64,000 nt of DNA, taken from positions 310,001 through 374,000 of the forward strand of contig NZ_LT840185.1 of NCBI RefSeq assembly GCF_900177405.1, read 5' to 3'. Origin of the DNA: Allosphingosinicella indica. Its GTDB lineage: Bacteria > Pseudomonadota > Alphaproteobacteria > Sphingomonadales > Sphingomonadaceae. The position numbers and the translations under genes were made by a program. This document shows, piece after piece, positions 1-64,000 of the stretch; position 1 is the first letter of the stretch; every line of letters starts with the position of its first letter. The notes under the pieces were generated by a model. It did no database searches and was not told where the DNA came from. It worked only from the letters and a program-made list of their open reading frames with translations.

Positions 1-714
1 CGAGGCGATGCCGTTGAGCAGCCCCAGCGTCACCAGCATGATGAAATGGCTGAGCGTGCCGGGATCGGGTGCGCCGAGCGTCAGCGCGACGATCGCACCA
101 ACGACGAAGCTCACCGCCATCATGATCAGCAGCAGCACGATCATCACGAGCACGAGGAGGCCGAGCAGCCGCGCAAAATGGCCGGCGGTGAGCCGCCAGC
201 TCGCCTTCAGGATCGCAACGGGGCCGAGGGCGGTGTCGGCGGCCACCGCCGTCACCAGAAGCAATCGCACCCCGACGAGGATCGCGATCGGGATCAGCAT
301 GAAAATCACGACCGCGACGGCGCTTTGCGGGTTCGAGACCAGCAATATGGCGATCAGCGACAGCGGCACCATCGCCACCACCATGGCGAGCGCGATGAGT
401 AGCACCGCTCCGAGCAGTGGCCACATCCGCCGTGCCGCCGCTCCAATCGCGGCGCCGACAACCGTCTCCCGGCGCAGCGCCAACATCGCGATGGCGACGG
501 ATCCGATCAGCGTCACCGCCATCAGCGGGATGATCAGCAGCGCCGCGGCCCCGACCTGGGGCGCTTCGCCTTCGACAGGCGTCGGCGTCAGCCACTGGAC
601 GAAGATCGAGGGAAAGGCGATGAGCGCCAGCGCCACCGGGAAGATCAGCCCGCCCTCGGCCCTGAGAAACGCGGTGGTTTCGCTCCACGCCTTGTCGATG
701 GATAGGGTCTTCAT
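1..714 (-). CDS. polytopic membrane protein, 3' end outside window
   Basis: An open frame runs from an ATG at 714 leftwards off the window edge; about 238 codons are visible and the C-terminus is missing. The N-terminus ([13 protein letters not shown]) is followed by several long hydrophobic stretches rich in Leu, Val, Ile and Ala, giving about six membrane segments. The layout resembles the membrane domain found in some glycerophosphodiester phosphodiesterases and in related sphingomonad membrane proteins of unknown role, but no catalytic domain is visible, so the function is not assigned. It is divergent from lipB, with 29 bases between the start codons. Confidence 0.75.
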
Positions 715-743
715 GCGCTCCGTCCGTTGCCTATCTTCCTGCT

Positions 744-1430
744 ATGCATAAGCCGCCCGCTTCGCAATCCGCCGCCGTCGACGGCGTGGAATGGCGCTTG
801 TCGCCGGGGCCAACGAACTATGAGGTCGCGCTGACGGAGATGGAGGCGCGCGCCGCCGCGGTGGGCACCGGCGAGGCGCCCGAACTGGCGTGGCTGCTCG
901 AACACCCGCCGCTCTACACCGCCGGCACCAGCGCCGACCCGGCGGAGCTGTTCAACCCGCAGGGGTTTCCAGTTCACAAGGCCGGGCGCGGCGGGCGTTA
1001 CACTTACCACGGTCCCGGCCAGCGCGTCGGCTATCTGATTCTCGATCTCAACCGGCGCGGGCGCGACGTGCGCTGCTTTGTCCATGCGCTGGAAGGCTGG
1101 GTGATCGCGGCGCTCGGCGAGCTGGGCGTCGCGGCGTTCCGCGCGCCGGGGCGGATCGGCATCTGGGTGGCGGAGAGCGGCACGGAAGCGAAGATCGGCG
1201 CGATCGGCGTGCGCGTCCGCCGCTGGGTCACGATGCACGGCTTCGCGGTCAACGTCGATCCCGATCTGGGCCATTTTTCCGGCATCGTGCCGTGCGGAAT
1301 TGCGGAGTTTCCCGTCACCAGCCTTGCGAAACTCGGCATCCCCGACGCGCAAAATGCTTTGGATGCGGCACTTTATCGCACCTTCGCGCGTTTTCTGGCC
1401 TCACTCGGTACGTGCATGGAGGAGGCTTGA
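744..1430 (+). CDS. lipB: octanoyltransferase LipB
   Basis: LipB moves octanoyl from octanoyl-ACP to lipoyl domains of 2-oxoacid dehydrogenases and the glycine cleavage H protein, the first step of lipoate synthesis, in the cytoplasm. The 228-residue product has the family signature [12 protein letters not shown] at 82-93, the KIGAIGVR motif with active-site Lys150, and GIVPCGI carrying the acyl-accepting Cys184. Length is normal for the family. The ATG at 744 lies 29 bases from the divergent membrane-protein start. A hairpin overlaps the stop codon and may end transcription. Confidence 0.95.
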
Positions 1431-1443
1431 GGGCCTCCTCCAT
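1416..1443 (+). terminator. hairpin overlapping the lipB stop
   Basis: A perfect 11-bp stem (ATGGAGGAGGC paired with GCCTCCTCCAT) closes a 6-base loop that contains the lipB TGA. It is followed by a T/A-rich stretch (TCTGTATATT) but no clean T run. It is probably a terminator or a 3'-end stabiliser for lipB mRNA. Confidence 0.5.
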
Positions 1444-1519
1444 TCTGTATATTGTGGACGGGATTTGGCAAAAGAACGGGCACACCCCGATCCAAATCCA
1501 TAGCTAGGGAGTTTCCAGA

Positions 1520-1807
1520 ATGCGTGCAATTTTCAAGAACGTCCTGACCGGCTCGATGGTTGCCGGCGCCGCTCTCCTCGTCGCTGCTTGCGGCGGTTCG
1601 GAGACGGCTGAAGTCAACAACACCATGACCGAGATGGACGCGACCGATCCGATGATGGACGGCACGACCAACGACGTCACCGCCGTCGACGGCGCGATGG
1701 GTATGGACAACAACATGGCCATGGACGCGAACATGACGATGGACGCCAACATGACCGGCGACAACGCCATGATGATGAACGACGCCAACATGAGCAACGG
1801 GATGTAA
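1520..1807 (+). CDS. small Met/Asn/Asp-rich lipoprotein
   Basis: A 95-residue protein with a lipoprotein signal (hydrophobic core followed by LLVAAC, lipidated Cys near residue 24). After a short acidic stretch the rest is low-complexity and built from repeated NM, MD and MDANM units, so Met, Asn, Asp and Ala make up most of the mature chain. An AGGGAG Shine-Dalgarno lies at 1506-1511 and a strong terminator follows, so it is a monocistronic unit. Function is unknown. Methionine-rich periplasmic segments sometimes bind Cu(I), but that is only inference here. Confidence 0.85.
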   Translation: MRAIFKNVLTGSMVAGAALLVAACGGSETAEVNNTMTEMDATDPMMDGTTNDVTAVDGAMGMDNNMAMDANMTMDANMTGDNAMMMNDANMSNGM

Positions 1808-1838
1808 TTCCCGAAGCCATCAGGTTTCGAATTCGGAA

Positions 1839-1868
1839 GGGCCGTCCGGGCGACCGGGCGGCCCTTTT
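1839..1868 (+). terminator. intrinsic terminator
   Basis: An 11-bp GC-rich stem (GGGCCGTCCGG with CCGGGCGGCCC, one G-T wobble), a 4-base loop and a TTTT tail lie 31 bases after the stop of the small lipoprotein gene. Confidence 0.85.
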
Positions 1869-1995
1869 GCGTGGCGGGAAACCGGTAGGCACGTGCCAAG
1901 GCCTTGATTTCCGGTTGCCCGGAGTACCCCGTTAATCATAGGGACAGGCCAGCCGCAGGATGGTCCGAACGCGGTCGCGTAAAGGGGTTGAGGTA

Positions 1996-2676
1996 ATGGC
2001 ACGAAGGTTCAAGACCATGATGCGCGCGGCTATCGCCGTGCTGGCATTCGCGGGCGCGCAGGCCGCGCCGGCGCAGATGTTCATGAACACGCCCGACTTC
2101 AAACCCGGCCCGATCGACGGCAGCGATCCGCTGATCGGCTTCGCGCTGCCCGGCGCCACCCCGGCCGAATATCGCGCGCACCTGCTCTGGACGATGCGTG
2201 CCGGCCTCAACGTCGCGGCGCTGCAATGCCAGTTCTCGCCTTTCCTGCGCTCGGTCGATAATTACAACGGCGTGCTCGCGCATCACGCGAAGGAATTTGC
2301 CGACGCCTATTCCACGCTGAACGCCTATTTCAAGCGCGTCCACGGCGCGAAGGAAGGGCAGCGCAAGTTCGACGATTATTCGACGATCACCTACAATGGC
2401 TTCTCCACGCTGCAGGCGCAGTACGGCTTCTGCAACGTCGCCTCGAACATCAGCAAGGAAGCGCTGACCCGGCCCAAGGGCGATCTCCACCTCACTGCCG
2501 AGGCGCGGATGCGCGAGCTGCGCAACAGCCTGGTCCCCGCGTTCGACAGCGTGACGGGCTATAATCCCGGCGCGATCCCGATGCCGCAGGTGCCGCCGCT
2601 GTCGGACGATTGCTACGACCGGCGCGGCAACCTGCGCTCCAAATGCCAGGCGAATTTCTCGCAGGTCGGACGGTAA
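1996..2676 (+). CDS. exported protein of unknown function
   Basis: The ATG at 1996 was chosen because it follows a GGGGTTGAGG ribosome site and begins a typical signal peptide (MARRFKTMMRAAIAVLAFAG then AQAAPAQ) of a 226-residue protein; an upstream in-frame ATG at 1960 lacks these. The mature part is soluble, has scattered cysteines (LQCQF, GFCNV, DDCYD, KCQ) that could form disulphides in the periplasm, and shows no catalytic motif that I recognise. Its stop is followed directly by a palindromic repeat that separates it from convergent queE. Confidence 0.8.
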   Translation: MARRFKTMMRAAIAVLAFAGAQAAPAQMFMNTPDFKPGPIDGSDPLIGFALPGATPAEYRAHLLWTMRAGLNVAALQCQFSPFLRSVDNYNGVLAHHAKEFADAYSTLNAYFKRVHGAKEGQRKFDDYSTITYNGFSTLQAQYGFCNVASNISKEALTRPKGDLHLTAEARMRELRNSLVPAFDSVTGYNPGAIPMPQVPPLSDDCYDRRGNLRSKCQANFSQVGR

Positions 2677-2704
2677 CTGTTCCCCGGCGAAAGCCGGGGA
2701 ACAG
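2677..2704. repeat. GTTCCCCGGC palindromic element, single hairpin
   Basis: A perfect 12-bp inverted repeat with a GAAA tetraloop sits 1 base after one stop codon and 8 bases before the convergent queE stop. Two-armed versions of the same sequence occur at 20011-20079 and 63278-63355. It may also act as a bidirectional terminator, but there is no T tract on either side. Confidence 0.85.
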
Positions 2705-2711
2705 ATATCCC

Positions 2712-3338
2712 TTACGGCAGCCCCAGCAGTTTGTGGGTCTGGAGGCTGAGGCGCCAGCCGGGATGCGCCATGACGTAGGCGATCGCCGCCTGCCGCGCGG
2801 CATCGCCCTTGGCGCAGTCCATCGGCTGGATGAGGAAATGCGCGAAGTCCCAGCGCAGAAGATCGGCGGGCTCCATGCCTGCCTGCGGCCAGACCAGCTT
2901 CAGCTCGTCGCCGGATCGCTGGACAACCTCGCTTCCCGCCTTGGGACTGATGCACAGCCAGTCGATCCCGGGAGGCGCGGGCAATGTCCCGTTCGATTCG
3001 ACCGCGATCTCGAAGCCCCGGTCGTGGAGCGCGTCGATCAGCGCCGCGTCGAGCTGGAGCATCGGTTCGCCGCCGGTAATCACCACCAGCGGCAATTCGC
3101 CGGCGCTCCACAGCGCAGCGACGCGATCCGCCAGCATATCGGCGTCGTAGCGCCCGCCATTCTCGCCATCCATGCCGACGAAATCGGTGTCGCAGAAACT
3201 GCATTGCGCTGTCGCACGGTCCGCCTCGCGGCCCGACCAGAGGTTGCAGCCGGAGAAGCGCAGGAACACCGCGCGGCGCCCCGCCTGCATCCCTTCGCCC
3301 TGCAACGTCAGGAAAATTTCTTTGACCGCGTAGCTCAC
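2712..3338 (-). CDS. queE: 7-carboxy-7-deazaguanine synthase QueE
   Basis: QueE is a radical-SAM enzyme that contracts the ring of 6-carboxytetrahydropterin to 7-carboxy-7-deazaguanine for queuosine in tRNA. Starting at the GTG at 3338, which overlaps the queC stop as GTGA, the 208-residue protein has cluster cysteines at 31, 46 and 49. This is the C-X14-C-X2-C arrangement known from Burkholderia multivorans QueE rather than the standard CxxxCxxC. The substrate/SAM motif VVITGGEP is present. A longer frame reaches an ATG at 3425, but it lies wholly in another frame of queC and is unlikely. It is translationally coupled to queC. Confidence 0.93.
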
Positions 3339-4027
3339 GGGCGCGCGGCGTAAACGGTGGGATCGGCGAGGCCCGCTTCGGCAAAGCCCTTGGCGCGCAG
3401 CCGGCAGGAATCGCACAGGCCGCAATGGCGGCCGTCCGTCGTGGGATCGTAGCAGGACCAGCTCATCCCCGCGTCGAGGCCGAGACGCGCCGCTTCCGCC
3501 GCAATGTCGGCCTTGGTCATCTCCATGAGCGGCGTGTGGACGACAAATCTATCGCCCTCGACCCCGGCCTTGGTCGCGCGCGCGGCCATCGCCTCGAACG
3601 CTTCGACGAACTCCGGCCGGCAATCAGGATAACCCGAATAATCGAGCGCATTGACGCCGATGAAGAGATCGCGCGCACCCGCCGCCTCCGCCCAGCCGAG
3701 CGCGAGGCTGAGGAAGATGGTGTTGCGTGCGGGGACGTACGTGATGGGTATCCCCTCCGCCGCCACACCCCCCTTGGGCACCGCGATGTCTGCGGTCAGC
3801 GCCGATCCGCCGAAGGCCGAGAGATCGAGCGGCAGCACGACATGCCGCGCCGCGCCAAGCGCCGTCGCGATCCGCGCCGCGGCCTCAAGTTCGATCCGGT
3901 GCCGCTGGTTATAATCGACGGTGAGCGCGAACAGGCCATAGCCCGCCTCGCGCGCCTGAGCGGCGGCGACCATCGAGTCGAGCCCGCCAGAAAGCAGAAC
4001 GACAGCGAATTTTTGCGATTGGGTCAT
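3335..4027 (-). CDS. queC: 7-cyano-7-deazaguanine synthase QueC
   Basis: QueC uses ATP and ammonia to turn 7-carboxy-7-deazaguanine into preQ0, the step after QueE. The 230-residue protein carries the PP-loop SGGLDS at 13-18 and the zinc site formed by Cys192, Cys202, Cys205 and Cys208 (HCGLCDSC). Length and motif order are standard. queC is first in a two-gene operon and queE follows with a 4-nt overlap. The later pathway enzyme queG is at 60770-61828 in the same window. Confidence 0.96.
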
Positions 4028-4081
4028 TGCGCGGTGCCGCTAAGCCCCCTGCGTCCCGAGCGCAATGCCGCACAAAGAAAC

Positions 4082-4158
4082 GGGCCGCCCGGTATCAGGC
4101 GGCCCAGTTGTGGCGTTCAAGCCAGCTAGGGAGGAAAGCGTGCTTAAATCCAAGCACG
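4082..4158. other. intergenic region with two hairpins
   Basis: Between the queC start and the DUF3617 stop there are two stem-loops. The first (GGGCCGCC with GGCGGCCC, 4082-4105) is followed on the minus strand by GTTTCTTT and could terminate the DUF3617 transcript. The second (CGTGCTT with AAGCACG, 4139-4158) is followed by TTTC on the plus strand. A purine-rich GGGAGGAAAG segment lies between them. No convincing reading frame is present. A small RNA is possible but unproven. Confidence 0.4.
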
Positions 4159-4218
4159 TTTCGGTATTTACGACACGCTTGGTAAACCGGGGCTTAACAA
4201 GGATCGTGTCGCAACGCC

Positions 4219-4662
4219 TTACCGACGCGCCGAGCCGATGCGCCCGCCGCCGCAATTGCCCACCTTCCGCGCCTCGGCGCGATAGGCGAAGGGCGTGCTG
4301 CCCATGATGCCCTGGGTGTCGATCTTGGCGAGACGCGGGGTCTCGACGCGGAGCGACGTGCGGCCGAAGCCGTTTGCCGGGCAGGTGTAATGGACGGTCG
4401 CGCCCTTGGCGTCGGTGTTGAGCACGACGCGCGAGCAAGGCGCATTCTTGTGCTGTACCTGCAGCAGCATCGCCGGATCGGCCATGCACATCGCCTGCGG
4501 CTCGTCGTCCGAGTCGGCCATGCGGACCTGCCACAGGCCCGGCTCCAGCTTCGCGAGCGCGCCCGGTCCCTGTGCCGCAACCGGCGTCAAAGTGATCATC
4601 GCGGCGCCGAGCGCCAGGAGCGCCCGACGATATCCGTCGTTCAAGCTCTTCATCATCTTCAT
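4219..4662 (-). CDS. DUF3617 family exported protein
   Basis: A 147-residue protein with an N-terminal signal peptide ending near TPVAAQ. The mature part shows the DUF3617 pattern: LEPGLWQVR near its start, paired cysteines (MCMAD, PCSRV, YTCPA, NCGGG) and alternating beta-strand-like segments. Members are periplasmic or outer-membrane proteins of unknown function common in sphingomonads. An alternative ATG lies three codons downstream. It stands alone between queC and hslO. Confidence 0.8.
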   Translation of the reverse strand: MKMMKSLNDGYRRALLALGAAMITLTPVAAQGPGALAKLEPGLWQVRMADSDDEPQAMCMADPAMLLQVQHKNAPCSRVVLNTDAKGATVHYTCPANGFGRTSLRVETPRLAKIDTQGIMGSTPFAYRAEARKVGNCGGGRIGSARR

Positions 4663-4780
4663 CCCAACCCCGCGCGGATCGTTCCGCGCAATTCCGGCCT
4701 ATTCGAAGCCCGGAGTCCCCGCCATCGGCCTTAGACCAAGGTGGGGAAACAAACGACTAACACGCGGGCGACTTTTCCCA

Positions 4781-5698
4781 TCAGGCGGTGGTGTCATTGA
4801 AACTTATGGGAAAAACCTTCGAGCAGAATTCGCAATCGACATTGATGACGCCGTTTTCGTCGATCATTTCGGCACGCTCGTCTTCCGGGAAGCGGGCGAT
4901 GACGCTGCGGATATGCGCCTCGGTGCAGCGACAGCCGCGCGCCAGCGGCACGGCGCCGAGCACGCGCACCTCCTCTTCCTCGTGAAACAGCCGCCACAGG
5001 AGATCGTCGAGCGGCAGTGCCGGATCGGTCAGCTCGCTCGCCTTGGTGGTGACGGCGAGCGCCTTCACATGCTCCCATTCCGGATGGTCGAGGCGGGTGT
5101 GGAGCCGCTCGCGCCCCTCCTCGCCCTCCGGCAGATGCTGAAGGAGGATGCCGCCGGCGATATGGCCGGTATCGTTGACCGACAGGCGGACGAGGCTGGG
5201 GATCTGCTCGGACTGGCAGAAATAGCTTTCCGCCGCCTCGGCCAATGAGTCGCCCTCCAGCGGCACGATGCCCTGGTAGCGCTCCTGGCTCGCCGCCTGA
5301 TCGAAGGTGATCGCGAGATAGCCCTTGCCGAACAGGCTGCACAGGTCCGGCAAACCCTGCTCCGCGGCTAGCCGTTCCGTGTCGAAACGGACGTAGCCGC
5401 GCAGATCGCCGCCGCGATAATCGCAGACCATGAGATCGACGATGCCGCTTTCGGTCTGCGCCTGCAGAGTGAGTTGGCCCTCAGCATCCTTGAGCATCGC
5501 GCCGAGCAGCGCGGTCAGCACCAGAGCCTCGGACAGGGTGCGCGCGATCGGCGCCGGATAGGCGTGCGCCGCGAGGATCGCGTCGAGCGCGCCGCCCAGC
5601 CGGACGAGCCGACCGCGAGCGTGGCGCGCGGGGATGGTGAAGCCCACCGCCTGATCGAGATGGGCGGTGGCGGAATGCGTTGCGATCGGGGACGTCAT
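4781..5698 (-). CDS. hslO: redox-regulated chaperone Hsp33
   Basis: Hsp33 is a cytoplasmic holdase switched on by oxidation of its zinc-bound cysteines. The 305-residue product has the N-terminal Hsp33 fold and the C-terminal redox switch with Cys256 and Cys258 (CRC) and Cys289 and Cys292 (CEFC). It lies 57 bases downstream of argD on the same strand, so they probably share a transcript. Confidence 0.95.
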   Translation of the reverse strand: MTSPIATHSATAHLDQAVGFTIPARHARGRLVRLGGALDAILAAHAYPAPIARTLSEALVLTALLGAMLKDAEGQLTLQAQTESGIVDLMVCDYRGGDLRGYVRFDTERLAAEQGLPDLCSLFGKGYLAITFDQAASQERYQGIVPLEGDSLAEAAESYFCQSEQIPSLVRLSVNDTGHIAGGILLQHLPEGEEGRERLHTRLDHPEWEHVKALAVTTKASELTDPALPLDDLLWRLFHEEEEVRVLGAVPLARGCRCTEAHIRSVIARFPEDERAEMIDENGVINVDCEFCSKVFPISFNDTTA

Positions 5699-5755
5699 GT
5701 CGCCGATGTAGGAGCCCGCGCCGGATAATCCAGCGCGGCCCCCATCAGCGGATCG

Positions 5756-6946
5756 TCAGGCGGCTTCCTGCGGAAGCTCGTACTGCCGCGCGGCTTCGGA
5801 CAGCTTCTCGACGAACTCGGCGATGTGCGAATCCTCGATCACCAACGGTGGCAGCACGCGCATCACATTGTCGCCGGCCGCGACGGTGAGCAGGCCGTGA
5901 TCGCGCAGGTAGGTGACGAAGGCGCGGCTGTCGGTCTTCATCTTGATGCCGAGCATCAGGCCGAGGCCGCGGACGCTTTCGAAGAGATGATCGTGGTTGG
6001 GGATCATCTGCTCCAGCGCGCCGCGGAGGCGATCGCCCATGCGAGTGACCCGCTCCAGAAATTCGGGGGTGTTGACCACGTCGAGCACCGCGCCGCCCGC
6101 AGCCATCGCAAGCGGCCCTCCGCCATAGGTGGAACCGTGGGTGCCGATGACCATGCCGGCCGCCGCCTTCTCGGTCGCGAGGCAGGCGCCCATCGGAAAG
6201 CCGCCGCCGATACCCTTGGCGCTGGCGAGGATGTCGGGCTCGATGCCGTAATGCTCGTAGGCGTAGAGCTTGCCGGTGCGCGCTACGCCGCACTGCACTT
6301 CGTCCAACACCAGCATCAGATCATGTTCGTCGGCGAGCGCGCGGAGGCCCTTCATGAACTCCTGGCTGGCGGGGCGGATACCACCCTCGCCCTGCACCGG
6401 CTCGACGAGGAAACCCGCGGTATGATCGTCGATCGCCGCCTTCGCCGCGTCGAGATTGTCGAACTCGGCGACGGTGAAGCCGGGGAGCAAAGGCGCGAAG
6501 CCGTCGCGCAGCTTGGCTTGGTCGGTCGCGCTGATCGTGCCGAGCGTGCGGCCGTGGAAGGCGTTCTTGAACGTGATGAGGGTGTGCTTCTCGGGCCGGC
6601 CGTGATGATGGTGGTAGCGGCGCGCGGTCTTGATCGCGCACTCGACCGCCTCGGCGCCCGAATTGGTGAAGAACACCGTGTCGGCGAAGGTGCTGTCGAC
6701 CAGCCGCTGCGCCAGCGCCTCGCCCTGCGGGCTGCCGTAGAGGTTGGAGACGTGGATCAGCGTCGCCGCTTGGTCCTGGATCGCCTTGGTAAGGTGCGGA
6801 TGGCCGTGGCCGAGCAGGTTGACCGCGATGCCGCTGGCGAAATCCAGATAGGTCTCGCCGCCCTCGCCATAGAGGTAGCAGCCCTCTCCGCGGACCGGAC
6901 GCACGGGCGAACGGGGGTAGACGGGCATGAGCGGCGTGACGGCCAT
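5756..6946 (-). CDS. argD: acetylornithine/succinyldiaminopimelate aminotransferase
   Basis: A class-III PLP aminotransferase of arginine (and lysine) synthesis, 396 residues. Visible features are the FFTNSGAEAVE cofactor segment at 92-102, LVLDEVQCG at 212-220 with the Asp that contacts the PLP ring nitrogen, and ASAKGIGGG with the Schiff-base Lys244. The YHHHH run at 111-115 is unremarkable. hslO follows directly; argF, which I recall lying between these genes in several relatives, is absent here. Confidence 0.92.
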   Translation of the reverse strand: MAVTPLMPVYPRSPVRPVRGEGCYLYGEGGETYLDFASGIAVNLLGHGHPHLTKAIQDQAATLIHVSNLYGSPQGEALAQRLVDSTFADTVFFTNSGAEAVECAIKTARRYHHHHGRPEKHTLITFKNAFHGRTLGTISATDQAKLRDGFAPLLPGFTVAEFDNLDAAKAAIDDHTAGFLVEPVQGEGGIRPASQEFMKGLRALADEHDLMLVLDEVQCGVARTGKLYAYEHYGIEPDILASAKGIGGGFPMGACLATEKAAAGMVIGTHGSTYGGGPLAMAAGGAVLDVVNTPEFLERVTRMGDRLRGALEQMIPNHDHLFESVRGLGLMLGIKMKTDSRAFVTYLRDHGLLTVAAGDNVMRVLPPLVIEDSHIAEFVEKLSEAARQYELPQEAA

Positions 6947-6976
6947 CGGACGGGCTCCCAGAGCGGTTCTTGGATC

Positions 6977-7009
6977 GGAAAAGAGGCGACCTTCTTCAAG
7001 GCCGCCTCT
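6977..7009 (-). terminator. intrinsic terminator
   Basis: On the minus strand an AAGAGGCGGCC / GGTCGCCTCTT stem with an 8-base loop runs into TTTTCC, downstream of the 7075-7416 gene and upstream of argD. Confidence 0.75.
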
Positions 7010-7074
7010 TGCCGTCCGCTATAGGATTTCGGCGGGCGCCGCGTCAATCGAGCGGCGCCCCGGGATGCCTGCCC

Positions 7075-7416
7075 TTAGCCGCGGCGGCCATCCCAATCGC
7101 GACGCTCGTAGCGCAGCTTGGCGTGGACCCGGTTGATGCGATATTCGAGATCACGCACCTCGCTGCGGTCGAGACCGTTGCGGGCATAGCGATTGTAGGT
7201 CCGCTGCAGATCGAGCGCGTCACGACGCAGGCTCACCGCCTCGCGGCGCGAGATCACGCCGCGCTGGGCAGAACGATCGATCCGGCGCTCGAGCTGGTTG
7301 ATATCGTTTTGGATCTGGCGATGGACCGCTGGAGCCGGACGCCACGGCTGCGCTGCGGCTGGAATTGCGGTGAACGTCGCCGAAGCGGCAACAAGAGCGA
7401 GAACAACTTTACGCAT
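7075..7416 (-). CDS. small exported helical protein
   Basis: A 113-residue protein with a clear signal peptide (cleavage near IPAAAQ). The mature chain is highly charged and predicted helical, rich in Arg, Asp, Gln and Leu (for example NDINQLERRIDR and RDLEYRINRVHAKLRYERR), with no cysteine or catalytic motif. This resembles small periplasmic proteins of unknown role in Sphingomonadaceae. It is a single-gene unit with its own terminator. Confidence 0.8.
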   Translation of the reverse strand: MRKVVLALVAASATFTAIPAAAQPWRPAPAVHRQIQNDINQLERRIDRSAQRGVISRREAVSLRRDALDLQRTYNRYARNGLDRSEVRDLEYRINRVHAKLRYERRDWDGRRG

Positions 7417-7471
7417 GACACTTCTCCTTCAAGCCATGCGAATCAAATAGGCCCGCGGCACTGATGGCGGT

Positions 7472-7499
7472 CTGAACGCACTCGACAGCTGGCGTTCAG
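7472..7499. repeat. short inverted repeat
   Basis: CTGAACGC and GCGTTCAG face each other across 12 bases, between the end of the ABC permease gene and the start of the 7075-7416 gene. There is no T tract, so it may be an operator or an mRNA 3'-end hairpin. Confidence 0.4.
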
Positions 7500-7524
7500 C
7501 AAAGTCGGCCTTTTCCTGAACGGA

Positions 7525-8364
7525 TCAGCTCTTGAGTTTCCAGCCCGAGCGGAGCAGCCGGTAGCAGACGAAGGCCAGCGCGACGTTGATCGCGAGCAAA
7601 AGGAACGCGCCGAACAATACCGGCGAGTCGGCGGCGCGGAGGAAGCCGTAGCGAAAGCCCGAGATGATGTAGAAGAACGGGTTGGCGTGGCTCACCGCCT
7701 GGAACGCGGGCGACAGTGTCTCGATCGAATAGAAAGTGCCCGACAGCAGCGACAGCGGCGCGACCACGAAGTTGGTGACCGCTGCGGCATGATCGAACTT
7801 CTCCGCCCAGATCGAGGTCAGCAAGCCGAGCAGTGCGAGCATCGTGCTCCCCATCAGCCCGAACCAGATGAGCGCGAGCGGGTGGCTCGGCGCGACATGG
7901 ACGCCCGGCCAGAGCAGCATCGCCAGCCAGACCGCGGCGCCGACCAGGATCGCGCGGGTGACGGCGGCGCCGACCAGCCCCGCCATCAGCTCGCCGATCG
8001 ACAGCGGCGGCATCAGATAATCGACGATATTGCCCTGGATCTTGCCGACCAGCAGCGAGAAGCTGGAATTAGCGAAGGCATTCTGGATCATCGCCATGAT
8101 GATGAGGCCGGGCGCGAGGAAATCAGCGAACGGCACCGCCTCGCCGCCGATCGACACGGTGCGCCCCTGCCGGCCCAGCGCGACGGTGAAGATGACGAGG
8201 AACAGCAGGGTGGTCAGCGCGGGCGCCCAGACGGTTTGCAGCTGGACCTTGAAGAAACGCCGCACCTCCTTCACATAGAGCGTCTTGAGGCCGCCCCAGT
8301 TGACGTTCCGGAAAACCGGTTCGCCGGGGGCGTGCCGCACCCAATTCGAAGGCTGGTCGTTCAT
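7525..8364 (-). CDS. ABC-2 type transporter permease
   Basis: A 279-residue integral membrane protein with about six hydrophobic helices. After a cytoplasmic N-terminus (NWGGLKTLYVKEVRRFFKV) it follows the ABC-2 permease pattern, including the conserved loop LSGTFYSIETLSP before the last helices. The ATG at 8364 was chosen because it begins the family start; longer frames only read through gcrA. No ATPase gene is adjacent, so the partner must be elsewhere. The substrate is unknown; lipid, polysaccharide or drug export are family options. It is divergent from gcrA. Confidence 0.88.
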   Translation of the reverse strand: MNDQPSNWVRHAPGEPVFRNVNWGGLKTLYVKEVRRFFKVQLQTVWAPALTTLLFLVIFTVALGRQGRTVSIGGEAVPFADFLAPGLIIMAMIQNAFANSSFSLLVGKIQGNIVDYLMPPLSIGELMAGLVGAAVTRAILVGAAVWLAMLLWPGVHVAPSHPLALIWFGLMGSTMLALLGLLTSIWAEKFDHAAAVTNFVVAPLSLLSGTFYSIETLSPAFQAVSHANPFFYIISGFRYGFLRAADSPVLFGAFLLLAINVALAFVCYRLLRSGWKLKS

Positions 8365-8423
8365 GATGCCGTCGCCTAGAGGCTGGCGGCGCGGGCCGCA
8401 AGCCGAGTGACGGAAGGAAGACG

Positions 8424-9101
8424 ATGTCCTGGACCGACGAACGTATCGATCGGCTGAAGGCGCTGTGGAGCAAGGGCATGACCGCGAGCCAGATCGCGGA
8501 GGAGCTCGGCGGCGTCTCGCGCAACGCGGTGATCGGCAAGGCGCATCGCTTGGGTCTCCAGTCGCGTCCCTCACCGGTGAAGCCCAACGAGCCCGCCGCC
8601 AAGAAGGCCGACAAGCCGGCTGCGGACAAGCCGGCCGCTGCCGCCGCGAAGCCTGCGCCGCGCCCTGAGGCCAAGCCGGCGACCCCTGCACCGCGCCCGG
8701 CCGCGCCGGCGCCTCAGGCGGCGCAGCCTGCACAGCCCGGCCAGCAGCCGCCGCGCAGTGACCAGCCGCGCATCGTCTCGGTCGGACCGGGCGGCTTCCT
8801 TCGCCAGACGCCCGGCGATCAGCCGAGCCCGATTCCGCCCGCGCCGCCGCGCCGCCTGGTGCCCGCCAAGCCGAGCGCCGAGGTTGCCGACAAGACGAGC
8901 CTGCTCGATCTCAACGAGCGCATCTGCAAATGGCCGATCGGCCATCCCGGCGAGCCCGATTTTCACTTCTGCGGCGCGCCGTCCAACCCGGGCTTTCCTT
9001 ATTGCGTCGAGCATTGCGGGGTCGCCTATCAGGCGCAGATGCCGCGCCGCGACCGCCGCCCCCCGCCGCCCCTCCCCTTCGGCGGCCCGCGCGTCCGCTG
9101 A
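8424..9101 (+). CDS. gcrA: cell-cycle regulator GcrA
   Basis: GcrA is an alphaproteobacterial transcription factor that binds sigma70 RNA polymerase at promoters carrying CcrM-methylated GANTC sites. The 225-residue protein opens with the MSWTDERIDRLKALW helix-turn-helix and NAVIGKAHRLGL segment (1-45). A long Ala/Pro/Lys linker follows (about 50-155), then the conserved C-terminal domain LNERICKWPIGHPG with a Cys/His-rich end (FHFCG, YCVEHC). The linker is longer than I would expect for the Caulobacter protein. SD GGAAGG lies just upstream of the ATG. Confidence 0.95.
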   Translation: MSWTDERIDRLKALWSKGMTASQIAEELGGVSRNAVIGKAHRLGLQSRPSPVKPNEPAAKKADKPAADKPAAAAAKPAPRPEAKPATPAPRPAAPAPQAAQPAQPGQQPPRSDQPRIVSVGPGGFLRQTPGDQPSPIPPAPPRRLVPAKPSAEVADKTSLLDLNERICKWPIGHPGEPDFHFCGAPSNPGFPYCVEHCGVAYQAQMPRRDRRPPPPLPFGGPRVR

Positions 9102-9173
9102 CACTGATCGAAGCCGCGCAGCGTTTCGCCGAAACAGGATGCTGTGTCCCGGCGCGCCGGTTAGCGTGCCGGC

Positions 9174-9602
9174 ATGCGCTGGCTGCTGCTTCCGTCTCTA
9201 GCCCTGTTCGAAGATGCCGCGCTCTTCGGGTTGCGCGCGGTCACCGGTGCGTTCCTGATCTACCAGAGTCACGACAACGTGCTGAGCGCGGCCCGGATGA
9301 CCGAATTCGTCGAGTTCATGGCGGCGCATGGCTTCGTGGCGCCCGCGCTGCTAGCGCCTTTCGCGATCTTCTGGCAGATGGCGGCTGGCATCGGCTTTCC
9401 GATCGGTTTCGCCGTTCGCTGGCTGGGCCTGATCACCGCCATCCAGTTCGTCGTCGCCTGCTGGATGGTGCATTGGCCGATGGACTTCAACGGCTGGTGG
9501 CCGGCGCTGATCCTCGTCTTCCTCGGCCTCTATTTCGCGGCACGAGGCGGAGGACGTTACGGGGTCGATTCCTGGCTTGAGGCACGCGCCGCAAGAAGTT
9601 GA
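9174..9602 (+). CDS. DoxX-like membrane protein
   Basis: A 142-residue protein with four hydrophobic helices and the DoxX-type N-terminal segment (GLRAVTGAFLIYQSHDNV). It ends in a short charged tail (GVDSWLEARAARS). DoxX-family proteins sit in the inner membrane and are linked to redox stress in some bacteria, but the role here is unknown. It lies 72 bases after gcrA on the same strand. Confidence 0.75.
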   Translation: MRWLLLPSLALFEDAALFGLRAVTGAFLIYQSHDNVLSAARMTEFVEFMAAHGFVAPALLAPFAIFWQMAAGIGFPIGFAVRWLGLITAIQFVVACWMVHWPMDFNGWWPALILVFLGLYFAARGGGRYGVDSWLEARAARS

Positions 9603-9690
9603 ATCGCTTCGTCGAATTTGGCGGAACCGAGCCGGAATCGGCGGCGTTGATCGCGCAGTATTCCACTGCTTACCAAGGCCCTTCACGACC

Positions 9691-9861
9691 ATGTTAGATG
9701 ATGACGCGGCTTATTTCGAGCGCCGCGCCGAAACCCAGATCGAACTCGCCAGCAAATCGACCGATACGCGTGCCGTCCAGGCGCATTACGCGCTGGCCAA
9801 TTTCTATCTCGAGCGGATCTACGGCACGTCCGAAGAAGGCAAAGCGGCAAACGACGCCTGA
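9691..9861 (+). CDS. 56-residue helical protein, small-protein family member
   Basis: The ATG at 9691 starts MLDDDAAYFERRAETQIELA. The whole protein is predicted helical, and the segment AHYALANFYLERI closely parallels AHLMLADLYRGRI in the small protein at 42330-42512. I do not recognise a named family; small soluble proteins of this kind recur in sphingomonads. The function is unknown. Confidence 0.7.
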   Translation: MLDDDAAYFERRAETQIELASKSTDTRAVQAHYALANFYLERIYGTSEEGKAANDA

Positions 9862-9877
9862 AACAGGCGACTGGGCC

Positions 9878-10591
9878 TCAGTGCGTCCGGGCGCTCCACG
9901 CGCCGGAGCGCATCGTCGCGATCTCGATCCGCTTGCCGAGCCATTCGGCCAGCTCCTCGAATGCCAACGCGCGATCGAAGACGATGCCCGCGTGGCCCTC
10001 GCGGTGCCAGCGGACGGTGCCGCGGATCGGGCGGAGGCTATCGAGCGTCACTACCGCTTCCTGACCGACGCAGGAAGGATCCTTGATCGCGAGCTTGAGC
10101 CCGCCGAGCGAGATGTCGCGCACCTGCACCTTGTGATAATAGCGGCCGACTTTGATCGTCGCCGGGCAATCGATGTCGAGCCGCGGCGGGCGCGGCTGGT
10201 GGCCCGAGCGCGGCGCGCGATTGGCGAGCACGGCGCGAAGGTCGGCATCCTGATCGAACTTGACGCCCAGTGTCGCCTCGCGCGTCCAGACGACGCGCGC
10301 CGGGATCGCCCGCAATGCACCGAGCTCGACCGCGACGCGCGCGCCGACATCGAGCGGCTGCATCGCCTCGGCGACCAGCCCGCCGGCGGACAGCGCACGG
10401 ACGCGGATGATGGTCTGGGCGAAATCGCCGACCAATTTGCCCATCGGCAGCAGATCGAGCGAGCGTCCGTCGATCGCGTCGCCCGGCCGCGGCACTTCGG
10501 TGCTCAGCGAGAACATGGTCGTATTGAGCGCGGATTCGTCCACCGGCATTGCGCCTTCGGTCTTCTTGCGGCGAATGAGAGTGCCAAACAC
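9878..10591 (-). CDS. protein with two PilZ-like domains
   Basis: A 237-residue cytoplasmic protein with two beta-barrel repeats. The N-terminal copy (about 62-120) has VRALSAGG and ends VVWTREATLGVKFD. The C-terminal copy (about 138-215) has VRDISLGG and ends VRWHREGHAGIVFD. Both therefore keep the D/NxSxxG-like motif. The RxxxR arm needed for c-di-GMP binding is not obvious: RPPR before the second copy has the wrong spacing and the first copy has none. It may be a c-di-GMP effector or a degenerate scaffold. Divergent from parE. Confidence 0.82.
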   Translation of the reverse strand: MFGTLIRRKKTEGAMPVDESALNTTMFSLSTEVPRPGDAIDGRSLDLLPMGKLVGDFAQTIIRVRALSAGGLVAEAMQPLDVGARVAVELGALRAIPARVVWTREATLGVKFDQDADLRAVLANRAPRSGHQPRPPRLDIDCPATIKVGRYYHKVQVRDISLGGLKLAIKDPSCVGQEAVVTLDSLRPIRGTVRWHREGHAGIVFDRALAFEELAEWLGKRIEIATMRSGAWSARTH

Positions 10592-10645
10592 GGGCGGCGA
10601 ATCCTTGGATCGGAGAAACGGCTGAATCTCGCGCCGAAGGGTTAA

Positions 10646-13400
<2,755 letters not shown>

Positions 13401-13407
<7 letters not shown>

Positions 13408-13682
13408 GGCGCTGGAACAGTGCGCGCGCTACCGGGGTGGGCATCCTGGCCGGAATCGCGTCGCTGCTGCTTTCGCCATTCCGCTGGAGCGACACGGCGG
13501 GTTACCCCTTCTATCTCGCCGCGGTCGGCTTCACGGCCTTTTGCGGCCTCTCGATCCTTTTCCTCGTGCTCAACGACATCCGCATTCACACACGTGGCAG
13601 CCGGATGCAGGTGGTCCGCACCTTCGATGCGATTATGGGATTGATCCTCGCCGTGCCCGCGCTCTGGGCGCTGTTCGGCTAG
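13401..13682 (+). CDS. small membrane protein
   Basis: A 93-residue protein with three hydrophobic helices separated by short charged loops (NDIRIHTRGSRMQ). Its ATG overlaps the end of the oxygenase gene by 7 bases, making it third in the parE transcript. No family recognised. Its TAG interlocks with the convergent apaG stop (CTAG at 13679-13682). Confidence 0.75.
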
Positions 13683-14077
13683 GACGCGCTGACCGGCGCA
13701 ACCAGCGGAAAGCGCGGGATGGTCACCGCGAAGTCGGCGCCGTCCGCACCGATCATGTGATAGCGGCCGTCCATTGCCCCGCTCGGCGTATTGAGCGGGC
13801 AGCCGGAGACATAATCGAACGCCTCGCCCGGCTCGATCACCGGCTGTTCGCCGACCACGCCCTCTCCCTGCACCTCGTGCCGCCCGCCGCGCGCATCGAC
13901 GATCGACCATTCGCGGCTGACGAGCTGCACCGCGCGGGTGCCGCCATTCTCGATGCGCACATGATAGGCCCAGAACCAGCGCCCGCGCTGCGGCTCGGAT
14001 TGTTCGGGCAGGAAACTCACCGAGACGCGGACCGTGATGTCCCGCGTGACGGCGCTATGGGGGAACAGCGCTTTCAC
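13679..14077 (-). CDS. apaG: ApaG domain protein
   Basis: A 132-residue protein of one immunoglobulin-like ApaG fold. Characteristic segments are ITVRVSVSFLPEQS, RWFWAYHVRIENGG, VQLVSREWSI, GEGVVGEQPVIEPG and SGCPLNTPSGAMDGRY. ApaG has been linked to Co2+ resistance in enterobacteria and its fold occurs in polymerase-interacting proteins, but its exact role is unsettled. recO lies 31 bases upstream on the same strand. Confidence 0.93.
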   Translation of the reverse strand: MKALFPHSAVTRDITVRVSVSFLPEQSEPQRGRWFWAYHVRIENGGTRAVQLVSREWSIVDARGGRHEVQGEGVVGEQPVIEPGEAFDYVSGCPLNTPSGAMDGRYHMIGADGADFAVTIPRFPLVAPVSAS

Positions 14078-14108
14078 CGGCCAAGCATCCCCCTTCGCCG
14101 CGCCCGCG

Positions 14109-14840
14109 TCAACGCATGATGCGCCCGATGCGGTCGAGCAGCCGCTCGCGCGCGGATAGCACGTCGGCCTGCCGGTCGATCAGAAGATCGCGGCGTAGGA
14201 AATGACCGGTGAGGCGGAAGGCCGCCCCAATGTCCTCCCAATCGGCTGCGCCGCCCGCGAGCAGGAAGGCCGGCAGCGGCAGCAGACGGTCGCGATAGGC
14301 GCCAGCCGCAGCCTCGGACACCGCGCGGCCGGTCTTGGGGCTGACGAAGGCGAGGTCCGCCGTCGCGCCGGTCGCCGCGCATTCGGCGAGGTCGAGCCCG
14401 AAGCCGAGCTCGGACAGGACGAGCAATTCGTAGCGCGCCAGCGCCGCCGCCCATCCGCGCGCCGCCGGCGCCGCCTCGACCGCATCGAGCACGCCGGAGA
14501 GGGCTGCATAGAGGCGCGGATAGGGCTGACCCTCGGGCAGCGCGGCGGCGGACAAGGCGGTGCTCCATTCGATCGCCGCGGCGGCGAGTGGCTCACCGAG
14601 CAACGGCGCGCGGCTACGGATGAGCTCGACGGTGAGCTGGGCGAGCTGCTCCTCGGTGCGCGCGCGATAGTCGGTCTGGACGAGATTGCCGGGCATCAGC
14701 ACCGGCCGCAGCCGCCGCGACCGGCCGCCGCGCACGAAGCCGGGCTGGATGCCATCGTCGGGCGTCAAAGCGCGGACCACTGCGCCATGTTCGCCGTGGG
14801 GCCGCACCGACAGCAATATCGCTTGGGTTTCGAGCCGCAT
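14109..14840 (-). CDS. recO: recombination protein RecO
   Basis: RecO anneals ssDNA and loads RecA together with RecR in gap repair. The 243-residue protein begins with the OB fold ([19 protein letters not shown], then [13 protein letters not shown]) and continues with the helical domain ([25 protein letters not shown]). The zinc cysteines of some RecO proteins are reduced to one here. It lies 12 bases downstream of the GNAT gene on the same strand. Confidence 0.92.
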
Positions 14841-14852
14841 CAGCGGCTGGTA

Positions 14853-15740
14853 TCAGCCCCGGAGCCGCCGGGCGAGCGTGCCGAGGCCGAGGCTGCCGAT
14901 GACCGTCTTGGCGGCAGCGACGCCGCCATCGAATGCGGCGAGCAAAGCGCCGGTCGCTAAGTTCGCCGGGGTGCGGCGCAGCAGCAGCACGTCGACGCAA
15001 TTCACAGCGCCGGTCGCGAACTGGCGCTTGTGCTGGCCGTCGCCCTCGGTGAAATCGAAACGCGCAAAGCGCCCCTCCGCCATCAGCTCGCGAAACGCTT
15101 CGGCCTGGAGCACCGTGCCGGGCGAGAGGTGACCATATGCGGGGTCGTGGCCGAGATAGGCGTAGATAAGCGTGTCGCCTGCGGCCGGAGCATAGAGATA
15201 GGCGATCGGCTGCTCTTTCACGAATAATACCCAGCCGCGCATCGCATCGCGCGCAGCCAGCGCGGCAATTTCTGCGACGACATCCCGACCATCCGGCATG
15301 CCCGCGTCGAGCAGCCGCTCCTGATAGGTCAGCGCGGACACGGCGCGGGCGTGTCGATGGAAGTCGGCGACTTGCTCGGGCCGATGGAAGGCGCGCACCT
15401 CCGTATCCGCGGCCTTGCGCAGCTTGCGCTTGAGCCCCGAGCGTGTCGCGCCGGACAGGCCGCCAAGCCAGGCGTCGAACGGCTGGCGGAGATCGGCATA
15501 GCGGCGGGGGTAGCGCTGGCGAACGAAGGCGGCGAGATCGGGTCGCGCGGCGCGGAAGGCGGGCAGCAGCGCTTCGGGCAGCGAGGTGACGAGATACCCG
15601 TCGCCATCGGCGCCCGTCAGATCGGGCAGGCGCGCGGCAAGCACATCGTCCAGCGAAAGCGGCACGCGGACCAGCTTACGCCGTACGGTGGCGATCGTGC
15701 GCGGGCCGACGCGCAGCGGCAGCGCGATCGTCGCCGCCAT
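14853..15740 (-). CDS. GNAT/FemAB-like acyltransferase
   Basis: A 295-residue cytosolic protein of the BioF2-like/CelD-type GNAT group. It has LVTSLPEALLPAFRAA near the start, the basic GLKRKLRKA segment, and the acetyl-CoA-site region WVLFVKEQPIAYLYAP followed by AYLGHDPAYGHLSPGTVLQ. The ATG at 15740 overlaps the stop of the upstream deacetylase gene by 1 base (TGATG), so the two are coupled. In polysaccharide loci such enzymes acylate surface sugars; that role is inferred here. Confidence 0.78.
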   Translation of the reverse strand: MAATIALPLRVGPRTIATVRRKLVRVPLSLDDVLAARLPDLTGADGDGYLVTSLPEALLPAFRAARPDLAAFVRQRYPRRYADLRQPFDAWLGGLSGATRSGLKRKLRKAADTEVRAFHRPEQVADFHRHARAVSALTYQERLLDAGMPDGRDVVAEIAALAARDAMRGWVLFVKEQPIAYLYAPAAGDTLIYAYLGHDPAYGHLSPGTVLQAEAFRELMAEGRFARFDFTEGDGQHKRQFATGAVNCVDVLLLRRTPANLATGALLAAFDGGVAAAKTVIGSLGLGTLARRLRG

Positions 15741-16750
15741 CAGCGCACGACCATCGCGGCGATGATCTCCAGTCCCGCTAGGGTCGATCCCGTGACCGCG
15801 GTGAGCGCCGATCCGGGCCGCTCGTAGCGCGTGTCCGCCCACACCTGCGCGCCGCGCCGCCGCGCCTCGCGCAATCGCTTCGGCGGCAGTGGCCGCGAGC
15901 GCACGGGCGCGGCGATGTCGCCAAGATCGGTGAAATGCGCGGTGGGCAGCGTATCACGCCGGTCGCCGAGGTGGCGGCACAGCGCTTCGAAGCGGCGGCG
16001 ATAGACGTTGTTGGGGCGGAGACCATCGCGGCTCGCAAGCTCGAAACTATGGCTGACGATCGTGACCGCGCGATGCCCGGCATCGCTGGCATGGCGGAGC
16101 GCGGCGCGGATCTCGGCGAAGGAGACGGCGCAGAGCTGAAGATGGCGGAGGCCGCCCCCGGCTTCGGCGATCTGCGTCACCGGCACCTCGATCACGCCCG
16201 CATGCTCGACCGGATCGATTAGCGCGGGGTCGAACGGCAGATTGCTCGGATGCGGGTGATGCGACCCGTTGTGGCTGCTGTCGTAACGGATGCCGAGCGC
16301 GGCGAGCGCCTCCAGCGTCGCGGCATCGGCCGCGTAGCTTCCCGCACGAAAGGCGATCGGCGGCGGCGCGCCGGCTTCGATCAGCAGATCGCGCGCTTGG
16401 CGGATCATGTCGCGCTGGAGCGCGGCGGTCAGCGCGTTGAGCTCGAAGACGGGCTTCATCCCTTCGGGCTGCCGCCAGAAAGGATGGAGGTGGAGCTGCA
16501 CCTCCTGCCCCGCCGCAAGGATCGGCTCGACCATGCGGCGCACCGGCTCGATCCCGTAGCGGACCGCGGGCATCGGATCGACGAAGAAGCAGGCCTTGAG
16601 GCCGTGCCGCGCGAGCATGGCGAGTTGGTAGAGCACGCCGACCCCGGCCGGATCGAACGAGCGCTCCCAATTCTCCTCCCACGATGCGCCCCGGGCCAAG
16701 TGGCGCCAGGTCAGCTCCGTGTCGATCGTCAAGAGGACCGGCACAGTCAT
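15740..16750 (-). CDS. NodB-like polysaccharide deacetylase
   Basis: A 336-residue protein with the carbohydrate esterase 4 layout. The catalytic-base motif appears as TIDTE near residue 8 and the metal His motif as HLHPF near 91. FRAGSYAAD follows near 133 and SHSFEL near 230. There is no signal peptide, so it is cytoplasmic or acts on a lipid-linked precursor. It forms a tight operon with the downstream GNAT gene, suggesting joint modification of a surface glycan. Confidence 0.8.
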   Translation of the reverse strand: MTVPVLLTIDTELTWRHLARGASWEENWERSFDPAGVGVLYQLAMLARHGLKACFFVDPMPAVRYGIEPVRRMVEPILAAGQEVQLHLHPFWRQPEGMKPVFELNALTAALQRDMIRQARDLLIEAGAPPPIAFRAGSYAADAATLEALAALGIRYDSSHNGSHHPHPSNLPFDPALIDPVEHAGVIEVPVTQIAEAGGGLRHLQLCAVSFAEIRAALRHASDAGHRAVTIVSHSFELASRDGLRPNNVYRRRFEALCRHLGDRRDTLPTAHFTDLGDIAAPVRSRPLPPKRLREARRRGAQVWADTRYERPGSALTAVTGSTLAGLEIIAAMVVR

Positions 16751-16793
16751 GCCAATGCGTTAGGCGACGGAAGTGAAGAAATGGTGGAGGGGT

Positions 16794-18707
16794 TCAGCCC
16801 CGCGGGTGGAAGAAGTCGTAGATGCCGCGCGCCATCGCGCTCGATATGCCGGGCGCCTTTTCCAGATCCTCGAGCGCGGCGCTCTTCACCGCGCGCGCGG
16901 TGCCGAAGTGCATGAGCAGTGCGCGCTTGCGGCCGGGACCTATGCCAGGAACCTCGTCGAGCGGGCTGGTGGTCATGCTCTTGGCGCGCTTGGTGCGGTG
17001 CGCGCCGATCGCGAAGCGGTGCGCCTCGTCGCGCAGCCGTTGGAGGAAGAACAGCACGGGATCGTTGGGCGGCAGCGTAATCTCGCGGCCGCCAGGCAGG
17101 TGGAAGACCTCGCGGCCCGCATTGCGATCCGGCCCCTTCGAGATGGCGACTACCGGCACATCATGGACACCAGCATCCTCCATCGTCTCGCACACCGCCG
17201 AGAGCTGACCCTTGCCGCCGTCGATCAGCATCAGATCGGGCCAGTCGCCGCGCGACCGGTCCGGATCCTCCTTCTCCAGCCGCGCGAAGCGGCGCGACAG
17301 CACTTCGCGCATCATCGCGAAATCGTCGCCGGGCGCCGTCTCGGGCCGCTTGATGTTGAACTTGCGATAGGCGTTCTTGCGCAGCCCCTCCGGCCCGGAG
17401 ACGATCATCGCGCCGACCGCGTTCGTCCCCATCACATGGCTGTTGTCATAGACCTCGATTCGCTGCGGCGGCTCGGCCAGCTCGAACAGCTCGGCGAGCG
17501 CGCGCAGGTTCTTCGCCTGCGTGCCAGATTCGGCGAGGCGGCGGTCGAGCTCCTCCTCCGCATTGCGCTTGGCCTGATTGATCAGACGGACGTGCGGCCC
17601 GCGCTGCGGCACCTTCAGCGCCACCTTGCGCCCGGCGTGCGCGCCGAGCGCCTCGCTCAGCAGCGCCGCTTCCTCCAGCTCGCGATCGAGCAGGATCAGC
17701 TTGGGCGGCGGCACGTCCTCGTAGAATTGGGTGAGGAAGCTGGTCAGCACCTCGTCCTCGGGCACGTCGCTGGTGTGCGCCGGGAAAAAGCTGCGATGCC
17801 CCCAATTCTGCCCGCCGCGGATGAAAAAGGCCTGGATGCACATCGTCCCGCCCTTGCACGCCAGCGCGAAGATGTCGGCATCGCCCAGCCCCTCGGCATG
17901 GACGGTCTGCGTGCCCTGGATGAAGGTCAGCGCGCGAAGGCGGTCGCGGTAAATGGCAGCCAGCTCGAAATCCATACCATCCGACGCCGCCTGCATCAGC
18001 TTGCCGAGCTTGGCCTGCACCTTGGTCGACTTGCCGGCGAGGAAGTCCTTGGCGTCGCCGACCAGCTCGGCATAGCCGTCCTCGTCGATCCGCCCCACGC
18101 ACGGCGCCGAGCAGCGGCGGATCTGGTAGAGCAGGCACGGCCGCGAGCGATTGGCGAAGAAGCTGTCGGAGCAGGAGCGGAGCAGGAAGAGTTTCTGCAG
18201 CGCGTTCAGCGTTCGCGTCACCGATCCGGCGCTGGCGAAAGGCCCGAAATATTGCCCCTTCGCGCGCCGCGCGCCGCGATGCTTTTGGACGCGCGGAAAG
18301 GCATGATCCTCGCGCAGCAGGATGAAGGGGAAGCTTTTGTCGTCGCGCAGCAGCACATTGTAGGGCGGGCGGAAGCGCTTGATGAGCTGCGCTTCCAGTA
18401 GCAGCGCCTCGGCCTCGGTATTGGTGGTGACGATGGTCATCGCGCGGGTCTGCGAGACCATGCGCTGGAGCCGCTTGGGCAACCGCGCGACCTGGGTGTA
18501 ATTGGTGACGCGGTTGCGCAGCGCGCGCGCCTTGCCGACGTAGAGCACGTCGCCCTTGGCATCGGTCATCCGGTAGACGCCGGGGCGCACCGGCAGGGTC
18601 TTCACCACCGCGCGGATCGCCGCCACGCCCGCATCCAGATCGGGCGCGTCGCTGCCGCGCACCGTATAGGCGGACTTTTCTTCGCTGAAACGGTCGGAGC
18701 TGCTCAC
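16794..18707 (-). CDS. uvrC: excinuclease ABC subunit C
   Basis: UvrC makes both incisions around lesions marked by UvrA-UvrB. The 637-residue protein has the GIY-YIG nuclease (RPGVYRMTDAKG, VLYVGKARALRNRVTNY, near 40-75), the Cys-rich region (SAPCVGRIDEDGY), the UVR helix near 215, the RNase H-like endonuclease region (EVYDNSHVMG, LMLIDGGKGQL), and C-terminal helix-hairpin-helix motifs (LDEVPGIGPGRKRALL). No GTTC-N7-GTTC box was found upstream, unlike uvrA and uvrD here. Confidence 0.96.
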   Translation of the reverse strand: MSSSDRFSEEKSAYTVRGSDAPDLDAGVAAIRAVVKTLPVRPGVYRMTDAKGDVLYVGKARALRNRVTNYTQVARLPKRLQRMVSQTRAMTIVTTNTEAEALLLEAQLIKRFRPPYNVLLRDDKSFPFILLREDHAFPRVQKHRGARRAKGQYFGPFASAGSVTRTLNALQKLFLLRSCSDSFFANRSRPCLLYQIRRCSAPCVGRIDEDGYAELVGDAKDFLAGKSTKVQAKLGKLMQAASDGMDFELAAIYRDRLRALTFIQGTQTVHAEGLGDADIFALACKGGTMCIQAFFIRGGQNWGHRSFFPAHTSDVPEDEVLTSFLTQFYEDVPPPKLILLDRELEEAALLSEALGAHAGRKVALKVPQRGPHVRLINQAKRNAEEELDRRLAESGTQAKNLRALAELFELAEPPQRIEVYDNSHVMGTNAVGAMIVSGPEGLRKNAYRKFNIKRPETAPGDDFAMMREVLSRRFARLEKEDPDRSRGDWPDLMLIDGGKGQLSAVCETMEDAGVHDVPVVAISKGPDRNAGREVFHLPGGREITLPPNDPVLFFLQRLRDEAHRFAIGAHRTKRAKSMTTSPLDEVPGIGPGRKRALLMHFGTARAVKSAALEDLEKAPGISSAMARGIYDFFHPRG

Positions 18708-18776
18708 CGGGGCGATTTAGGAGCGATGCGCGCGATAATCCACCGCGAGACTGCGCATCCGGCACCACTTTACATG

Positions 18777-18860
18777 CGTCACCCTGAACTTGTTTCAGGG
18801 TCCATCTTGGCGACGCCGTGGCGGCTCAAAAATGGATGCTGAAACAAGTTCAGCATGACG
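18777..18860. repeat. two-armed palindromic repeat (CCTGAACTTGTTTCAGG family)
   Basis: Arms of about 29 bases at 18777-18805 and 18832-18860 are inverted copies, differing by two or three bases. Each arm contains its own CCTGAAC-TTGTTTCAGG type palindrome. It lies between atpF (stop 18871) and uvrC (start 18707), and could also end the atp transcript. Confidence 0.8.
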
Positions 18861-18870
18861 GCTATGGAAA

Positions 18871-19509
18871 CTAATTCAGCCCGGCGATCGCGCGATCGAC
18901 CAGGCCCTTGTCGGCCTTGGCGTCATGACGCTCGGCGATGAGCCCCGCCGCGGCTGCTGCGGCGGCGTCAGCGGCCTTGGCGCGGACTTCCTGCACCGCG
19001 GCGCGCTCGGCGGCGGCGATCTTGTCCTCGGCCATGCGCGTGCGGCGCTCGACCAGCGCGGCGGCGTCGCTCTCGGCCTGCGCGACGATGCCCTCAGCCT
19101 CGTGACGCGCACGCTCAAGCAAGGTCGCGGCTTCCTGCTCGGCGGCGGCGGTCTTGGCGGCATATTCCGCACGCAGCGCTTCGGCCTCGGCGCGGAGCGC
19201 GGCGGCTTCGTCGAGCTGCTCGCGGATGCCGGCGATCTTCTTGTCGAGCGCCTTGCCGATCGCGGCGGGCACCTTCTTCCAGATCATGATCGCAATGACC
19301 GCGAGCATCGACAGCGACACCCAGACGGTCGCGTCCAGCCCCAAGCCCTTAGGCTCGGCATGCGGCGTATTGTGCGCGCCCTCGGCCGCGGCGGTGGTCA
19401 GCGCCGTGCCACCGGTGTGGGGCATGCTGTCGCCCTTCTGCACCGAGACTTCGGCCAGATTGTGCGCGACGAGCGCGTCATTCGGATCGATCACCTGAAC
19501 CTCAGCCAT
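18871..19509 (-). CDS. atpF: F0F1 ATP synthase subunit b
   Basis: The peripheral-stalk b subunit, 212 residues. An unusual N-terminal tail of about 55 residues precedes the single membrane helix (VWVSLSMLAVIAIMIWKKV). A long Ala/Glu/Arg coiled coil then reaches the F1 head. Its ATG overlaps the end of the b' gene by 8 bases. Having both b and b' is normal for alphaproteobacteria. Confidence 0.93.
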   Translation of the reverse strand: MAEVQVIDPNDALVAHNLAEVSVQKGDSMPHTGGTALTTAAAEGAHNTPHAEPKGLGLDATVWVSLSMLAVIAIMIWKKVPAAIGKALDKKIAGIREQLDEAAALRAEAEALRAEYAAKTAAAEQEAATLLERARHEAEGIVAQAESDAAALVERRTRMAEDKIAAAERAAVQEVRAKAADAAAAAAAGLIAERHDAKADKGLVDRAIAGLN

Positions 19510-19996
19510 TGGCCAGCGCCGCCTTCACCGCTTTCGCCGCCTGCGCATCGGTCACCTTCGCGCCCGAAAGCTTGGCGACCATGTCGCGCGCTGCTTCCGC
19601 AGCGACGCCTTCGAGATCGGCCAGCGCCGCATTCTTGGCTGCGGTCAGCCGCGTCTCGGCTTCGGAAACGCGCGTGTCGATCGCGCCGTCCGCCGCAGCG
19701 ACGCGCTTCTCGGTCGCGAGCGCGGCCTGCTGCTTCGCGGCGGCAGTGAGCTTCATCGCTTCCGCGCGATTGTCGGCCAGCGTCGCCCGATACGCCTCGT
19801 CCTTCGCGTCCGCCTCGGCGCGCGCGGCTTCCGCGGCGGCGAGATCGTCGGCGATGCGCTTGTCGCGCGCCTCCACGGTCGCACCGATCTTCGGGACCAT
19901 CCCCCGGCCTATCACCATATAGATGAAGCCGAAGCAGAGGATCAGCCAGAAGAGCTGCGACGCGAAGATTTCCGAGATTTGGCTTATCTGGGGCAT
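19502..19996 (-). CDS. atpG: F0F1 ATP synthase subunit b'
   Basis: The second b-type stalk subunit, 164 residues. It starts MPQISQISEIFASQLFWLIL, with the membrane helix at the N-terminus (about 13-30), then a continuous Ala-rich coiled coil. The short leader and the order c-b'-b identify it as b'. Symbol use varies (atpG, atpF2, atpX). A two-armed palindromic repeat separates it from atpE. Confidence 0.9.
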   Translation of the reverse strand: MPQISQISEIFASQLFWLILCFGFIYMVIGRGMVPKIGATVEARDKRIADDLAAAEAARAEADAKDEAYRATLADNRAEAMKLTAAAKQQAALATEKRVAAADGAIDTRVSEAETRLTAAKNAALADLEGVAAEAARDMVAKLSGAKVTDAQAAKAVKAALANG

Positions 19997-20010
19997 CGTA
20001 CCGATCTTAT

Positions 20011-20079
20011 CGTTCCCCGGCGAAAGCCGGGGTCCAGCACGAGGGCCGGAACCGGACCCCGGCGTGCGCCGGGGAACAG
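20011..20079. repeat. GTTCCCCGGC two-armed palindromic element inside the atp operon
   Basis: Inverted arms GTTCCCCGGCGAAAGCCGGGG and its near-complement (with GTGC replacing the GAAA loop) lie between atpE and the b' gene. This is the same family as 2677-2704 and 63278-63355. In the transcript it would form stable hairpins between the c and b' cistrons, where subunit stoichiometry changes sharply. Confidence 0.85.
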
Positions 20080-20098
20080 CCCAACCCTCGACAAGGAT

Positions 20099-20326
20099 TT
20101 ACGCGACGAACAGCAGGATCATCGCAACGACGAACGCCAGCAGGCCGAGAAGCTCGGCGGCGGCGAAGCCGATGAAGAGGCGGCCCTGCTGGCCGTCGGC
20201 GGCCGCCGGGTTGCGCAGCGCGCTCTCGAGGAACGAGCCGAAGACATTGCCCACGCCGAGCGCGGCCATGCCAACGCCAATCGCCGCGAGGCCGGCACCC
20301 AACAGCTTTGCAGCTTCTGCGTCCAT
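20099..20326 (-). CDS. atpE: F0F1 ATP synthase subunit c
   Basis: The proton-carrying rotor subunit, 75 residues in two membrane helices. The first has the Gly-rich packing motif (AGLAAIGVGMAALGVG), the loop is RNPAAADGQQ, and the ion-binding carboxylate is Glu58 in FAAAELLGLL. No sodium-type ligand set is evident, so it is H+-coupled. Confidence 0.96.
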   Translation of the reverse strand: MDAEAAKLLGAGLAAIGVGMAALGVGNVFGSFLESALRNPAAADGQQGRLFIGFAAAELLGLLAFVVAMILLFVA

Positions 20327-20368
20327 TTTAAAAACTCCCTTCGTAAATCGTGGTGATGATTGGAAAAC

Positions 20369-21172
20369 TTAGTGCAGGTTGACCGCGTCGTTGATGTAGA
20401 GCGAGGTCAGCAGCGCGAAGACGTATGCCTGGATGGCGGCGACCAGCAGCTCGAGCACGCTGATGCCGATCATCAGGATGAAGCTCGGCAGGCTGACCAC
20501 CGGCGCGACCCAGAAAGCCTCGGCATTGAGGCCGTTGATGACGAAGCCGGCGAGCACCTTGAGCAGAATGTGGCCCGCGGTCATCGCGACGAAGAGACGC
20601 AGCGCGAGGCTGAACGGGCGGACAAGGAAGCTCATCAGCTCGACCGCGAAGATGAGCGGCACCATCAGCGCCGGCGTGCCATGCGGCACGAACAGCGAGA
20701 AGAAGTGGAAGCCGTGCCGCGCGAAGCCGACGATCAGCACGATCGAGAAGGAAACGATGGCAAGGACGCCGGTCACGGTGAGATGGCTGGTGACCGTGAA
20801 CGGGTGCAGCCCGACCACGCCCAGCGGCAGCAATCCCAGTATGTTGGCGAAGAGAATGAACATGAAGAGCGAGAAGACGTAGGGCACGTATTTCTTGCCT
20901 TCGGGGCCGACGTTGGTCGCCAGCATATTCTCGACGAAGCCAGTGACGCCTTCCACAGCGGCCTGCCAGCGGCCGGGGACGAGCTGGCGCTTCATGCCGC
21001 CGAGCATGAACAGCCACAGCAGCGCCGCCGTGGCGAGCATCCATGCCGCCGAATTGGTGAACGCGATCTGGTGCCCCGCGAGATTGAACCCGTCGAAGAT
21101 GGATTGCACCTCGAATTGGTGCATCGGATCGATCTTGCCCGATTCGGCCGCCACGCTTTCAACCCCGTCCAT
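20369..21172 (-). CDS. atpB: F0F1 ATP synthase subunit a
   Basis: The membrane stator subunit that forms the proton half-channels, 267 residues with five to six helices. The essential arginine is in SLALRLFVAMTAGH, and the later LELLVAAIQAYVFALL helix matches the family's E/Q-containing helix. It lies 42 bases upstream of atpE and 18 bases downstream of the AtpI/Z gene. Confidence 0.96.
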   Translation of the reverse strand: MDGVESVAAESGKIDPMHQFEVQSIFDGFNLAGHQIAFTNSAAWMLATAALLWLFMLGGMKRQLVPGRWQAAVEGVTGFVENMLATNVGPEGKKYVPYVFSLFMFILFANILGLLPLGVVGLHPFTVTSHLTVTGVLAIVSFSIVLIVGFARHGFHFFSLFVPHGTPALMVPLIFAVELMSFLVRPFSLALRLFVAMTAGHILLKVLAGFVINGLNAEAFWVAPVVSLPSFILMIGISVLELLVAAIQAYVFALLTSLYINDAVNLH

Positions 21173-21190
21173 AATCCAAACGCCCGAAGA

Positions 21191-21508
21191 TCAGTCCGGG
21201 CGTTCGTTGGAAATCCTGATGATGCTCCTGAAGCCCGCCGCCATGCCGAGGAACAGCATGACGAGCAGTATCCAGGGAGACGTTCCCAGCCAGCGGTCGA
21301 GCAGCCAGCCGATCAGCGCCCCGCCCAGCGGACCCCCGATAAGATAAGAGAGGACGCGGCTGCCCTGCCGGTAATTGGCATCCTGGGCCGGCGCCTTCGC
21401 CGTTCTTAGCGCTTCTTCGGCCTGTGCTTCCTTCAGCCGCTGATCGAGCGATGAAAGCCGCACATCCGTGTTACGCTGGGGATCCTGGCCTGGCGTGTCT
21501 TCCGTCAT
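21191..21508 (-). CDS. atpI: AtpZ/AtpI family protein
   Basis: A 105-residue protein that heads the F0 operon. It has a charged helical N-terminus and two membrane helices (VLSYLIGGPLGGALIGWLLD and WILLVMLFLGMAAGF). Proteins at this position assist c-ring assembly or transport Mg2+/Ca2+. The ATG at 21508 was preferred over a GTG at 21538 because AAGGAG precedes it at proper distance. Confidence 0.88.
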   Translation of the reverse strand: MTEDTPGQDPQRNTDVRLSSLDQRLKEAQAEEALRTAKAPAQDANYRQGSRVLSYLIGGPLGGALIGWLLDRWLGTSPWILLVMLFLGMAAGFRSIIRISNERPD

Positions 21509-21597
21509 GTCCTTCGGCTCCTTGCGGCCCACCGCCACAGGCGAGGTCTCATCAAGGCGAGGGACATGCCGGCGGACCCGCCCGCCAAGGCGAGGCC

Positions 21598-21626
21598 CCT
21601 TTAGGAAGGGGGCGGTGCCGAGTCAA
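21598..21626 (-). promoter_or_regulatory. candidate sigma70 promoter for the atp operon
   Basis: On the minus strand TTGACT (21626-21621) and TAAAGG (21603-21598) are separated by 17 bases, about 90 bases before the AtpI/Z start. The -10 lies within a CCCCTT/AAGGGG inverted repeat. The divergent lipoprotein gene starts at 21716. Confidence 0.45.
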
Positions 21627-21715
21627 CATGCGTGCACCCGCCGCTCGGCGCGGTTGACGCCGATCGGGGGCAGCGGGGTAAAAGAGCGCGAACGGCGACG
21701 AAAAGGATTTCCGAG

Positions 21716-22516
21716 ATGCGCATCACACTGGCGACCGCGCTGCTGCTGGCGGCCTGCTCCGGCCCCGCGACCGAGCAGCCGGAGAAAACCCCCGACGTGG
21801 CCGCGACCCCCGCGGCGGATGCGACTCCGGCGCCCGCGCCCACCCCCGAGGCGCCGCCCGTCGCGGTCAAGCAGACCGACGAGGTGCTCGAGTTCGAATA
21901 TGCCTATCCCGGCGCCGCAGCGGCGATCCCGGCACTGAAGACCCAGCTCGACACCGACGCGCAAAAGCAGCGGATCACCGCCACCGCCGCGGCCGCCGAC
22001 GACAAGAAGCAGAGCGAGGGCGACGGCTTCCCCTATCGCCGTCACAGCTTCATGAAGACATGGAGCGTCAGCACCGACACGCCGCAACTGCTGATCCTCG
22101 AAAGCGAGGGCTATACCTATACCGGCGGCGCGCACGGCACCCCGTTCTACGAGGTGATCGTCTGGGACAAGGCGGCCGGCAAGACGATCGATATGGCCGA
22201 TCTGTTCACCGACTGGCCCAAGCTGCTGGCGGCGGCGAAACCGGACTTTTGCAAGGCGCTCGACGCCGAGCGCGCCAAGCGGCGCGGGCCGGATGCGGGC
22301 GCGATCGGCGGCCTGTTCGGCGATTGCCCGGAGCTCAAGGAGAATCCGATCACCGCGCTCGGCAAGGACGGCCGCATCACGGCGCTCCGGGCGATCATCG
22401 GCCCCTATGTCGCCGGCCCTTATGCCGAAGGCACCTATGAGATCGATCTGCCGCTGACCGCGGCGGTGCGCGGGCTGGTGAAACCCGCCTACGCCGCGTC
22501 CTTTTCCGACCGTTGA
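21716..22516 (+). CDS. lipoprotein with DUF3298/RsiV-like domain
   Basis: A 266-residue lipoprotein: signal MRITLATALLLAAC with lipidated Cys14, then a Pro/Ala/Thr-rich spacer (about 20-60). The folded region contains GYTYTGGAHGTPFYEVIVWD and ADLFTDW, typical of the DUF4163/DUF3298 module found in PdaC and RsiV. A deacetylase domain is absent. Its stop overlaps the folC ATG (TGATG). Confidence 0.8.
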   Translation: MRITLATALLLAACSGPATEQPEKTPDVAATPAADATPAPAPTPEAPPVAVKQTDEVLEFEYAYPGAAAAIPALKTQLDTDAQKQRITATAAAADDKKQSEGDGFPYRRHSFMKTWSVSTDTPQLLILESEGYTYTGGAHGTPFYEVIVWDKAAGKTIDMADLFTDWPKLLAAAKPDFCKALDAERAKRRGPDAGAIGGLFGDCPELKENPITALGKDGRITALRAIIGPYVAGPYAEGTYEIDLPLTAAVRGLVKPAYAASFSDR

Positions 22517-23844
22517 TGGCCGACCACGCCCGGTCCGACGACCCCGACGTCCAACGCCAGCTCGACCGGCTGTGGGCGCTGGGGCCGGGTACCGATGTGC
22601 TGGGGTTGGAGCGGATCACCGCGCTGCTCGATCGGCTGGGCAATCCGGAGCGCCGCCTGCCGCCGGTGTTCCATGTCGCGGGGACCAACGGCAAGGGATC
22701 GACCTGCGCATTCCTCCGCGCCGCGATCGAGGCGGCGGGGCTCAGCGCGCATGTCTACACCAGCCCGCATCTCGTCCGCTTCAACGAGCGCATTCGCATC
22801 GCGGGCGAACTGATCGACGACGATGAGCTCGCAGCGCTACTCGCCGAAGTGATCGACGCCGCGGACGGGATCGGCGCGAGCTTCTTCGAGGTGACCACCG
22901 CCGCAGCCCTCCTCGCCTTCGCGCGCGCGCCTGCGAACGCGGCGATTATCGAAGTCGGGCTCGGCGGGCGGCTGGACGCGACCAACGTCGTTCTCTCCCC
23001 CGTCTCGACCGGAATCGCGCAGCTAGGGCTCGATCACCAGGCCTTTCTCGGCCACCGCATCGACGGCATCGCGGCAGAGAAAGCGGGGATCGCCAAGCCC
23101 GGCGCGCCGCTCGTCACGCTTCGCTATTCTGAGGCGGTGGCCAAGCGGATCGCCACGGTCGCGGCCGAGGCGGGCGCCAAATGGCTGCCTCGCGGCGGGC
23201 GCTGGGATGCCGACGTGAGCGGCGGCAAGCTCCACTATCGCGACGACTTCGGCGACCTCCACCTGCCCCTGCCCCGCCTCCCCGGCGCGCACCAGGCGTC
23301 CAACGCCGCGCTCGCCGTCGCAATGCTGCGCTACCAGCATGCGGTTGCGGTGCCCGAATCGGCGCTGAAGGCGGCGATGGGCTGGGCCGACTGGCCGGCG
23401 CGGCTCCAGAAGCTCACCCCGGGCCCGCTCGCCAATCTCCTGCCGCGCGGATCGGAGCTGTGGCTCGACGGCGGCCACAACCCCGCCGCGGCGCGCGCGG
23501 TGGCGGACCATTTCCGCGCGCATGTCCCCGCCGGACGCCCGTTCCACATGATCTTCGGCTTGCTCGCTAACAAGGACGCTCCCGGTGTGCTCAAGCCCTT
23601 TGCCGGCCGGGCGATGACACTCCACACCATCCCGGTGCCCGGCCACGAGCATCACGCGCCGGCCGACCTCGCCGCGCGCGGGCGAGAAGCGGGTATGGCG
23701 GCGATGGCGCATGCCGACCCCACCGCCGCACTCGGCTGGATCGCCCGCCACGCCGACCGCGACCATCCGCCGATCATCCTCATCATGGGCTCGCTCTACT
23801 TGGCGGGAGAAATCCTCGCTGCGAACGGCCAGGCGCCGGGCTGA
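22516..23844 (+). CDS. folC: bifunctional folylpolyglutamate/dihydrofolate synthase
   Basis: FolC joins glutamate to dihydropteroate and extends the polyglutamate tail of folates. The 442-residue Mur-ligase-like protein has the P-loop HVAGTNGKGSTCAFL (about 52-66), TSPHLVRFNERIRI (about 84-97), the lysine region IAAEKAGIAKPG, and C-domain LDGGHNPAAARA. The ATG at 22516 overlaps the previous stop by one base; a TTG one codon earlier is less likely. Confidence 0.95.
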   Translation: MADHARSDDPDVQRQLDRLWALGPGTDVLGLERITALLDRLGNPERRLPPVFHVAGTNGKGSTCAFLRAAIEAAGLSAHVYTSPHLVRFNERIRIAGELIDDDELAALLAEVIDAADGIGASFFEVTTAAALLAFARAPANAAIIEVGLGGRLDATNVVLSPVSTGIAQLGLDHQAFLGHRIDGIAAEKAGIAKPGAPLVTLRYSEAVAKRIATVAAEAGAKWLPRGGRWDADVSGGKLHYRDDFGDLHLPLPRLPGAHQASNAALAVAMLRYQHAVAVPESALKAAMGWADWPARLQKLTPGPLANLLPRGSELWLDGGHNPAAARAVADHFRAHVPAGRPFHMIFGLLANKDAPGVLKPFAGRAMTLHTIPVPGHEHHAPADLAARGREAGMAAMAHADPTAALGWIARHADRDHPPIILIMGSLYLAGEILAANGQAPG

Positions 23845-23850
23845 AGATAC

Positions 23851-23927
23851 CGTCATTGCAAGGCGCGCAGCGCCGCGGCAATCCAGTGGCCGCGAACTGG
23901 ATTGCTTCGCTTACGCTCGCAATGACG
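23851..23927. repeat. GTCATTGC palindromic repeat
   Basis: CGTCATTGC and GCAATGACG bound a 77-base element with an internal palindrome (CAATCCAGT / ACTGGATTG). It lies between the convergent folC and ampG stops. Confidence 0.8.
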
Positions 23928-23931
23928 GGGA

Positions 23932-25308
23932 TTATCTCGCTTTGGGTATTCCCGCCGCGTCCGCTTCCTCCGGATCGGCGCGGACATCGCCCGCGCCGAC
24001 CGTGCCCGCCGTCCCCACCGACGCGTCGACCAGCCCGGTGCGCATCATCACCCAGAAGAGCAGGATGCCGGGCACTGCGATGACGGTGGTGAACAGATAG
24101 AAGTTCACATAGCCGAAGGATTCGACCATCGCCCCGGCCGTCGTGCCGGTGAGCAGCCGCCCGACGATGCTCGCCGCGGCCGAAATCAGCGCATATTGCG
24201 AGGCGGTGAAGCGCAGATCGCAGAGCGCCGAGAAATAAGCGATGACGACGACGCCGCCGATGCCGCTGGCGAAATTCTCGAAGGTGATCGCGGCCGCCAG
24301 CCCCCAATTGCTGTGCCCGGCGGCGGCGAGCGCGGCGAAGCTGGCGTTGGAGATGGCCATCAGCACGAGGCTGAGCAGCACCGACCGCTTCATCCCCATC
24401 TGCGCATAGAGGATGCCGCCGACGAAGATGCCGATCAGATAGGCCCAGAAGCCGAAGCCGACGTCGTAGATCGCGATCTCGTCGTTGGTGTAGCCCATGT
24501 CGTCGAGCAGCAGGCGGAGCGTCAGGTTCGCCAGCGTGTCTCCGATCTTGTGGAGCAGGATGAACAGCAGCACCAGGAAGGCACCCTGGCGGCGGAAGAA
24601 TTCTGTGAACGGGCCGTAGACCGCGCGCACCGCTTCCATCATCCCGCGCCGCTCCTTGGGCTCGCGATGCCGCGCAGGCTCACCGGCGACGAGGCCGGTG
24701 ATCATCGCCGGCAGCGCGAAGGCGGCGCAGGCGAGATAGGCGATCTCCCACCCCACCCGCGCGGCGAGGATAAGCGCCAGCGCGCCGGCAGCGACCGATC
24801 CGATCCGCCAGCCATATTGCGACATGCCCGAGCCGACGCCGAGCTGCTCGGGCTTCAACAGTTCGATTCGGTAGGCATCGATGACGATATCGAAGGTCGC
24901 CCCCGCGACGCCGACCAGCACCGCGGCATATGCCGTGTAGAGCAGGCTCGACGAGGGGTTCACCAGCGCGAGATTTGCGACCGCGGCGATGACGAATACG
25001 CCCGCCAGCAGCAGCCACGACACGCGCTGCCCCAGCCGCCCGAGCACCGGGATGCGCACCCCGTCCACCACCCAGGCCCAGAGGAATTTGAGGTTGTAGA
25101 CCAGGAAGGCGAGGCTGAAGGCGGTAATGCTCTTCTTGTCGATACCGTCCTGCGCCAGCCGCGTCGTCAGCGTCGCGCCGATCATCGCATAGGGAAAGCC
25201 AGACGACACGCCGAGGAAGAAGGCAGCGAGCGGCGCGGTTTCGGTATAGGGCCTGACGCCCGCGGGAAGCATGGCGCGCCAGCCGCGCGGTTGTTCGACC
25301 TGATCCAT
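23932..25308 (-). CDS. ampG: AmpG-type muropeptide MFS transporter
   Basis: A 458-residue major-facilitator permease with about twelve helices. AmpG hallmarks are FFLGVSSGFPYAMIGATLTT, the YNLKFLWAWVVDGVRIP loop, and FDIVIDAYRIELL. AmpG imports anhydromuropeptides from cell-wall turnover for recycling and for beta-lactamase signalling. The C-terminal 30 residues are acidic and variable. Confidence 0.85.
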   Translation of the reverse strand: MDQVEQPRGWRAMLPAGVRPYTETAPLAAFFLGVSSGFPYAMIGATLTTRLAQDGIDKKSITAFSLAFLVYNLKFLWAWVVDGVRIPVLGRLGQRVSWLLLAGVFVIAAVANLALVNPSSSLLYTAYAAVLVGVAGATFDIVIDAYRIELLKPEQLGVGSGMSQYGWRIGSVAAGALALILAARVGWEIAYLACAAFALPAMITGLVAGEPARHREPKERRGMMEAVRAVYGPFTEFFRRQGAFLVLLFILLHKIGDTLANLTLRLLLDDMGYTNDEIAIYDVGFGFWAYLIGIFVGGILYAQMGMKRSVLLSLVLMAISNASFAALAAAGHSNWGLAAAITFENFASGIGGVVVIAYFSALCDLRFTASQYALISAAASIVGRLLTGTTAGAMVESFGYVNFYLFTTVIAVPGILLFWVMMRTGLVDASVGTAGTVGAGDVRADPEEADAAGIPKAR

Positions 25309-25404
25309 GCGCCCTTGTATCGCGCTTTCAGCCCGCGCCTAGCCCCGTGCGGCACGCCGGGCGCGGCTTGCATATCGGTCCCCGCCAGCGCAGCATTTCG
25401 CGCT

Positions 25405-26544
25405 ATGGACGCACCCGTCAGCCTGAAGCCGACGCCGGGCCAGCTTGCGCTGGCGCATGAGATCGCCGCGGGCCGCAATGCCCTAGGGGAAGGCGTCACC
25501 ACCATTCCCGCCGCGGTCTACACCGACTCGGATCGCTTCGCCGCCGAGCAGGCGCGCATCTTCGCGCGGCTGCCGCAAGTGATCGCGCCCTCGGCGCTGC
25601 TCCACCGCCCCAACATGGCGGTGCCGCACGACGGGTTCGGGCTGCCGCTGCTGCTCGCGCGCGGCAAGGACGGGGTGGCGCGCGTCTTCTACAACGTCTG
25701 CCGCCACCGCGGCACGCGGTTGCTGGAGGGCGGCACCGAGCTTTGCGCGCCGCGCATCGTCTGCCCCTATCACGCCTGGGCCTATGCGATGGACGGCAGC
25801 CTCGCCACCGTGCCGCGCGCCGACACCTTTCCCGGCATGGACAAGGCCGAGATGCGGCTGGTCGAGCTGCCGAGCATCGAGGCGGGTGGGCTAGTCTGGT
25901 TCGCGCGCGATGCCGCCGCCGATTTCGCCGCCGCGGCGGCGCTGGCGCCCGAGTTCGACGCCTTTGGCCTTGCCGGCCACCATCTCTACCGCCGCCGCGT
26001 CCACGACGTCGCTTCCAACTGGAAGCTGATCATGGATGCCTTTCTGGAAAGCTATCACGTCCAGCGGCTGCACGCGCCGACGATCGGCAAGTTCTTCGCG
26101 GACGGCGTGACGGCGGCGGACCGGATCGGCATCCACCAGCGCTCCGCGGTGGGTCGCGCCGATTATCTGTCCACGCTCGACCCCGGCGACTGGCCCGCGC
26201 TGCGCCGCGTCGTCACCTACGCCTATCAGCTGTTCCCGGCGACGGTGGTCGTGGTCAGCCCCGACTATGTGAACGTGATGACGCTGATGCCGCGCGAAGT
26301 CGGCCGCACCCTGGTCGAGAATTTCATGCTCATCCCCGAGCCGCCGGCCGATGAGGACGCCGAACTGCATTGGCAGAAGAGCTGGACGCTGCTCGACGAA
26401 GGCACCTTCGGCGGCGAGGACTTCCGCGCCGCGGCGCTCGGCCAGGAAGGGCTTTCATCAGGCGCAGTAAGCCAGGTAACCTGCGGCACGCTGGAAGCGG
26501 GCCTCAAGGTCTTTCACGACCAAGTCGAACTGGCGCTCGCCTAG
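25405..26544 (+). CDS. Rieske non-haem iron oxygenase, alpha subunit
   Basis: A 379-residue ring-hydroxylating dioxygenase-type protein. The Rieske [2Fe-2S] ligands are Cys99/His101 (CRHRGTRLLEGG) and Cys120/His123 (CPYHAW). The mononuclear iron site is His218 and His223 (ESYHVQRLH), with the bridging Asp211. No beta subunit, ferredoxin or reductase gene is adjacent, so it probably works with shared electron carriers and may be a choline/carnitine-like or other monooxygenase. The substrate is unknown. Stop codon interlocks with the convergent receiver gene. Confidence 0.87.
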   Translation: MDAPVSLKPTPGQLALAHEIAAGRNALGEGVTTIPAAVYTDSDRFAAEQARIFARLPQVIAPSALLHRPNMAVPHDGFGLPLLLARGKDGVARVFYNVCRHRGTRLLEGGTELCAPRIVCPYHAWAYAMDGSLATVPRADTFPGMDKAEMRLVELPSIEAGGLVWFARDAAADFAAAAALAPEFDAFGLAGHHLYRRRVHDVASNWKLIMDAFLESYHVQRLHAPTIGKFFADGVTAADRIGIHQRSAVGRADYLSTLDPGDWPALRRVVTYAYQLFPATVVVVSPDYVNVMTLMPREVGRTLVENFMLIPEPPADEDAELHWQKSWTLLDEGTFGGEDFRAAALGQEGLSSGAVSQVTCGTLEAGLKVFHDQVELALA

Positions 26545-26984
26545 ACCGCGGTCTCGAACAGCCGGAGACCAGCGGGCAGCTTGCGGACGCGGCGGCCGCT
26601 GAGCTTGCGCTCGATCGCCGCGATCGCACCGAGCAGGCTCGCGTCGCTATAGGGCTTCGTGAGGCAACCGATGCCGAGATGCTCGTTGGCCTCGGGGAAC
26701 TGGCCGGTGACGAACAGCACAGCGACGCCCTGCTCGCCCGCGGCGCGCGCCACGTCGAGGCCGGTGCCCTCGCCGCTGAGGCCGATGTCGGTAAGGATGA
26801 GGTCGAGCGGCTCGGCCGCGATGATCTCTCGCGCCGCCGCCAGCGAATCGACGGTGGCGACGACCTCATAGCCCTTGCCGCCGAGCCAATGCTCGCTGTC
26901 GAAGGCGATCAAAGGCTCGTCCTCGACGATCAGGATACGCTTTACGCTACGCACACGCTTGCCGAACAGCACCGCTCTTCCCAT
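26541..26984 (-). CDS. stand-alone response-regulator receiver protein
   Basis: A CheY-like receiver domain without output domain: acidic pair in RILIVEDEP, phospho-acceptor Asp in LILTDIGLSG, and Lys in CLTKPYSD. From the ATG at 26984 the product is 147 residues, but GGGAGG touches this ATG, so a GTG at 26954 could be the real start. No kinase is nearby. Such single-domain regulators often act in phosphorelays. Confidence 0.85.
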   Translation of the reverse strand: MGRAVLFGKRVRSVKRILIVEDEPLIAFDSEHWLGGKGYEVVATVDSLAAAREIIAAEPLDLILTDIGLSGEGTGLDVARAAGEQGVAVLFVTGQFPEANEHLGIGCLTKPYSDASLLGAIAAIERKLSGRRVRKLPAGLRLFETAV

Positions 26985-27092
26985 CCTCCCATATTCGGGT
27001 TCGAAAGCGTAACGAGTGATCGCCCCCGCGTGTCCCGTGCTAGGGCGGCGAACAGAAATAATTTTCCGGCGAGCGGCCGGGCAGGAGAGAAA

Positions 27093-27977
27093 GTGGCGGA
27101 GCCCCAGAGGATCGCGAAATTGCTCGCCCGCGCGGGCGTCGCCTCGCGCCGCGATATCGAGCGGATGATCGAGGACCGGCGCATCGCCATCGACGGCCAG
27201 CCGGTCGAGAAGCCGGCGACATTGCTCACCTCGCTGCGCGGAGTCACGGTGGACGGCAAGCCGGTGAAAGAGCCGGCGCCCGCCCGCCTGTTCCGCTATC
27301 ACAAGCCCGCCGGGCTGCTCACCGCGGCGCGCGACCCCAAGGGGCGGCCCACGATCTACGACCGGCTACCCCGCGATTTGCCGCGGGTGATGCCGGTGGG
27401 GCGGCTCGATCTCAACACGGAGGGGCTGCTGCTGCTGACCACCGACGGCGAGCTCAAGCGCGCGCTGGAGCTTCCCTCCACCGGCGTCGAGCGCAGCTAT
27501 CGCGCGCGCGTCTTCGGCGAGGTCAGCCAGTCCGCGCTCGAGGACCTGATCCACGGCATCGAGATCGACGGCATCCGCTACGGATCGATCGACGCCAATA
27601 TGGAACGGCGCACCGGCCGCAACGGCTGGGTGGAGATGCGGCTGACCGAGGGCAAGAACCGCGAGGTACGCCGGGTGCTCGAGCATCTCGGCCTCCAGGT
27701 CTCGCGCCTCATCCGCACCGCCTACGGCCCCTTCCCGCTCGCCGACATGCCCGTCGGCGCGGTCGACGAGATCCGCCAGCACGATCTGGTCGCATTCCGC
27801 AAATCGCTCGAAGAGCCGTCCCGGCCCGGAGACGGGGACCGAGGCGCACCGCGCCGTGGTGGAGGGGCTGCACCGGCGCCGGGCAGACCGCGCGGCGGCC
27901 CGCCCCGCAGCGACTCTCCCCGCTCCGCCCCTGCCCGCCCCGCCCGCCCGCCGGCGCACCGCGGCCCCGCGCGATGA
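27093..27977 (+). CDS. RluB-type rRNA pseudouridine synthase
   Basis: A 294-residue enzyme with an N-terminal S4 RNA-binding domain (RIAKLLARAGVASRRDIERM) and the RsuA/RluB/E/F catalytic domain with GRLDLNTEGLLLLT (catalytic Asp). A GTG at 27093 with an AGGAGAG ribosome site is the start; longer frames only read through neighbours. The C-terminal 50 residues are a Pro/Arg/Gly-rich basic tail. It is probably specific for a 23S position, as in RluB. Coupled to rsmD by ATGA. Confidence 0.88.
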   Translation: MAEPQRIAKLLARAGVASRRDIERMIEDRRIAIDGQPVEKPATLLTSLRGVTVDGKPVKEPAPARLFRYHKPAGLLTAARDPKGRPTIYDRLPRDLPRVMPVGRLDLNTEGLLLLTTDGELKRALELPSTGVERSYRARVFGEVSQSALEDLIHGIEIDGIRYGSIDANMERRTGRNGWVEMRLTEGKNREVRRVLEHLGLQVSRLIRTAYGPFPLADMPVGAVDEIRQHDLVAFRKSLEEPSRPGDGDRGAPRRGGGAAPAPGRPRGGPPRSDSPRSAPARPARPPAHRGPAR

Positions 27978-28495
27978 GGATCATCGCGGGCACCTGGCGC
28001 GGGCGGCCGATCAGCGCGCCGATGGGCGGCACCACCCGCCCCACCACCGATCGGGTCCGCGAGGCTTTGTTCTCAATGCTCGCCAGCCGGATCGGCACGT
28101 TCGAGGGACTGAAGGTGGTCGATCTCTTCGCCGGATCGGGCGCGCTGGGGCTGGAGGCGCTGTCGCGCGGCGCGGCGCATTGCACCTTCGTCGAGCGCGA
28201 TCCCTCCGCGGTCGCGGCGCTGCGCATGAACATCGCCAAACTGAAGGCCGACGCCGACATCCGCGCGCAGGGCATCGAGAGCTTCATGGGCGGGCCCTAT
28301 GATCTCGCCTTCGCCGACGCGCCCTATGGGAGCGGCGCGGGCGAGAAAGCCCTCGCCCACGTCTCGCTGGCGCCGGGCGGCTGGGCGGCGATCGAGACCG
28401 GCAAGGGCGAAACGCCCGAGGTGCCCGGTTTCACCACGGAAGCCACCCGCGCCTACGGCAAGGCCCGCATCACCCTCCTGCGCTTCACCGGCTGA
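27974..28495 (+). CDS. rsmD: 16S rRNA guanine-N2 methyltransferase RsmD
   Basis: RsmD methylates G966 of 16S rRNA. The 173-residue protein begins MRIIAGTWRGR and has TRPTTDRVREALF, SAM-binding VVDLFAGSGALGLE (48-61) and ERDPSA. Motif IV, normally D/N-P-P-Y, reads DAPY at 115-118, so the first Pro is replaced by Ala. It follows the pseudouridine synthase with a 4-nt overlap, a natural pairing of rRNA modifiers. Confidence 0.92.
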   Translation: MRIIAGTWRGRPISAPMGGTTRPTTDRVREALFSMLASRIGTFEGLKVVDLFAGSGALGLEALSRGAAHCTFVERDPSAVAALRMNIAKLKADADIRAQGIESFMGGPYDLAFADAPYGSGAGEKALAHVSLAPGGWAAIETGKGETPEVPGFTTEATRAYGKARITLLRFTG

Positions 28496-28562
28496 CCGCA
28501 AAGCGCTTGCAACCCGGCCGCGACATGGTGTGTTTAGCACCAGCCCGTCGGGAGAGATGCAG

Positions 28563-28853
28563 ATGAGAACCGCTCAACCCGCCTCCGGTGCCCTGCCTTG
28601 GCGTTTGCTGCTGTGGGGCAGCGCCGCGCTGCTCCTGCTCCTGGCGCTCGTCGCGATGCAGTTCACGCCGGAAGTGCAATGGGGCGCCGAAGACTTCCTG
28701 GCCGCCGCGCTCCTCATCGGCGGCGCCGGCGCCCTCATCGAACTCGCCATCCACCGGACCCGCCGCGGGCGCATGCGCGTATTGCTAATCGCTGCCGTCG
28801 CGGCCGCCTTCCTCCTCATCTGGGCGGAGCTTGCCGTCGGCATCTTCCGCTGA
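28563..28853 (+). CDS. small membrane protein
   Basis: A 96-residue protein with three hydrophobic helices (WRLLLWGSAALLLLLALVAM, FLAAALLIGGAGALIELAI, VLLIAAVAAAFLLIWAEL). The ATG at 28563 sits 6 bases after GGAGAG; another in-frame ATG is two codons upstream. No named family recognised. Confidence 0.75.
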   Translation: MRTAQPASGALPWRLLLWGSAALLLLLALVAMQFTPEVQWGAEDFLAAALLIGGAGALIELAIHRTRRGRMRVLLIAAVAAAFLLIWAELAVGIFR

Positions 28854-28892
28854 CTAGACTGACCCGGCGCGACTTCGCGCGGGGGCGTGGAC

Positions 28893-29630
28893 ATGAAGAA
28901 CATCGGACTGCTGTGCTGCACATTGATGGGCTTGGCCAGCGCGGCGCCCGGTAAATCGGCCGAGCCGCCGTCTGACACGGAAATCGTCACGAAGCTCGTC
29001 AATCGGATGGCATTCGATCCCGCGCTTTTCTTCTACGAAAGGGGGCGGGATGCCTCTGATATCCGGATCGCCTACACTGGCGACGATTACGACTATCCCG
29101 TATACTCGATTGCGATTGCCAGAGGATGCGTTACAGCCGCGCAGCCACTGGAGAGATGCAGCGGTCGCTTGACCGCCCGCATGATCAGCGCGTCGACTAC
29201 GCCCGATATGGACAGGCCGAGACAGCGCGGAAAGGCGCTGGTAGAAGCTCTGATCAGCCGGGATGCGACCGAACACGCCAAAATTGCGCGACTACTTCCG
29301 AAGCTCGGCGTCAAATGGCTCGAAACGGATTTCCATAGCTGCCCCAACGCGACGACTGTTCTCGGCAAGTCTGCATCGCTCAACTGGGTGCCCAAAGAGA
29401 TCAGCCGCCACGGCAATCGAGATGACGGATCAATAAATATCATAGTTCACGCAGATCAGGTTGCAGTGACCTTCGAGGGCATGGCGCGGTCATCGACATA
29501 TCGAGGATATTTAGCTGATGGGTCACCCGCAGTGTGGGCGGAGGAACTCGCGGCGGTGCTTGAGCCGTGCTGGAAACCCTCGACCGCAACGCCGCCGTGG
29601 AACCGGACCGGCCGGCCGCGGGACCGCTAA
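28893..29630 (+). CDS. exported protein of unknown function
   Basis: A 245-residue protein with a signal peptide ([17 protein letters not shown]). The ATG at 28893 follows GGGGG with good spacing. Paired cysteines (RGCVTA, ERCSGR, HSCPNA, EPCWK) suggest disulphides. Its codon use is a little less GC-rich than the neighbours. No family recognised. Its TAA interlocks with the convergent csaA stop. Confidence 0.65.
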
Positions 29631-29959
29631 AACAGCCGCCCCCCGTTCGGCACTGTTCTCTCGGGCTGGACGAGCACCACTTCACCGTCCGCGTCGGGGA
29701 AGCCGAGCGTCAGGACTTCAGACATGAAGGGGCCGATCTGGCGCGGCGGGAAGTTGACGACCGCGGCGACTTGGCGGCCTACCAGATCCTCGGCGGTGTA
29801 GAGCGCGGTGATCTGCGCGGAGGATTTCTTCTCGCCGATCTCCGGGCCGAAATCGATGCGCAGCTTGAACGCGGGCTTGCGAGCCTCCGGAAAGGGTTCG
29901 ACGCCGACGATCGTGCCGACGCGGATGTCGACCGCGAGGAATTGGTCGAAGTCGATCAT
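29627..29959 (-). CDS. csaA: CsaA-like tRNA-binding domain protein
   Basis: A 110-residue single OB-fold protein: [18 protein letters not shown] at the start, [11 protein letters not shown], and [23 protein letters not shown]. It matches CsaA, a dimeric tRNA-binding protein with proposed chaperone activity. Its ATG overlaps the GFA gene stop (ATGA), so the two are coupled. Confidence 0.9.
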
Positions 29960-30360
29960 TCTGGCATCGGCGGATAGCGGTCGAACGCGGGCATCGCACC
30001 CAGCCCCTCGCGCCAGCGGGGCGCGTCGGCGGTCTGGATGTGGATGCCGGGCGGATAGGCATCTGGATCGTCGAAGCTCGCGCCTTGGACGTCGATCTGG
30101 CCGGGGAAGATCGTCTCGTTGAGGAAGAACAGCCCCGTCCCGCACGCACCGCAGAACTGACGCGTCGTGCCTGGCGACGATTCGTAGGAGACCGGGTTGC
30201 CCTCGATCGTCACCGCGTCCTTCGGAAACAAAGTCCACTGCACCATCGGGGCGCCTGCCGAGGCGCGGCAATCATTGCACCAGCACAAGGCGCTATGCGC
30301 CGGATCGCCCTCGACGCTGTAGCGGATCGCTCCGCATTGGCATCCACCGCTCTTCGCCAT
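29956..30360 (-). CDS. GFA/CENP-V family zinc protein
   Basis: A 134-residue protein with the CENP-V/GFA zinc fold: [11 protein letters not shown] (Cys7, Cys9), CWCNDCR, then [11 protein letters not shown]. The name comes from glutathione-dependent formaldehyde-activating enzyme, but most members have unknown substrates. It is the first gene of the GFA-csaA pair, divergent from uvrD. Confidence 0.88.
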
Positions 30361-30396
30361 CGCAAGCGCCCTTCCCTTGTTGCCCTCGGCCGGTTC

Positions 30397-30411
30397 GTTC
30401 CCTACCTGTTC
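30397..30411 (+). promoter_or_regulatory. LexA (SOS) box upstream of uvrD
   Basis: The direct repeat GTTC-CCTACCT-GTTC fits the alphaproteobacterial LexA operator GTTC-N7-GTTC exactly. It ends 4 bases before the GTG chosen as the uvrD start. Confidence 0.65.
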
Positions 30412-30415
30412 GGCC

Positions 30416-32686
30416 GTGAGCGTGCCAGCCCCCCAGCCCGATCCGCCCTATCTTTCGGGCCTCAATCCGCCGCAGCGCGAGGCCGTGCTGACGACCGAGG
30501 GGCCGGTGCTCGTGCTCGCCGGCGCGGGCACGGGCAAGACCGCGGCGCTCACCGCGCGGCTCGCGCACCTCGTCCACACGCGCCGCGCCTGGCCCAGCGA
30601 GATCCTCGCCGTCACCTTCACCAACAAGGCGGCGCGCGAGATGAAGGAGCGCGTTGGCCGGCTGGTCGGCGCCGTGGTGGAGGGGATGCCGTGGCTCGGC
30701 ACCTTCCACGCGATCGGCGCGAAGATGCTGCGCCGCCATGCCGAGCTGGTCGGGCTGCAGAGCAATTTCACGATCCTCGACACCGACGATCAGCTCCGTT
30801 TGCTGAAGCAGCTCATCACCGCCGCCGACATCGACGAAAAGCGCTGGCCGGCACGCAGCCTCGCCGGGCTGATCGACCGCTGGAAGAACCGCGGCTGGAC
30901 GCCCGATCAGATCGATGCGGCGGAGAGCGAAGCCTATGCCAACGGCAAGGGCGCCGCGCTCTATGCCGCCTATCAGGCGCGGCTGAAGGCGCTGAATGCC
31001 TGTGATTTCGGCGATCTGCTGCTCCACATGCTGGTGATCCTGAGGACCCACCGCGACGTGCTCGATCAGTATCAGCAGCGTTTCAAATATGTGCTGGTCG
31101 ACGAATATCAGGACACCAACCAAGCGCAGTATCTCTGGCTCCGCCTGCTCGCGCAGGAGCGCAAGAACATCTGCTGCGTCGGCGACGACGATCAGTCGAT
31201 CTACGGCTGGCGCGGCGCGGAAGTCGGCAACATCCTGCGGTTCGAGAAGGATTTCCCCGGCGCCAAGATCATCCGGCTGGAGCAGAATTATCGCTCCACC
31301 CCGCACATCCTCGCCGCCGCGTCGGGCGTCATCGCCAACAATGCCGGGCGGCTGGGCAAGACTTTGTGGACCGAGCATGACGCCGGCGACAAGGTGCAGG
31401 TGATCGGCGTCTGGGATGGGCCCGAGGAGGCGCGCCGCATCGGCGAGGAGATCGAGAGCGCGCAGCGGCGCGGCACGCGGCTCGACGGGGTAGCCATCCT
31501 GGTCCGCGCGCAGTTCCAGACGCGCGAGCTGGAAGACCGGTTCATCGCGATCGGCCTTCCCTATCGCATCGTCGGCGGCTTCCGCTTCTACGAGCGCGCC
31601 GAAATCCGCGACGCGCTCGCCTATCTTCGCCTCATCGCGCAGCCGGCGGACGATCTGGCGTTCGAGCGGATCGTCAACACGCCCAAGCGCGGTCTCGGCG
31701 ACAAGGCGATCGCCAAGATCCACGGCTTCGCCCGCGCCACCGGTGTGCCCTTGCTCTCCGCCGCCGCGCAGATGCTCGACACCGACGAGCTGACCCCGCA
31801 GGCGCGCCGCAGCCTCGGCAATTTCGTCGGCGACGTCGCGCGCTGGCGCGGCCAGCTCGATGCGCTGCCGCATCCGGAACTGGCGCGGCTGGTGCTCGAC
31901 GAAAGCGGCTATACCGCGATGCTCCAGGCCGATCGCTCGGCCGAAAGCGCCGGCCGGCTCGAGAATCTCACCGAGCTTGCCCGCGCGATGGAGGAATATG
32001 AGACGCTGGGCGCGTTCCTCGAGCATGTCAGCCTGGTCATGGACAATGACGCGGCGGCCGACACCGACAAGGTGACGATCATGACCATCCATGCCGCCAA
32101 GGGGCTGGAGTTCGATACCGTGTTCCTCGCCGGCTGGGAAGAAGGCGTCTTCCCCTCGCAGCGCGCGCTCGACGAGGGCGGCAATGCGAGCCTCGAGGAG
32201 GAACGGCGCCTCGCCTATGTCGCGATCACCCGCGCGCGGCGCCGCTGCGTCATCCTCCACGCCGCCAATCGCCGCATCTATGGCCAGTGGACCTCGTCGA
32301 TCCCCTCGCGCTTCGTCGGCGAACTGCCCGATGCGCATGTCGACCAGGAAACGACGATGACCGGCGGCGAGAGCCTGTGGCGCGCCAATTGGTCCGAGCG
32401 CGCCGATCCCTTCGCCGACGTCGCGCGCGGCAACACCCGCGGCCCCGGCTGGCAGCGCGCTATGTCCGGCGGGTTCGAGCGGACCGCGCCGCGCGTGGTC
32501 GAGGCGCGGGCGAGCGCGATCAGCCTGGGCAATCGCGGCCGCTCCGACGTCGAACTCGGCCAGCGCGTGTTCCACAGCAAGTTCGGCTACGGCACCATCG
32601 CCGAGATCGAAGGCAACAAGCTGGAGATCGACTTCGAACACGCCGGCCGCAAACGCGTCCTCGACAGCTTCGTCTCACTCGCCTGA
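30416..32686 (+). CDS. uvrD: DNA helicase UvrD/PcrA
   Basis: A superfamily-1 3'-5' helicase that removes excised oligomers in nucleotide-excision and mismatch repair. The 756-residue protein has motif I AGAGTGKT (35-42), Ia FTNKAAREMKERV, II VDEYQDTN, III DDDQSIYGWRGA, IV QNYRSTPHI, V TIHAAKGLEFD, VI AYVAITRARRR, and the C-terminal Tudor-like tail (GQRVFHSKFGYGTI). The GTG at 30416 was chosen because the LexA box lies just before it; a GTG at 30422 or a TTG at 30377 are alternatives. No clear ribosome site is visible. Confidence 0.93.
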   Translation: MSVPAPQPDPPYLSGLNPPQREAVLTTEGPVLVLAGAGTGKTAALTARLAHLVHTRRAWPSEILAVTFTNKAAREMKERVGRLVGAVVEGMPWLGTFHAIGAKMLRRHAELVGLQSNFTILDTDDQLRLLKQLITAADIDEKRWPARSLAGLIDRWKNRGWTPDQIDAAESEAYANGKGAALYAAYQARLKALNACDFGDLLLHMLVILRTHRDVLDQYQQRFKYVLVDEYQDTNQAQYLWLRLLAQERKNICCVGDDDQSIYGWRGAEVGNILRFEKDFPGAKIIRLEQNYRSTPHILAAASGVIANNAGRLGKTLWTEHDAGDKVQVIGVWDGPEEARRIGEEIESAQRRGTRLDGVAILVRAQFQTRELEDRFIAIGLPYRIVGGFRFYERAEIRDALAYLRLIAQPADDLAFERIVNTPKRGLGDKAIAKIHGFARATGVPLLSAAAQMLDTDELTPQARRSLGNFVGDVARWRGQLDALPHPELARLVLDESGYTAMLQADRSAESAGRLENLTELARAMEEYETLGAFLEHVSLVMDNDAAADTDKVTIMTIHAAKGLEFDTVFLAGWEEGVFPSQRALDEGGNASLEEERRLAYVAITRARRRCVILHAANRRIYGQWTSSIPSRFVGELPDAHVDQETTMTGGESLWRANWSERADPFADVARGNTRGPGWQRAMSGGFERTAPRVVEARASAISLGNRGRSDVELGQRVFHSKFGYGTIAEIEGNKLEIDFEHAGRKRVLDSFVSLA

Positions 32687-32715
32687 GCGCCGCCGTTGCG
32701 CGGGCGGAACGGAAC

Positions 32716-33603
32716 GTGCCGGGCTGGCGTTATTGTCGGCCGCACCCGGCGATCGTTCAGGAGTTTCTGCCGATCTTCCGCTGGACCGACAGGATCGTTC
32801 GCGACGCCGGGGCCGTTCCCCCGATCCCTCCCGTACCCGTCGACCCTTCCTGGTTCGCGGCGCCGGTCTGCCGCAATTGCGGCGCGGTGGTGGAGACGCC
32901 GCATTGCCCCCAATGCGGACAGAAGAAAGCGAAGCGTTTCGTCTGGCGCGATCTCGGCAAGGAGACATGGGAGCGCCTGCGCTTCTTCGAAATCCGCTCG
33001 GCGCGCACCATCGGCCGGCTGATCCTCGCCCCCGGCGCCGTTGCGCGCGAATATGTGATGGGGCGGCGTAGCGCGCACATGCATCCGCTCACCCTGCTCA
33101 TCGCGCTCGTCGCGATCCTCGTGCTGGTGCTCGCCGCCAATCGCTACTTCGAACATTACGCCTTCCCGGGCCGCGACAGCGAGGTCGATCGGATGGCCGA
33201 GCGGGTAATGGCCTATGCAAACTGGTCCTTCTCGATCGGTATTTTCGCGATCTTCTTTGGAAGCTGGATTGGGTTCGGCCGGCGGCTCGGCTATAATGCC
33301 ATCGAGCATGCGGTGCTGGCGGTCTATTGCCAGATCCTCATCCTCGCCTTCATCATCGTCAACCTGCTGCCGACGCTTGTCTGGCGCAGCCCGGAGTTCG
33401 TGCTGTGGCACAAGGCGGCGTCGCAATATTATGTGCCGCTGGTGAAGCTGCTCATCGTCGCAGCGGCTTACCGGCAATTCTTCCTGCTCGATCTCAGAAC
33501 GGACTGGCTGCGTCTGCTGTCGGCCTGCCTCATTTACCTGGCGCTCGGTTGGGCGCTGCTCCGGCTCTATGCGATGGCGATTCTGTGGCTGGTGAGCCTA
33601 TGA
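32716..33603 (+). CDS. DUF3667 zinc-ribbon membrane protein
   Basis: A protein of about 295 residues with a zinc ribbon (CRNCG then CPQCG, about 55-75), a linker with EIRSARTIGRLILAPGAVAREYV, and about five membrane helices. This is the DUF3667 layout; the function is unknown. No ATG exists before the ribbon, so the GTG at 32716 is used and the start is uncertain. It lies 30 bases after uvrD. Confidence 0.75.
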   Translation: MPGWRYCRPHPAIVQEFLPIFRWTDRIVRDAGAVPPIPPVPVDPSWFAAPVCRNCGAVVETPHCPQCGQKKAKRFVWRDLGKETWERLRFFEIRSARTIGRLILAPGAVAREYVMGRRSAHMHPLTLLIALVAILVLVLAANRYFEHYAFPGRDSEVDRMAERVMAYANWSFSIGIFAIFFGSWIGFGRRLGYNAIEHAVLAVYCQILILAFIIVNLLPTLVWRSPEFVLWHKAASQYYVPLVKLLIVAAAYRQFFLLDLRTDWLRLLSACLIYLALGWALLRLYAMAILWLVSL

Positions 33604-33619
33604 CGTGAGGAGGCAAGAT

Positions 33620-35209
33620 ATGGGCCTGCGCATTCTCTCCACGGCGGCTGCGGCGGGCGCCGCCCTGCTCGGCGGTTGCGACGCGCCGGAAGTCGGCCAG
33701 TCGAAGGGCAAGCTGACCGACGCGGACCGGGTCGAGGCGATCGCCGCGACGCTGCAGGCCTGCTCCTACGACGGCCGCCCGGTCGAGGCGCCGCCGGGCG
33801 AATTGACCGGTGCGGCGCCTGACGACTGCTCGCTCGCGGTGAAGCGGATCATGGGCTTCACCGGCCTTCCTGCCAATTTCACCGTCGTTTCCGGGCCCGT
33901 CGACAATGCCGCCGCGGTGATCCTGCTCGACGATCAGCGCATCCCCCGCCGCGTCATCGCGTTCAACCCGCGCTTCATGACCGCGGCGCAGCAGCAGGCG
34001 GGCGGAACACCGTGGGGTCCGATGAGCGTGATGGCGCACGAGATCGCGCATCATCTTTCCGGCCATACCATCACGCCGGGCGGCAGCCGCCCAGAGATCG
34101 AGCTGGAGGCGGACAAGTTCAGCGGCTTCGTGCTGCACAAGATGGGCGCACCGCTCGCCGACGCAACGCGCATGATTCTCGCGGTGGGCTCGGATCACGC
34201 CAGCCCGACCCACCCCGCCAAGGCGGCGCGTGCCGATGCGATCCGCCAGGGCTGGACCGAATCCTGCCGCCAGGGTGGCGGTGCGGACTGCTCGGGCGCG
34301 GCCGTGCAGCCCACGCAGACGCCCGCCGTCATCACCGCCGGCCCGGCCCGCGCGCTTCCCGCCCCCGGCTCGATCCCGTTCAAATATGGCCGATTCGTCT
34401 ATGACGAGACTGGCAAGCTTGATCCCGCGCGCGCCAAGGCGATCGACCAGCAGCTCTACACGCTCGCGCGCGATGCCGGAGCGGAGTTCGCGATCCTCGT
34501 CGTCAACGATCTCAAGGGCATGTCGGCGCAGGATTATGCCTGGGCGATGATGCGCCAGCTGCGCGTCGGCAAGCTCGATGTCGGCAACGGCGGGGTCGCG
34601 GTTGTTGCGCCGCGCCAGCGCCAGGCCGCGGTCGCCTTCGGCCCGGGCTTCGCGAAGGAGGCGGAATTCTCCAACCCCGAGCGTCAGTTGCTCACCTGGA
34701 TCGATGCCGCATGGCCGTATTGCGACGATGCAGATGGGTGCCTGCAGTGGACTGACAATCTTATCCAGATCTTCCGCCTGACGCTCGCCAATGCGTCGCA
34801 GACGAAGTGGACGATCCAGTTCCAGACTCTCGGCCAGCTTCTCGCCCACTACGACCGCGTCAACAATGAGCGGATGCAGGTGAAACGGCCGTTCAACCCG
34901 GATACCGATCAGCCACTCGGCAATCTGCTCCGTCTTAACGGGCGCATCACCAGCCTCAATCCGCCGACCGGCATCGGCCAAGTCAACGACAAGATCGTCG
35001 GCGGCGAGCTTGGCTACAAGGCGGTCAGCCTGATGACCGACGACGGCTATCCGGTGATCCTTTACGTATCGCCGCGCCTCGCCGGGTTAATGCCTTCGGG
35101 CGAAATCCGCGAGGGCCAGCGCTACACCCTCGTCGGCCGCCTCCAGCGCACCGGCGACAAGGACAAGCAGGCTTCCGCGCTCTGGCTGTTCAGCTACGAC
35201 GCGCTGTGA
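33620..35209 (+). CDS. lipoprotein with HExxH metalloprotease and TPM domains
   Basis: A 529-residue lipoprotein (LLGGC, Cys20). Residues about 85-190 carry an M48-like zinc site: HEIAHH at 140-145 and ELEAD at 161-165, giving His140, His144 and a Glu as likely ligands. Residues about 257-345 match a TPM (YgcG/TPM_phosphatase) domain: FVYDETGKLDPARAKAIDQQ, AILVVNDLKG, NGGVAVVAP, AFGPGF. The last 130 residues look like a beta-rich OB-like module (LNGRITSLNPP to LVGRLQRTG). GAGGAGG precedes the ATG. I do not know this domain combination. Confidence 0.8.
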   Translation: MGLRILSTAAAAGAALLGGCDAPEVGQSKGKLTDADRVEAIAATLQACSYDGRPVEAPPGELTGAAPDDCSLAVKRIMGFTGLPANFTVVSGPVDNAAAVILLDDQRIPRRVIAFNPRFMTAAQQQAGGTPWGPMSVMAHEIAHHLSGHTITPGGSRPEIELEADKFSGFVLHKMGAPLADATRMILAVGSDHASPTHPAKAARADAIRQGWTESCRQGGGADCSGAAVQPTQTPAVITAGPARALPAPGSIPFKYGRFVYDETGKLDPARAKAIDQQLYTLARDAGAEFAILVVNDLKGMSAQDYAWAMMRQLRVGKLDVGNGGVAVVAPRQRQAAVAFGPGFAKEAEFSNPERQLLTWIDAAWPYCDDADGCLQWTDNLIQIFRLTLANASQTKWTIQFQTLGQLLAHYDRVNNERMQVKRPFNPDTDQPLGNLLRLNGRITSLNPPTGIGQVNDKIVGGELGYKAVSLMTDDGYPVILYVSPRLAGLMPSGEIREGQRYTLVGRLQRTGDKDKQASALWLFSYDAL

Positions 35210-35301
35210 CGCGCCCGCGGCTTGCGGCCTTTTTGCTGCATCCCGGACACGCTTGCCGTCCCGCGCGTTCCCCAGTCTCCATATTCCAGCGGAGATCCCC
35301 C

Positions 35302-36174
35302 ATGCCTTATGTCGAAGCCGATGACGGCACCGAAATCTACGTCAAGGACTGGGGCGACGGCCGCCCGGTGATCCTGATCCATGGCTGGCCGCTCAATGCG
35401 GATAGCTGGGACGACGTATCCAATTCTCTGGTCGAGAACGGCTATCGCGTCATCGCTTACGATCGTCGCGGGTTCGGCCGGAGCGAGCAGCCGTGCGAGG
35501 GGTATGATTACGACACGTTTGCCGATGATCTCGCCGCGGTGATCGAGGCTGCGGACATCGAGCGCGGCGCCGCGATAGTCGGCTTCTCGATGGGCGGCGG
35601 CGAGGTCGCGCGCTACATGTCGCGCCACGGCGGCAAAGGCGTCAGCCAGGCGGCGCTGATCGGATCGATCGTGCCTTATATGCTCAAGACCGACGACAAT
35701 CCCGAGGGCGTCGACCAGAGCGTGTTCGATCAGATCGGCGCGGGCATCAAGAAGGACCGCGCGGACTTCTTCCGCGGCTTCTTCAAGGATTTCTACGGCG
35801 TCGGCATGATGTCCCACCCGGTGAGCGACGGCGTGCTCGATCATGCCTGGACGATGGCGATGCAGGCCGGACTGATGCCGACGCTGAAGGCCGCCGAAGC
35901 CTTCGCCACGACCGATTTCCGCGGCGATCTCGCATCGTTCAACGTGCCGACGCTTGTCATCCACGGCACCGGCGACAAGACCGTGCCAATCGACGCCACC
36001 GGCCGCCCGGCGGCGGCGGCGATCTCGGGCGCGAAGCTCATCGAATATGACGGCGAGCCGCACGGCCTGTTCGCCACCGCCAAGGACCGGCTGATCGGCG
36101 ATCTGCTCAACTTCCTGTCGGAAGACCGCACCGTCGCCGAAGCCGGCCAGCGCAGCTACGAAACCGCGGACTAG
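35302..36174 (+). CDS. alpha/beta hydrolase, non-haem haloperoxidase type
   Basis: A 290-residue alpha/beta hydrolase. Oxyanion region HGWPLNADSW (27-36), nucleophile Ser96 in GFSMGG, acid Asp225 (GTGDKTVP) and His254 (GEPHG). Sequence and length fit the cofactor-free chloroperoxidase/esterase group, which also shows perhydrolase side activity. No signal peptide is visible. Stop interlocks with the convergent DUF885 gene. Confidence 0.88.
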   Translation: MPYVEADDGTEIYVKDWGDGRPVILIHGWPLNADSWDDVSNSLVENGYRVIAYDRRGFGRSEQPCEGYDYDTFADDLAAVIEAADIERGAAIVGFSMGGGEVARYMSRHGGKGVSQAALIGSIVPYMLKTDDNPEGVDQSVFDQIGAGIKKDRADFFRGFFKDFYGVGMMSHPVSDGVLDHAWTMAMQAGLMPTLKAAEAFATTDFRGDLASFNVPTLVIHGTGDKTVPIDATGRPAAAAISGAKLIEYDGEPHGLFATAKDRLIGDLLNFLSEDRTVAEAGQRSYETAD

Positions 36175-37901
36175 AACGCCGCTTTCGCGTCCCCGCCCAT
36201 CATCTGCTGGCGCACCAGCGGGATGGGCGGGCCGCCGTAGCTCAGGAAGCGGTCGTGGAACTCCTTCCAGCCGCGCCGCCCCCCGCGTGAGGCGGTCCAG
36301 TCGTCACGCAGCTTGCGGATCATCAGCTTGCCCATCGTGTAGTTGAGATAGGCGGGATCATAGGTGCCGCGCGCCGACTGCTGCCGCGTATTGCCCTCGT
36401 CCTGATAGCATTGATCGCGGAACAGCCGGTAGGACTGCTCCTGCGTCATCCGCCCGCTGTGCATCCCGATCGCCGAGAGATAGCGGCAGTCGCGCAGCAA
36501 GGCGTTGGAAAGCTGCCCGACATGCGTCTCGGGATCGCCGTTGCCCAGCCCCGCGTCCCACATCATCTCCTCGGTATAATGCGCCCAGCCCTCGGCATAG
36601 GCATAACCGACGAACAGCTTGCCGAAAGTGAACGGCGATCGGTTGGAGTGGAGGAAATTGAGGAAGTGGCCCGGCCACACCTCGTGGACCGACGTGAACA
36701 GCAAATCCGCCTTGCCTGGCACGAACCCGGCCTGCACCTCGGGCGACCAGGCAGGATCGGGCGGCGCGATATAATAGACCGAGGGCAGCCCTTTCTCGAA
36801 CGGGCCGGGGATGTCGATATAGGCGAAGTTCTGACGGTTGTAGGGCGGCGCCTCCTCGACCTGCGCCTCCTCGGTGCCGGGAATCGTGACCAGATCCTTG
36901 GCCGCGACGAACGCCTTCAATTCGGTGAGCTGGCGCCGCGCTTCCTCGACCACGCCGCCTTCCGGCTTGTGTGCGCCCATCTTGTCCATGCACGCCTGCA
37001 TCGTCGCGCCGGGCGCGTAGCGTGCGCAGGCTTGGCGAAGCGCATCCTGATTGCGGCGGAGATCCGCCTCGCCGATCGCTTCGAGTTCGCTCAGCGGCAG
37101 ATCGACCATCTCGGTAGCGCGCAGCATCTGTGAGAAGCGCTCCGGCCCCAGCGCGAAATCTTGCGTCGCGCTCGGGCGTAGCGTCTCCAGCCAGTCGGCC
37201 AGGCCCTTCATCGCCCGCGCCGCGGCGCGCGAGCTTCGGTCCAGCTCCGCCTGCAGCGCCCTGTCCTGCACCTCGGCGAACGCCTTGCGCCCGTCGCCCG
37301 GATAATATTCCGCGAAGCCGCCGAACGCGGACTTGCCGTAATCGATGAAGCTCAGCGGCATCGGGGTGCGCAGGTTCTTGCGGATCTGCTGCGCCGCCGC
37401 GGGGATCGCCTTCAGATAGGCGATGTAAGCTTTCAACCGCACGTCGGCGGAGGCGTAGGGCCGCGTCACATAGACCGAGGGATCGAGCCCGGCGCCGAGA
37501 TAGTAAGACGGATTGGTGAAGGGCTGCTCGGCGGTGTCGAGCCAGAACAGATCGCCCCTTGCGCGCGCCATCAGATAGTCGCGCTCGAACCTCTGCTCCT
37601 CGCTGAGCGAAGCAGGATCGAACGCCTGCGCTGCGGCGATCGAGGATTTGAGGAACTCGCACGATGCCTTGAGGCCGGCCGGCGTCCAGTCGGCCATCTT
37701 CCCGTCATACTCATGCCGCCCCTGATAGATGGCGAAGGCGGGATTGTGCCGGAAGTATCCTTCGGTGAAGCCGTCGACGAACCGCGCCCAATTGGCATTG
37801 GCGGCGGCGGCGGATTGCGCTGGCCGATCAACGCCCGGAGTGGCGCAACCGGTGACGGCGAGGGCGGAGAGGCAGGCGGCAAGCAGCAGACGGGAACGCA
37901 T
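36171..37901 (-). CDS. DUF885 lipoprotein
   Basis: A 576-residue lipoprotein (signal ending VTGC). The DUF885 core includes NFAYIDIPGPFEKG, the metal-site motif HEVWPGH, and AYAEGWAHYTEEMM, the pattern of a zincin-like peptidase family of unresolved substrate. The ATG at 37901 was chosen because it begins the lipoprotein signal; an in-frame extension to 37937 is possible. Confidence 0.85.
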   Translation of the reverse strand: MRSRLLLAACLSALAVTGCATPGVDRPAQSAAAANANWARFVDGFTEGYFRHNPAFAIYQGRHEYDGKMADWTPAGLKASCEFLKSSIAAAQAFDPASLSEEQRFERDYLMARARGDLFWLDTAEQPFTNPSYYLGAGLDPSVYVTRPYASADVRLKAYIAYLKAIPAAAQQIRKNLRTPMPLSFIDYGKSAFGGFAEYYPGDGRKAFAEVQDRALQAELDRSSRAAARAMKGLADWLETLRPSATQDFALGPERFSQMLRATEMVDLPLSELEAIGEADLRRNQDALRQACARYAPGATMQACMDKMGAHKPEGGVVEEARRQLTELKAFVAAKDLVTIPGTEEAQVEEAPPYNRQNFAYIDIPGPFEKGLPSVYYIAPPDPAWSPEVQAGFVPGKADLLFTSVHEVWPGHFLNFLHSNRSPFTFGKLFVGYAYAEGWAHYTEEMMWDAGLGNGDPETHVGQLSNALLRDCRYLSAIGMHSGRMTQEQSYRLFRDQCYQDEGNTRQQSARGTYDPAYLNYTMGKLMIRKLRDDWTASRGGRRGWKEFHDRFLSYGGPPIPLVRQQMMGGDAKAAF

Positions 37902-38117
37902 GGGGCAGCTCCTTCGATCGGCGGGACCGCGCGCCATAGACGCCTTTTAAATCCGGCGCGCAAGCCGTTGTAGCCGTACGCCGATTGCGCGCGATCGGGG
38001 GTGCGCGAAAGAAACATGCACGGCGATGTCGCTGGCGTGCATCTTCCTTCCAATCGGCGCCGCCGGGCGGCGGGCGCCATTGCCGCAGCGACGGCGCGCG
38101 CCTAAGTGCCAAGGCCG

Positions 38118-39452
38118 ATGGCCGAGACCTCGCCCTTCCAGTTCCGCGACTATCGCTTCTTCTGGGCGGCGCGGCTCACCAGCACGATCGCCAACACGAT
38201 GCTCGTCGTGGTGCTCGGCATCCATGTCTACGACATCGCGCGCCTCACCATGTCGATCCGCGAGGCGAGCTTCTGGCTCGGCATGGTCGGCCTCGCGCAA
38301 TTCCTGCCGCTGTTCCTGCTGACGCTCGCGGCGGGCTATATCGCCGACCGGATCGACCGACGCTGGATCGTCCGCGCCGCGATCGGGCTGGAGCTGATCT
38401 GTGCCGCGGCGCTCGCCGCGCTCGTCTGGCTCGATGCGATGTCGCTCGCGCCGCTGTTCGCGGTCGCCGTGGCGCTCGGCATCGGCCGCGCCTTCGCCGG
38501 GCCGGCGCTGAGCGCCATCGCGCCCAACATCGTGCCGCCCGCGCTGCTGCCCAGCGCCATCGCGCTCAATTCGATCGCCTGGCAGGCAGGCGCGGTCGCC
38601 GGCCCGCTGATCGGCGGCGGCGCCTATGCGCTCAGCATCGCCCTTCCCTACGAAGCCTCGGCCCTTCTCTACGCCGTCGCCTTCGTCGCAATGCTGATGA
38701 TCCGCCCCATCCCGCTCGGCAAGGCCGGCGCGTCGCGGCCCTTGCGCGCAGTGATCGAAGGGCTCGCCTATGTCCGCAACAACAAGATCGTGCTGGGCGC
38801 GATCACGCTCGATCTTTTCGCGGTATTGCTCGGCGGCGCGACCGCGATGCTCCCAGTCTTCGCGCGCGACATCCTCCATGTCGGATCGGAAGGGCTCGGT
38901 GCGCTCCGCGCCGCGCCTGCGGTCGGCGCGGCGCTCACCGCGCTGATCCTCGCCCGCCGTCCGATCCAGCGCCGGGTAGGCGCCAAGATGTTCGTCTGCG
39001 TCGCGATCTTCGGGCTCGCCACCATCGTCTTCGGCGAAAGCCGCGTGATGTGGCTGTCGCTTGCCGCGCTCTTCGTCATCGGCGCGTCGGACATGATCAG
39101 CGTCTACGTCCGCCAGTCGCTGATCCAGCTACACACGCCCGATGCGATGCGCGGCCGCGTCTCCGCCGTCTCTGGTCTCTTCATCTCCGCGTCGAACGAG
39201 TTGGGCGAGTTCCGCGCCGGGCTCGCCGGCTCCGCGGTCGGCCCGGTCGCCGCGGTGGTCGGCGGCGGCGCGCTCGCCGTCGCAGCCACGGGCCTTTGCG
39301 CCTGGGCCTTCCCGTCGCTGCGCCGCGCCGACCGTTTCGTCGCGCCCGATGCCGCAAGCCTGATGAAGGATCCGGGCAAGGACCGTCCCGACGTCGAACT
39401 TCCCCCGCTGGTCGCGGGGCTCGATCCCAAAGCCGAGAAAGGACTGCCATGA
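38118..39452 (+). CDS. MFS transporter, EntS-like group
   Basis: A 444-residue permease with ten to twelve helices. Features are [22 protein letters not shown] at the start, the loop-2/3 motif [11 protein letters not shown], and [22 protein letters not shown] in the second half. This is the MFS_3/EntS-like group of exporters. The substrate is unknown. The ATG at 38118 was preferred over a GTG at 38106. Its stop overlaps the cysK ATG (ATGA), so they are coupled. Confidence 0.85.
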
Positions 39453-40366
39453 AAGCCGCAAACATCCTGGAGACCATCGGCAACACGCCGCATATCCGCA
39501 TCAACCGCCTGTTCGGCGACGCCGAGGTGTGGGTGAAGTCCGAGCGCGCCAATCCCGGCGGATCGATCAAGGACCGCATCGCGCTGGCGATGATCGAGGA
39601 CGCAGAGAAATCCGGCAAGCTCAAGCCCGGCGGCACGATCGTCGAGCCGACCAGCGGCAATACCGGCATCGGCCTCGCGATGGTCGCCGCGGTCAAGGGC
39701 TACAAGCTCGTCCTCGTCATGCCGGAGAGCATGAGCCTCGAGCGCCGCCGGCTGATGCTAGCTTATGGCGCGACCTTCGATCTGACGCCCAAGGAAAAGG
39801 GGATGAAAGGCGCGATCGCCCGCGCCGAGGAGATCGTCGCGGAGACCGACGGCGCTTGGATGCCACAGCAGTTCGAGAATCCCGCGAACATCGACGTCCA
39901 TGTGCGGACCACGGCGGAGGAGATCGCGCGCGATTTCGCCGACACGCCGCCGGGCGTGATCATCACCGGCGTCGGCACCGGCGGGCACATCACAGCCTGC
40001 GCCGAAGTGCTCAAGAAACGCTGGCCGAAGCTTCAGGTGTTCGCGGTGGAGCCGACTCTGTCACCGGTGCTGTCGGGCGGCGATCCCGGCCCGCACCCGA
40101 TCCAGGGCATCGGCGCTGGCTTCGTACCCGGCAACCTGCACATGGATGCCATCGATGGGGTGATTCAAGTCGATCCAGCCGACGCCAAGGACATGGCGCG
40201 CCGGGCGGCGAGTGAAGAAGGGATATTGGTCGGGATCAGTTCGGGCGCAACGCTTGCCGCGATCGCGCAGAAGCTGAAGGAGCTGCCCGCAGGCAGCCGC
40301 GTGCTGGGCTTCAATTACGACACCGGCGAGCGCTACCTGTCGGTGCCGGACTTCCTGCCCGAATAG
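39449..40366 (+). CDS. cysK: cysteine synthase A
   Basis: CysK replaces the acetyl group of O-acetylserine with sulfide to make cysteine. The 305-residue protein has PLP-lysine Lys41 in NPGGSIKDR, the substrate loop PTSGNTG, the phosphate-binding GTGTGGH loop, and SSGATLAAI. All key residues are in place. It is the second gene after an MFS permease, which may export a thiol or related metabolite (inference). Confidence 0.95.
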
Positions 40367-40404
40367 GAAAAGCGGGCCGCGCCGCACAGTCCCGGCGCGG
40401 CCCG
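40367..40404 (-). terminator. intrinsic terminator between convergent genes
   Basis: An 11-bp GGGCCGCGCCG / CGGCGCGGCCC stem is followed on the minus strand by GCTTTTCC, placing a terminator after the 40414-40812 gene. It may also stop cysK transcription. Confidence 0.75.
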
Positions 40405-40413
40405 ATCATCCGT

Positions 40414-40812
40414 TTAGCGGCAGCGCGCGTCGCCCTTGTCGATCGCCTCGCCGGCCGCGGCACCGGCCGCGCCGCCGATCAGCGCGCCGAGCAGTCCCGA
40501 TCCGCCGGGCGCGATCGCAGCGCCGAGCGCACCGCCCGCAAGGCCGCCGACGATGAGGCCGGTCGTGCCGTCCGGACGGCGGCAGTAATAGCGTCCGTCC
40601 TGGCCGCGATAGACGCGGTCGTTCCGCGACAGGCGGCGCTCGGTGTAGCGCGCGTCGTCCCGATAATAGCGGTCGGCATAATAACCATTGTAGCGCGGAT
40701 CGGGACGGTCGTAATCGTAGCGGCCGTAATCGTCATAACCGTAACCGCCGCCCATGGTGGAGCAGCCCGCGAGCATCGTCGCGCCCGCGACGGTGAGGAG
40801 GAGAGTACGCAT
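40414..40812 (-). CDS. glycine-zipper lipoprotein
   Basis: A 132-residue lipoprotein (MLAGCSTMGG). A Tyr/Asp/Arg-rich segment (about 25-75) is followed by YYCRRPDGTTG and a glycine-zipper pair (LIVGGLAGGALGAAI and LLGALIGGAAGAAAGEAI), as in RcsF/SlyB-like or OsmB-like outer-membrane proteins. Its role in the envelope is unknown. Confidence 0.85.
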   Translation of the reverse strand: MRTLLLTVAGATMLAGCSTMGGGYGYDDYGRYDYDRPDPRYNGYYADRYYRDDARYTERRLSRNDRVYRGQDGRYYCRRPDGTTGLIVGGLAGGALGAAIAPGGSGLLGALIGGAAGAAAGEAIDKGDARCR

Positions 40813-40886
40813 TTTACAGCCCTTTCACGATGAGTGTGACGAAGGCGTAATGAACGGGCGGCGATAAGGTTGCGGATGACGTCAGA

Positions 40887-41675
40887 TCAGCGCCGGTCGG
40901 GCGGGATCTCGCGCACTTCCCATGTGATGCTGTGCTCGATCCGGCTAACCACCGGCCGACCGCGCCAATCGCGCGAGGGATCGTAGCGATAGCGCCGCTC
41001 GACGAGCGCGCAGGTGTCGGCGTCGAGCTGCCCATCCCCGCTCGATCGTGTGACCTCGCATTCCACCGCGCGGCCGTCGGCGGTGATCGTGTAGAGCACG
41101 CCGACGGTGCCGCCGATCCCGGCGTCCGCGGCGGCGCGCGGATAGTCGCCGGCACGCAGCTCGCGGATCAGCCGCGGCGGACTGTCGTCGCGCCAGCCGC
41201 CGCCACCACCGTCGCCATCGCCGCCCGCACCCGATCCGCGGCCGTTGCCGACGCCGCCCGCGCCCGTCCCCGGCCCGCGCACGGGCGCGGCGCCCATCGA
41301 GGCGTCGAAGGCGGTGTCGGGGACCGGCGCGGCGGTGATCGGCGGCGGCACGGGGAGGCGGATGACGGGATCGGGCGCCATGATCTCGGTCGCGCGGCTC
41401 TTGAGGTTGGGCGGCGCGGCGGCGCCCTCGCGGCCCGGCGCGAACTTGCGGCGCGGCTCTGGCGAGGGGCTTTTCCTGGGCGGCGGCGGGACGATCTTTT
41501 CTTCGCGGAGCGGCGGCGGAGGAAGCACGTCGAAGACCTCGAGCGGCCGCTCGACGACGCGGCTCACCGGCACGCCCAAACCCCACAGCAGCCCGGCGCC
41601 GAGCGCGGCATGGACCAGCGCCGTAAGCGCCGCTCCGCCGACCCGGCTGCGATCCTGGCTCCAGGCATGCGCCAC
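40887..41675 (-). CDS. TonB family protein
   Basis: A 262-residue protein with one N-terminal membrane helix (about 15-36), a long Pro/Gly-rich spacer (KIVPPPPRKSPSPEP, GAGGDGDGGGGG), and a C-terminal TonB domain (DYPRAAADAGIGGTVGVLY, DGRAVECEVTRSSGDGQLD). It couples the proton-motive force to outer-membrane transporters with an ExbBD complex, which is not encoded nearby. Confidence 0.88.
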   Translation of the reverse strand: MAHAWSQDRSRVGGAALTALVHAALGAGLLWGLGVPVSRVVERPLEVFDVLPPPPLREEKIVPPPPRKSPSPEPRRKFAPGREGAAAPPNLKSRATEIMAPDPVIRLPVPPPITAAPVPDTAFDASMGAAPVRGPGTGAGGVGNGRGSGAGGDGDGGGGGWRDDSPPRLIRELRAGDYPRAAADAGIGGTVGVLYTITADGRAVECEVTRSSGDGQLDADTCALVERRYRYDPSRDWRGRPVVSRIEHSITWEVREIPPDRR

Positions 41676-41744
41676 GCGAAAAACTCCCGCTGTTGCGAGC
41701 GGGTTATGGGCGAACGGTGCTGAACCTTGGCTGATCGGCCCCGG

Positions 41745-41945
41745 TCAGTCGACCAGGGCGGCGGCGGCTTTGCGGGCTTCGGTTTCGGCGCGGAGCTTGT
41801 CGGTGCGGGCGGCGCGGGAGGCCATGGCTTCCCAGGCGGCGGCGGAGCGCAGGCAGCGATCACGGACATTGTCGAGCGCGGCGGCATCGGCCTGCGCCTG
41901 CGACTCGACGGCGCGAGCGCGGTAGAAATCTTCGGTGCTGCTCAT
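41745..41945 (-). CDS. 66-residue helical protein
   Basis: A short, entirely helical, Ala/Arg-rich protein (YRARAVESQAQADAAALDN, WEAMASRAARTDKL). It has the same general size, charge pattern and aromatic-Arg-rich start as the proteins at 9691-9861 and 42330-42512. No named family recognised. It lies between the TonB and cold-shock genes on the same strand. Confidence 0.7.
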   Translation of the reverse strand: MSSTEDFYRARAVESQAQADAAALDNVRDRCLRSAAAWEAMASRAARTDKLRAETEARKAAAALVD

Positions 41946-41994
41946 GGGCTTGTCTGTCCTCCAGGGGGATGGGAACGCGGATGGGCGCGGGTAT

Positions 41995-42016
41995 CCCCTC
42001 CGCCGCAGCGGAGGGG
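41995..42016. other. hairpin downstream of the cold-shock gene
   Basis: A perfect 9-bp CCCCTCCGC / GCGGAGGGG stem lies 12 bases beyond the cold-shock stop. It lacks a T tract, so it may protect the mRNA 3' end rather than terminate. Confidence 0.4.
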
Positions 42017-42027
42017 AAAGCGAAGGC

Positions 42028-42237
42028 TTAGTCGACGCTCTGCAGGTTGACCGCGCTGGTCTTGCCGCGGCGGTCCTGCTCCAGCTCGTAGCTGATGCGC
42101 TGCTCGGGGGCGAGCGTGCTCATCCCTGCGCGCTCGACGGCGCTGATGTGGACGAAAGCGTCGGCGCCGCCCTCTTCGTTGGCGATGAAGCCGAAGCCCT
42201 TCTGATTGTCGAAGAACTTGACGCGTCCGGTAGGCAT
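42028..42237 (-). CDS. cold-shock domain protein
   Basis: A 69-residue single cold-shock domain. RNP1 is KGFGFI (13-18) and RNP2 is FVHI (28-31), after the typical start MPTGRVKFFDNQ. These proteins bind single-stranded RNA and DNA and melt mRNA structure at low temperature or in stationary phase. An in-frame extension to 42309 is unlikely because the ATG at 42237 is the family start. Confidence 0.94.
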   Translation of the reverse strand: MPTGRVKFFDNQKGFGFIANEEGGADAFVHISAVERAGMSTLAPEQRISYELEQDRRGKTSAVNLQSVD

Positions 42238-42329
42238 ATCGTGTTTCCTTGTCGTGACGGTGGCCGGATTGGCCGCCGCTTTAGTGTCTGGAGTAGAAGA
42301 AGGGCGCATTGCGGCGCCCGGCGAAAGGG

Positions 42330-42512
42330 TCAGGCGGCCATCGACGACGCAGCGGAGAAATCCGCGGCGATGACGTTGCGGCCCACAAGATCGATCCGCC
42401 CGCGATAGAGATCCGCGAGCATCAGATGCGCCGCGCGCGAGCGATCGCAGGCGGCGGTCTCGGCGCGCTCGCGCTCCTCGGCCTCACGGCGGATAAGATA
42501 GTCGAGGTCCAT
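42330..42512 (-). CDS. 60-residue helical protein, small-protein family member
   Basis: Starts MDLDYLIRREAEERERAETAA with GGGAGAGG before the ATG. AHLMLADLYRGRI matches AHYALANFYLERI of the 9691-9861 protein. Predicted helical with no membrane segment. The function is unknown. Confidence 0.72.
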   Translation of the reverse strand: MDLDYLIRREAEERERAETAACDRSRAAHLMLADLYRGRIDLVGRNVIAADFSAASSMAA

Positions 42513-42861
42513 GCGCCTCTCCCTTCTTGCAAGCGGGAGCACACGGAAGGCGCTGGGGCGCCGATCGGAGCGAGGGCCGCCGAAACGGCCCTGCGGGTCT
42601 CTCAGTCACCGGCAGGCTCACATCGGGTGAAGCCGGCGATGGCGAAGGTGTAGCACGCCCCGCCCCATTCACCTAATCGCGAGGATGCGCAGAGCGCGAA
42701 TGTTCCCAATGTTCGCACTGACCATGGAGGTTTCGCGGGAACCGGATTCGGTGCGGTTGCGGCGAGGCGGAAGCGGCGAAGCCATCCGCAGGATGAATCA
42801 AATCAAATCCTACTTTGCAAGTTTCCAGCGGCGCGGAGCAGGCGGCCTTCGGCTAAAACAT

Positions 42862-42953
42862 TTCACGCAAAGGCGCGAAGGCGCGAAGATGTTTGGAAAG
42901 GTTGCGCCAGCGCTTGCGCCCCCTCCCCTTCGCGGCTTCGCGCCTTCGCGTGA
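42862..42953. repeat. two-armed repeat TTCACGCAAAGGCGCGAAG family
   Basis: The roughly 500 bases between 42513 and 42989 contain no convincing gene. They hold this element, whose 27-base inverted arms (42862-42888 and about 42927-42953) differ by about two bases. Each arm carries repeated GCGCGAAG units. A frame across it (42685-42987) lacks coding character. Confidence 0.75.
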
Positions 42954-42989
42954 ACCATTGCTGCCGCTGTCGCGGACAAGACGGTAGCC

Positions 42990-43421
42990 ATGATGGGCAA
43001 GCACCGTGCGCGCCGTGCCAATGTTCGCTATTCGTTCCGTATGCGCGAGTCGGATGATGCGGGGCGGAAGGTGGCGGCGGGGGCTGCGGGCGGGGAGCGG
43101 CGGGAGCGGGCTCCGCCGGCGCTCAGGAGCATCTTCGAGGCGGCGCGGCGCGGCTGGAACGTAAAGCTCACCTGCTGGCAATGCGGCCACGTCCGCATCC
43201 TCGATTCCGCCGCATTATGGCTGCGCATGTCGCTGAAGGATCTGCCCGACGATCTGCGCGAATTGCCGCGTTACTGCAAATGCACCCGCTGCCGCGACGA
43301 GCGCAACGAAGGCATCAACCGCCCCCGCCTCACCCTCTGCCGCGACGCCCCGACCGGCGAACCGATGAAAATGCCGACCGCGAGGCAATGGAAGGAGGGG
43401 CTCAGGTGGCAGCGGCGGTGA
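42990..43421 (+). CDS. zinc-ribbon protein of unknown function
   Basis: A 143-residue basic protein. Cys pairs CWQCGH (about 62-67) and CKCTRCRDE (about 95-103) form a likely zinc ribbon, with SAALWLRMSLKDLPDDLRELP between them. The first 45 residues are Arg-rich and may include misassigned start. The last 141 bases of this gene are repeated at 43874-44014. It is probably the native gene next to uvrA before the accessory DNA arrived. Confidence 0.65.
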   Translation: MMGKHRARRANVRYSFRMRESDDAGRKVAAGAAGGERRERAPPALRSIFEAARRGWNVKLTCWQCGHVRILDSAALWLRMSLKDLPDDLRELPRYCKCTRCRDERNEGINRPRLTLCRDAPTGEPMKMPTARQWKEGLRWQRR

Positions 43422-43461
43422 GTTGACGACTCGGACAATCGTCTGCACCCATGACAGACCT

Positions 43462-43836
43462 ATGGATGAGGATGCCATAAAGCAGGCCCAGATCGCTGCG
43501 GCTTGGGAAGCGCATAATGCCGGGCCCCACGGCTACCGTCGTCAGTGGCTCATTCGTCTTCTAGCAATGCAGGACGATAAGTGCGCTTACTGTAAAGAGA
43601 TCATCTCAATCTCACCGACCGGTGATGCGACACTGGATCATCAAGTTCCACTCGCAAAGGCAGGCGCGGACGCCTTCGAGAATTGCGTGGCAGCATGTGA
43701 ACTCTGCAATCACGCCAAGGGCGATCTACTGCCGGGAGAGTTCGCACTGGTGATGCTCGACCGCCGCGCGCAAGTTCTTGAGGGCCGTCGTAAGCGAGCA
43801 AAATGGCGCGGGCGATATTCGCGCCGTCACCCCTGA
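43462..43836 (+). CDS. HNH endonuclease
   Basis: A 124-residue HNH nuclease. Zinc cysteines are Cys41/Cys44 (CAYC) and Cys79/Cys82 (CELCNHAKG), and the active site is LDHQVPL with His60, then Asn74. The ATG at 43462 was chosen; a TTG at 43423 would extend it. Codon use is less GC-rich than in the flanking genes. It sits between two copies of the zinc-ribbon gene's 3' end. Its role could be restriction, homing or part of a larger defence set. Confidence 0.85.
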   Translation: MDEDAIKQAQIAAAWEAHNAGPHGYRRQWLIRLLAMQDDKCAYCKEIISISPTGDATLDHQVPLAKAGADAFENCVAACELCNHAKGDLLPGEFALVMLDRRAQVLEGRRKRAKWRGRYSRRHP

Positions 43837-43845
43837 CCCCGACGA

Positions 43846-44014
43846 TCTCCCCGAGCTGCCGGGCACTCACAATTGCACCCGCTGCCGCGACGAGCGCAAC
43901 GAAGGCATCAACCGCCCCCGTCTCACCCTCTGCCGCGACGCCCCGACCGGCGAACCGATGAAAATGCCGACCGCAAAGCAACGGAAGGACGGGCTGCGGT
44001 GGCAGCGGCGGTGA
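43846..44014 (+). pseudogene. truncated second copy of the zinc-ribbon gene
   Basis: In the frame ending at 44014 the translation NCTRCRDERNEGINRP to GLRWQRR matches the end of the 42990-43421 protein with three substitutions. The upstream part, including the CWQCGH pair, is missing and no start fits. It is a 3' remnant that marks a recombination border. Confidence 0.8.
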
Positions 44015-44085
44015 TCAAAAACTGGCGCAATCTACTGTTACACAGCGTCAGGGAACATAGAGCAACTCACTCAGGATTTACACGC

Positions 44086-44091
44086 TTGACA
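44086..44091 (+). promoter_or_regulatory. possible -35 element before the ATPase gene
   Basis: TTGACA lies 71 bases before the ATPase ATG in the only intergenic space of the island (44015-44161). The -10 is unclear (AGAAAC or AAACAT at 17-19 bases). AAGAAAGG before the ATG is the ribosome site. Confidence 0.3.
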
Positions 44092-44161
44092 CTACGCCGG
44101 ATGACGCGAGAAACATGCTCACCTACATCCTATTAAATTTGCGACCAAGAAAGGCCGGCAA

Positions 44162-45517
44162 ATGCTGACGGGGCTAACGCTCAGGAATTTTCGGGCCTTT
44201 AAGGACCAGTCTTTTCGTTTTCGAAGACTGAACATCTTTATCGGAAAGAACAATTCTGGCAAGTCGAGCGCCCTGAGCGCTTTAAACCTAATTGCCCAAA
44301 CGATCTCGACACAAGAACTCGAGAGCACTCCGTTGCTGTTGAACGGCCAGTTTCAAAATCTTGGTACCTACATTGACGTAGTAAATGGCAATAATCCCCG
44401 GAGAAAGATTGGTATTGATCTGGAGTTCGATCGGTTTTCTGTAAAAACGGAGTACAAATATCGTTCCCAACGTCGAGAGATAGATATTTCGGACTTTGAG
44501 TTACTAGATAGGTCTAAGTCCGTAATGAAATATACGGCACGGAAGGACTCGTACAGTTTATCGGTCAAAGGCCGAGATGTCGAAAAGATATTTCCGTCCT
44601 ATAAGAAGAGGCGACCCAGGTTTATTAATTTTTGGCCAACCAGCATTGTTCCCTCCACCCAGTTCCGATCGTTTGAGGAACGCGATACGCCTGCTTATAA
44701 AACATTGAGGGAGGCGGACATTGCGCTGTATACGGCTCGTCGCAACTTAATGAGATATTTCGATAATTTTGACTCTATCTCGCCGTTTCGTGACCAGCCC
44801 CAGCGGACCTATCTCTATTCTGGTGAAAGCGCAAGAAAAGTCGGTATATCTGGTTCAAATATGGCGACAATGCTAGCTGCGGATGCATCGAAGAGGGGTG
44901 GAATAAGGAAGGATCTCGTATCTAACATATCTTTCTGGTTTCGATACACTGGCATTGCGGAGGGTGTGACTGTTCAGAGTCTAACCCCTCGTCATTTTGA
45001 AATATGCTTGATATCAAATGATGGTAGCAAACATAATATCTGCGATGTTGGTTTTGGCTGTAGCCAGGTACTTCCTGTGCTTGTTGGTGGATTAAATCTG
45101 TTTGATGAAAGCCACCCGGGTTCTTCTAATAAACTTCTAGTCGTTCAAGAACCCGAGATTCATCTCCACCCAGATGCGCAGGCCGCTCTCGGGTCTTTCT
45201 TTTCAAATTTGGCAACTCGCGGCGGACAGATCTTTATTGAGACTCACAGCGACAATCTTGTTCTGCGGATCGCCCGTCATGTTGCGTTGGGGGACATTGC
45301 ACCCGAAGACGTGGCAATATTTTATGTGACTGACCAAGGAGAAGAGCGGGTCAGTGAGATTGGTATTGATGAACATGGAGCGTTCGAGCCACCATTTCCA
45401 AATGGCTTTTTTCCCCAACGGCAGGCGGAAAGCCTTTCACTTGCGCGCGCAGCAATGCGAAAATCATCGTCTCGAAGGACTCAGCTAGCATTTGAATATC
45501 CGGAGCCGACGGCATGA
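44162..45517 (+). CDS. OLD/RecF-like AAA ATPase with DUF3696-like end
   Basis: A 451-residue ABC-class ATPase. It opens LTLRNFRAFKDQSFRF and has Walker A GKNNSGKS (28-35), a signature-like GFGCSQVLP (297-305), Walker B LLVVQEPE (325-332, Glu330 catalytic) and the H-loop ETHSDNL (His362). The end GIDEHGAFEPPFPNGFF resembles the DUF3696 tail of this family. No TOPRIM nuclease is fused, unlike OLD proteins. It is clearly AT-richer than its surroundings, so horizontally acquired. The next gene's ATG overlaps its stop (ATGA), so the two are made together. Confidence 0.9.
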   Translation: MLTGLTLRNFRAFKDQSFRFRRLNIFIGKNNSGKSSALSALNLIAQTISTQELESTPLLLNGQFQNLGTYIDVVNGNNPRRKIGIDLEFDRFSVKTEYKYRSQRREIDISDFELLDRSKSVMKYTARKDSYSLSVKGRDVEKIFPSYKKRRPRFINFWPTSIVPSTQFRSFEERDTPAYKTLREADIALYTARRNLMRYFDNFDSISPFRDQPQRTYLYSGESARKVGISGSNMATMLAADASKRGGIRKDLVSNISFWFRYTGIAEGVTVQSLTPRHFEICLISNDGSKHNICDVGFGCSQVLPVLVGGLNLFDESHPGSSNKLLVVQEPEIHLHPDAQAALGSFFSNLATRGGQIFIETHSDNLVLRIARHVALGDIAPEDVAIFYVTDQGEERVSEIGIDEHGAFEPPFPNGFFPQRQAESLSLARAAMRKSSSRRTQLAFEYPEPTA

Positions 45518-46017
45518 GGCCTTCTGTCGTCGACGCTAACGTGATGAATTATTTTCAGCACGAGCGACTAACCGAGCGCGGAATAGCTCATGATGCAATT
45601 GACGCTATATTTCGAGAGGCAAGTATAGCTCTGGATGAAGAAGGTAAGTGCCAACAGGAATGGCTCGACTGCGCAGCAGGTAAATTCCCGCTTGCTTTGA
45701 GTGACTGGATTAATGACAAATTAGTTGAGCGAAAAATAGTGCTGTTTGCTGATAACGTCCCGTCTAAGTTTCGAGAGTTTCAAAGACTAGGAATCCCGAA
45801 AAAAGATCACAAATGGGTTACTCTATCAATTGCCTCACAATCGCGTGCATTGGTAACGGAGGATATTGACCTTATAGAGCCGCGTCAGAAATCTGCTCCC
45901 GCTAAGGTGAAAAGCAGAATTAAGTCGACATGCAAAGGAACTGTGTCTCGCTGCCTTAGGCGGGACTATGGCGTCAATGTTGTTTGCTGTGAACACGTGC
46001 CGGATCTTTGCGGTTAA
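45514..46017 (+). CDS. PIN-like nuclease, partner of the ATPase
   Basis: A 167-residue protein with a PIN-domain layout: VVDANVMNYF with Asp7, an acidic cluster DEEGKCQQE (41-49), Asp98 in PKKDHKWV, and ALVTEDIDL with Asp117 and Asp119, like the LVTxDxD strand of PIN RNases. The C-terminal third is basic and Cys-containing (STCKGTVSRC, VCCEH) and may bind nucleic acid or the partner. It is translationally coupled to the ATPase. The fold call is from motif spacing only. No antitoxin gene is adjacent. Confidence 0.68.
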   Translation: MRPSVVDANVMNYFQHERLTERGIAHDAIDAIFREASIALDEEGKCQQEWLDCAAGKFPLALSDWINDKLVERKIVLFADNVPSKFREFQRLGIPKKDHKWVTLSIASQSRALVTEDIDLIEPRQKSAPAKVKSRIKSTCKGTVSRCLRRDYGVNVVCCEHVPDLCG

Positions 46018-46090
46018 CGACCAAGGTTGCCGTTGGTCCAAACTATGTTCGATAGTGTGGATTTCTGAAAAAAGCTTGTCGCGGAAGGTC

Positions 46091-46270
46091 ATTCGGCTGC
46101 CTCTCGCTGCGCATCGAGGAGTAACCGCGCTTTTTCCTGGGTGGAGCCTTCACCACCTCCGTCCGCGACCCCGCAAGCAGGGGTGCTAGATAGGCTCCGG
46201 TAGATGACCGCCCCTTCTTCGCCACCGTCTCCGGCGTCCCTTCCGCGACGATCTCGCCGCCCTTTTTGAC
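46091..46270 (-). pseudogene. diverged duplicate of the uvrA 3' end
   Basis: On the minus strand this reads [20 protein letters not shown] then [17 protein letters not shown] and APPRKKRGYSSMR. It parallels the native UvrA end ([41 protein letters not shown]) with many substitutions and a one-base deletion near the stop. Weaker similarity may reach about 46300. With the native gene at 46324 it forms a direct repeat that marks the right border of the island. Confidence 0.85.
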
Positions 46271-46323
46271 TGAGCGTCTCGACCAACTCGGCAGTTTGCT
46301 CAGGACAGACTTGTCGCCGCAGG

Positions 46324-49374
<3,051 letters not shown>

Positions 49375-49384
49375 GGACGGCGGT

Positions 49385-49399
49385 GTTCCAGATTTGTTC
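49385..49399 (-). promoter_or_regulatory. LexA (SOS) box upstream of uvrA
   Basis: On the plus strand GTTC-CAGATTT-GTTC (GAAC-N7-GAAC on the coding strand) lies 10 bases upstream of the uvrA ATG. It is an exact match to the alphaproteobacterial LexA operator; uvrA is a classical SOS gene. Confidence 0.8.
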
Positions 49400-49562
49400 T
49401 GAGGTTGCAAGCGATGCGGATGTCGAGGCCTGACGCGGCAGCGGCGAGATGGTGGTGAGTGCGTCCAAACGCAACCGTACGCAATCCGCAGGCCAATCCT
49501 TCACCGCCGTGCAAATAAAGTTCAAGAGTACGCCAAATAGTTTTGGACGAATGGATAAGTGA

Positions 49563-51173
49563 TTGATAGCAAGGCAGGGTATTTCGAGGGGCAATATCAA
49601 AATCTTGAAGTTTCCTGCGGTCGCGGGAGCCGTGTTTATGGTCTATGGCTGCGGCGGAGGCGGCGGCGCATCCGCACCACAACCCGCTCCTACCCCGGCG
49701 CTCGCAAACCTCCCGGTGACGCTTTCAACATCTTCGGCCAACGTCACCGTCGACGAAGGTCAAAGTCAGACCTTCGGCTTTACCGCGTCATATAGCGGGA
49801 CAAGCACCTCTCCGATTGTCGCCGATGTGCGAGTGGATGGTCAGCGCTACACGCTGAATGGCACGCCCACCGCCAGTGGAACCAGCTTCAACGTATCGCT
49901 CAAGACGGCGTCAATGTTGCCCGGCGGTACGAGCACGGGCAACGTTACCTTCCGCCTCTGCACCTCTGCCGATTGTTCTACGGTCTACCCCGGCTCGACG
50001 CAGACTTTTACGGTAAACCTGGACGTCCGGCTCAGGGACTGGGCGACCTTCCAACGCGACGCCGCGCACACCGGCTATGTCGCGGTCAATTACAATACCG
50101 CCGATTTCACTAGTGCGTGGAGTTTCGCCACCGGCCAAAATCAGCCGAGCGAGATTGCGGCGCGGCGTGGCAGTATTTTTGTCAATGTGCGGCAGGAAGA
50201 CGGCGTATTGTCTCGCGCGATCAATGCTGAGAATGGGACTGTGATTTGGTCCTACAATCTCGGCCGAAACGTTTATTTCGGTGGCCCTGCATACGGCAAT
50301 GGTCGCGTCGCCTCGCTGTCGATGAGCTCCTATTCGGATAGCATTCCGATACAGCTCATCACGGCGGACTCGGGCAGATCTCTGGGCGTCGTCACATATG
50401 CCAGCCAGGGTGGACAGGGCGGCGTGCCCACGTTCGTCGGTGATGATCTTTATTATCAGGCCGGCGAGTTTGGCAATGTGGTGTATGCGGCGAATACAGC
50501 ATTCAAAACACAGATTTGGCAGCGCGATACTTTCCAGCCAGGAGCGGAAGGATTCGTTTAAGGTGGTGAAAGTGTTGCAGTCGATGAGAATTACGTCTAT
50601 TTCTTCGGTGGCGGAAATTTGTTTTCACTTTCGCGCAGCACCGGGTCAATCACCCACAAAATTCGTAATCCTTATTTTTCCGATTTCGGTATAAGTTATC
50701 TAGCGCACTATCGTGGCTCTCCTATCTTGGACGAAAGCGGACGGATTTTCACCTTTTCGGACAATCGTTTTCCGGGCCAGCCGCTTCCACTACTTGCTTT
50801 CTCGCTATCGAAAACAGAGCCTTTGTGGCGGACGTCCAGAAACTATATCGGGCATCCGGCGCTCCGCGGAGACACAGTGTTCGCCAGTCGCGCGGACAGC
50901 GCCATCATCGATCTCATCAACACTGCCGATGGATCGGTGCGCGCTTCAATTGACATCGGCAACGGTCGCGGTCCGCTGATCAACAATGTGATCGTGACCG
51001 GTAGCCACCTCTTCGTTGCCAGCGAAACGGCCACTTATGCCGTGGATCTGCGGCAATCGACCTATCCTGTGGTGTGGTCGGCGCCCAAGGGCGGCGCGTT
51101 GGCTATTACGCCGGACAATGTCCTAACGATCTCGGCCAGCGACGGGATTGTCGCTTACCGCCTTGCGCCCTGA
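49563..51173 (+). pseudogene. PQQ-like beta-propeller lipoprotein, broken by in-frame TAA
   Basis: A lipoprotein signal (VFMVYGC, then a Gly run) is followed by an Ig-like region and repeated propeller blades (NAENGTVIWSYNLG, TADGSVRASIDIG, AITPDNVLTISASDG). The frame is interrupted by TAA at 50559-50561 (GFV-stop-GGES) and continues at once in the same frame to 51173, with no length change. A single base change, such as from TAT, would restore about 536 residues. Either a recent pseudogene or a sequencing error. Start is TTG at 49563 or 49605. Confidence 0.8.
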
Positions 51174-51296
51174 TCTCGTGGGTTTGATCCGAGGCGGAGG
51201 ACGCCTCTGATCGCGGTCCTTCCAAGCCCAATCAGCAATCTGCCGTTCAGTTTGATCGACTACATCCGTGGTCGAAATGAGAGCGAGGCCGTTTGC

Positions 51297-52409
51297 ATGT
51301 TGAAGGGGATGGTTTGGGCGGCGTTGCTAGCGGCGGCAGCAGTGCCCGCGATCGCGGCGGCGCCGGTGCGGGGGGCGGATTTCGGGGCGATTAAGGCGCG
51401 GCTTACCGCGGAATGCGCGGCGGATACTTTTTCCGGGATCGTACTGGTCCGCGCGGGCGGGCGCGACCTGTTCGAACATGTTTGCGGCAAGGCGGACATC
51501 ATCAACGGCATCGCCAACGCCCGCGAGACGCGATTCAAAATCTATTCGACGAGCAAGTTCATCACCGCGCTGACGGTGCTGAAGCTGGTCGAGGACGGGC
51601 GGATGCGGCTCGATGCGCCGGTGACCGACTATATCGCCGACGCGCCGGGCGAATGGCGCGGCGTCACCATCCGCATGCTGCTCAACCACACATCCGGGAT
51701 CGACGATCTCACCCTCCCCTTCATCTGGCATTTCCGCGCCGATCATCCCTCCGCGATGCGCGGGCTGCTGCCGGCGCTAACGGCGGAGCAGCGCGCGCTC
51801 AAGTCCGCGCCGGGGACCGCCTTCCGCTACAATAATTTCGGGTTCGAGCTGCTCGCCGACGCCGCGGCAAAGGCGGGCGGACAGCCTTTCCCCGCGCTCG
51901 TCGAGGCGCTCGTCTTCCAGCCCGCGGGCATGAAGAGCGCGAGCATCGAGGCGCCGCTGATCGAGGCCGGCCATCTGGTGCCGGTCAGCGCGGAGGGGCT
52001 GGCGAAGGGCTATAACGGCGATCCCGGCAAGCTGGACCAGGCGATAAACTGGGGCTTCGTCCAGCAGGGCGCCGGCGCCGTCCACGCCAGCGTCGACGAT
52101 TTTGTCGCGCTTGACGCAGCATTGAAGGCGGGCCGCATCCTCGGCCCGGCGATGCTGGCGGAGATGACCCGGGCGCCGGTCGATGCCGACGGAAAGACCG
52201 GTGGCCAGGCGTTCGGGCTGGGCGTGGTTGTGAACGTCGCGGATGGGGTGACGATGTACGGCCATACCGGCGGCACCAACGGCTATATCAGCGACTTCGA
52301 ACGCTATCCAGACGATGACGCGATGCTGATCGTCCTCACCAACCGCGGTAACATCCGCACCGCGTGGCTGCGCGAGGGCGTGGCGGCGGCGCTGAAGGGG
52401 GCGCGGTAA
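51297..52409 (+). CDS. serine hydrolase, beta-lactamase class C family
   Basis: A 370-residue exported protein (signal MLKGMVWAALLAAAAVPAIA). The active-site SxxK is Ser84-Thr-Ser-Lys87. The Tyr motif appears as YNN in FRYNNFGF, and the third box is HTGG in YGHTGGTNGY. This is the class C/EstB/DD-peptidase-like fold; most such proteins are esterases or peptidases and not true beta-lactamases. The ATG at 51297 starts the signal. Confidence 0.88.
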   Translation: MLKGMVWAALLAAAAVPAIAAAPVRGADFGAIKARLTAECAADTFSGIVLVRAGGRDLFEHVCGKADIINGIANARETRFKIYSTSKFITALTVLKLVEDGRMRLDAPVTDYIADAPGEWRGVTIRMLLNHTSGIDDLTLPFIWHFRADHPSAMRGLLPALTAEQRALKSAPGTAFRYNNFGFELLADAAAKAGGQPFPALVEALVFQPAGMKSASIEAPLIEAGHLVPVSAEGLAKGYNGDPGKLDQAINWGFVQQGAGAVHASVDDFVALDAALKAGRILGPAMLAEMTRAPVDADGKTGGQAFGLGVVVNVADGVTMYGHTGGTNGYISDFERYPDDDAMLIVLTNRGNIRTAWLREGVAAALKGAR

Positions 52410-52487
52410 TCGGCCTCCCGTCTCGGGAACCCTTTCCGGGGGCGGAACGTAATGGCTCCTAACCTATATTGGGGAGCATTTCCGCTT

Positions 52488-53063
52488 ATGACGATGAAGC
52501 GTATCGCCCTGCTCGGGCTTGCCGTTGCCGCGCTGCCGCTGGTCGCCTGCGAAGTCCGCAACGCCGACGAGACGGCCGCCGCCAATTCCGCCGCCACGGC
52601 CGCGGACGAAACTGCGTCCGCCGGCGGCGTCACGCGCGAGACCTTGAAATCGCCGGAGGAAATGCTGCCGCCCGTCCAGCAGATGCCCGCGCAAGCGGTG
52701 ATCCAGAGCCAGCCGGGGCCGGACGGCAGCCAGCTTGATCTGATCAAGGTTGCGGTGACCGGTGACGTGCTGACCGTAACCCTCCGCTGCTCGAGCATGG
52801 AGAAGATCAACACCGAAGCGTTCCGGCTCGACGACATCAGCGTGATCGACGACGCGACCGCGCAGCGGATCGGCATCCTCAAGGACAATGCGGGCAACTG
52901 GCTCGCCTCGCGGCCGTCCGGCAATTCGATCATGGCCGATTGCACGGTGAAACCGGGCGTCATCTGGGCCAAGTTCCCGGCACCGCCGCCGACCAGCCCG
53001 ACGGTGTCGATCAACCTCCCCGGCGTCGCGCCGTTCGACGGCGTGCCGGTGACGCGCGGATGA
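52488..53063 (+). CDS. lipoprotein of unknown function
   Basis: A 191-residue lipoprotein (ALPLVACEV). A low-complexity Ala/Thr segment follows, then a beta-rich region with two cysteines (LRCSSME, ADCTVK). It resembles sphingomonad proteins annotated only as hypothetical. An ATG at 52488 or 52494 is used, with GGGGAG upstream. A GGAAC at 52426 with CGTA 17 bases later is a near-match to an EcfG promoter. It is coupled to the OmpA gene (ATGA). Confidence 0.78.
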   Translation: MTMKRIALLGLAVAALPLVACEVRNADETAAANSAATAADETASAGGVTRETLKSPEEMLPPVQQMPAQAVIQSQPGPDGSQLDLIKVAVTGDVLTVTLRCSSMEKINTEAFRLDDISVIDDATAQRIGILKDNAGNWLASRPSGNSIMADCTVKPGVIWAKFPAPPPTSPTVSINLPGVAPFDGVPVTRG

Positions 53064-53704
53064 GGCGACTGGCGCGCCGCCCGCTGACGTTGCTGGGCGC
53101 GGTCTCGCTCGGCCCGACCTTGCTGCTCGCCGCCTGCTCGGGCGGCGCGCCCGCGGACCAGAGCGAGGCGGCTGCGAACGATCCGGCGCCTTCGGCGACC
53201 GGCGCGGTATCCGAGCCGACCGCGGGCGGCGGAGTCAGCGTCGCCACCACGGCAGGCGGGATGCGCGCCGAGGTGAGCAGCCTCACCGGATCGGTCAGCG
53301 GGCTCAACACCCGCATCACCGATATGGGCACGGTCATCGACCTGCCCGCCGACGCCTTGTTCGATTTCGACAAGGCCGAGCTCACGCCCGCCGCCGCTAC
53401 CGAGCTTGCGAAGGCCGCCGAACTGATCCGCGCCGGCCCGCCGGGCCCGATCCAGGTGATCGGCCACACCGACAGCAAGGGGGACGACGCCTACAACCAG
53501 AAGCTCTCCGAAGCGCGCGCGCGGACGGTGGCGGACTGGTTCGGCGGGCAGGTCGGCGTCCGCCAGCGCGCCTTCCAGGTCTCCGGCAAGGGCGAGAGCG
53601 CGCCGATCGCCGCCGACACCCGCCCCGACGGCTCTGACGACCCCGCCGCCCGCGCCAAAAACCGCCGCGTCGAGGTCGTCATTCCGAAAGGCCAAGGCGC
53701 CTAA
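53060..53704 (+). CDS. OmpA-like peptidoglycan-binding lipoprotein
   Basis: A 214-residue lipoprotein (LLLAACSGG). After a disordered Ala/Thr/Gly region the OmpA C-terminal domain spans about 95-210: DLPADALFDFDKAELTP, IQVIGHTDSKGDDAYNQKLS, and KNRRVEVVIP. It should anchor the outer membrane to peptidoglycan. It starts in the ATGA overlap with the previous lipoprotein. Its stop interlocks with YceI. Confidence 0.9.
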   Translation: MRRLARRPLTLLGAVSLGPTLLLAACSGGAPADQSEAAANDPAPSATGAVSEPTAGGGVSVATTAGGMRAEVSSLTGSVSGLNTRITDMGTVIDLPADALFDFDKAELTPAAATELAKAAELIRAGPPGPIQVIGHTDSKGDDAYNQKLSEARARTVADWFGGQVGVRQRAFQVSGKGESAPIAADTRPDGSDDPAARAKNRRVEVVIPKGQGA

Positions 53705-54324
53705 GCGGCCGGGTTGAACTCGCCGCTGATCTTGAGCTCGACCGCATCGCCGAGCGCCGGAGCGTATTGATCGATGCCGAATTCAGTGCGCTGGATGGTC
53801 GCGGTTGCCGAGAAACCGGCGACATATTGGCCGCTGACGGGCGACTTGCCGGCGCCGTTGTAGGTAACGGCGAGCGTCACCGGCCTGGTCACGCCGTGGA
53901 GGGTGAGGTTGCCGGTCACGTCTGCGCTGCGCTCGCCGGTAGGGCGGACGGCGGTGGAGACGAACCGCGTCTCCGGGAATTTGGCGGCGTCGAAGAAGTC
54001 GGCGCTCTTCAAGTGCGCGTCCAGCTTGTCATTGTGGGTGGCGACCGATGCGGTCTTCACCGTCACTTCCAGCGTGCTCGCGGCGGGGTTGGCGGGATCG
54101 AGCGACAGCTTAGCGTCGAAATCGGTGAACTCGCCATAGTATGTCGAGAAGCCGAGGTGGTTGATTCCCCAGACGATCTTCGCGTGGCTTTTGTCGAGCA
54201 CATAGGCGCCGGCCTGCACGTCGCGCGGCGCGGTGGCAGCAGGCGATGCGGGCGCGGCCTGCTGCCAGGCGATGGCGGCGGCGGGCATTGCGGCGAGAGC
54301 GAGGGCGAAGACGACGGCGCGCAT
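53701..54324 (-). CDS. YceI family periplasmic protein
   Basis: A 207-residue exported protein with a signal peptide (MRAVVFALALAAMPAAA). The YceI lipocalin-like barrel shows YVLDKSHAKIVWGINHLGFSTYYGEF, LDAHLKSADFFDAAKFPETRF, GNLTLHGVTRPVTL and RTEFGIDQYAPALGDAV. YceI proteins bind polyisoprenoids in the periplasm and often respond to pH or stress. Confidence 0.93.
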   Translation of the reverse strand: MRAVVFALALAAMPAAAIAWQQAAPASPAATAPRDVQAGAYVLDKSHAKIVWGINHLGFSTYYGEFTDFDAKLSLDPANPAASTLEVTVKTASVATHNDKLDAHLKSADFFDAAKFPETRFVSTAVRPTGERSADVTGNLTLHGVTRPVTLAVTYNGAGKSPVSGQYVAGFSATATIQRTEFGIDQYAPALGDAVELKISGEFNPAA

Positions 54325-54468
54325 GGCGATCCCCTGATCGGTGACGAGGATTGCAGACGTAGAGCGCGGCCCCGCACGCGCACAAGCCGCGCCGCACGCA
54401 CCCGCGCGTTGCCGATGCCGCAACGCTTCCGCGCTGCGCCCAAATCCCGTTTCGGTGCGGTAACTTGC

Positions 54469-54493
54469 GGAACGGCAGGCGGCTGCTCCCGTT
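54469..54493 (+). promoter_or_regulatory. EcfG (general stress) promoter
   Basis: GGAAC at 54469-54473 and CGTT at 54490-54493 are separated by 16 bases, an exact fit to the EcfG sigma consensus GGAAC-N16/17-CGTT of alphaproteobacteria. It lies 58 bases before the SWFGD gene, within the 226-base intergenic space that separates it from yceI; nothing else is visible there. Confidence 0.7.
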
Positions 54494-54550
54494 TTCCTTC
54501 TGAGAGCGGGGCCGCCCCCTGCCCCGCCCGACGCGAAGGAGACAAGCATC

Positions 54551-55255
54551 ATGGGCGACTATCGATATCGGGACGACATCCGAAGCGATTGGCGGGATGA
54601 CCGGGCGCGCGGCCAGCGCGACTATCGCAGCAATTACGCGGGCAGCTCCTCGATCTTCAGCGACGAGGATCTGGTGCGCGGCGGCAGCCTCTATGGCGGC
54701 GACGGCGGCTATGGCCGCGACGAGGACCGCGGCGGCTTTGCCCGCGCGGCAGATGAGGTGAAGAGCTGGTTCGGCGATGACGAGGCCGAACGCCGCCGCG
54801 AAGGCGACGCGCTGCGCCGCGACCGCGGGCCGGAGATGAGCTTCCGCGGCCAGAACCGCCCGCTCGGCCGCTCGCGCGGCCAATATTACGGCAGCGGCGA
54901 CTATTATGGCGGCACCGGCGGCGACTGGGGCGGCCAGCGCGAACCGTGGGGCGACGGCGACTATTATCGCGGCGCCGAACGCCAGCAGCAGCAGGGCTAT
55001 GGCGGCCAGCAGCAGGGCGGCGCACCGACCGACACCCATTACCGGAGCTGGCGCGACCGGCAGATCGCCGAGCTCGATCGGGACTATGACGAATATCAGA
55101 GAGAGCAGCGCCAGCAGTTCGGCAGCGATTTCGATAGCTGGCGCCGTAATCGGCAGATGAACCAGGGCAACAATGCCACCGGCGGCACCAGCCCGACCCC
55201 CGATGTCGCGACGAGCAGCGCCGAAACGCGCGGCCGCAACCGCACCAAATCCTGA
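54551..55255 (+). CDS. low-complexity SWFGD-domain protein
   Basis: A 234-residue hydrophilic protein. The motif SWFGDDEAERRR (about 72-83) marks the SWFGD family of sphingomonads. The rest is rich in Gly, Tyr, Arg, Asp and Gln, with QQQ runs, and is probably disordered. GAAGGAGA precedes the ATG. The EcfG promoter upstream and the PRC-barrel gene 24 bases downstream suggest a stress-protection role, as in desiccation proteins (inference). Confidence 0.82.
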   Translation: MGDYRYRDDIRSDWRDDRARGQRDYRSNYAGSSSIFSDEDLVRGGSLYGGDGGYGRDEDRGGFARAADEVKSWFGDDEAERRREGDALRRDRGPEMSFRGQNRPLGRSRGQYYGSGDYYGGTGGDWGGQREPWGDGDYYRGAERQQQQGYGGQQQGGAPTDTHYRSWRDRQIAELDRDYDEYQREQRQQFGSDFDSWRRNRQMNQGNNATGGTSPTPDVATSSAETRGRNRTKS

Positions 55256-55279
55256 ATCCCCAATCCAAGGAGACCTCCG

Positions 55280-55810
55280 ATGGCTATCTACGACCGTTAT
55301 GACGACGACGATCTGCGCACGCGCGACCGCAATTACCGCTACGGTCGCGAGCGCGGGATGTTCGGCCAGAGCAACCGCACGCGCTATCGCGAGCGTGACG
55401 ATGTCGAGCGCGGCTATATCCGCGACCGCGGCTATGGCAGCGACGAGACGCGGCGAGGGCTGCCGATCGAGGAGACGACGCGCCTCATCGCTTCCAACAA
55501 GGTTGAGGGCACGCGCATCTACGGAAGCGACGGGCGCCGCATCGGGCATGTCTACAATTTCATGGTCGATAAGCGCAGCGGCCAGGTCGAATATGCGGTG
55601 ATGGCCTATGGCGGCTTCCTCGGCATGGGCGAGCGCTATTATCCGCTGCCGTGGCGGACACTGAGCTACGACCGCGAAGCCGGCGGCTACGTCATCGACC
55701 TCACCGAGCGTGATCTCGAGAATGCGCCGAGCTTCACCCGCGACAGCGAGCCGCGCTTCGACCAGGCCTATGGCGAGCGTGTCCACGGCTGGTACGGACT
55801 CAACTACTAA
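55280..55810 (+). CDS. PRC-barrel domain protein
   Basis: A 176-residue protein with a Tyr/Arg/Asp-rich N-terminus (about 1-55, similar in composition to the SWFGD protein) followed by a PRC-barrel (LIASNKVEGTRIYGSDGRRIG, VEYAVMAYGGFLGMGERYYPLP, VIDLTERDLENAPSF). PRC-barrel proteins of this type are commonly induced with the general stress regulon. It is second in the EcfG-controlled operon and ends at a terminator. Confidence 0.9.
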   Translation: MAIYDRYDDDDLRTRDRNYRYGRERGMFGQSNRTRYRERDDVERGYIRDRGYGSDETRRGLPIEETTRLIASNKVEGTRIYGSDGRRIGHVYNFMVDKRSGQVEYAVMAYGGFLGMGERYYPLPWRTLSYDREAGGYVIDLTERDLENAPSFTRDSEPRFDQAYGERVHGWYGLNY

Positions 55811-55831
55811 GCTTCATCGGCTACGCGAGGG

Positions 55832-55861
55832 AACGGCCGTCCTTTCGGGGGCGGCCGTTTC
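55832..55861 (+). terminator. terminator after the PRC-barrel gene
   Basis: ACGGCCGTCC and GGGGGCGGCCGT form a GC-rich stem with a TTTC loop, followed by TTTCG, 22 bases after the stop. Confidence 0.65.
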
Positions 55862-55944
55862 GCGTTCATCCTGGCGCAAGGTCGGGGGTGGTTGGCGGGT
55901 TGCCGCCGGGCTAAGGGCCGCGGCGTGCGCTATCCGGGACTTGC

Positions 55945-58773
55945 ATGATCCTTTTCCTCCGCCGTTGCATCCTCGCCCTGCTGTTCGTCATCGCCGTTCC
56001 CGCGCAGGCCGCGGGCGACGGCACCTGGTTCTACCAGGGCAGCGACATCCCGCAGGACAAGGCGTGGACCTTCGGCACGCTCGACAACGGCCTGCGCTAT
56101 GCGGTGCGGCGCAACGCGCTGCCGGCGGGCCAGGTCTCGATCCGCGTCCGCATCGGCGCGGGATCGCTGCACGAGGCGGACGGCGAGCGCGGCTGGGCGC
56201 ATTTCGTCGAGCATATGCTGTTCCGCGGCACCGAGAATTTCCCCGATCGGCAGGCGCGCTACGTCTGGCAGAAGCTGGGCGCCAATTTCGGCAGCGACAG
56301 CAACGCGACGACCAGCGCTACGCAGACCGTCTACCAGCTCGATCTGCCGCACGCCGACAGGGCGAGCCTCGACACCAGCCTCAACGTCCTTTCCGAAATG
56401 ATGGACAAGGCGCGGTTCGACAGCGCCGCGATCGAGGGCGAGAAGCGCATCATCCTGCAGGAAAAGGCCCGCCGCCCCGAGCTTTCGACCAAGATGCAGG
56501 AGGCGAGCTGGCCGCTCTTCTACGCGGGCCTGTTGATGGCGGATCGCGATCCGATCGGCACCAACGCGACGCTTGCCGCCGCCAATCCGGCGGGGCTCAA
56601 GGCTTTTTACGATCGCTGGTATCGGCCGGATAACGCCACGGTGGTGATGGTCGGCGATGCCGATCCGGCGATGATGGAAGAGCTGATCGCCAAGCATTTC
56701 GGCACTTGGGCAGCCAGGGGTACAGCGGCACGCGACCCCGATTACGGCGCGATCGCCACTCCCGAGACGCGGATCGCGACGCTGGCTTATCCCGGCGCGC
56801 CGCACGTCATCTCGGCGACCTGGCTGCGCCCTTATCGCTGGCGCCCCGACACGATCGCCAGCGAGCGCGAGGATTTCGCCAAGTCGATCGCCTCGCGCAT
56901 CCTCAACCGGCGGCTGCAGGCCAAGTCGCGCGGCGATGCCGCCTTCCTCAACGCGGCGATCGGCCAGAGCGAGGCGACCAATGTCGCCGACATGACGATG
57001 CTGTCGGTCAGCGCCAAAGACGGCCGCTGGCGCGAGGCGCTGAACGAGGTGTTCGCGATCCTTCGCGACGCGACCGCGGCGCCGCCGAGCCAGGAGGAAA
57101 TCGCGCGCGAACTCAGCAACATCCGCACCAGCGCGACCGCCGCGATGGAGGGCGACGACACGGTGCGATCACCGCAACGCGCGCAGCAACTCATCGGCGC
57201 GCTCGACGACCGCAGCGTCGTGGCGAGCGCCAAGGAAGTGCTGGCATTGTTCGACGGCTTCGGCCGCGACATGACGCCCGCCGCGGTCGCCGCCGCCACC
57301 CGGTCGCTGTTCGACGGCGCCGGCCCGCGCATGGCGTTGCTGGCGCCCGAGGCGGTGAGCGAGACGGATGCCGAGGCGGCGCTTGCAGCGGCCGAGAAGA
57401 TTGCCCCGGCGACGCGGCAGGCGGAGCGCAAGATCAGCATGGACAATCTGCCGCCGATCGGCGCGCCGGGCCGCGAGGTCTCGCGCCGAACGATCGACGA
57501 TCTCGGCGTCACCATCGTCACCTTCGCCAACGGATCGACGCTGACCTTCAAGCAAAGCGATTTCGAAAAGGGATCGGTGCAGGTGCAGCTCCGCTTCGGC
57601 GGCGGGCTGACTGCGATCGATCCCAAGGCGCCGTCGCTCGGCTGGGCGGCGGGCGCGATCGCCTCTTCGGGCATGGCGGACCTCGATCTCGACGCGATGG
57701 AGCGGCTGCTGACCGGGCGGCGCATGGCGATGACTTTCGGGGTGGACGACGACGCCTTCATCCTCTCCGGCCAGACCAACGGCACCGACCTCGGCGATCA
57801 GCTCCGCCTCCTCGCCAGCAAGCTCGCCTTTCCGCGCTGGGACGCGCAGGTGTTCGGGCGGCTGCGCTCTGGCGCGCTCGAAAGCTACGAGCTGGCTTTT
57901 GCCTCCGCGACGGCGCGCGCGAGCCGCGAATTCGGCGGCGTATTGCGGCCGGCCGACAGCCGCTGGGCGCCGGTGGAGAAGCCCGCGGTGCAGGCGGCGG
58001 ACGCCAAGGCGTTCGAGGCGTTCTTCGCGCCGCTGACCGCGCGCGGGCCGGTGGAAGGCATCATCGTCGGCGACGTCGATCTCGAAACCGCGGTGCAGGC
58101 GTTCGCGCGCACCGTCGGCGCACTCCCGAGGCGGCCCGCGCCGGTGCTGCCCGCGGGGACGACGGCGGTCGCGCCGCCGCCGCCCTCGCCCGATCCCGCG
58201 CGCTTCACCCACAACGGCGCGCCGGATGAGGCCTATGCCGTGATCGGCTGGACGACGATGGGCGGGCTCGACCATCGCAAGGAGCGGCGTGCGCTCAGCA
58301 TGGCGGCGAACATGCTGCAGGTGCGGCTGTTCGACCGGCTTCGTGAGGAGGAGGGCGCGACCTACAGCCCCTCGGCCATCTCCAGCACGTCGGAGACCTT
58401 CCCGGGCTGGGGCGTCTTCTACACCGCCGCGGCGATCAAGCCGGAGAGCGCCGACGCCTTCTTCCGCATCGCGCGCGAAGTGGTGGCGGATCTCGCCGCC
58501 AAGCCGGCCGCGCCGGACGAATTCGCCCGCGTCCAGAATCCGATCCTGACCGGCATCGAGCGGCGCGAAAAGACCAATGCCTATTGGGTCGGCGTGCTGC
58601 AGGGCATCGGCGCGCACCCCGAGAAGATCGATTACGCGCGCAATTATCTCGCCGATTACAAGGCGATGACCGCCGAAGACGTCCGCGCCGCCGTCGCCCG
58701 ATACGTCGCCGACGCACCCGACTGGTCGATGCTGGTGGTTCCCGCTAGAAAAGCCGGCGGTGGCAACGAGTAG
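55945..58773 (+). CDS. M16 family zinc peptidase
   Basis: A 942-residue periplasmic protein with a signal peptide (ending VPAQA). The inverted zinc motif HFVEH gives His86, Glu89 and His90; the third ligand Glu is expected near EGEKRIILQEK. It has the two-half pitrilysin/insulinase organisation in one chain, with an inactive second half ending in the substrate-binding HNGAPDEAYAVIGWTT and RLREEEGATYSPS segments. The 3' end overlaps the histidine-kinase start by 14 bases. Confidence 0.92.
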   Translation: MILFLRRCILALLFVIAVPAQAAGDGTWFYQGSDIPQDKAWTFGTLDNGLRYAVRRNALPAGQVSIRVRIGAGSLHEADGERGWAHFVEHMLFRGTENFPDRQARYVWQKLGANFGSDSNATTSATQTVYQLDLPHADRASLDTSLNVLSEMMDKARFDSAAIEGEKRIILQEKARRPELSTKMQEASWPLFYAGLLMADRDPIGTNATLAAANPAGLKAFYDRWYRPDNATVVMVGDADPAMMEELIAKHFGTWAARGTAARDPDYGAIATPETRIATLAYPGAPHVISATWLRPYRWRPDTIASEREDFAKSIASRILNRRLQAKSRGDAAFLNAAIGQSEATNVADMTMLSVSAKDGRWREALNEVFAILRDATAAPPSQEEIARELSNIRTSATAAMEGDDTVRSPQRAQQLIGALDDRSVVASAKEVLALFDGFGRDMTPAAVAAATRSLFDGAGPRMALLAPEAVSETDAEAALAAAEKIAPATRQAERKISMDNLPPIGAPGREVSRRTIDDLGVTIVTFANGSTLTFKQSDFEKGSVQVQLRFGGGLTAIDPKAPSLGWAAGAIASSGMADLDLDAMERLLTGRRMAMTFGVDDDAFILSGQTNGTDLGDQLRLLASKLAFPRWDAQVFGRLRSGALESYELAFASATARASREFGGVLRPADSRWAPVEKPAVQAADAKAFEAFFAPLTARGPVEGIIVGDVDLETAVQAFARTVGALPRRPAPVLPAGTTAVAPPPPSPDPARFTHNGAPDEAYAVIGWTTMGGLDHRKERRALSMAANMLQVRLFDRLREEEGATYSPSAISSTSETFPGWGVFYTAAAIKPESADAFFRIAREVVADLAAKPAAPDEFARVQNPILTGIERREKTNAYWVGVLQGIGAHPEKIDYARNYLADYKAMTAEDVRAAVARYVADAPDWSMLVVPARKAGGGNE

Positions 58774-59947
58774 CGCAACGACCCTGAGCCAGCCGCCCGG
58801 CCCGATGCCGGGGGCGGCGACACCGCAGCCGACAGCGGCGAGCGGGGGGTGGAACGTCGCGCCCAAATTGCCCGAGCAGCACACCCTGTTCGGCGACAAG
58901 AACCGCGCCTTCTGGATCCTGCAGTCGGCCGGGTGGGCCGGCTATTTCATCCTGAGAACGCTGACCGGCGTCGCCAATGCGATGGGGTTCAGCTTCATCA
59001 TCCACACGACGCTGCTGACCGCGACAGGCTATTCGATCACCTTGCTGATGGCGGCGGCCTACCGGCGGCTGATCCACCAGAAGCCGGTGGTCACCTGGGC
59101 GGTCTCCATCAGTCTGGTGCTGATCGCCTCCGCGGTCTTTTCGGCGATCGAGACGTGGAGCCACGCGACCTTCCTGAGGCCCGGAACGCGGCCCGAGGGG
59201 CTGCAATTCTTCGGCGCCATCCTGCTCGATTTCGCGCTGCTCGCGGCCTGGTCGGCGCTCTATTACGGGATCAATTACTACCTCTTGCTCGAGCAGCAGA
59301 CCGACCGGATGCTGCGGCTGGAGGCGCAGGCGAGCAGCGCGCAGCTCGCGATGCTGCGCTACCAGCTCAACCCGCACTTCCTTTTCAACACCCTCAACTC
59401 CATATCGACGCTCGTCCTGCTGAAGCAGACCGACCGTGCCAATGCGATGCTCTCGCGGCTGTCGTCCTTCCTCAGGTACACATTGGTCAACGAGCCCACC
59501 GGGCAAGTGACCATCGAGCAGGAGGTGGAGACGCTGAAACTCTATCTCGAGATAGAGAAGATGCGGTTCGAGGAGCGGCTGCGGCCGATCTTCACCATCG
59601 ATCCGGCGGTGCGGCGCGGCAGATTGCCATCGCTGCTGCTGCAGCCGCTGGTGGAAAATGCGATCAAATATGCGGTGACGCCGCAGGAGGAAGGCGCAGA
59701 CATTACCATCGACGCGCGCAAGGTGGGCGGGCGCGTTGCGATACGGGTTTCAGACACGGGACCGGGCGTCGACGCCCAGTCCGCACTCTCGGCACGTTCC
59801 ACCGGAGTCGGACTGGCGAACATTCGGGACAGGCTGGCGCAGGCCTATGGCGCCGACCATCGTTTTGAGACTCAAACGAGTGCAACAGGGGGATTCAGCG
59901 TAACCATCGACATCCCATTCCAGACTGAATCCGAGGAATTGAAATGA
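58760..59947 (+). CDS. LytS/YehU-type sensor histidine kinase
   Basis: A 395-residue membrane kinase. After a disordered N-terminus come about four helices (55-175), then the His_kinase domain with RYQLNPHFLFNTLNS (phospho-accepting His206), LLLQPLVENAIKY and DTGPGV ATP-binding motifs. It begins with GTG inside the M16 gene and is followed by its response regulator with an ATGA overlap. The signal sensed is unknown. Confidence 0.9.
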   Translation: MATSSATTLSQPPGPMPGAATPQPTAASGGWNVAPKLPEQHTLFGDKNRAFWILQSAGWAGYFILRTLTGVANAMGFSFIIHTTLLTATGYSITLLMAAAYRRLIHQKPVVTWAVSISLVLIASAVFSAIETWSHATFLRPGTRPEGLQFFGAILLDFALLAAWSALYYGINYYLLLEQQTDRMLRLEAQASSAQLAMLRYQLNPHFLFNTLNSISTLVLLKQTDRANAMLSRLSSFLRYTLVNEPTGQVTIEQEVETLKLYLEIEKMRFEERLRPIFTIDPAVRRGRLPSLLLQPLVENAIKYAVTPQEEGADITIDARKVGGRVAIRVSDTGPGVDAQSALSARSTGVGLANIRDRLAQAYGADHRFETQTSATGGFSVTIDIPFQTESEELK

Positions 59948-60741
59948 CCATTCGCACGATCCTGGTCGACGACGAGCCGCTGGCCACGCAGGGCCTCAGG
60001 CTGCGGCTGGAGCGGCACCCCGACGTCGAGGTGATCGACACATGCTCGAACGGCCGCGAGGCGATCCGCGCGGTGAAGACACACAAGCCCGATCTCGTCT
60101 TCCTCGACATCCAGATGCCGGGCTTCGACGGTTTCTCGGTGATTCAGGGGCTGTTGGAGGTCGATCCACCACTGTTCGTCTTCGTCACTGCCTATTCGGA
60201 CCATGCGATCCGCGCCTTTGACGCGCAGGCGATCGACTATCTGATGAAGCCGGTGGAGGAAGACCGGCTGGCCGACACGATGGACCGCGTCCGCCAGCGC
60301 CTCGCAGAGCGGCGCAGCGCCGAGGAAGCGGGCAAGCTCAAGGAAGTGCTCGCCGAAGTCGCGCCGGACGCGGTGGACAGCGTGGAGGGCGAGGAATCGC
60401 TCGCCTCGAGCCGCTTCGAGAAATTGATCAACATCAAGGATCGCGGCCAGATCTTCCGTGTCGACGTCGATTCGATCGAGAGCGTCGAGGCGGCCGGCGA
60501 TTACATGTGCATCAAGACCGCCGACAACACGCTGATCCTGCGCGAGACGATGAAGGATCTGGAGAAGCGGCTCGATCCGCGCCGTTTCCAGCGCGTCCAC
60601 CGCTCGACGATCGTCAACCTCGATCTCGTCCGCCAGGTGAAGCCGCACACCAACGGCGAATGCTTCCTGGTGCTCGATTCGGGCAGCCAGGTGAAGGTCA
60701 GCCGCAGCTATCGCGACGTGGTGGCGCGGTTCGTCCACTGA
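59944..60741 (+). CDS. LytTR-type response regulator
   Basis: A 265-residue regulator: receiver domain with acidic pair (LVDDEP), phospho-acceptor Asp55 (FLDIQMPG) and the Lys in YLMKPVEED; then a LytTR DNA-binding domain (about 158-262; [29 protein letters not shown]). It pairs with the kinase immediately upstream. Targets could include the M16 gene or surface genes. Confidence 0.93.
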
Positions 60742-60769
60742 CGGCGGCGATATGCTAAGGGGCGCCGCA

Positions 60770-61828
60770 ATGACCGCGCCCCTTTCTCTTCGCGACCGGC
60801 TGGAAGCCGAAGCGCGTTCGCTGGGCTTCACCGCGTTCGGCATCGCGCGCGCGGATGCGGCCCCGCGGAGCGGCGAGCGGCTGCGCGCATGGCTCGCCGA
60901 CGGCGCGCATGGCGACATGATCTGGATGGAGGAAACCGCCAACCGCCGGGCCAGCCCTGCCGGGCTGTGGCCGGAGGTCCGATCGGTGATCGCGCTGGGG
61001 ATGAGCTATGCGCCCGCCGCCGATCCGCGGCTGCTCGAAGCCGAGCCCGAGGCCGGACGCATTTCGGTCTATGCGCAGGGCGGCGATTATCACGACGTGG
61101 TGAAGCGCGCGCTGAAGGCGCTGGCGCGCTGGCTGGTCGCGGCGGCGCCCTCCGAGCTCAAGGTGTTCGTCGACACCGCACCGGTTATGGAGAAGCCGCT
61201 GGCCGAGGCGGCGGGGATCGGCTGGCAGGGGAAGCACACCAACCTGGTCAGCCGCGAGGACGGGAGCTGGCTGTTCCTCGGCACGATCTTCACCACGCTA
61301 GAGCTGGAGGCGGACGCGCCGCATGCGCTGCGCTGCGGAAGCTGCCACGCCTGCATCGATGCGTGCCCGACCGCCGCGTTTCCGGTGCCATACCGGCTCG
61401 ATGCGCGGCGCTGCATCTCCTACCTCACGATCGAGCATAAGGGGCCGATCCCCGAAGAGTTTCGCGCTGCGATCGGCAACCGCATCTACGGCTGCGACGA
61501 TTGCCTCGCCGCCTGCCCGTGGAACCGCTTCGCGAGCAGCGCGCGCCGCAACCAGGCGTTTTTGCCGCGCGCCGAACTGGCGGCGCCTGCGCTGGCCGAT
61601 CTGCTGGCGCTCGATGACGCCGGTTTCCGCCGAGTGTTCGCGGGATCGCCGATCAAGCGGATCGGGCGCAACCGCATGGTTCGCAACGCCGCGATCGCCG
61701 CCGGCAACAGCGGCAGCGCCGCGCTCGTGCCGGTGCTGCAGCGGCTGACCGATGATGCGGACGCGGTGGTCGCCGAAGCGGCGCGCTGGGCGCTGGAGCG
61801 GCTGGCGGTCAGCGCCGCGCCGCGGTGA
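60770..61828 (+). CDS. queG: epoxyqueuosine reductase QueG
   Basis: QueG reduces epoxyqueuosine to queuosine in tRNA, using cobalamin and two [4Fe-4S] clusters. The 352-residue protein has [12 protein letters not shown] and [11 protein letters not shown] cluster motifs, with [13 protein letters not shown] between them, and a C-terminal HEAT-like region. The ATG at 60770 follows AAGGGG. With queC/queE at 2712-4027 this shows the organism makes queuosine de novo. Confidence 0.95.
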
Positions 61829-62180
61829 GCGCGGCGACGCAGCTTGCGCGGTCCATGTCGCGCCCGTCGGGCAGCCGCGCATCGACATAAGTAACGAGCG
61901 GCTCGGCGCCGGAGCGCTGCGGATAGAGATAGGCATCGAGCACGCAGACCGCGCTCCCGAACTGCAGCTTGCGCGCTTGCCCTTCGCGCACGTCGAGCTC
62001 GGCCTCGCCCAGCAGCCGCTCGAGATGGCGGGCATTCTGGCCCATCACGCTTTCGAGGCCGTGAGTGTCGAAGCGCGGCGTCTGCACTTGCGGCACGGGC
62101 GCCTGGCTGGAAGGCGCCGCTACGCAACCACCGAGCGTTGCGAGGAGCAGCAGGGGAATACGGGTACGGTTACGCGTCAT
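61809..62180 (-). CDS. small lipoprotein of unknown function
   Basis: A 123-residue lipoprotein ([12 protein letters not shown]). The mature part has [22 protein letters not shown] and a Cys pair ([13 protein letters not shown]). It resembles a SmpA/OmlA-like outline but is not certain. Its 3' end overlaps queG by 20 bases, convergently. Confidence 0.72.
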
Positions 62181-62274
62181 GACCCTTGCTTCGCGCAGCG
62201 GCCGTGCCGGGTCAATCGGTTGATCCCCCCGGGTGCGGGCGATAGGGCGGCGCTTTCGCCAGACGGAGCCTTGC

Positions 62275-63273
62275 ATGACCGCCCCCACCCTCGACGTCCT
62301 CGCTATCGGCAATGCCATCGTCGACGTAATCGCGCCCGCCGATGACACGTTCCTCGCCGACGAGGGGCTGGCGAAGGGGTCGATGCGGCTGATCGACGCC
62401 GGTGAGGCCGAGCGGCTCTATGGCCGGATGGCCGCGGGGCGCGAGACGAGCGGTGGATCGGCGGCCAACACCGCCGCCGGCGTCGCCGCTCTCGGCGCGC
62501 GCGCGGGCTTCATCGGCCAGGTCGCCGCCGATCAGCTCGGCGCCGTCTTCGCGCATGACATCCGCGCGGTTGGCGTTGCGTTCGAGACGCCCGCGGCTGG
62601 GGACGGCCCCGCCCCCACCGCGCGGTGCCTGATCCTCGTGACGCCCGATGCGCAGCGGACGATGAACACCTTCCTCGGCGCGTCGCAGCATCTGCCGCCC
62701 GCGGCGATCAATTCGGCGCAGATCGAGAGCGCGGCGATCCTCTATCTCGAAGGCTATCTGTGGGATCCGGAAGAGCCGCGCGCGGCGATGGAGCGGGCGA
62801 TCGAGATCGCGCGGGGCGCGGGCCGCAAGGTCGCCTTTACGCTCTCCGACAGCTTCTGCATTGCGCGGCACCGCGCCGGATTCCTCAAGCTGATCGAGGA
62901 TCAGCGGATCGACATCCTCTTCGCGAACGAGGCGGAGATTACCGAACTGGCCGGCGAGAGCGATTTCGAGGCGGCAGTCGCGGCGATCGCGCCCAAGGTG
63001 CCGGTGCTGGTGGTGACGCGCAGCGAAAACGGCGCAATCGCGGTCAGCGGGAATGAGCGTGCCGAAGTGGCGGCCGAGCCGGTCGAAAAGGTGATCGACA
63101 CCACCGGCGCGGGCGATCTTTTCGCCGCGGGCTTCCTGACCGGCCATGCGCAGGGCCGGAGCCTCGAGGAAAGCCTGACATTGGGCGCGATCGCTGCGGC
63201 GGAAGTGATCTCGCATTATGGTGCGCGCCCGGAGGCGGATCTGAAGGCGCTGGCAGCGAAGCGGATCGGATGA
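62275..63273 (+). CDS. PfkB family sugar/adenosine kinase
   Basis: A 332-residue ribokinase-fold enzyme. Substrate region VLAIGNAIVDVIA and SGGSAANTAAGVAALG (about 63-78), anion hole DTTGAGDLFAAGFL with the catalytic Asp. The SGGSAANT start and overall length match proteins annotated as adenosine kinase in related bacteria. The substrate is not proven. Confidence 0.88.
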   Translation: MTAPTLDVLAIGNAIVDVIAPADDTFLADEGLAKGSMRLIDAGEAERLYGRMAAGRETSGGSAANTAAGVAALGARAGFIGQVAADQLGAVFAHDIRAVGVAFETPAAGDGPAPTARCLILVTPDAQRTMNTFLGASQHLPPAAINSAQIESAAILYLEGYLWDPEEPRAAMERAIEIARGAGRKVAFTLSDSFCIARHRAGFLKLIEDQRIDILFANEAEITELAGESDFEAAVAAIAPKVPVLVVTRSENGAIAVSGNERAEVAAEPVEKVIDTTGAGDLFAAGFLTGHAQGRSLEESLTLGAIAAAEVISHYGARPEADLKALAAKRIG

Positions 63274-63277
63274 ACCT

Positions 63278-63355
63278 GTTCCCCGGCGAACGCCGGGGCC
63301 CAGTCGTCCGGCTTGCATGACCCTGATATGCTGGACCCCGGCTTTCGCCGGGGAA
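63278..63355. repeat. GTTCCCCGGC two-armed palindromic element
   Basis: GTTCCCCGGCGAACGCCGGGG and CCCCGGCTTTCGCCGGGGAAC face each other across about 30 bases, between the convergent kinase and cysQ stops. Confidence 0.85.
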
Positions 63356-63357
63356 CC

Positions 63358-64000
63358 CTACGTCCCCCAGGCGATGAAATGGGGGTTCTCGAAGCCAGGC
63401 TTGCCGTAGCGTAGCGGATCGCCGGCCAGGTCGAGGACGCGGCCGCCCGCCGCTTCGAGCACGGCGTGGCCGGCGGCGGTATCCCATTCCATCGTGCGGC
63501 CCCAGCGCGGATAGACATCGGCGCCGCCTTCCGCGAGCACGCAGAATTTGAGCGACGAGCCGGAGGCGACATGGCCGGTGACGCCCATCTCGGCGAGCCG
63601 CGCAGCGTCCTCGGGAGAAGCGTGGTTGCGGCTCCCTACCGCATCGAGCCGTCCGGGAAGGCGCGAGCGCGTGGCAATCGCCTCCTCGGCGCCGCCCTTC
63701 AGCCGGCGGGACGCGCCGTGGCCGATCTCGCCAAAATAGAGCGCGTCGGGCACGGGCGCGTAGACGACGCCCGCGACCGGATCGCCATTCTCGATCAGCG
63801 CGATATTGACCGTGAACTCGCCGGTGCGGTCGGCGAAACCGCGCGTGCCGTCGAGTGGATCGACGAGGAAGAAGCGGGTGCCGAGATCGGCGGGGATGCG
63901 GCCCGCGCATGCCTCCTCTTCCGCGACGACCGGGACGCCGGGAAAATCGCGGGCGAGCGCGGCGAGGATGATCGCCTCGGCGCGCTGGTCCGCGATTGTG
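63358..64000 (-). CDS. cysQ: 3'(2'),5'-bisphosphate nucleotidase CysQ, start outside window
   Basis: The open frame continues past the right edge; about 213 C-terminal codons are visible. Inositol-monophosphatase-fold motifs are VVAEEE, LVDPLDGTRGF (metal-binding Asp residues) and EWDTAAGHAVLEAAGG. GEFTVNIALIENGDPVAGVVYAP fits CysQ, which hydrolyses PAP in sulfate assimilation and nucleotide turnover. The closely related inositol phosphatase function cannot be excluded from the fragment. Confidence 0.88.
   Translation of the reverse strand, partial: TIADQRAEAIILAALARDFPGVPVVAEEEACAGRIPADLGTRFFLVDPLDGTRGFADRTGEFTVNIALIENGDPVAGVVYAPVPDALYFGEIGHGASRRLKGGAEEAIATRSRLPGRLDAVGSRNHASPEDAARLAEMGVTGHVASGSSLKFCVLAEGGADVYPRWGRTMEWDTAAGHAVLEAAGGRVLDLAGDPLRYGKPGFENPHFIAWGT

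Follow-up and report, generated by a model that had tools for sequence, protein, structure and literature searches.

Two overlapping genes of Allosphingosinicella indica are best explained, with a probability of about 60%, as a horizontally acquired two-gene anti-phage (or anti-mobile-element) system, in which an ATPase would act as sensor and gate, a PIN-like ribonuclease would act as effector, and growth would be stopped before the phage matures. Both genes lie on the forward strand of a 64,000-nucleotide stretch of contig NZ_LT840185.1 (hereafter the window). The first (44162-45517) encodes P0001, an ABC/OLD-type ATPase of 451 residues with a DUF3696-like C terminus and without TOPRIM, as judged from its reading frame, Pfam, PADLOC and its orthologues. 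The second (45514-46017) encodes P0002, a presumed PIN-like nuclease of 167 residues, recognized from its reading frame and an alignment of relatives. The two genes are joined by an ATGA stop/start overlap (45514-45517, forward strand). A preliminary description had reported both frames and their overlap, an ATPase retaining Walker A, Walker B and H-loop motifs without TOPRIM, and an AT-rich setting; all three observations are borne out, by the coordinates above, by the motifs and Pfam data, and by the GC content, respectively.

Three segments of P0001, read directly from the protein, are what we take to be the nucleotide-binding motifs of such ATPases: Walker A (GKNNSGKSS, residues 28-36), a Walker B-like segment of the EPE type (LLVVQEPEIHLHP, residues ∼325-337) and an H-loop (ETHS, with the histidine at position 362). 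P0001 shares the key residues of these motifs without exception with both of its orthologues, and they are largely kept in three ATPases of the type associated with the PADLOC candidate HEC-03. In Pfam P0001 matched AAA_15 (E=3e-29), AAA_21 (6.5e-20) and, weakly and at the C terminus, DUF3696 (1.6e-4), while no TOPRIM family was matched by either P0001 or P0002. Among PADLOC models the best match was NsnB (1.4e-63, 213.8 bits), which spans residues 1-425, followed by PDC-M55A (1.1e-59, 200.5 bits) and HEC-03B (3.6e-40, 136.3 bits), with weaker matches to AriA (4.9e-32), Old (6.4e-20) and GajA (1.4e-18).

A PIN label for P0002 could be obtained only through its relatives, since no family library labels the protein alone. 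P0002 had no match in Pfam or PADLOC at E≤10, the HEC-03A model included, and none in PHROGs at E≤1; its best NCBIfam model, the PIN toxin TIGR00305, was below the cut-off at E=0.065, beside TruB at 0.068. A hidden Markov model of P0002 and its two orthologues found the ORFs paired with two distant ATPases (L028, 2.3e-5; L080, 3.5e-5) and one HEC-03-type effector (L053, 7.8e-5). When profiles were compared with hhalign, leaving out the effectors of L026 (frame cut short) and L062, the P0002-type profile (5 sequences) matched the HEC-03A-type profile (24 sequences) at 95.7% (E=9.6e-9), against a maximum of 1.5% for 30 column-shuffled profiles, demonstrating remote homology at the level of the families. 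P0002 by itself scored 3.6% against the HEC-03A-type profile. An HEC-03A-type profile lacking P0002 found the orthologues of P0002 weakly (9.1e-4 and 5.9e-3), and a profile of 20 such proteins, also lacking P0002, missed P0002 itself, which at E=2.7 was the second of six noise-level matches among the 676 window frames.

The merged alignment of 29 proteins revealed a shared acidic set. Asp7, Asp41, Glu49 and Asp98 of P0002 are invariant, and Asp117 is Asp in 28 sequences and Glu in one; Asp119 is a further acidic residue of P0002. PIN domains are marked by acidic residues in the order D...E...D...D, and this order occurs in both the P0002-type and the HEC-03A-type proteins. When 22 members of the effector family were searched against Pfam (E≤1), ten families were matched and three PIN families, PIN (five members), PIN_3 (four) and PIN_9 (one), led in members or E-value, with weak best E-values of 0.0029-0.0054 and with P0002 absent from the matches. 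Comparison of an undoubted PIN_3 protein (L112) with four profiles gave nothing above the shuffled controls, and profile searches of the PDB returned no convincing PIN chain, the top matches being unrelated (a kojibiose phosphorylase at 0.25 and a designed TIM barrel at 1.9e-4) and a VapC appearing at 0.67 over 22 residues. AlphaFold models were of low confidence (mean pLDDT 36.5 for P0002 with P0021 and 37.5 for P0002 with five relatives, in the order given). P0002 displays the pattern expected of a diverged PIN nuclease, short of proof, and the family-level evidence favours this assignment. The PIN label of the preliminary description thus stands for the family, through the acidic pattern, the remote homology and the weak Pfam matches of relatives, and fails where P0002 alone is put to the family libraries.

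The pair itself is conserved. ATPase relatives were found in 8 other genomes of 396 from the same order (E 1e-15), in 9 of 385 from the same class and in 18 of 398 from the same phylum (both E 1e-20). Pairs of the window type are rare, as an ATPase at the 60% level occurs in one other of the 396 order genomes. This genome (G816), from another genus of the same family, encodes an ATPase 60% identical to P0001 over the full protein, joined by a 4-nt ATGA overlap to the gene for a 170-residue protein that is 43-45% identical to P0002; the pair (L067) sits in a GC dip (0.466 versus 0.62-0.64), upstream of what is presumably parC. The second orthologous pair (L074) is on the viral contig IMGVR_UViG_2937891427_000008, where the ATPase (50-51% identity) and the PIN-like protein (39-40%) are separated by 3 nt and, judging from the sequence, are flanked by a nuclease-like gene on one side and by a repressor-like gene of opposite orientation on the other. 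That the pair recurs in a second genus and on a viral contig is beyond chance. The PIN-like profile alone found the L074 contig and no other viral contig. P0002 alone, searched across the class, found only the window's own copy, L003 apart, which was set aside (E=0.007, four stops in frame); L002, which matches over 44 residues close to the end of its contig, was also set aside. Searches of plasmids and phages with P0002 or P0021 (tblastn, E≤1) gave no match.

With effectors as queries, an ATPase gene was directly upstream in 12/12 plasmid records from five genera (six were opened and six judged by feature label alone, near-copies included) and in 4/4 viral loci, two of which were members of the query alignment and two new. 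The preliminary description had proposed that the two genes belong together, and in the loci examined their co-occurrence was indeed not rare.

It had also named no system that pairs such an ATPase with a PIN-like protein, which is wrong in part. Plasmids of Rhodococcus, Aeromonas and Azotobacter, traced by the ATPase search, and of Tistrella carry a cassette comprising the ATPase, an overlapping 169-177-residue ‘hypothetical protein' and an ‘RNA ligase family protein'. In the three loci scanned with PADLOC (L014-L016) the effectors (P0004-P0006) matched HEC-03A (3.1e-23 to 9.2e-28), the adjoining ATPases matched HEC-03B (1.5e-109 to 1.1e-133, 365-445 bits) and the third proteins matched Pfam RNA_ligase, none of these ligases matching a PADLOC model convincingly; the other HEC-03 labels used here rest on an in-house profile and on position. 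The adjacency in 3/3 loci, together with the model names, suggests that HEC-03A and HEC-03B are one named candidate system. HEC presumably stands for ‘Hma-embedded candidate'. The term does not occur in the body of the PADLOC article of 2021 (PMC8565338), and HEC-03 is merely listed in the part of a rumen survey that names it (PMC13356809). Open-licence full texts yielded no experiment on HEC-03 or on the window lineage and none that links DUF3696 plus a PIN domain to defense.

The window pair resembles HEC-03 in its layout, an ATPase followed directly by a PIN-like protein of ∼160-180 residues, in the acidic residues of the effector and in the remote homology of both proteins. It differs in four respects. 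P0002 misses the HEC-03A model; P0001 is closest to NsnB rather than HEC-03B, for which its 136 bits compare with the 365-445 bits of the three members; P0001 falls outside the HEC-03-type clade; and no RNA ligase gene adjoins the pair. An RNA ligase gene is present in 16/25 HEC-03 tree rows versus 0/5 window-type rows, one of which (L080) is cut off by its contig end ∼0.3 kb past the effector. No window frame matched an RNA ligase (best E=0.72), and a search of the same genome with one ligase protein, a weak test, gave no match. The sequence data indicate that the window pair belongs to a lineage distinct from HEC-03, novel as a variant and not in kind.

HEC-03-type loci, often with the RNA ligase gene third, were seen at L014-L017, L029, L050-L053, L055-L057, L063, L075, L082, L090, L091 and L114. 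The cassette of Acinetobacter soli is found two genes downstream of a gene for an N-6 DNA methylase; an HNH endonuclease replaces the ligase as its annotated third product, and the annotation splits the ATPase into two parts. The cassettes of viral contigs L090 and L091 directly follow what we take to be an integrase gene, and a search of E. coli genomes with the DNA of the former found nothing closely similar.

A phylogeny of 46 ATPases separates 25 HEC-03-type rows from the window by a branch with 99/96 support. Before the tree was built, L077 and L078 (E=3.6e-12, other neighbours), L062 (its cassette is that of L076) and L017 (a near-copy of L015) were dropped, and L026 was retained as an HEC-03 row despite its truncated effector frame. 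The window, G816 and L074 ATPases group together (100/100), as do six Menshen-like ATPases (100/100); the window group joins L028 plus L080 and the pair with short PIN-like effectors with support that leaves the grouping open (92/93). Partner labels, set by hand and in the case of ORF333 from partner length and position alone, require five changes jointly, the minimum, a value reached in 0/200 shuffles. Taken singly, the HEC-03, Menshen, ‘other' and short-PIN labels need one change each, window-type two and ORF333 three. To place the five window-type rows in one clade, a single change suffices in 2% of bootstrap trees. Partner type thus appears mostly to track ATPase lineage, and a single origin of the window-type effector is unsupported by the tree. 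A PIN-like ORF adjoins 32/46 of the ATPases, the window included, a count that leans to ATPases like the window's as the loci were mostly found via the ATPase.

Two loci, L025 and L059, one of them in the window's own family, encode an ATPase with a short PIN-like effector of 140-143 residues that has no PADLOC match at E≤1. The short type scored 49.2% against the HEC-03A-type profile (controls at most 1.3%) and 8.9% against the P0002 type (controls at most 0.7%). In four further loci (L018, L019, L023 and L027), in P2-like phages (ORF555/ORF333 of P2-EC5) and elsewhere, an ATPase of the superfamily is followed by a partner of 333-350 residues.

Comparison with established systems gave partial likenesses. 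NsnB of Menshen is the best PADLOC match of P0001, whereas the six Menshen-like loci have a 297-371-residue partner and a third gene, which we read as DUF262, neither of which adjoins the window pair, and their ATPases form a clade of their own. According to a passage of PMC10952713, the parts of Menshen include DUF262 and an OLD-nuclease component; neither DUF262 nor a TOPRIM/OLD component adjoins the window pair, which is flanked by uvrA and by an HNH gene and short ORFs. Open-licence full texts contained no mention of Menshen with NsnB. In PARIS the AriA ATPase controls AriB, and the window pair shares with it a related ATPase class, a small nuclease and, probably, a mode of action. The effectors differ, as an OLD-type TOPRIM domain was predicted in AriB, albeit at a weaker score (passage in PMC10952713), while P0002 is PIN-like and matched no TOPRIM family. 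Gabija, Septu and OLD share the logic of an ABC-type ATPase with a nuclease, as reflected in the Old and GajA matches of P0001. Septu pairs its ATPase with PtuB, an HNH protein; the window pair includes none, although only 0.3 kb separates it from an HNH gene on the left. In Gabija, TOPRIM is part of GajA, and GajB resembles UvrD (also from PMC10952713), in contrast to the window, where P0001 is without TOPRIM and no UvrD-like helicase gene adjoins the pair. The candidate PDC-M55 scored below NsnB on P0001 through PDC-M55A, and P0002 hits none of the PADLOC models. The pair seems to work like HEC-03 and PARIS, yet fails membership in either.

The pair occupies an AT-rich accessory segment (44015-46074) bounded by repeats. 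The ATPase and small genes have GC contents of 0.467 and 0.462, respectively, versus 0.673 for the median 1.8-kb stretch of the window; of the 622 overlapping stretches of that length, nine do not exceed 0.50, and every one with 0.55 or less starts between 43101 and 45001, the island of the pair. On the right, a degenerate second copy of the uvrA 3' end (46075-46264, reverse strand; a 131-nt core at 79%, flanked by 35-nt and 27-nt pieces at 89%) precedes a gene whose product, judging from its translation, we take to be UvrA (46324-49410, reverse strand), its C terminus matching in 10/10 relatives' loci fetched; positions 46075-46264 and 46310-46497 are 79-80% identical. On the left is the HNH endonuclease gene (P0003; 43423-43836, forward strand; Pfam HNH, 6.1e-9), flanked by a 177-nt repeat (43245-43421 and 43838-44014, 89%). 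The 3' ends of neighbouring genes are thus partly duplicated on both sides of the slot, as if incoming segments had brought a donor gene end with them. A 27-nt inverted repeat (42862-42954; 93% complementary, 39 nt between the arms) lies left of the slot, and a relative of the HNH protein (L110:4534-4857, 59% over 108 residues) is encoded ∼0.5 kb beyond the AT-rich island at that uvrA.

DNA matching the uvrA-end copy was found in 24/60 genomes, the window's own included, and ten same-genus loci (L102-L111) were hand-picked from the 24. In 10/10 AT-rich DNA is at or near the uvrA 3' end (GC ∼0.43-0.61 in 500-bp steps; ∼0.64-0.69 for uvrA), starting within ∼0.5 kb of the gene in nine and, in L105, at 1.4 kb, where there is a weak second uvrA-end copy (47% amino acid identity). 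Such copies are also present in L103 (76%) and L107 (61%), and in L106 the far side of the island itself is just 0.59-0.69 GC. The window pair is absent from all ten. Cargo was scanned as 10 of 19 island ORFs, from nine islands, those of L106 being left out. Six of the nine islands gave PADLOC matches at 1e-5 or better: an AbiL pair (L103), a PDC-M03A HipA-like protein (L105), PDC-S06 AAA_13 (L108), a beta protein (L109), PDC-S60 (L111) and a PD-T4-6-type kinase, a generic-domain match (L104). Those lacking a PADLOC match displayed, in Pfam, SIR2 plus STAND (L110), NB-ARC plus TPR (L107) and a weak, sub-threshold STAND-like NTPase (L102). The uvrA 3' end (46075-46330 in the window) is likely a site where this genus takes up defence-type genes, a view that rests on the 10/10 occurrence and the mostly defence-type cargo, not on a comparison with other sites; among the open-licence articles listed, no title or opening of an abstract concerned such a slot.

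We infer a defence role for the pair from this context, both the cargo of the uvrA slot and the location of the L074 pair beside a repressor-like gene. The preliminary description had reached the same role; the defence-type setting strengthens it, and the role itself is still a deduction. The ABC/OLD/AriA-class ATPase would sense infection and then free or activate the co-translated PIN-like protein, most likely a metal-dependent ribonuclease. RNA would be cut, host tRNA or mRNA being the best guess, and growth would halt before the phage matures, an abortive outcome for which PARIS provides the closest working analogy of gate and effector. The ends left by PIN nucleases, 5'-phosphate and 3'-OH, are those that RNA ligases such as the ones of the cassettes seal. 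An RNA target is suggested because the cousins carry the ligase gene and PIN ends are sealable; for the same reason the cousin systems look like resettable RNA cutters. The HEC-03 relatives with a ligase would be RNA cutters with a built-in reset, and the window pair a one-way version.

It is unlikely that the pair is instead a toxin-antitoxin module serving addiction or dormancy, with the ATPase as the antitoxin or chaperone that holds a PIN toxin. PIN proteins are commonly toxins, the sub-cut-off TIGR00305 match of P0002 is to such a toxin (hardly above TruB), and AriA of PARIS is deposited as ‘AriA antitoxin' in one entry; classical antitoxins are small, however, whereas P0001 belongs to a class found in defence systems, and defence-type genes occupy the uvrA slot in relatives. 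Improbable, too, is defence through DNA cutting, in which the ATPase would load a PIN/FEN-like nuclease that attacks phage DNA, in the way that Gabija and OLD nucleases act on DNA. The ATPase relatives of solved structure (an OLD nuclease, GajA, Rad50 and AriA) are mostly DNA-acting, but the RNA ligase gene of the HEC-03 tree members points to RNA ends. That the pair is a decaying insertion or has changed function, or that P0002 is not a nuclease, is very improbable: P0002 does fall below detection by family libraries and the slot does hold partial gene duplications, yet both frames are full length with intact motifs, and two orthologous pairs preserve them at 39-60% identity.

Beyond the preferred reading of the pair as an RNA-cutting abortive system, a broader scheme can be entertained, albeit one we regard as somewhat doubtful. 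The DUF3696-type ATPase superfamily may be a general gate for interchangeable effectors, including PIN-like lineages (HEC-03, window and short), the Menshen parts and the ORF333-like proteins of P2 prophages; breaks made by the PIN effectors might be sealable by ligases, some versions having a reset and that of the window being irreversible. The window pair represents a second lineage of ATPase-PIN pairs, one that stands outside a named candidate and offers invariant residues as targets for mutagenesis, and the nuclease plus RNA-ligase cassette of its cousins leads to predictions about the molecule that is cut and the reversibility of immunity. The uvrA 3' end is a place to seek more defence systems in the genus. 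Two of its islands encode different large NTPase-like proteins (L102:5179-7029 and L107:3631-6162) that both end in a cold-shock domain, above the Pfam cut-off in L102 and below it in L107, possibly a part that senses nucleic acid.
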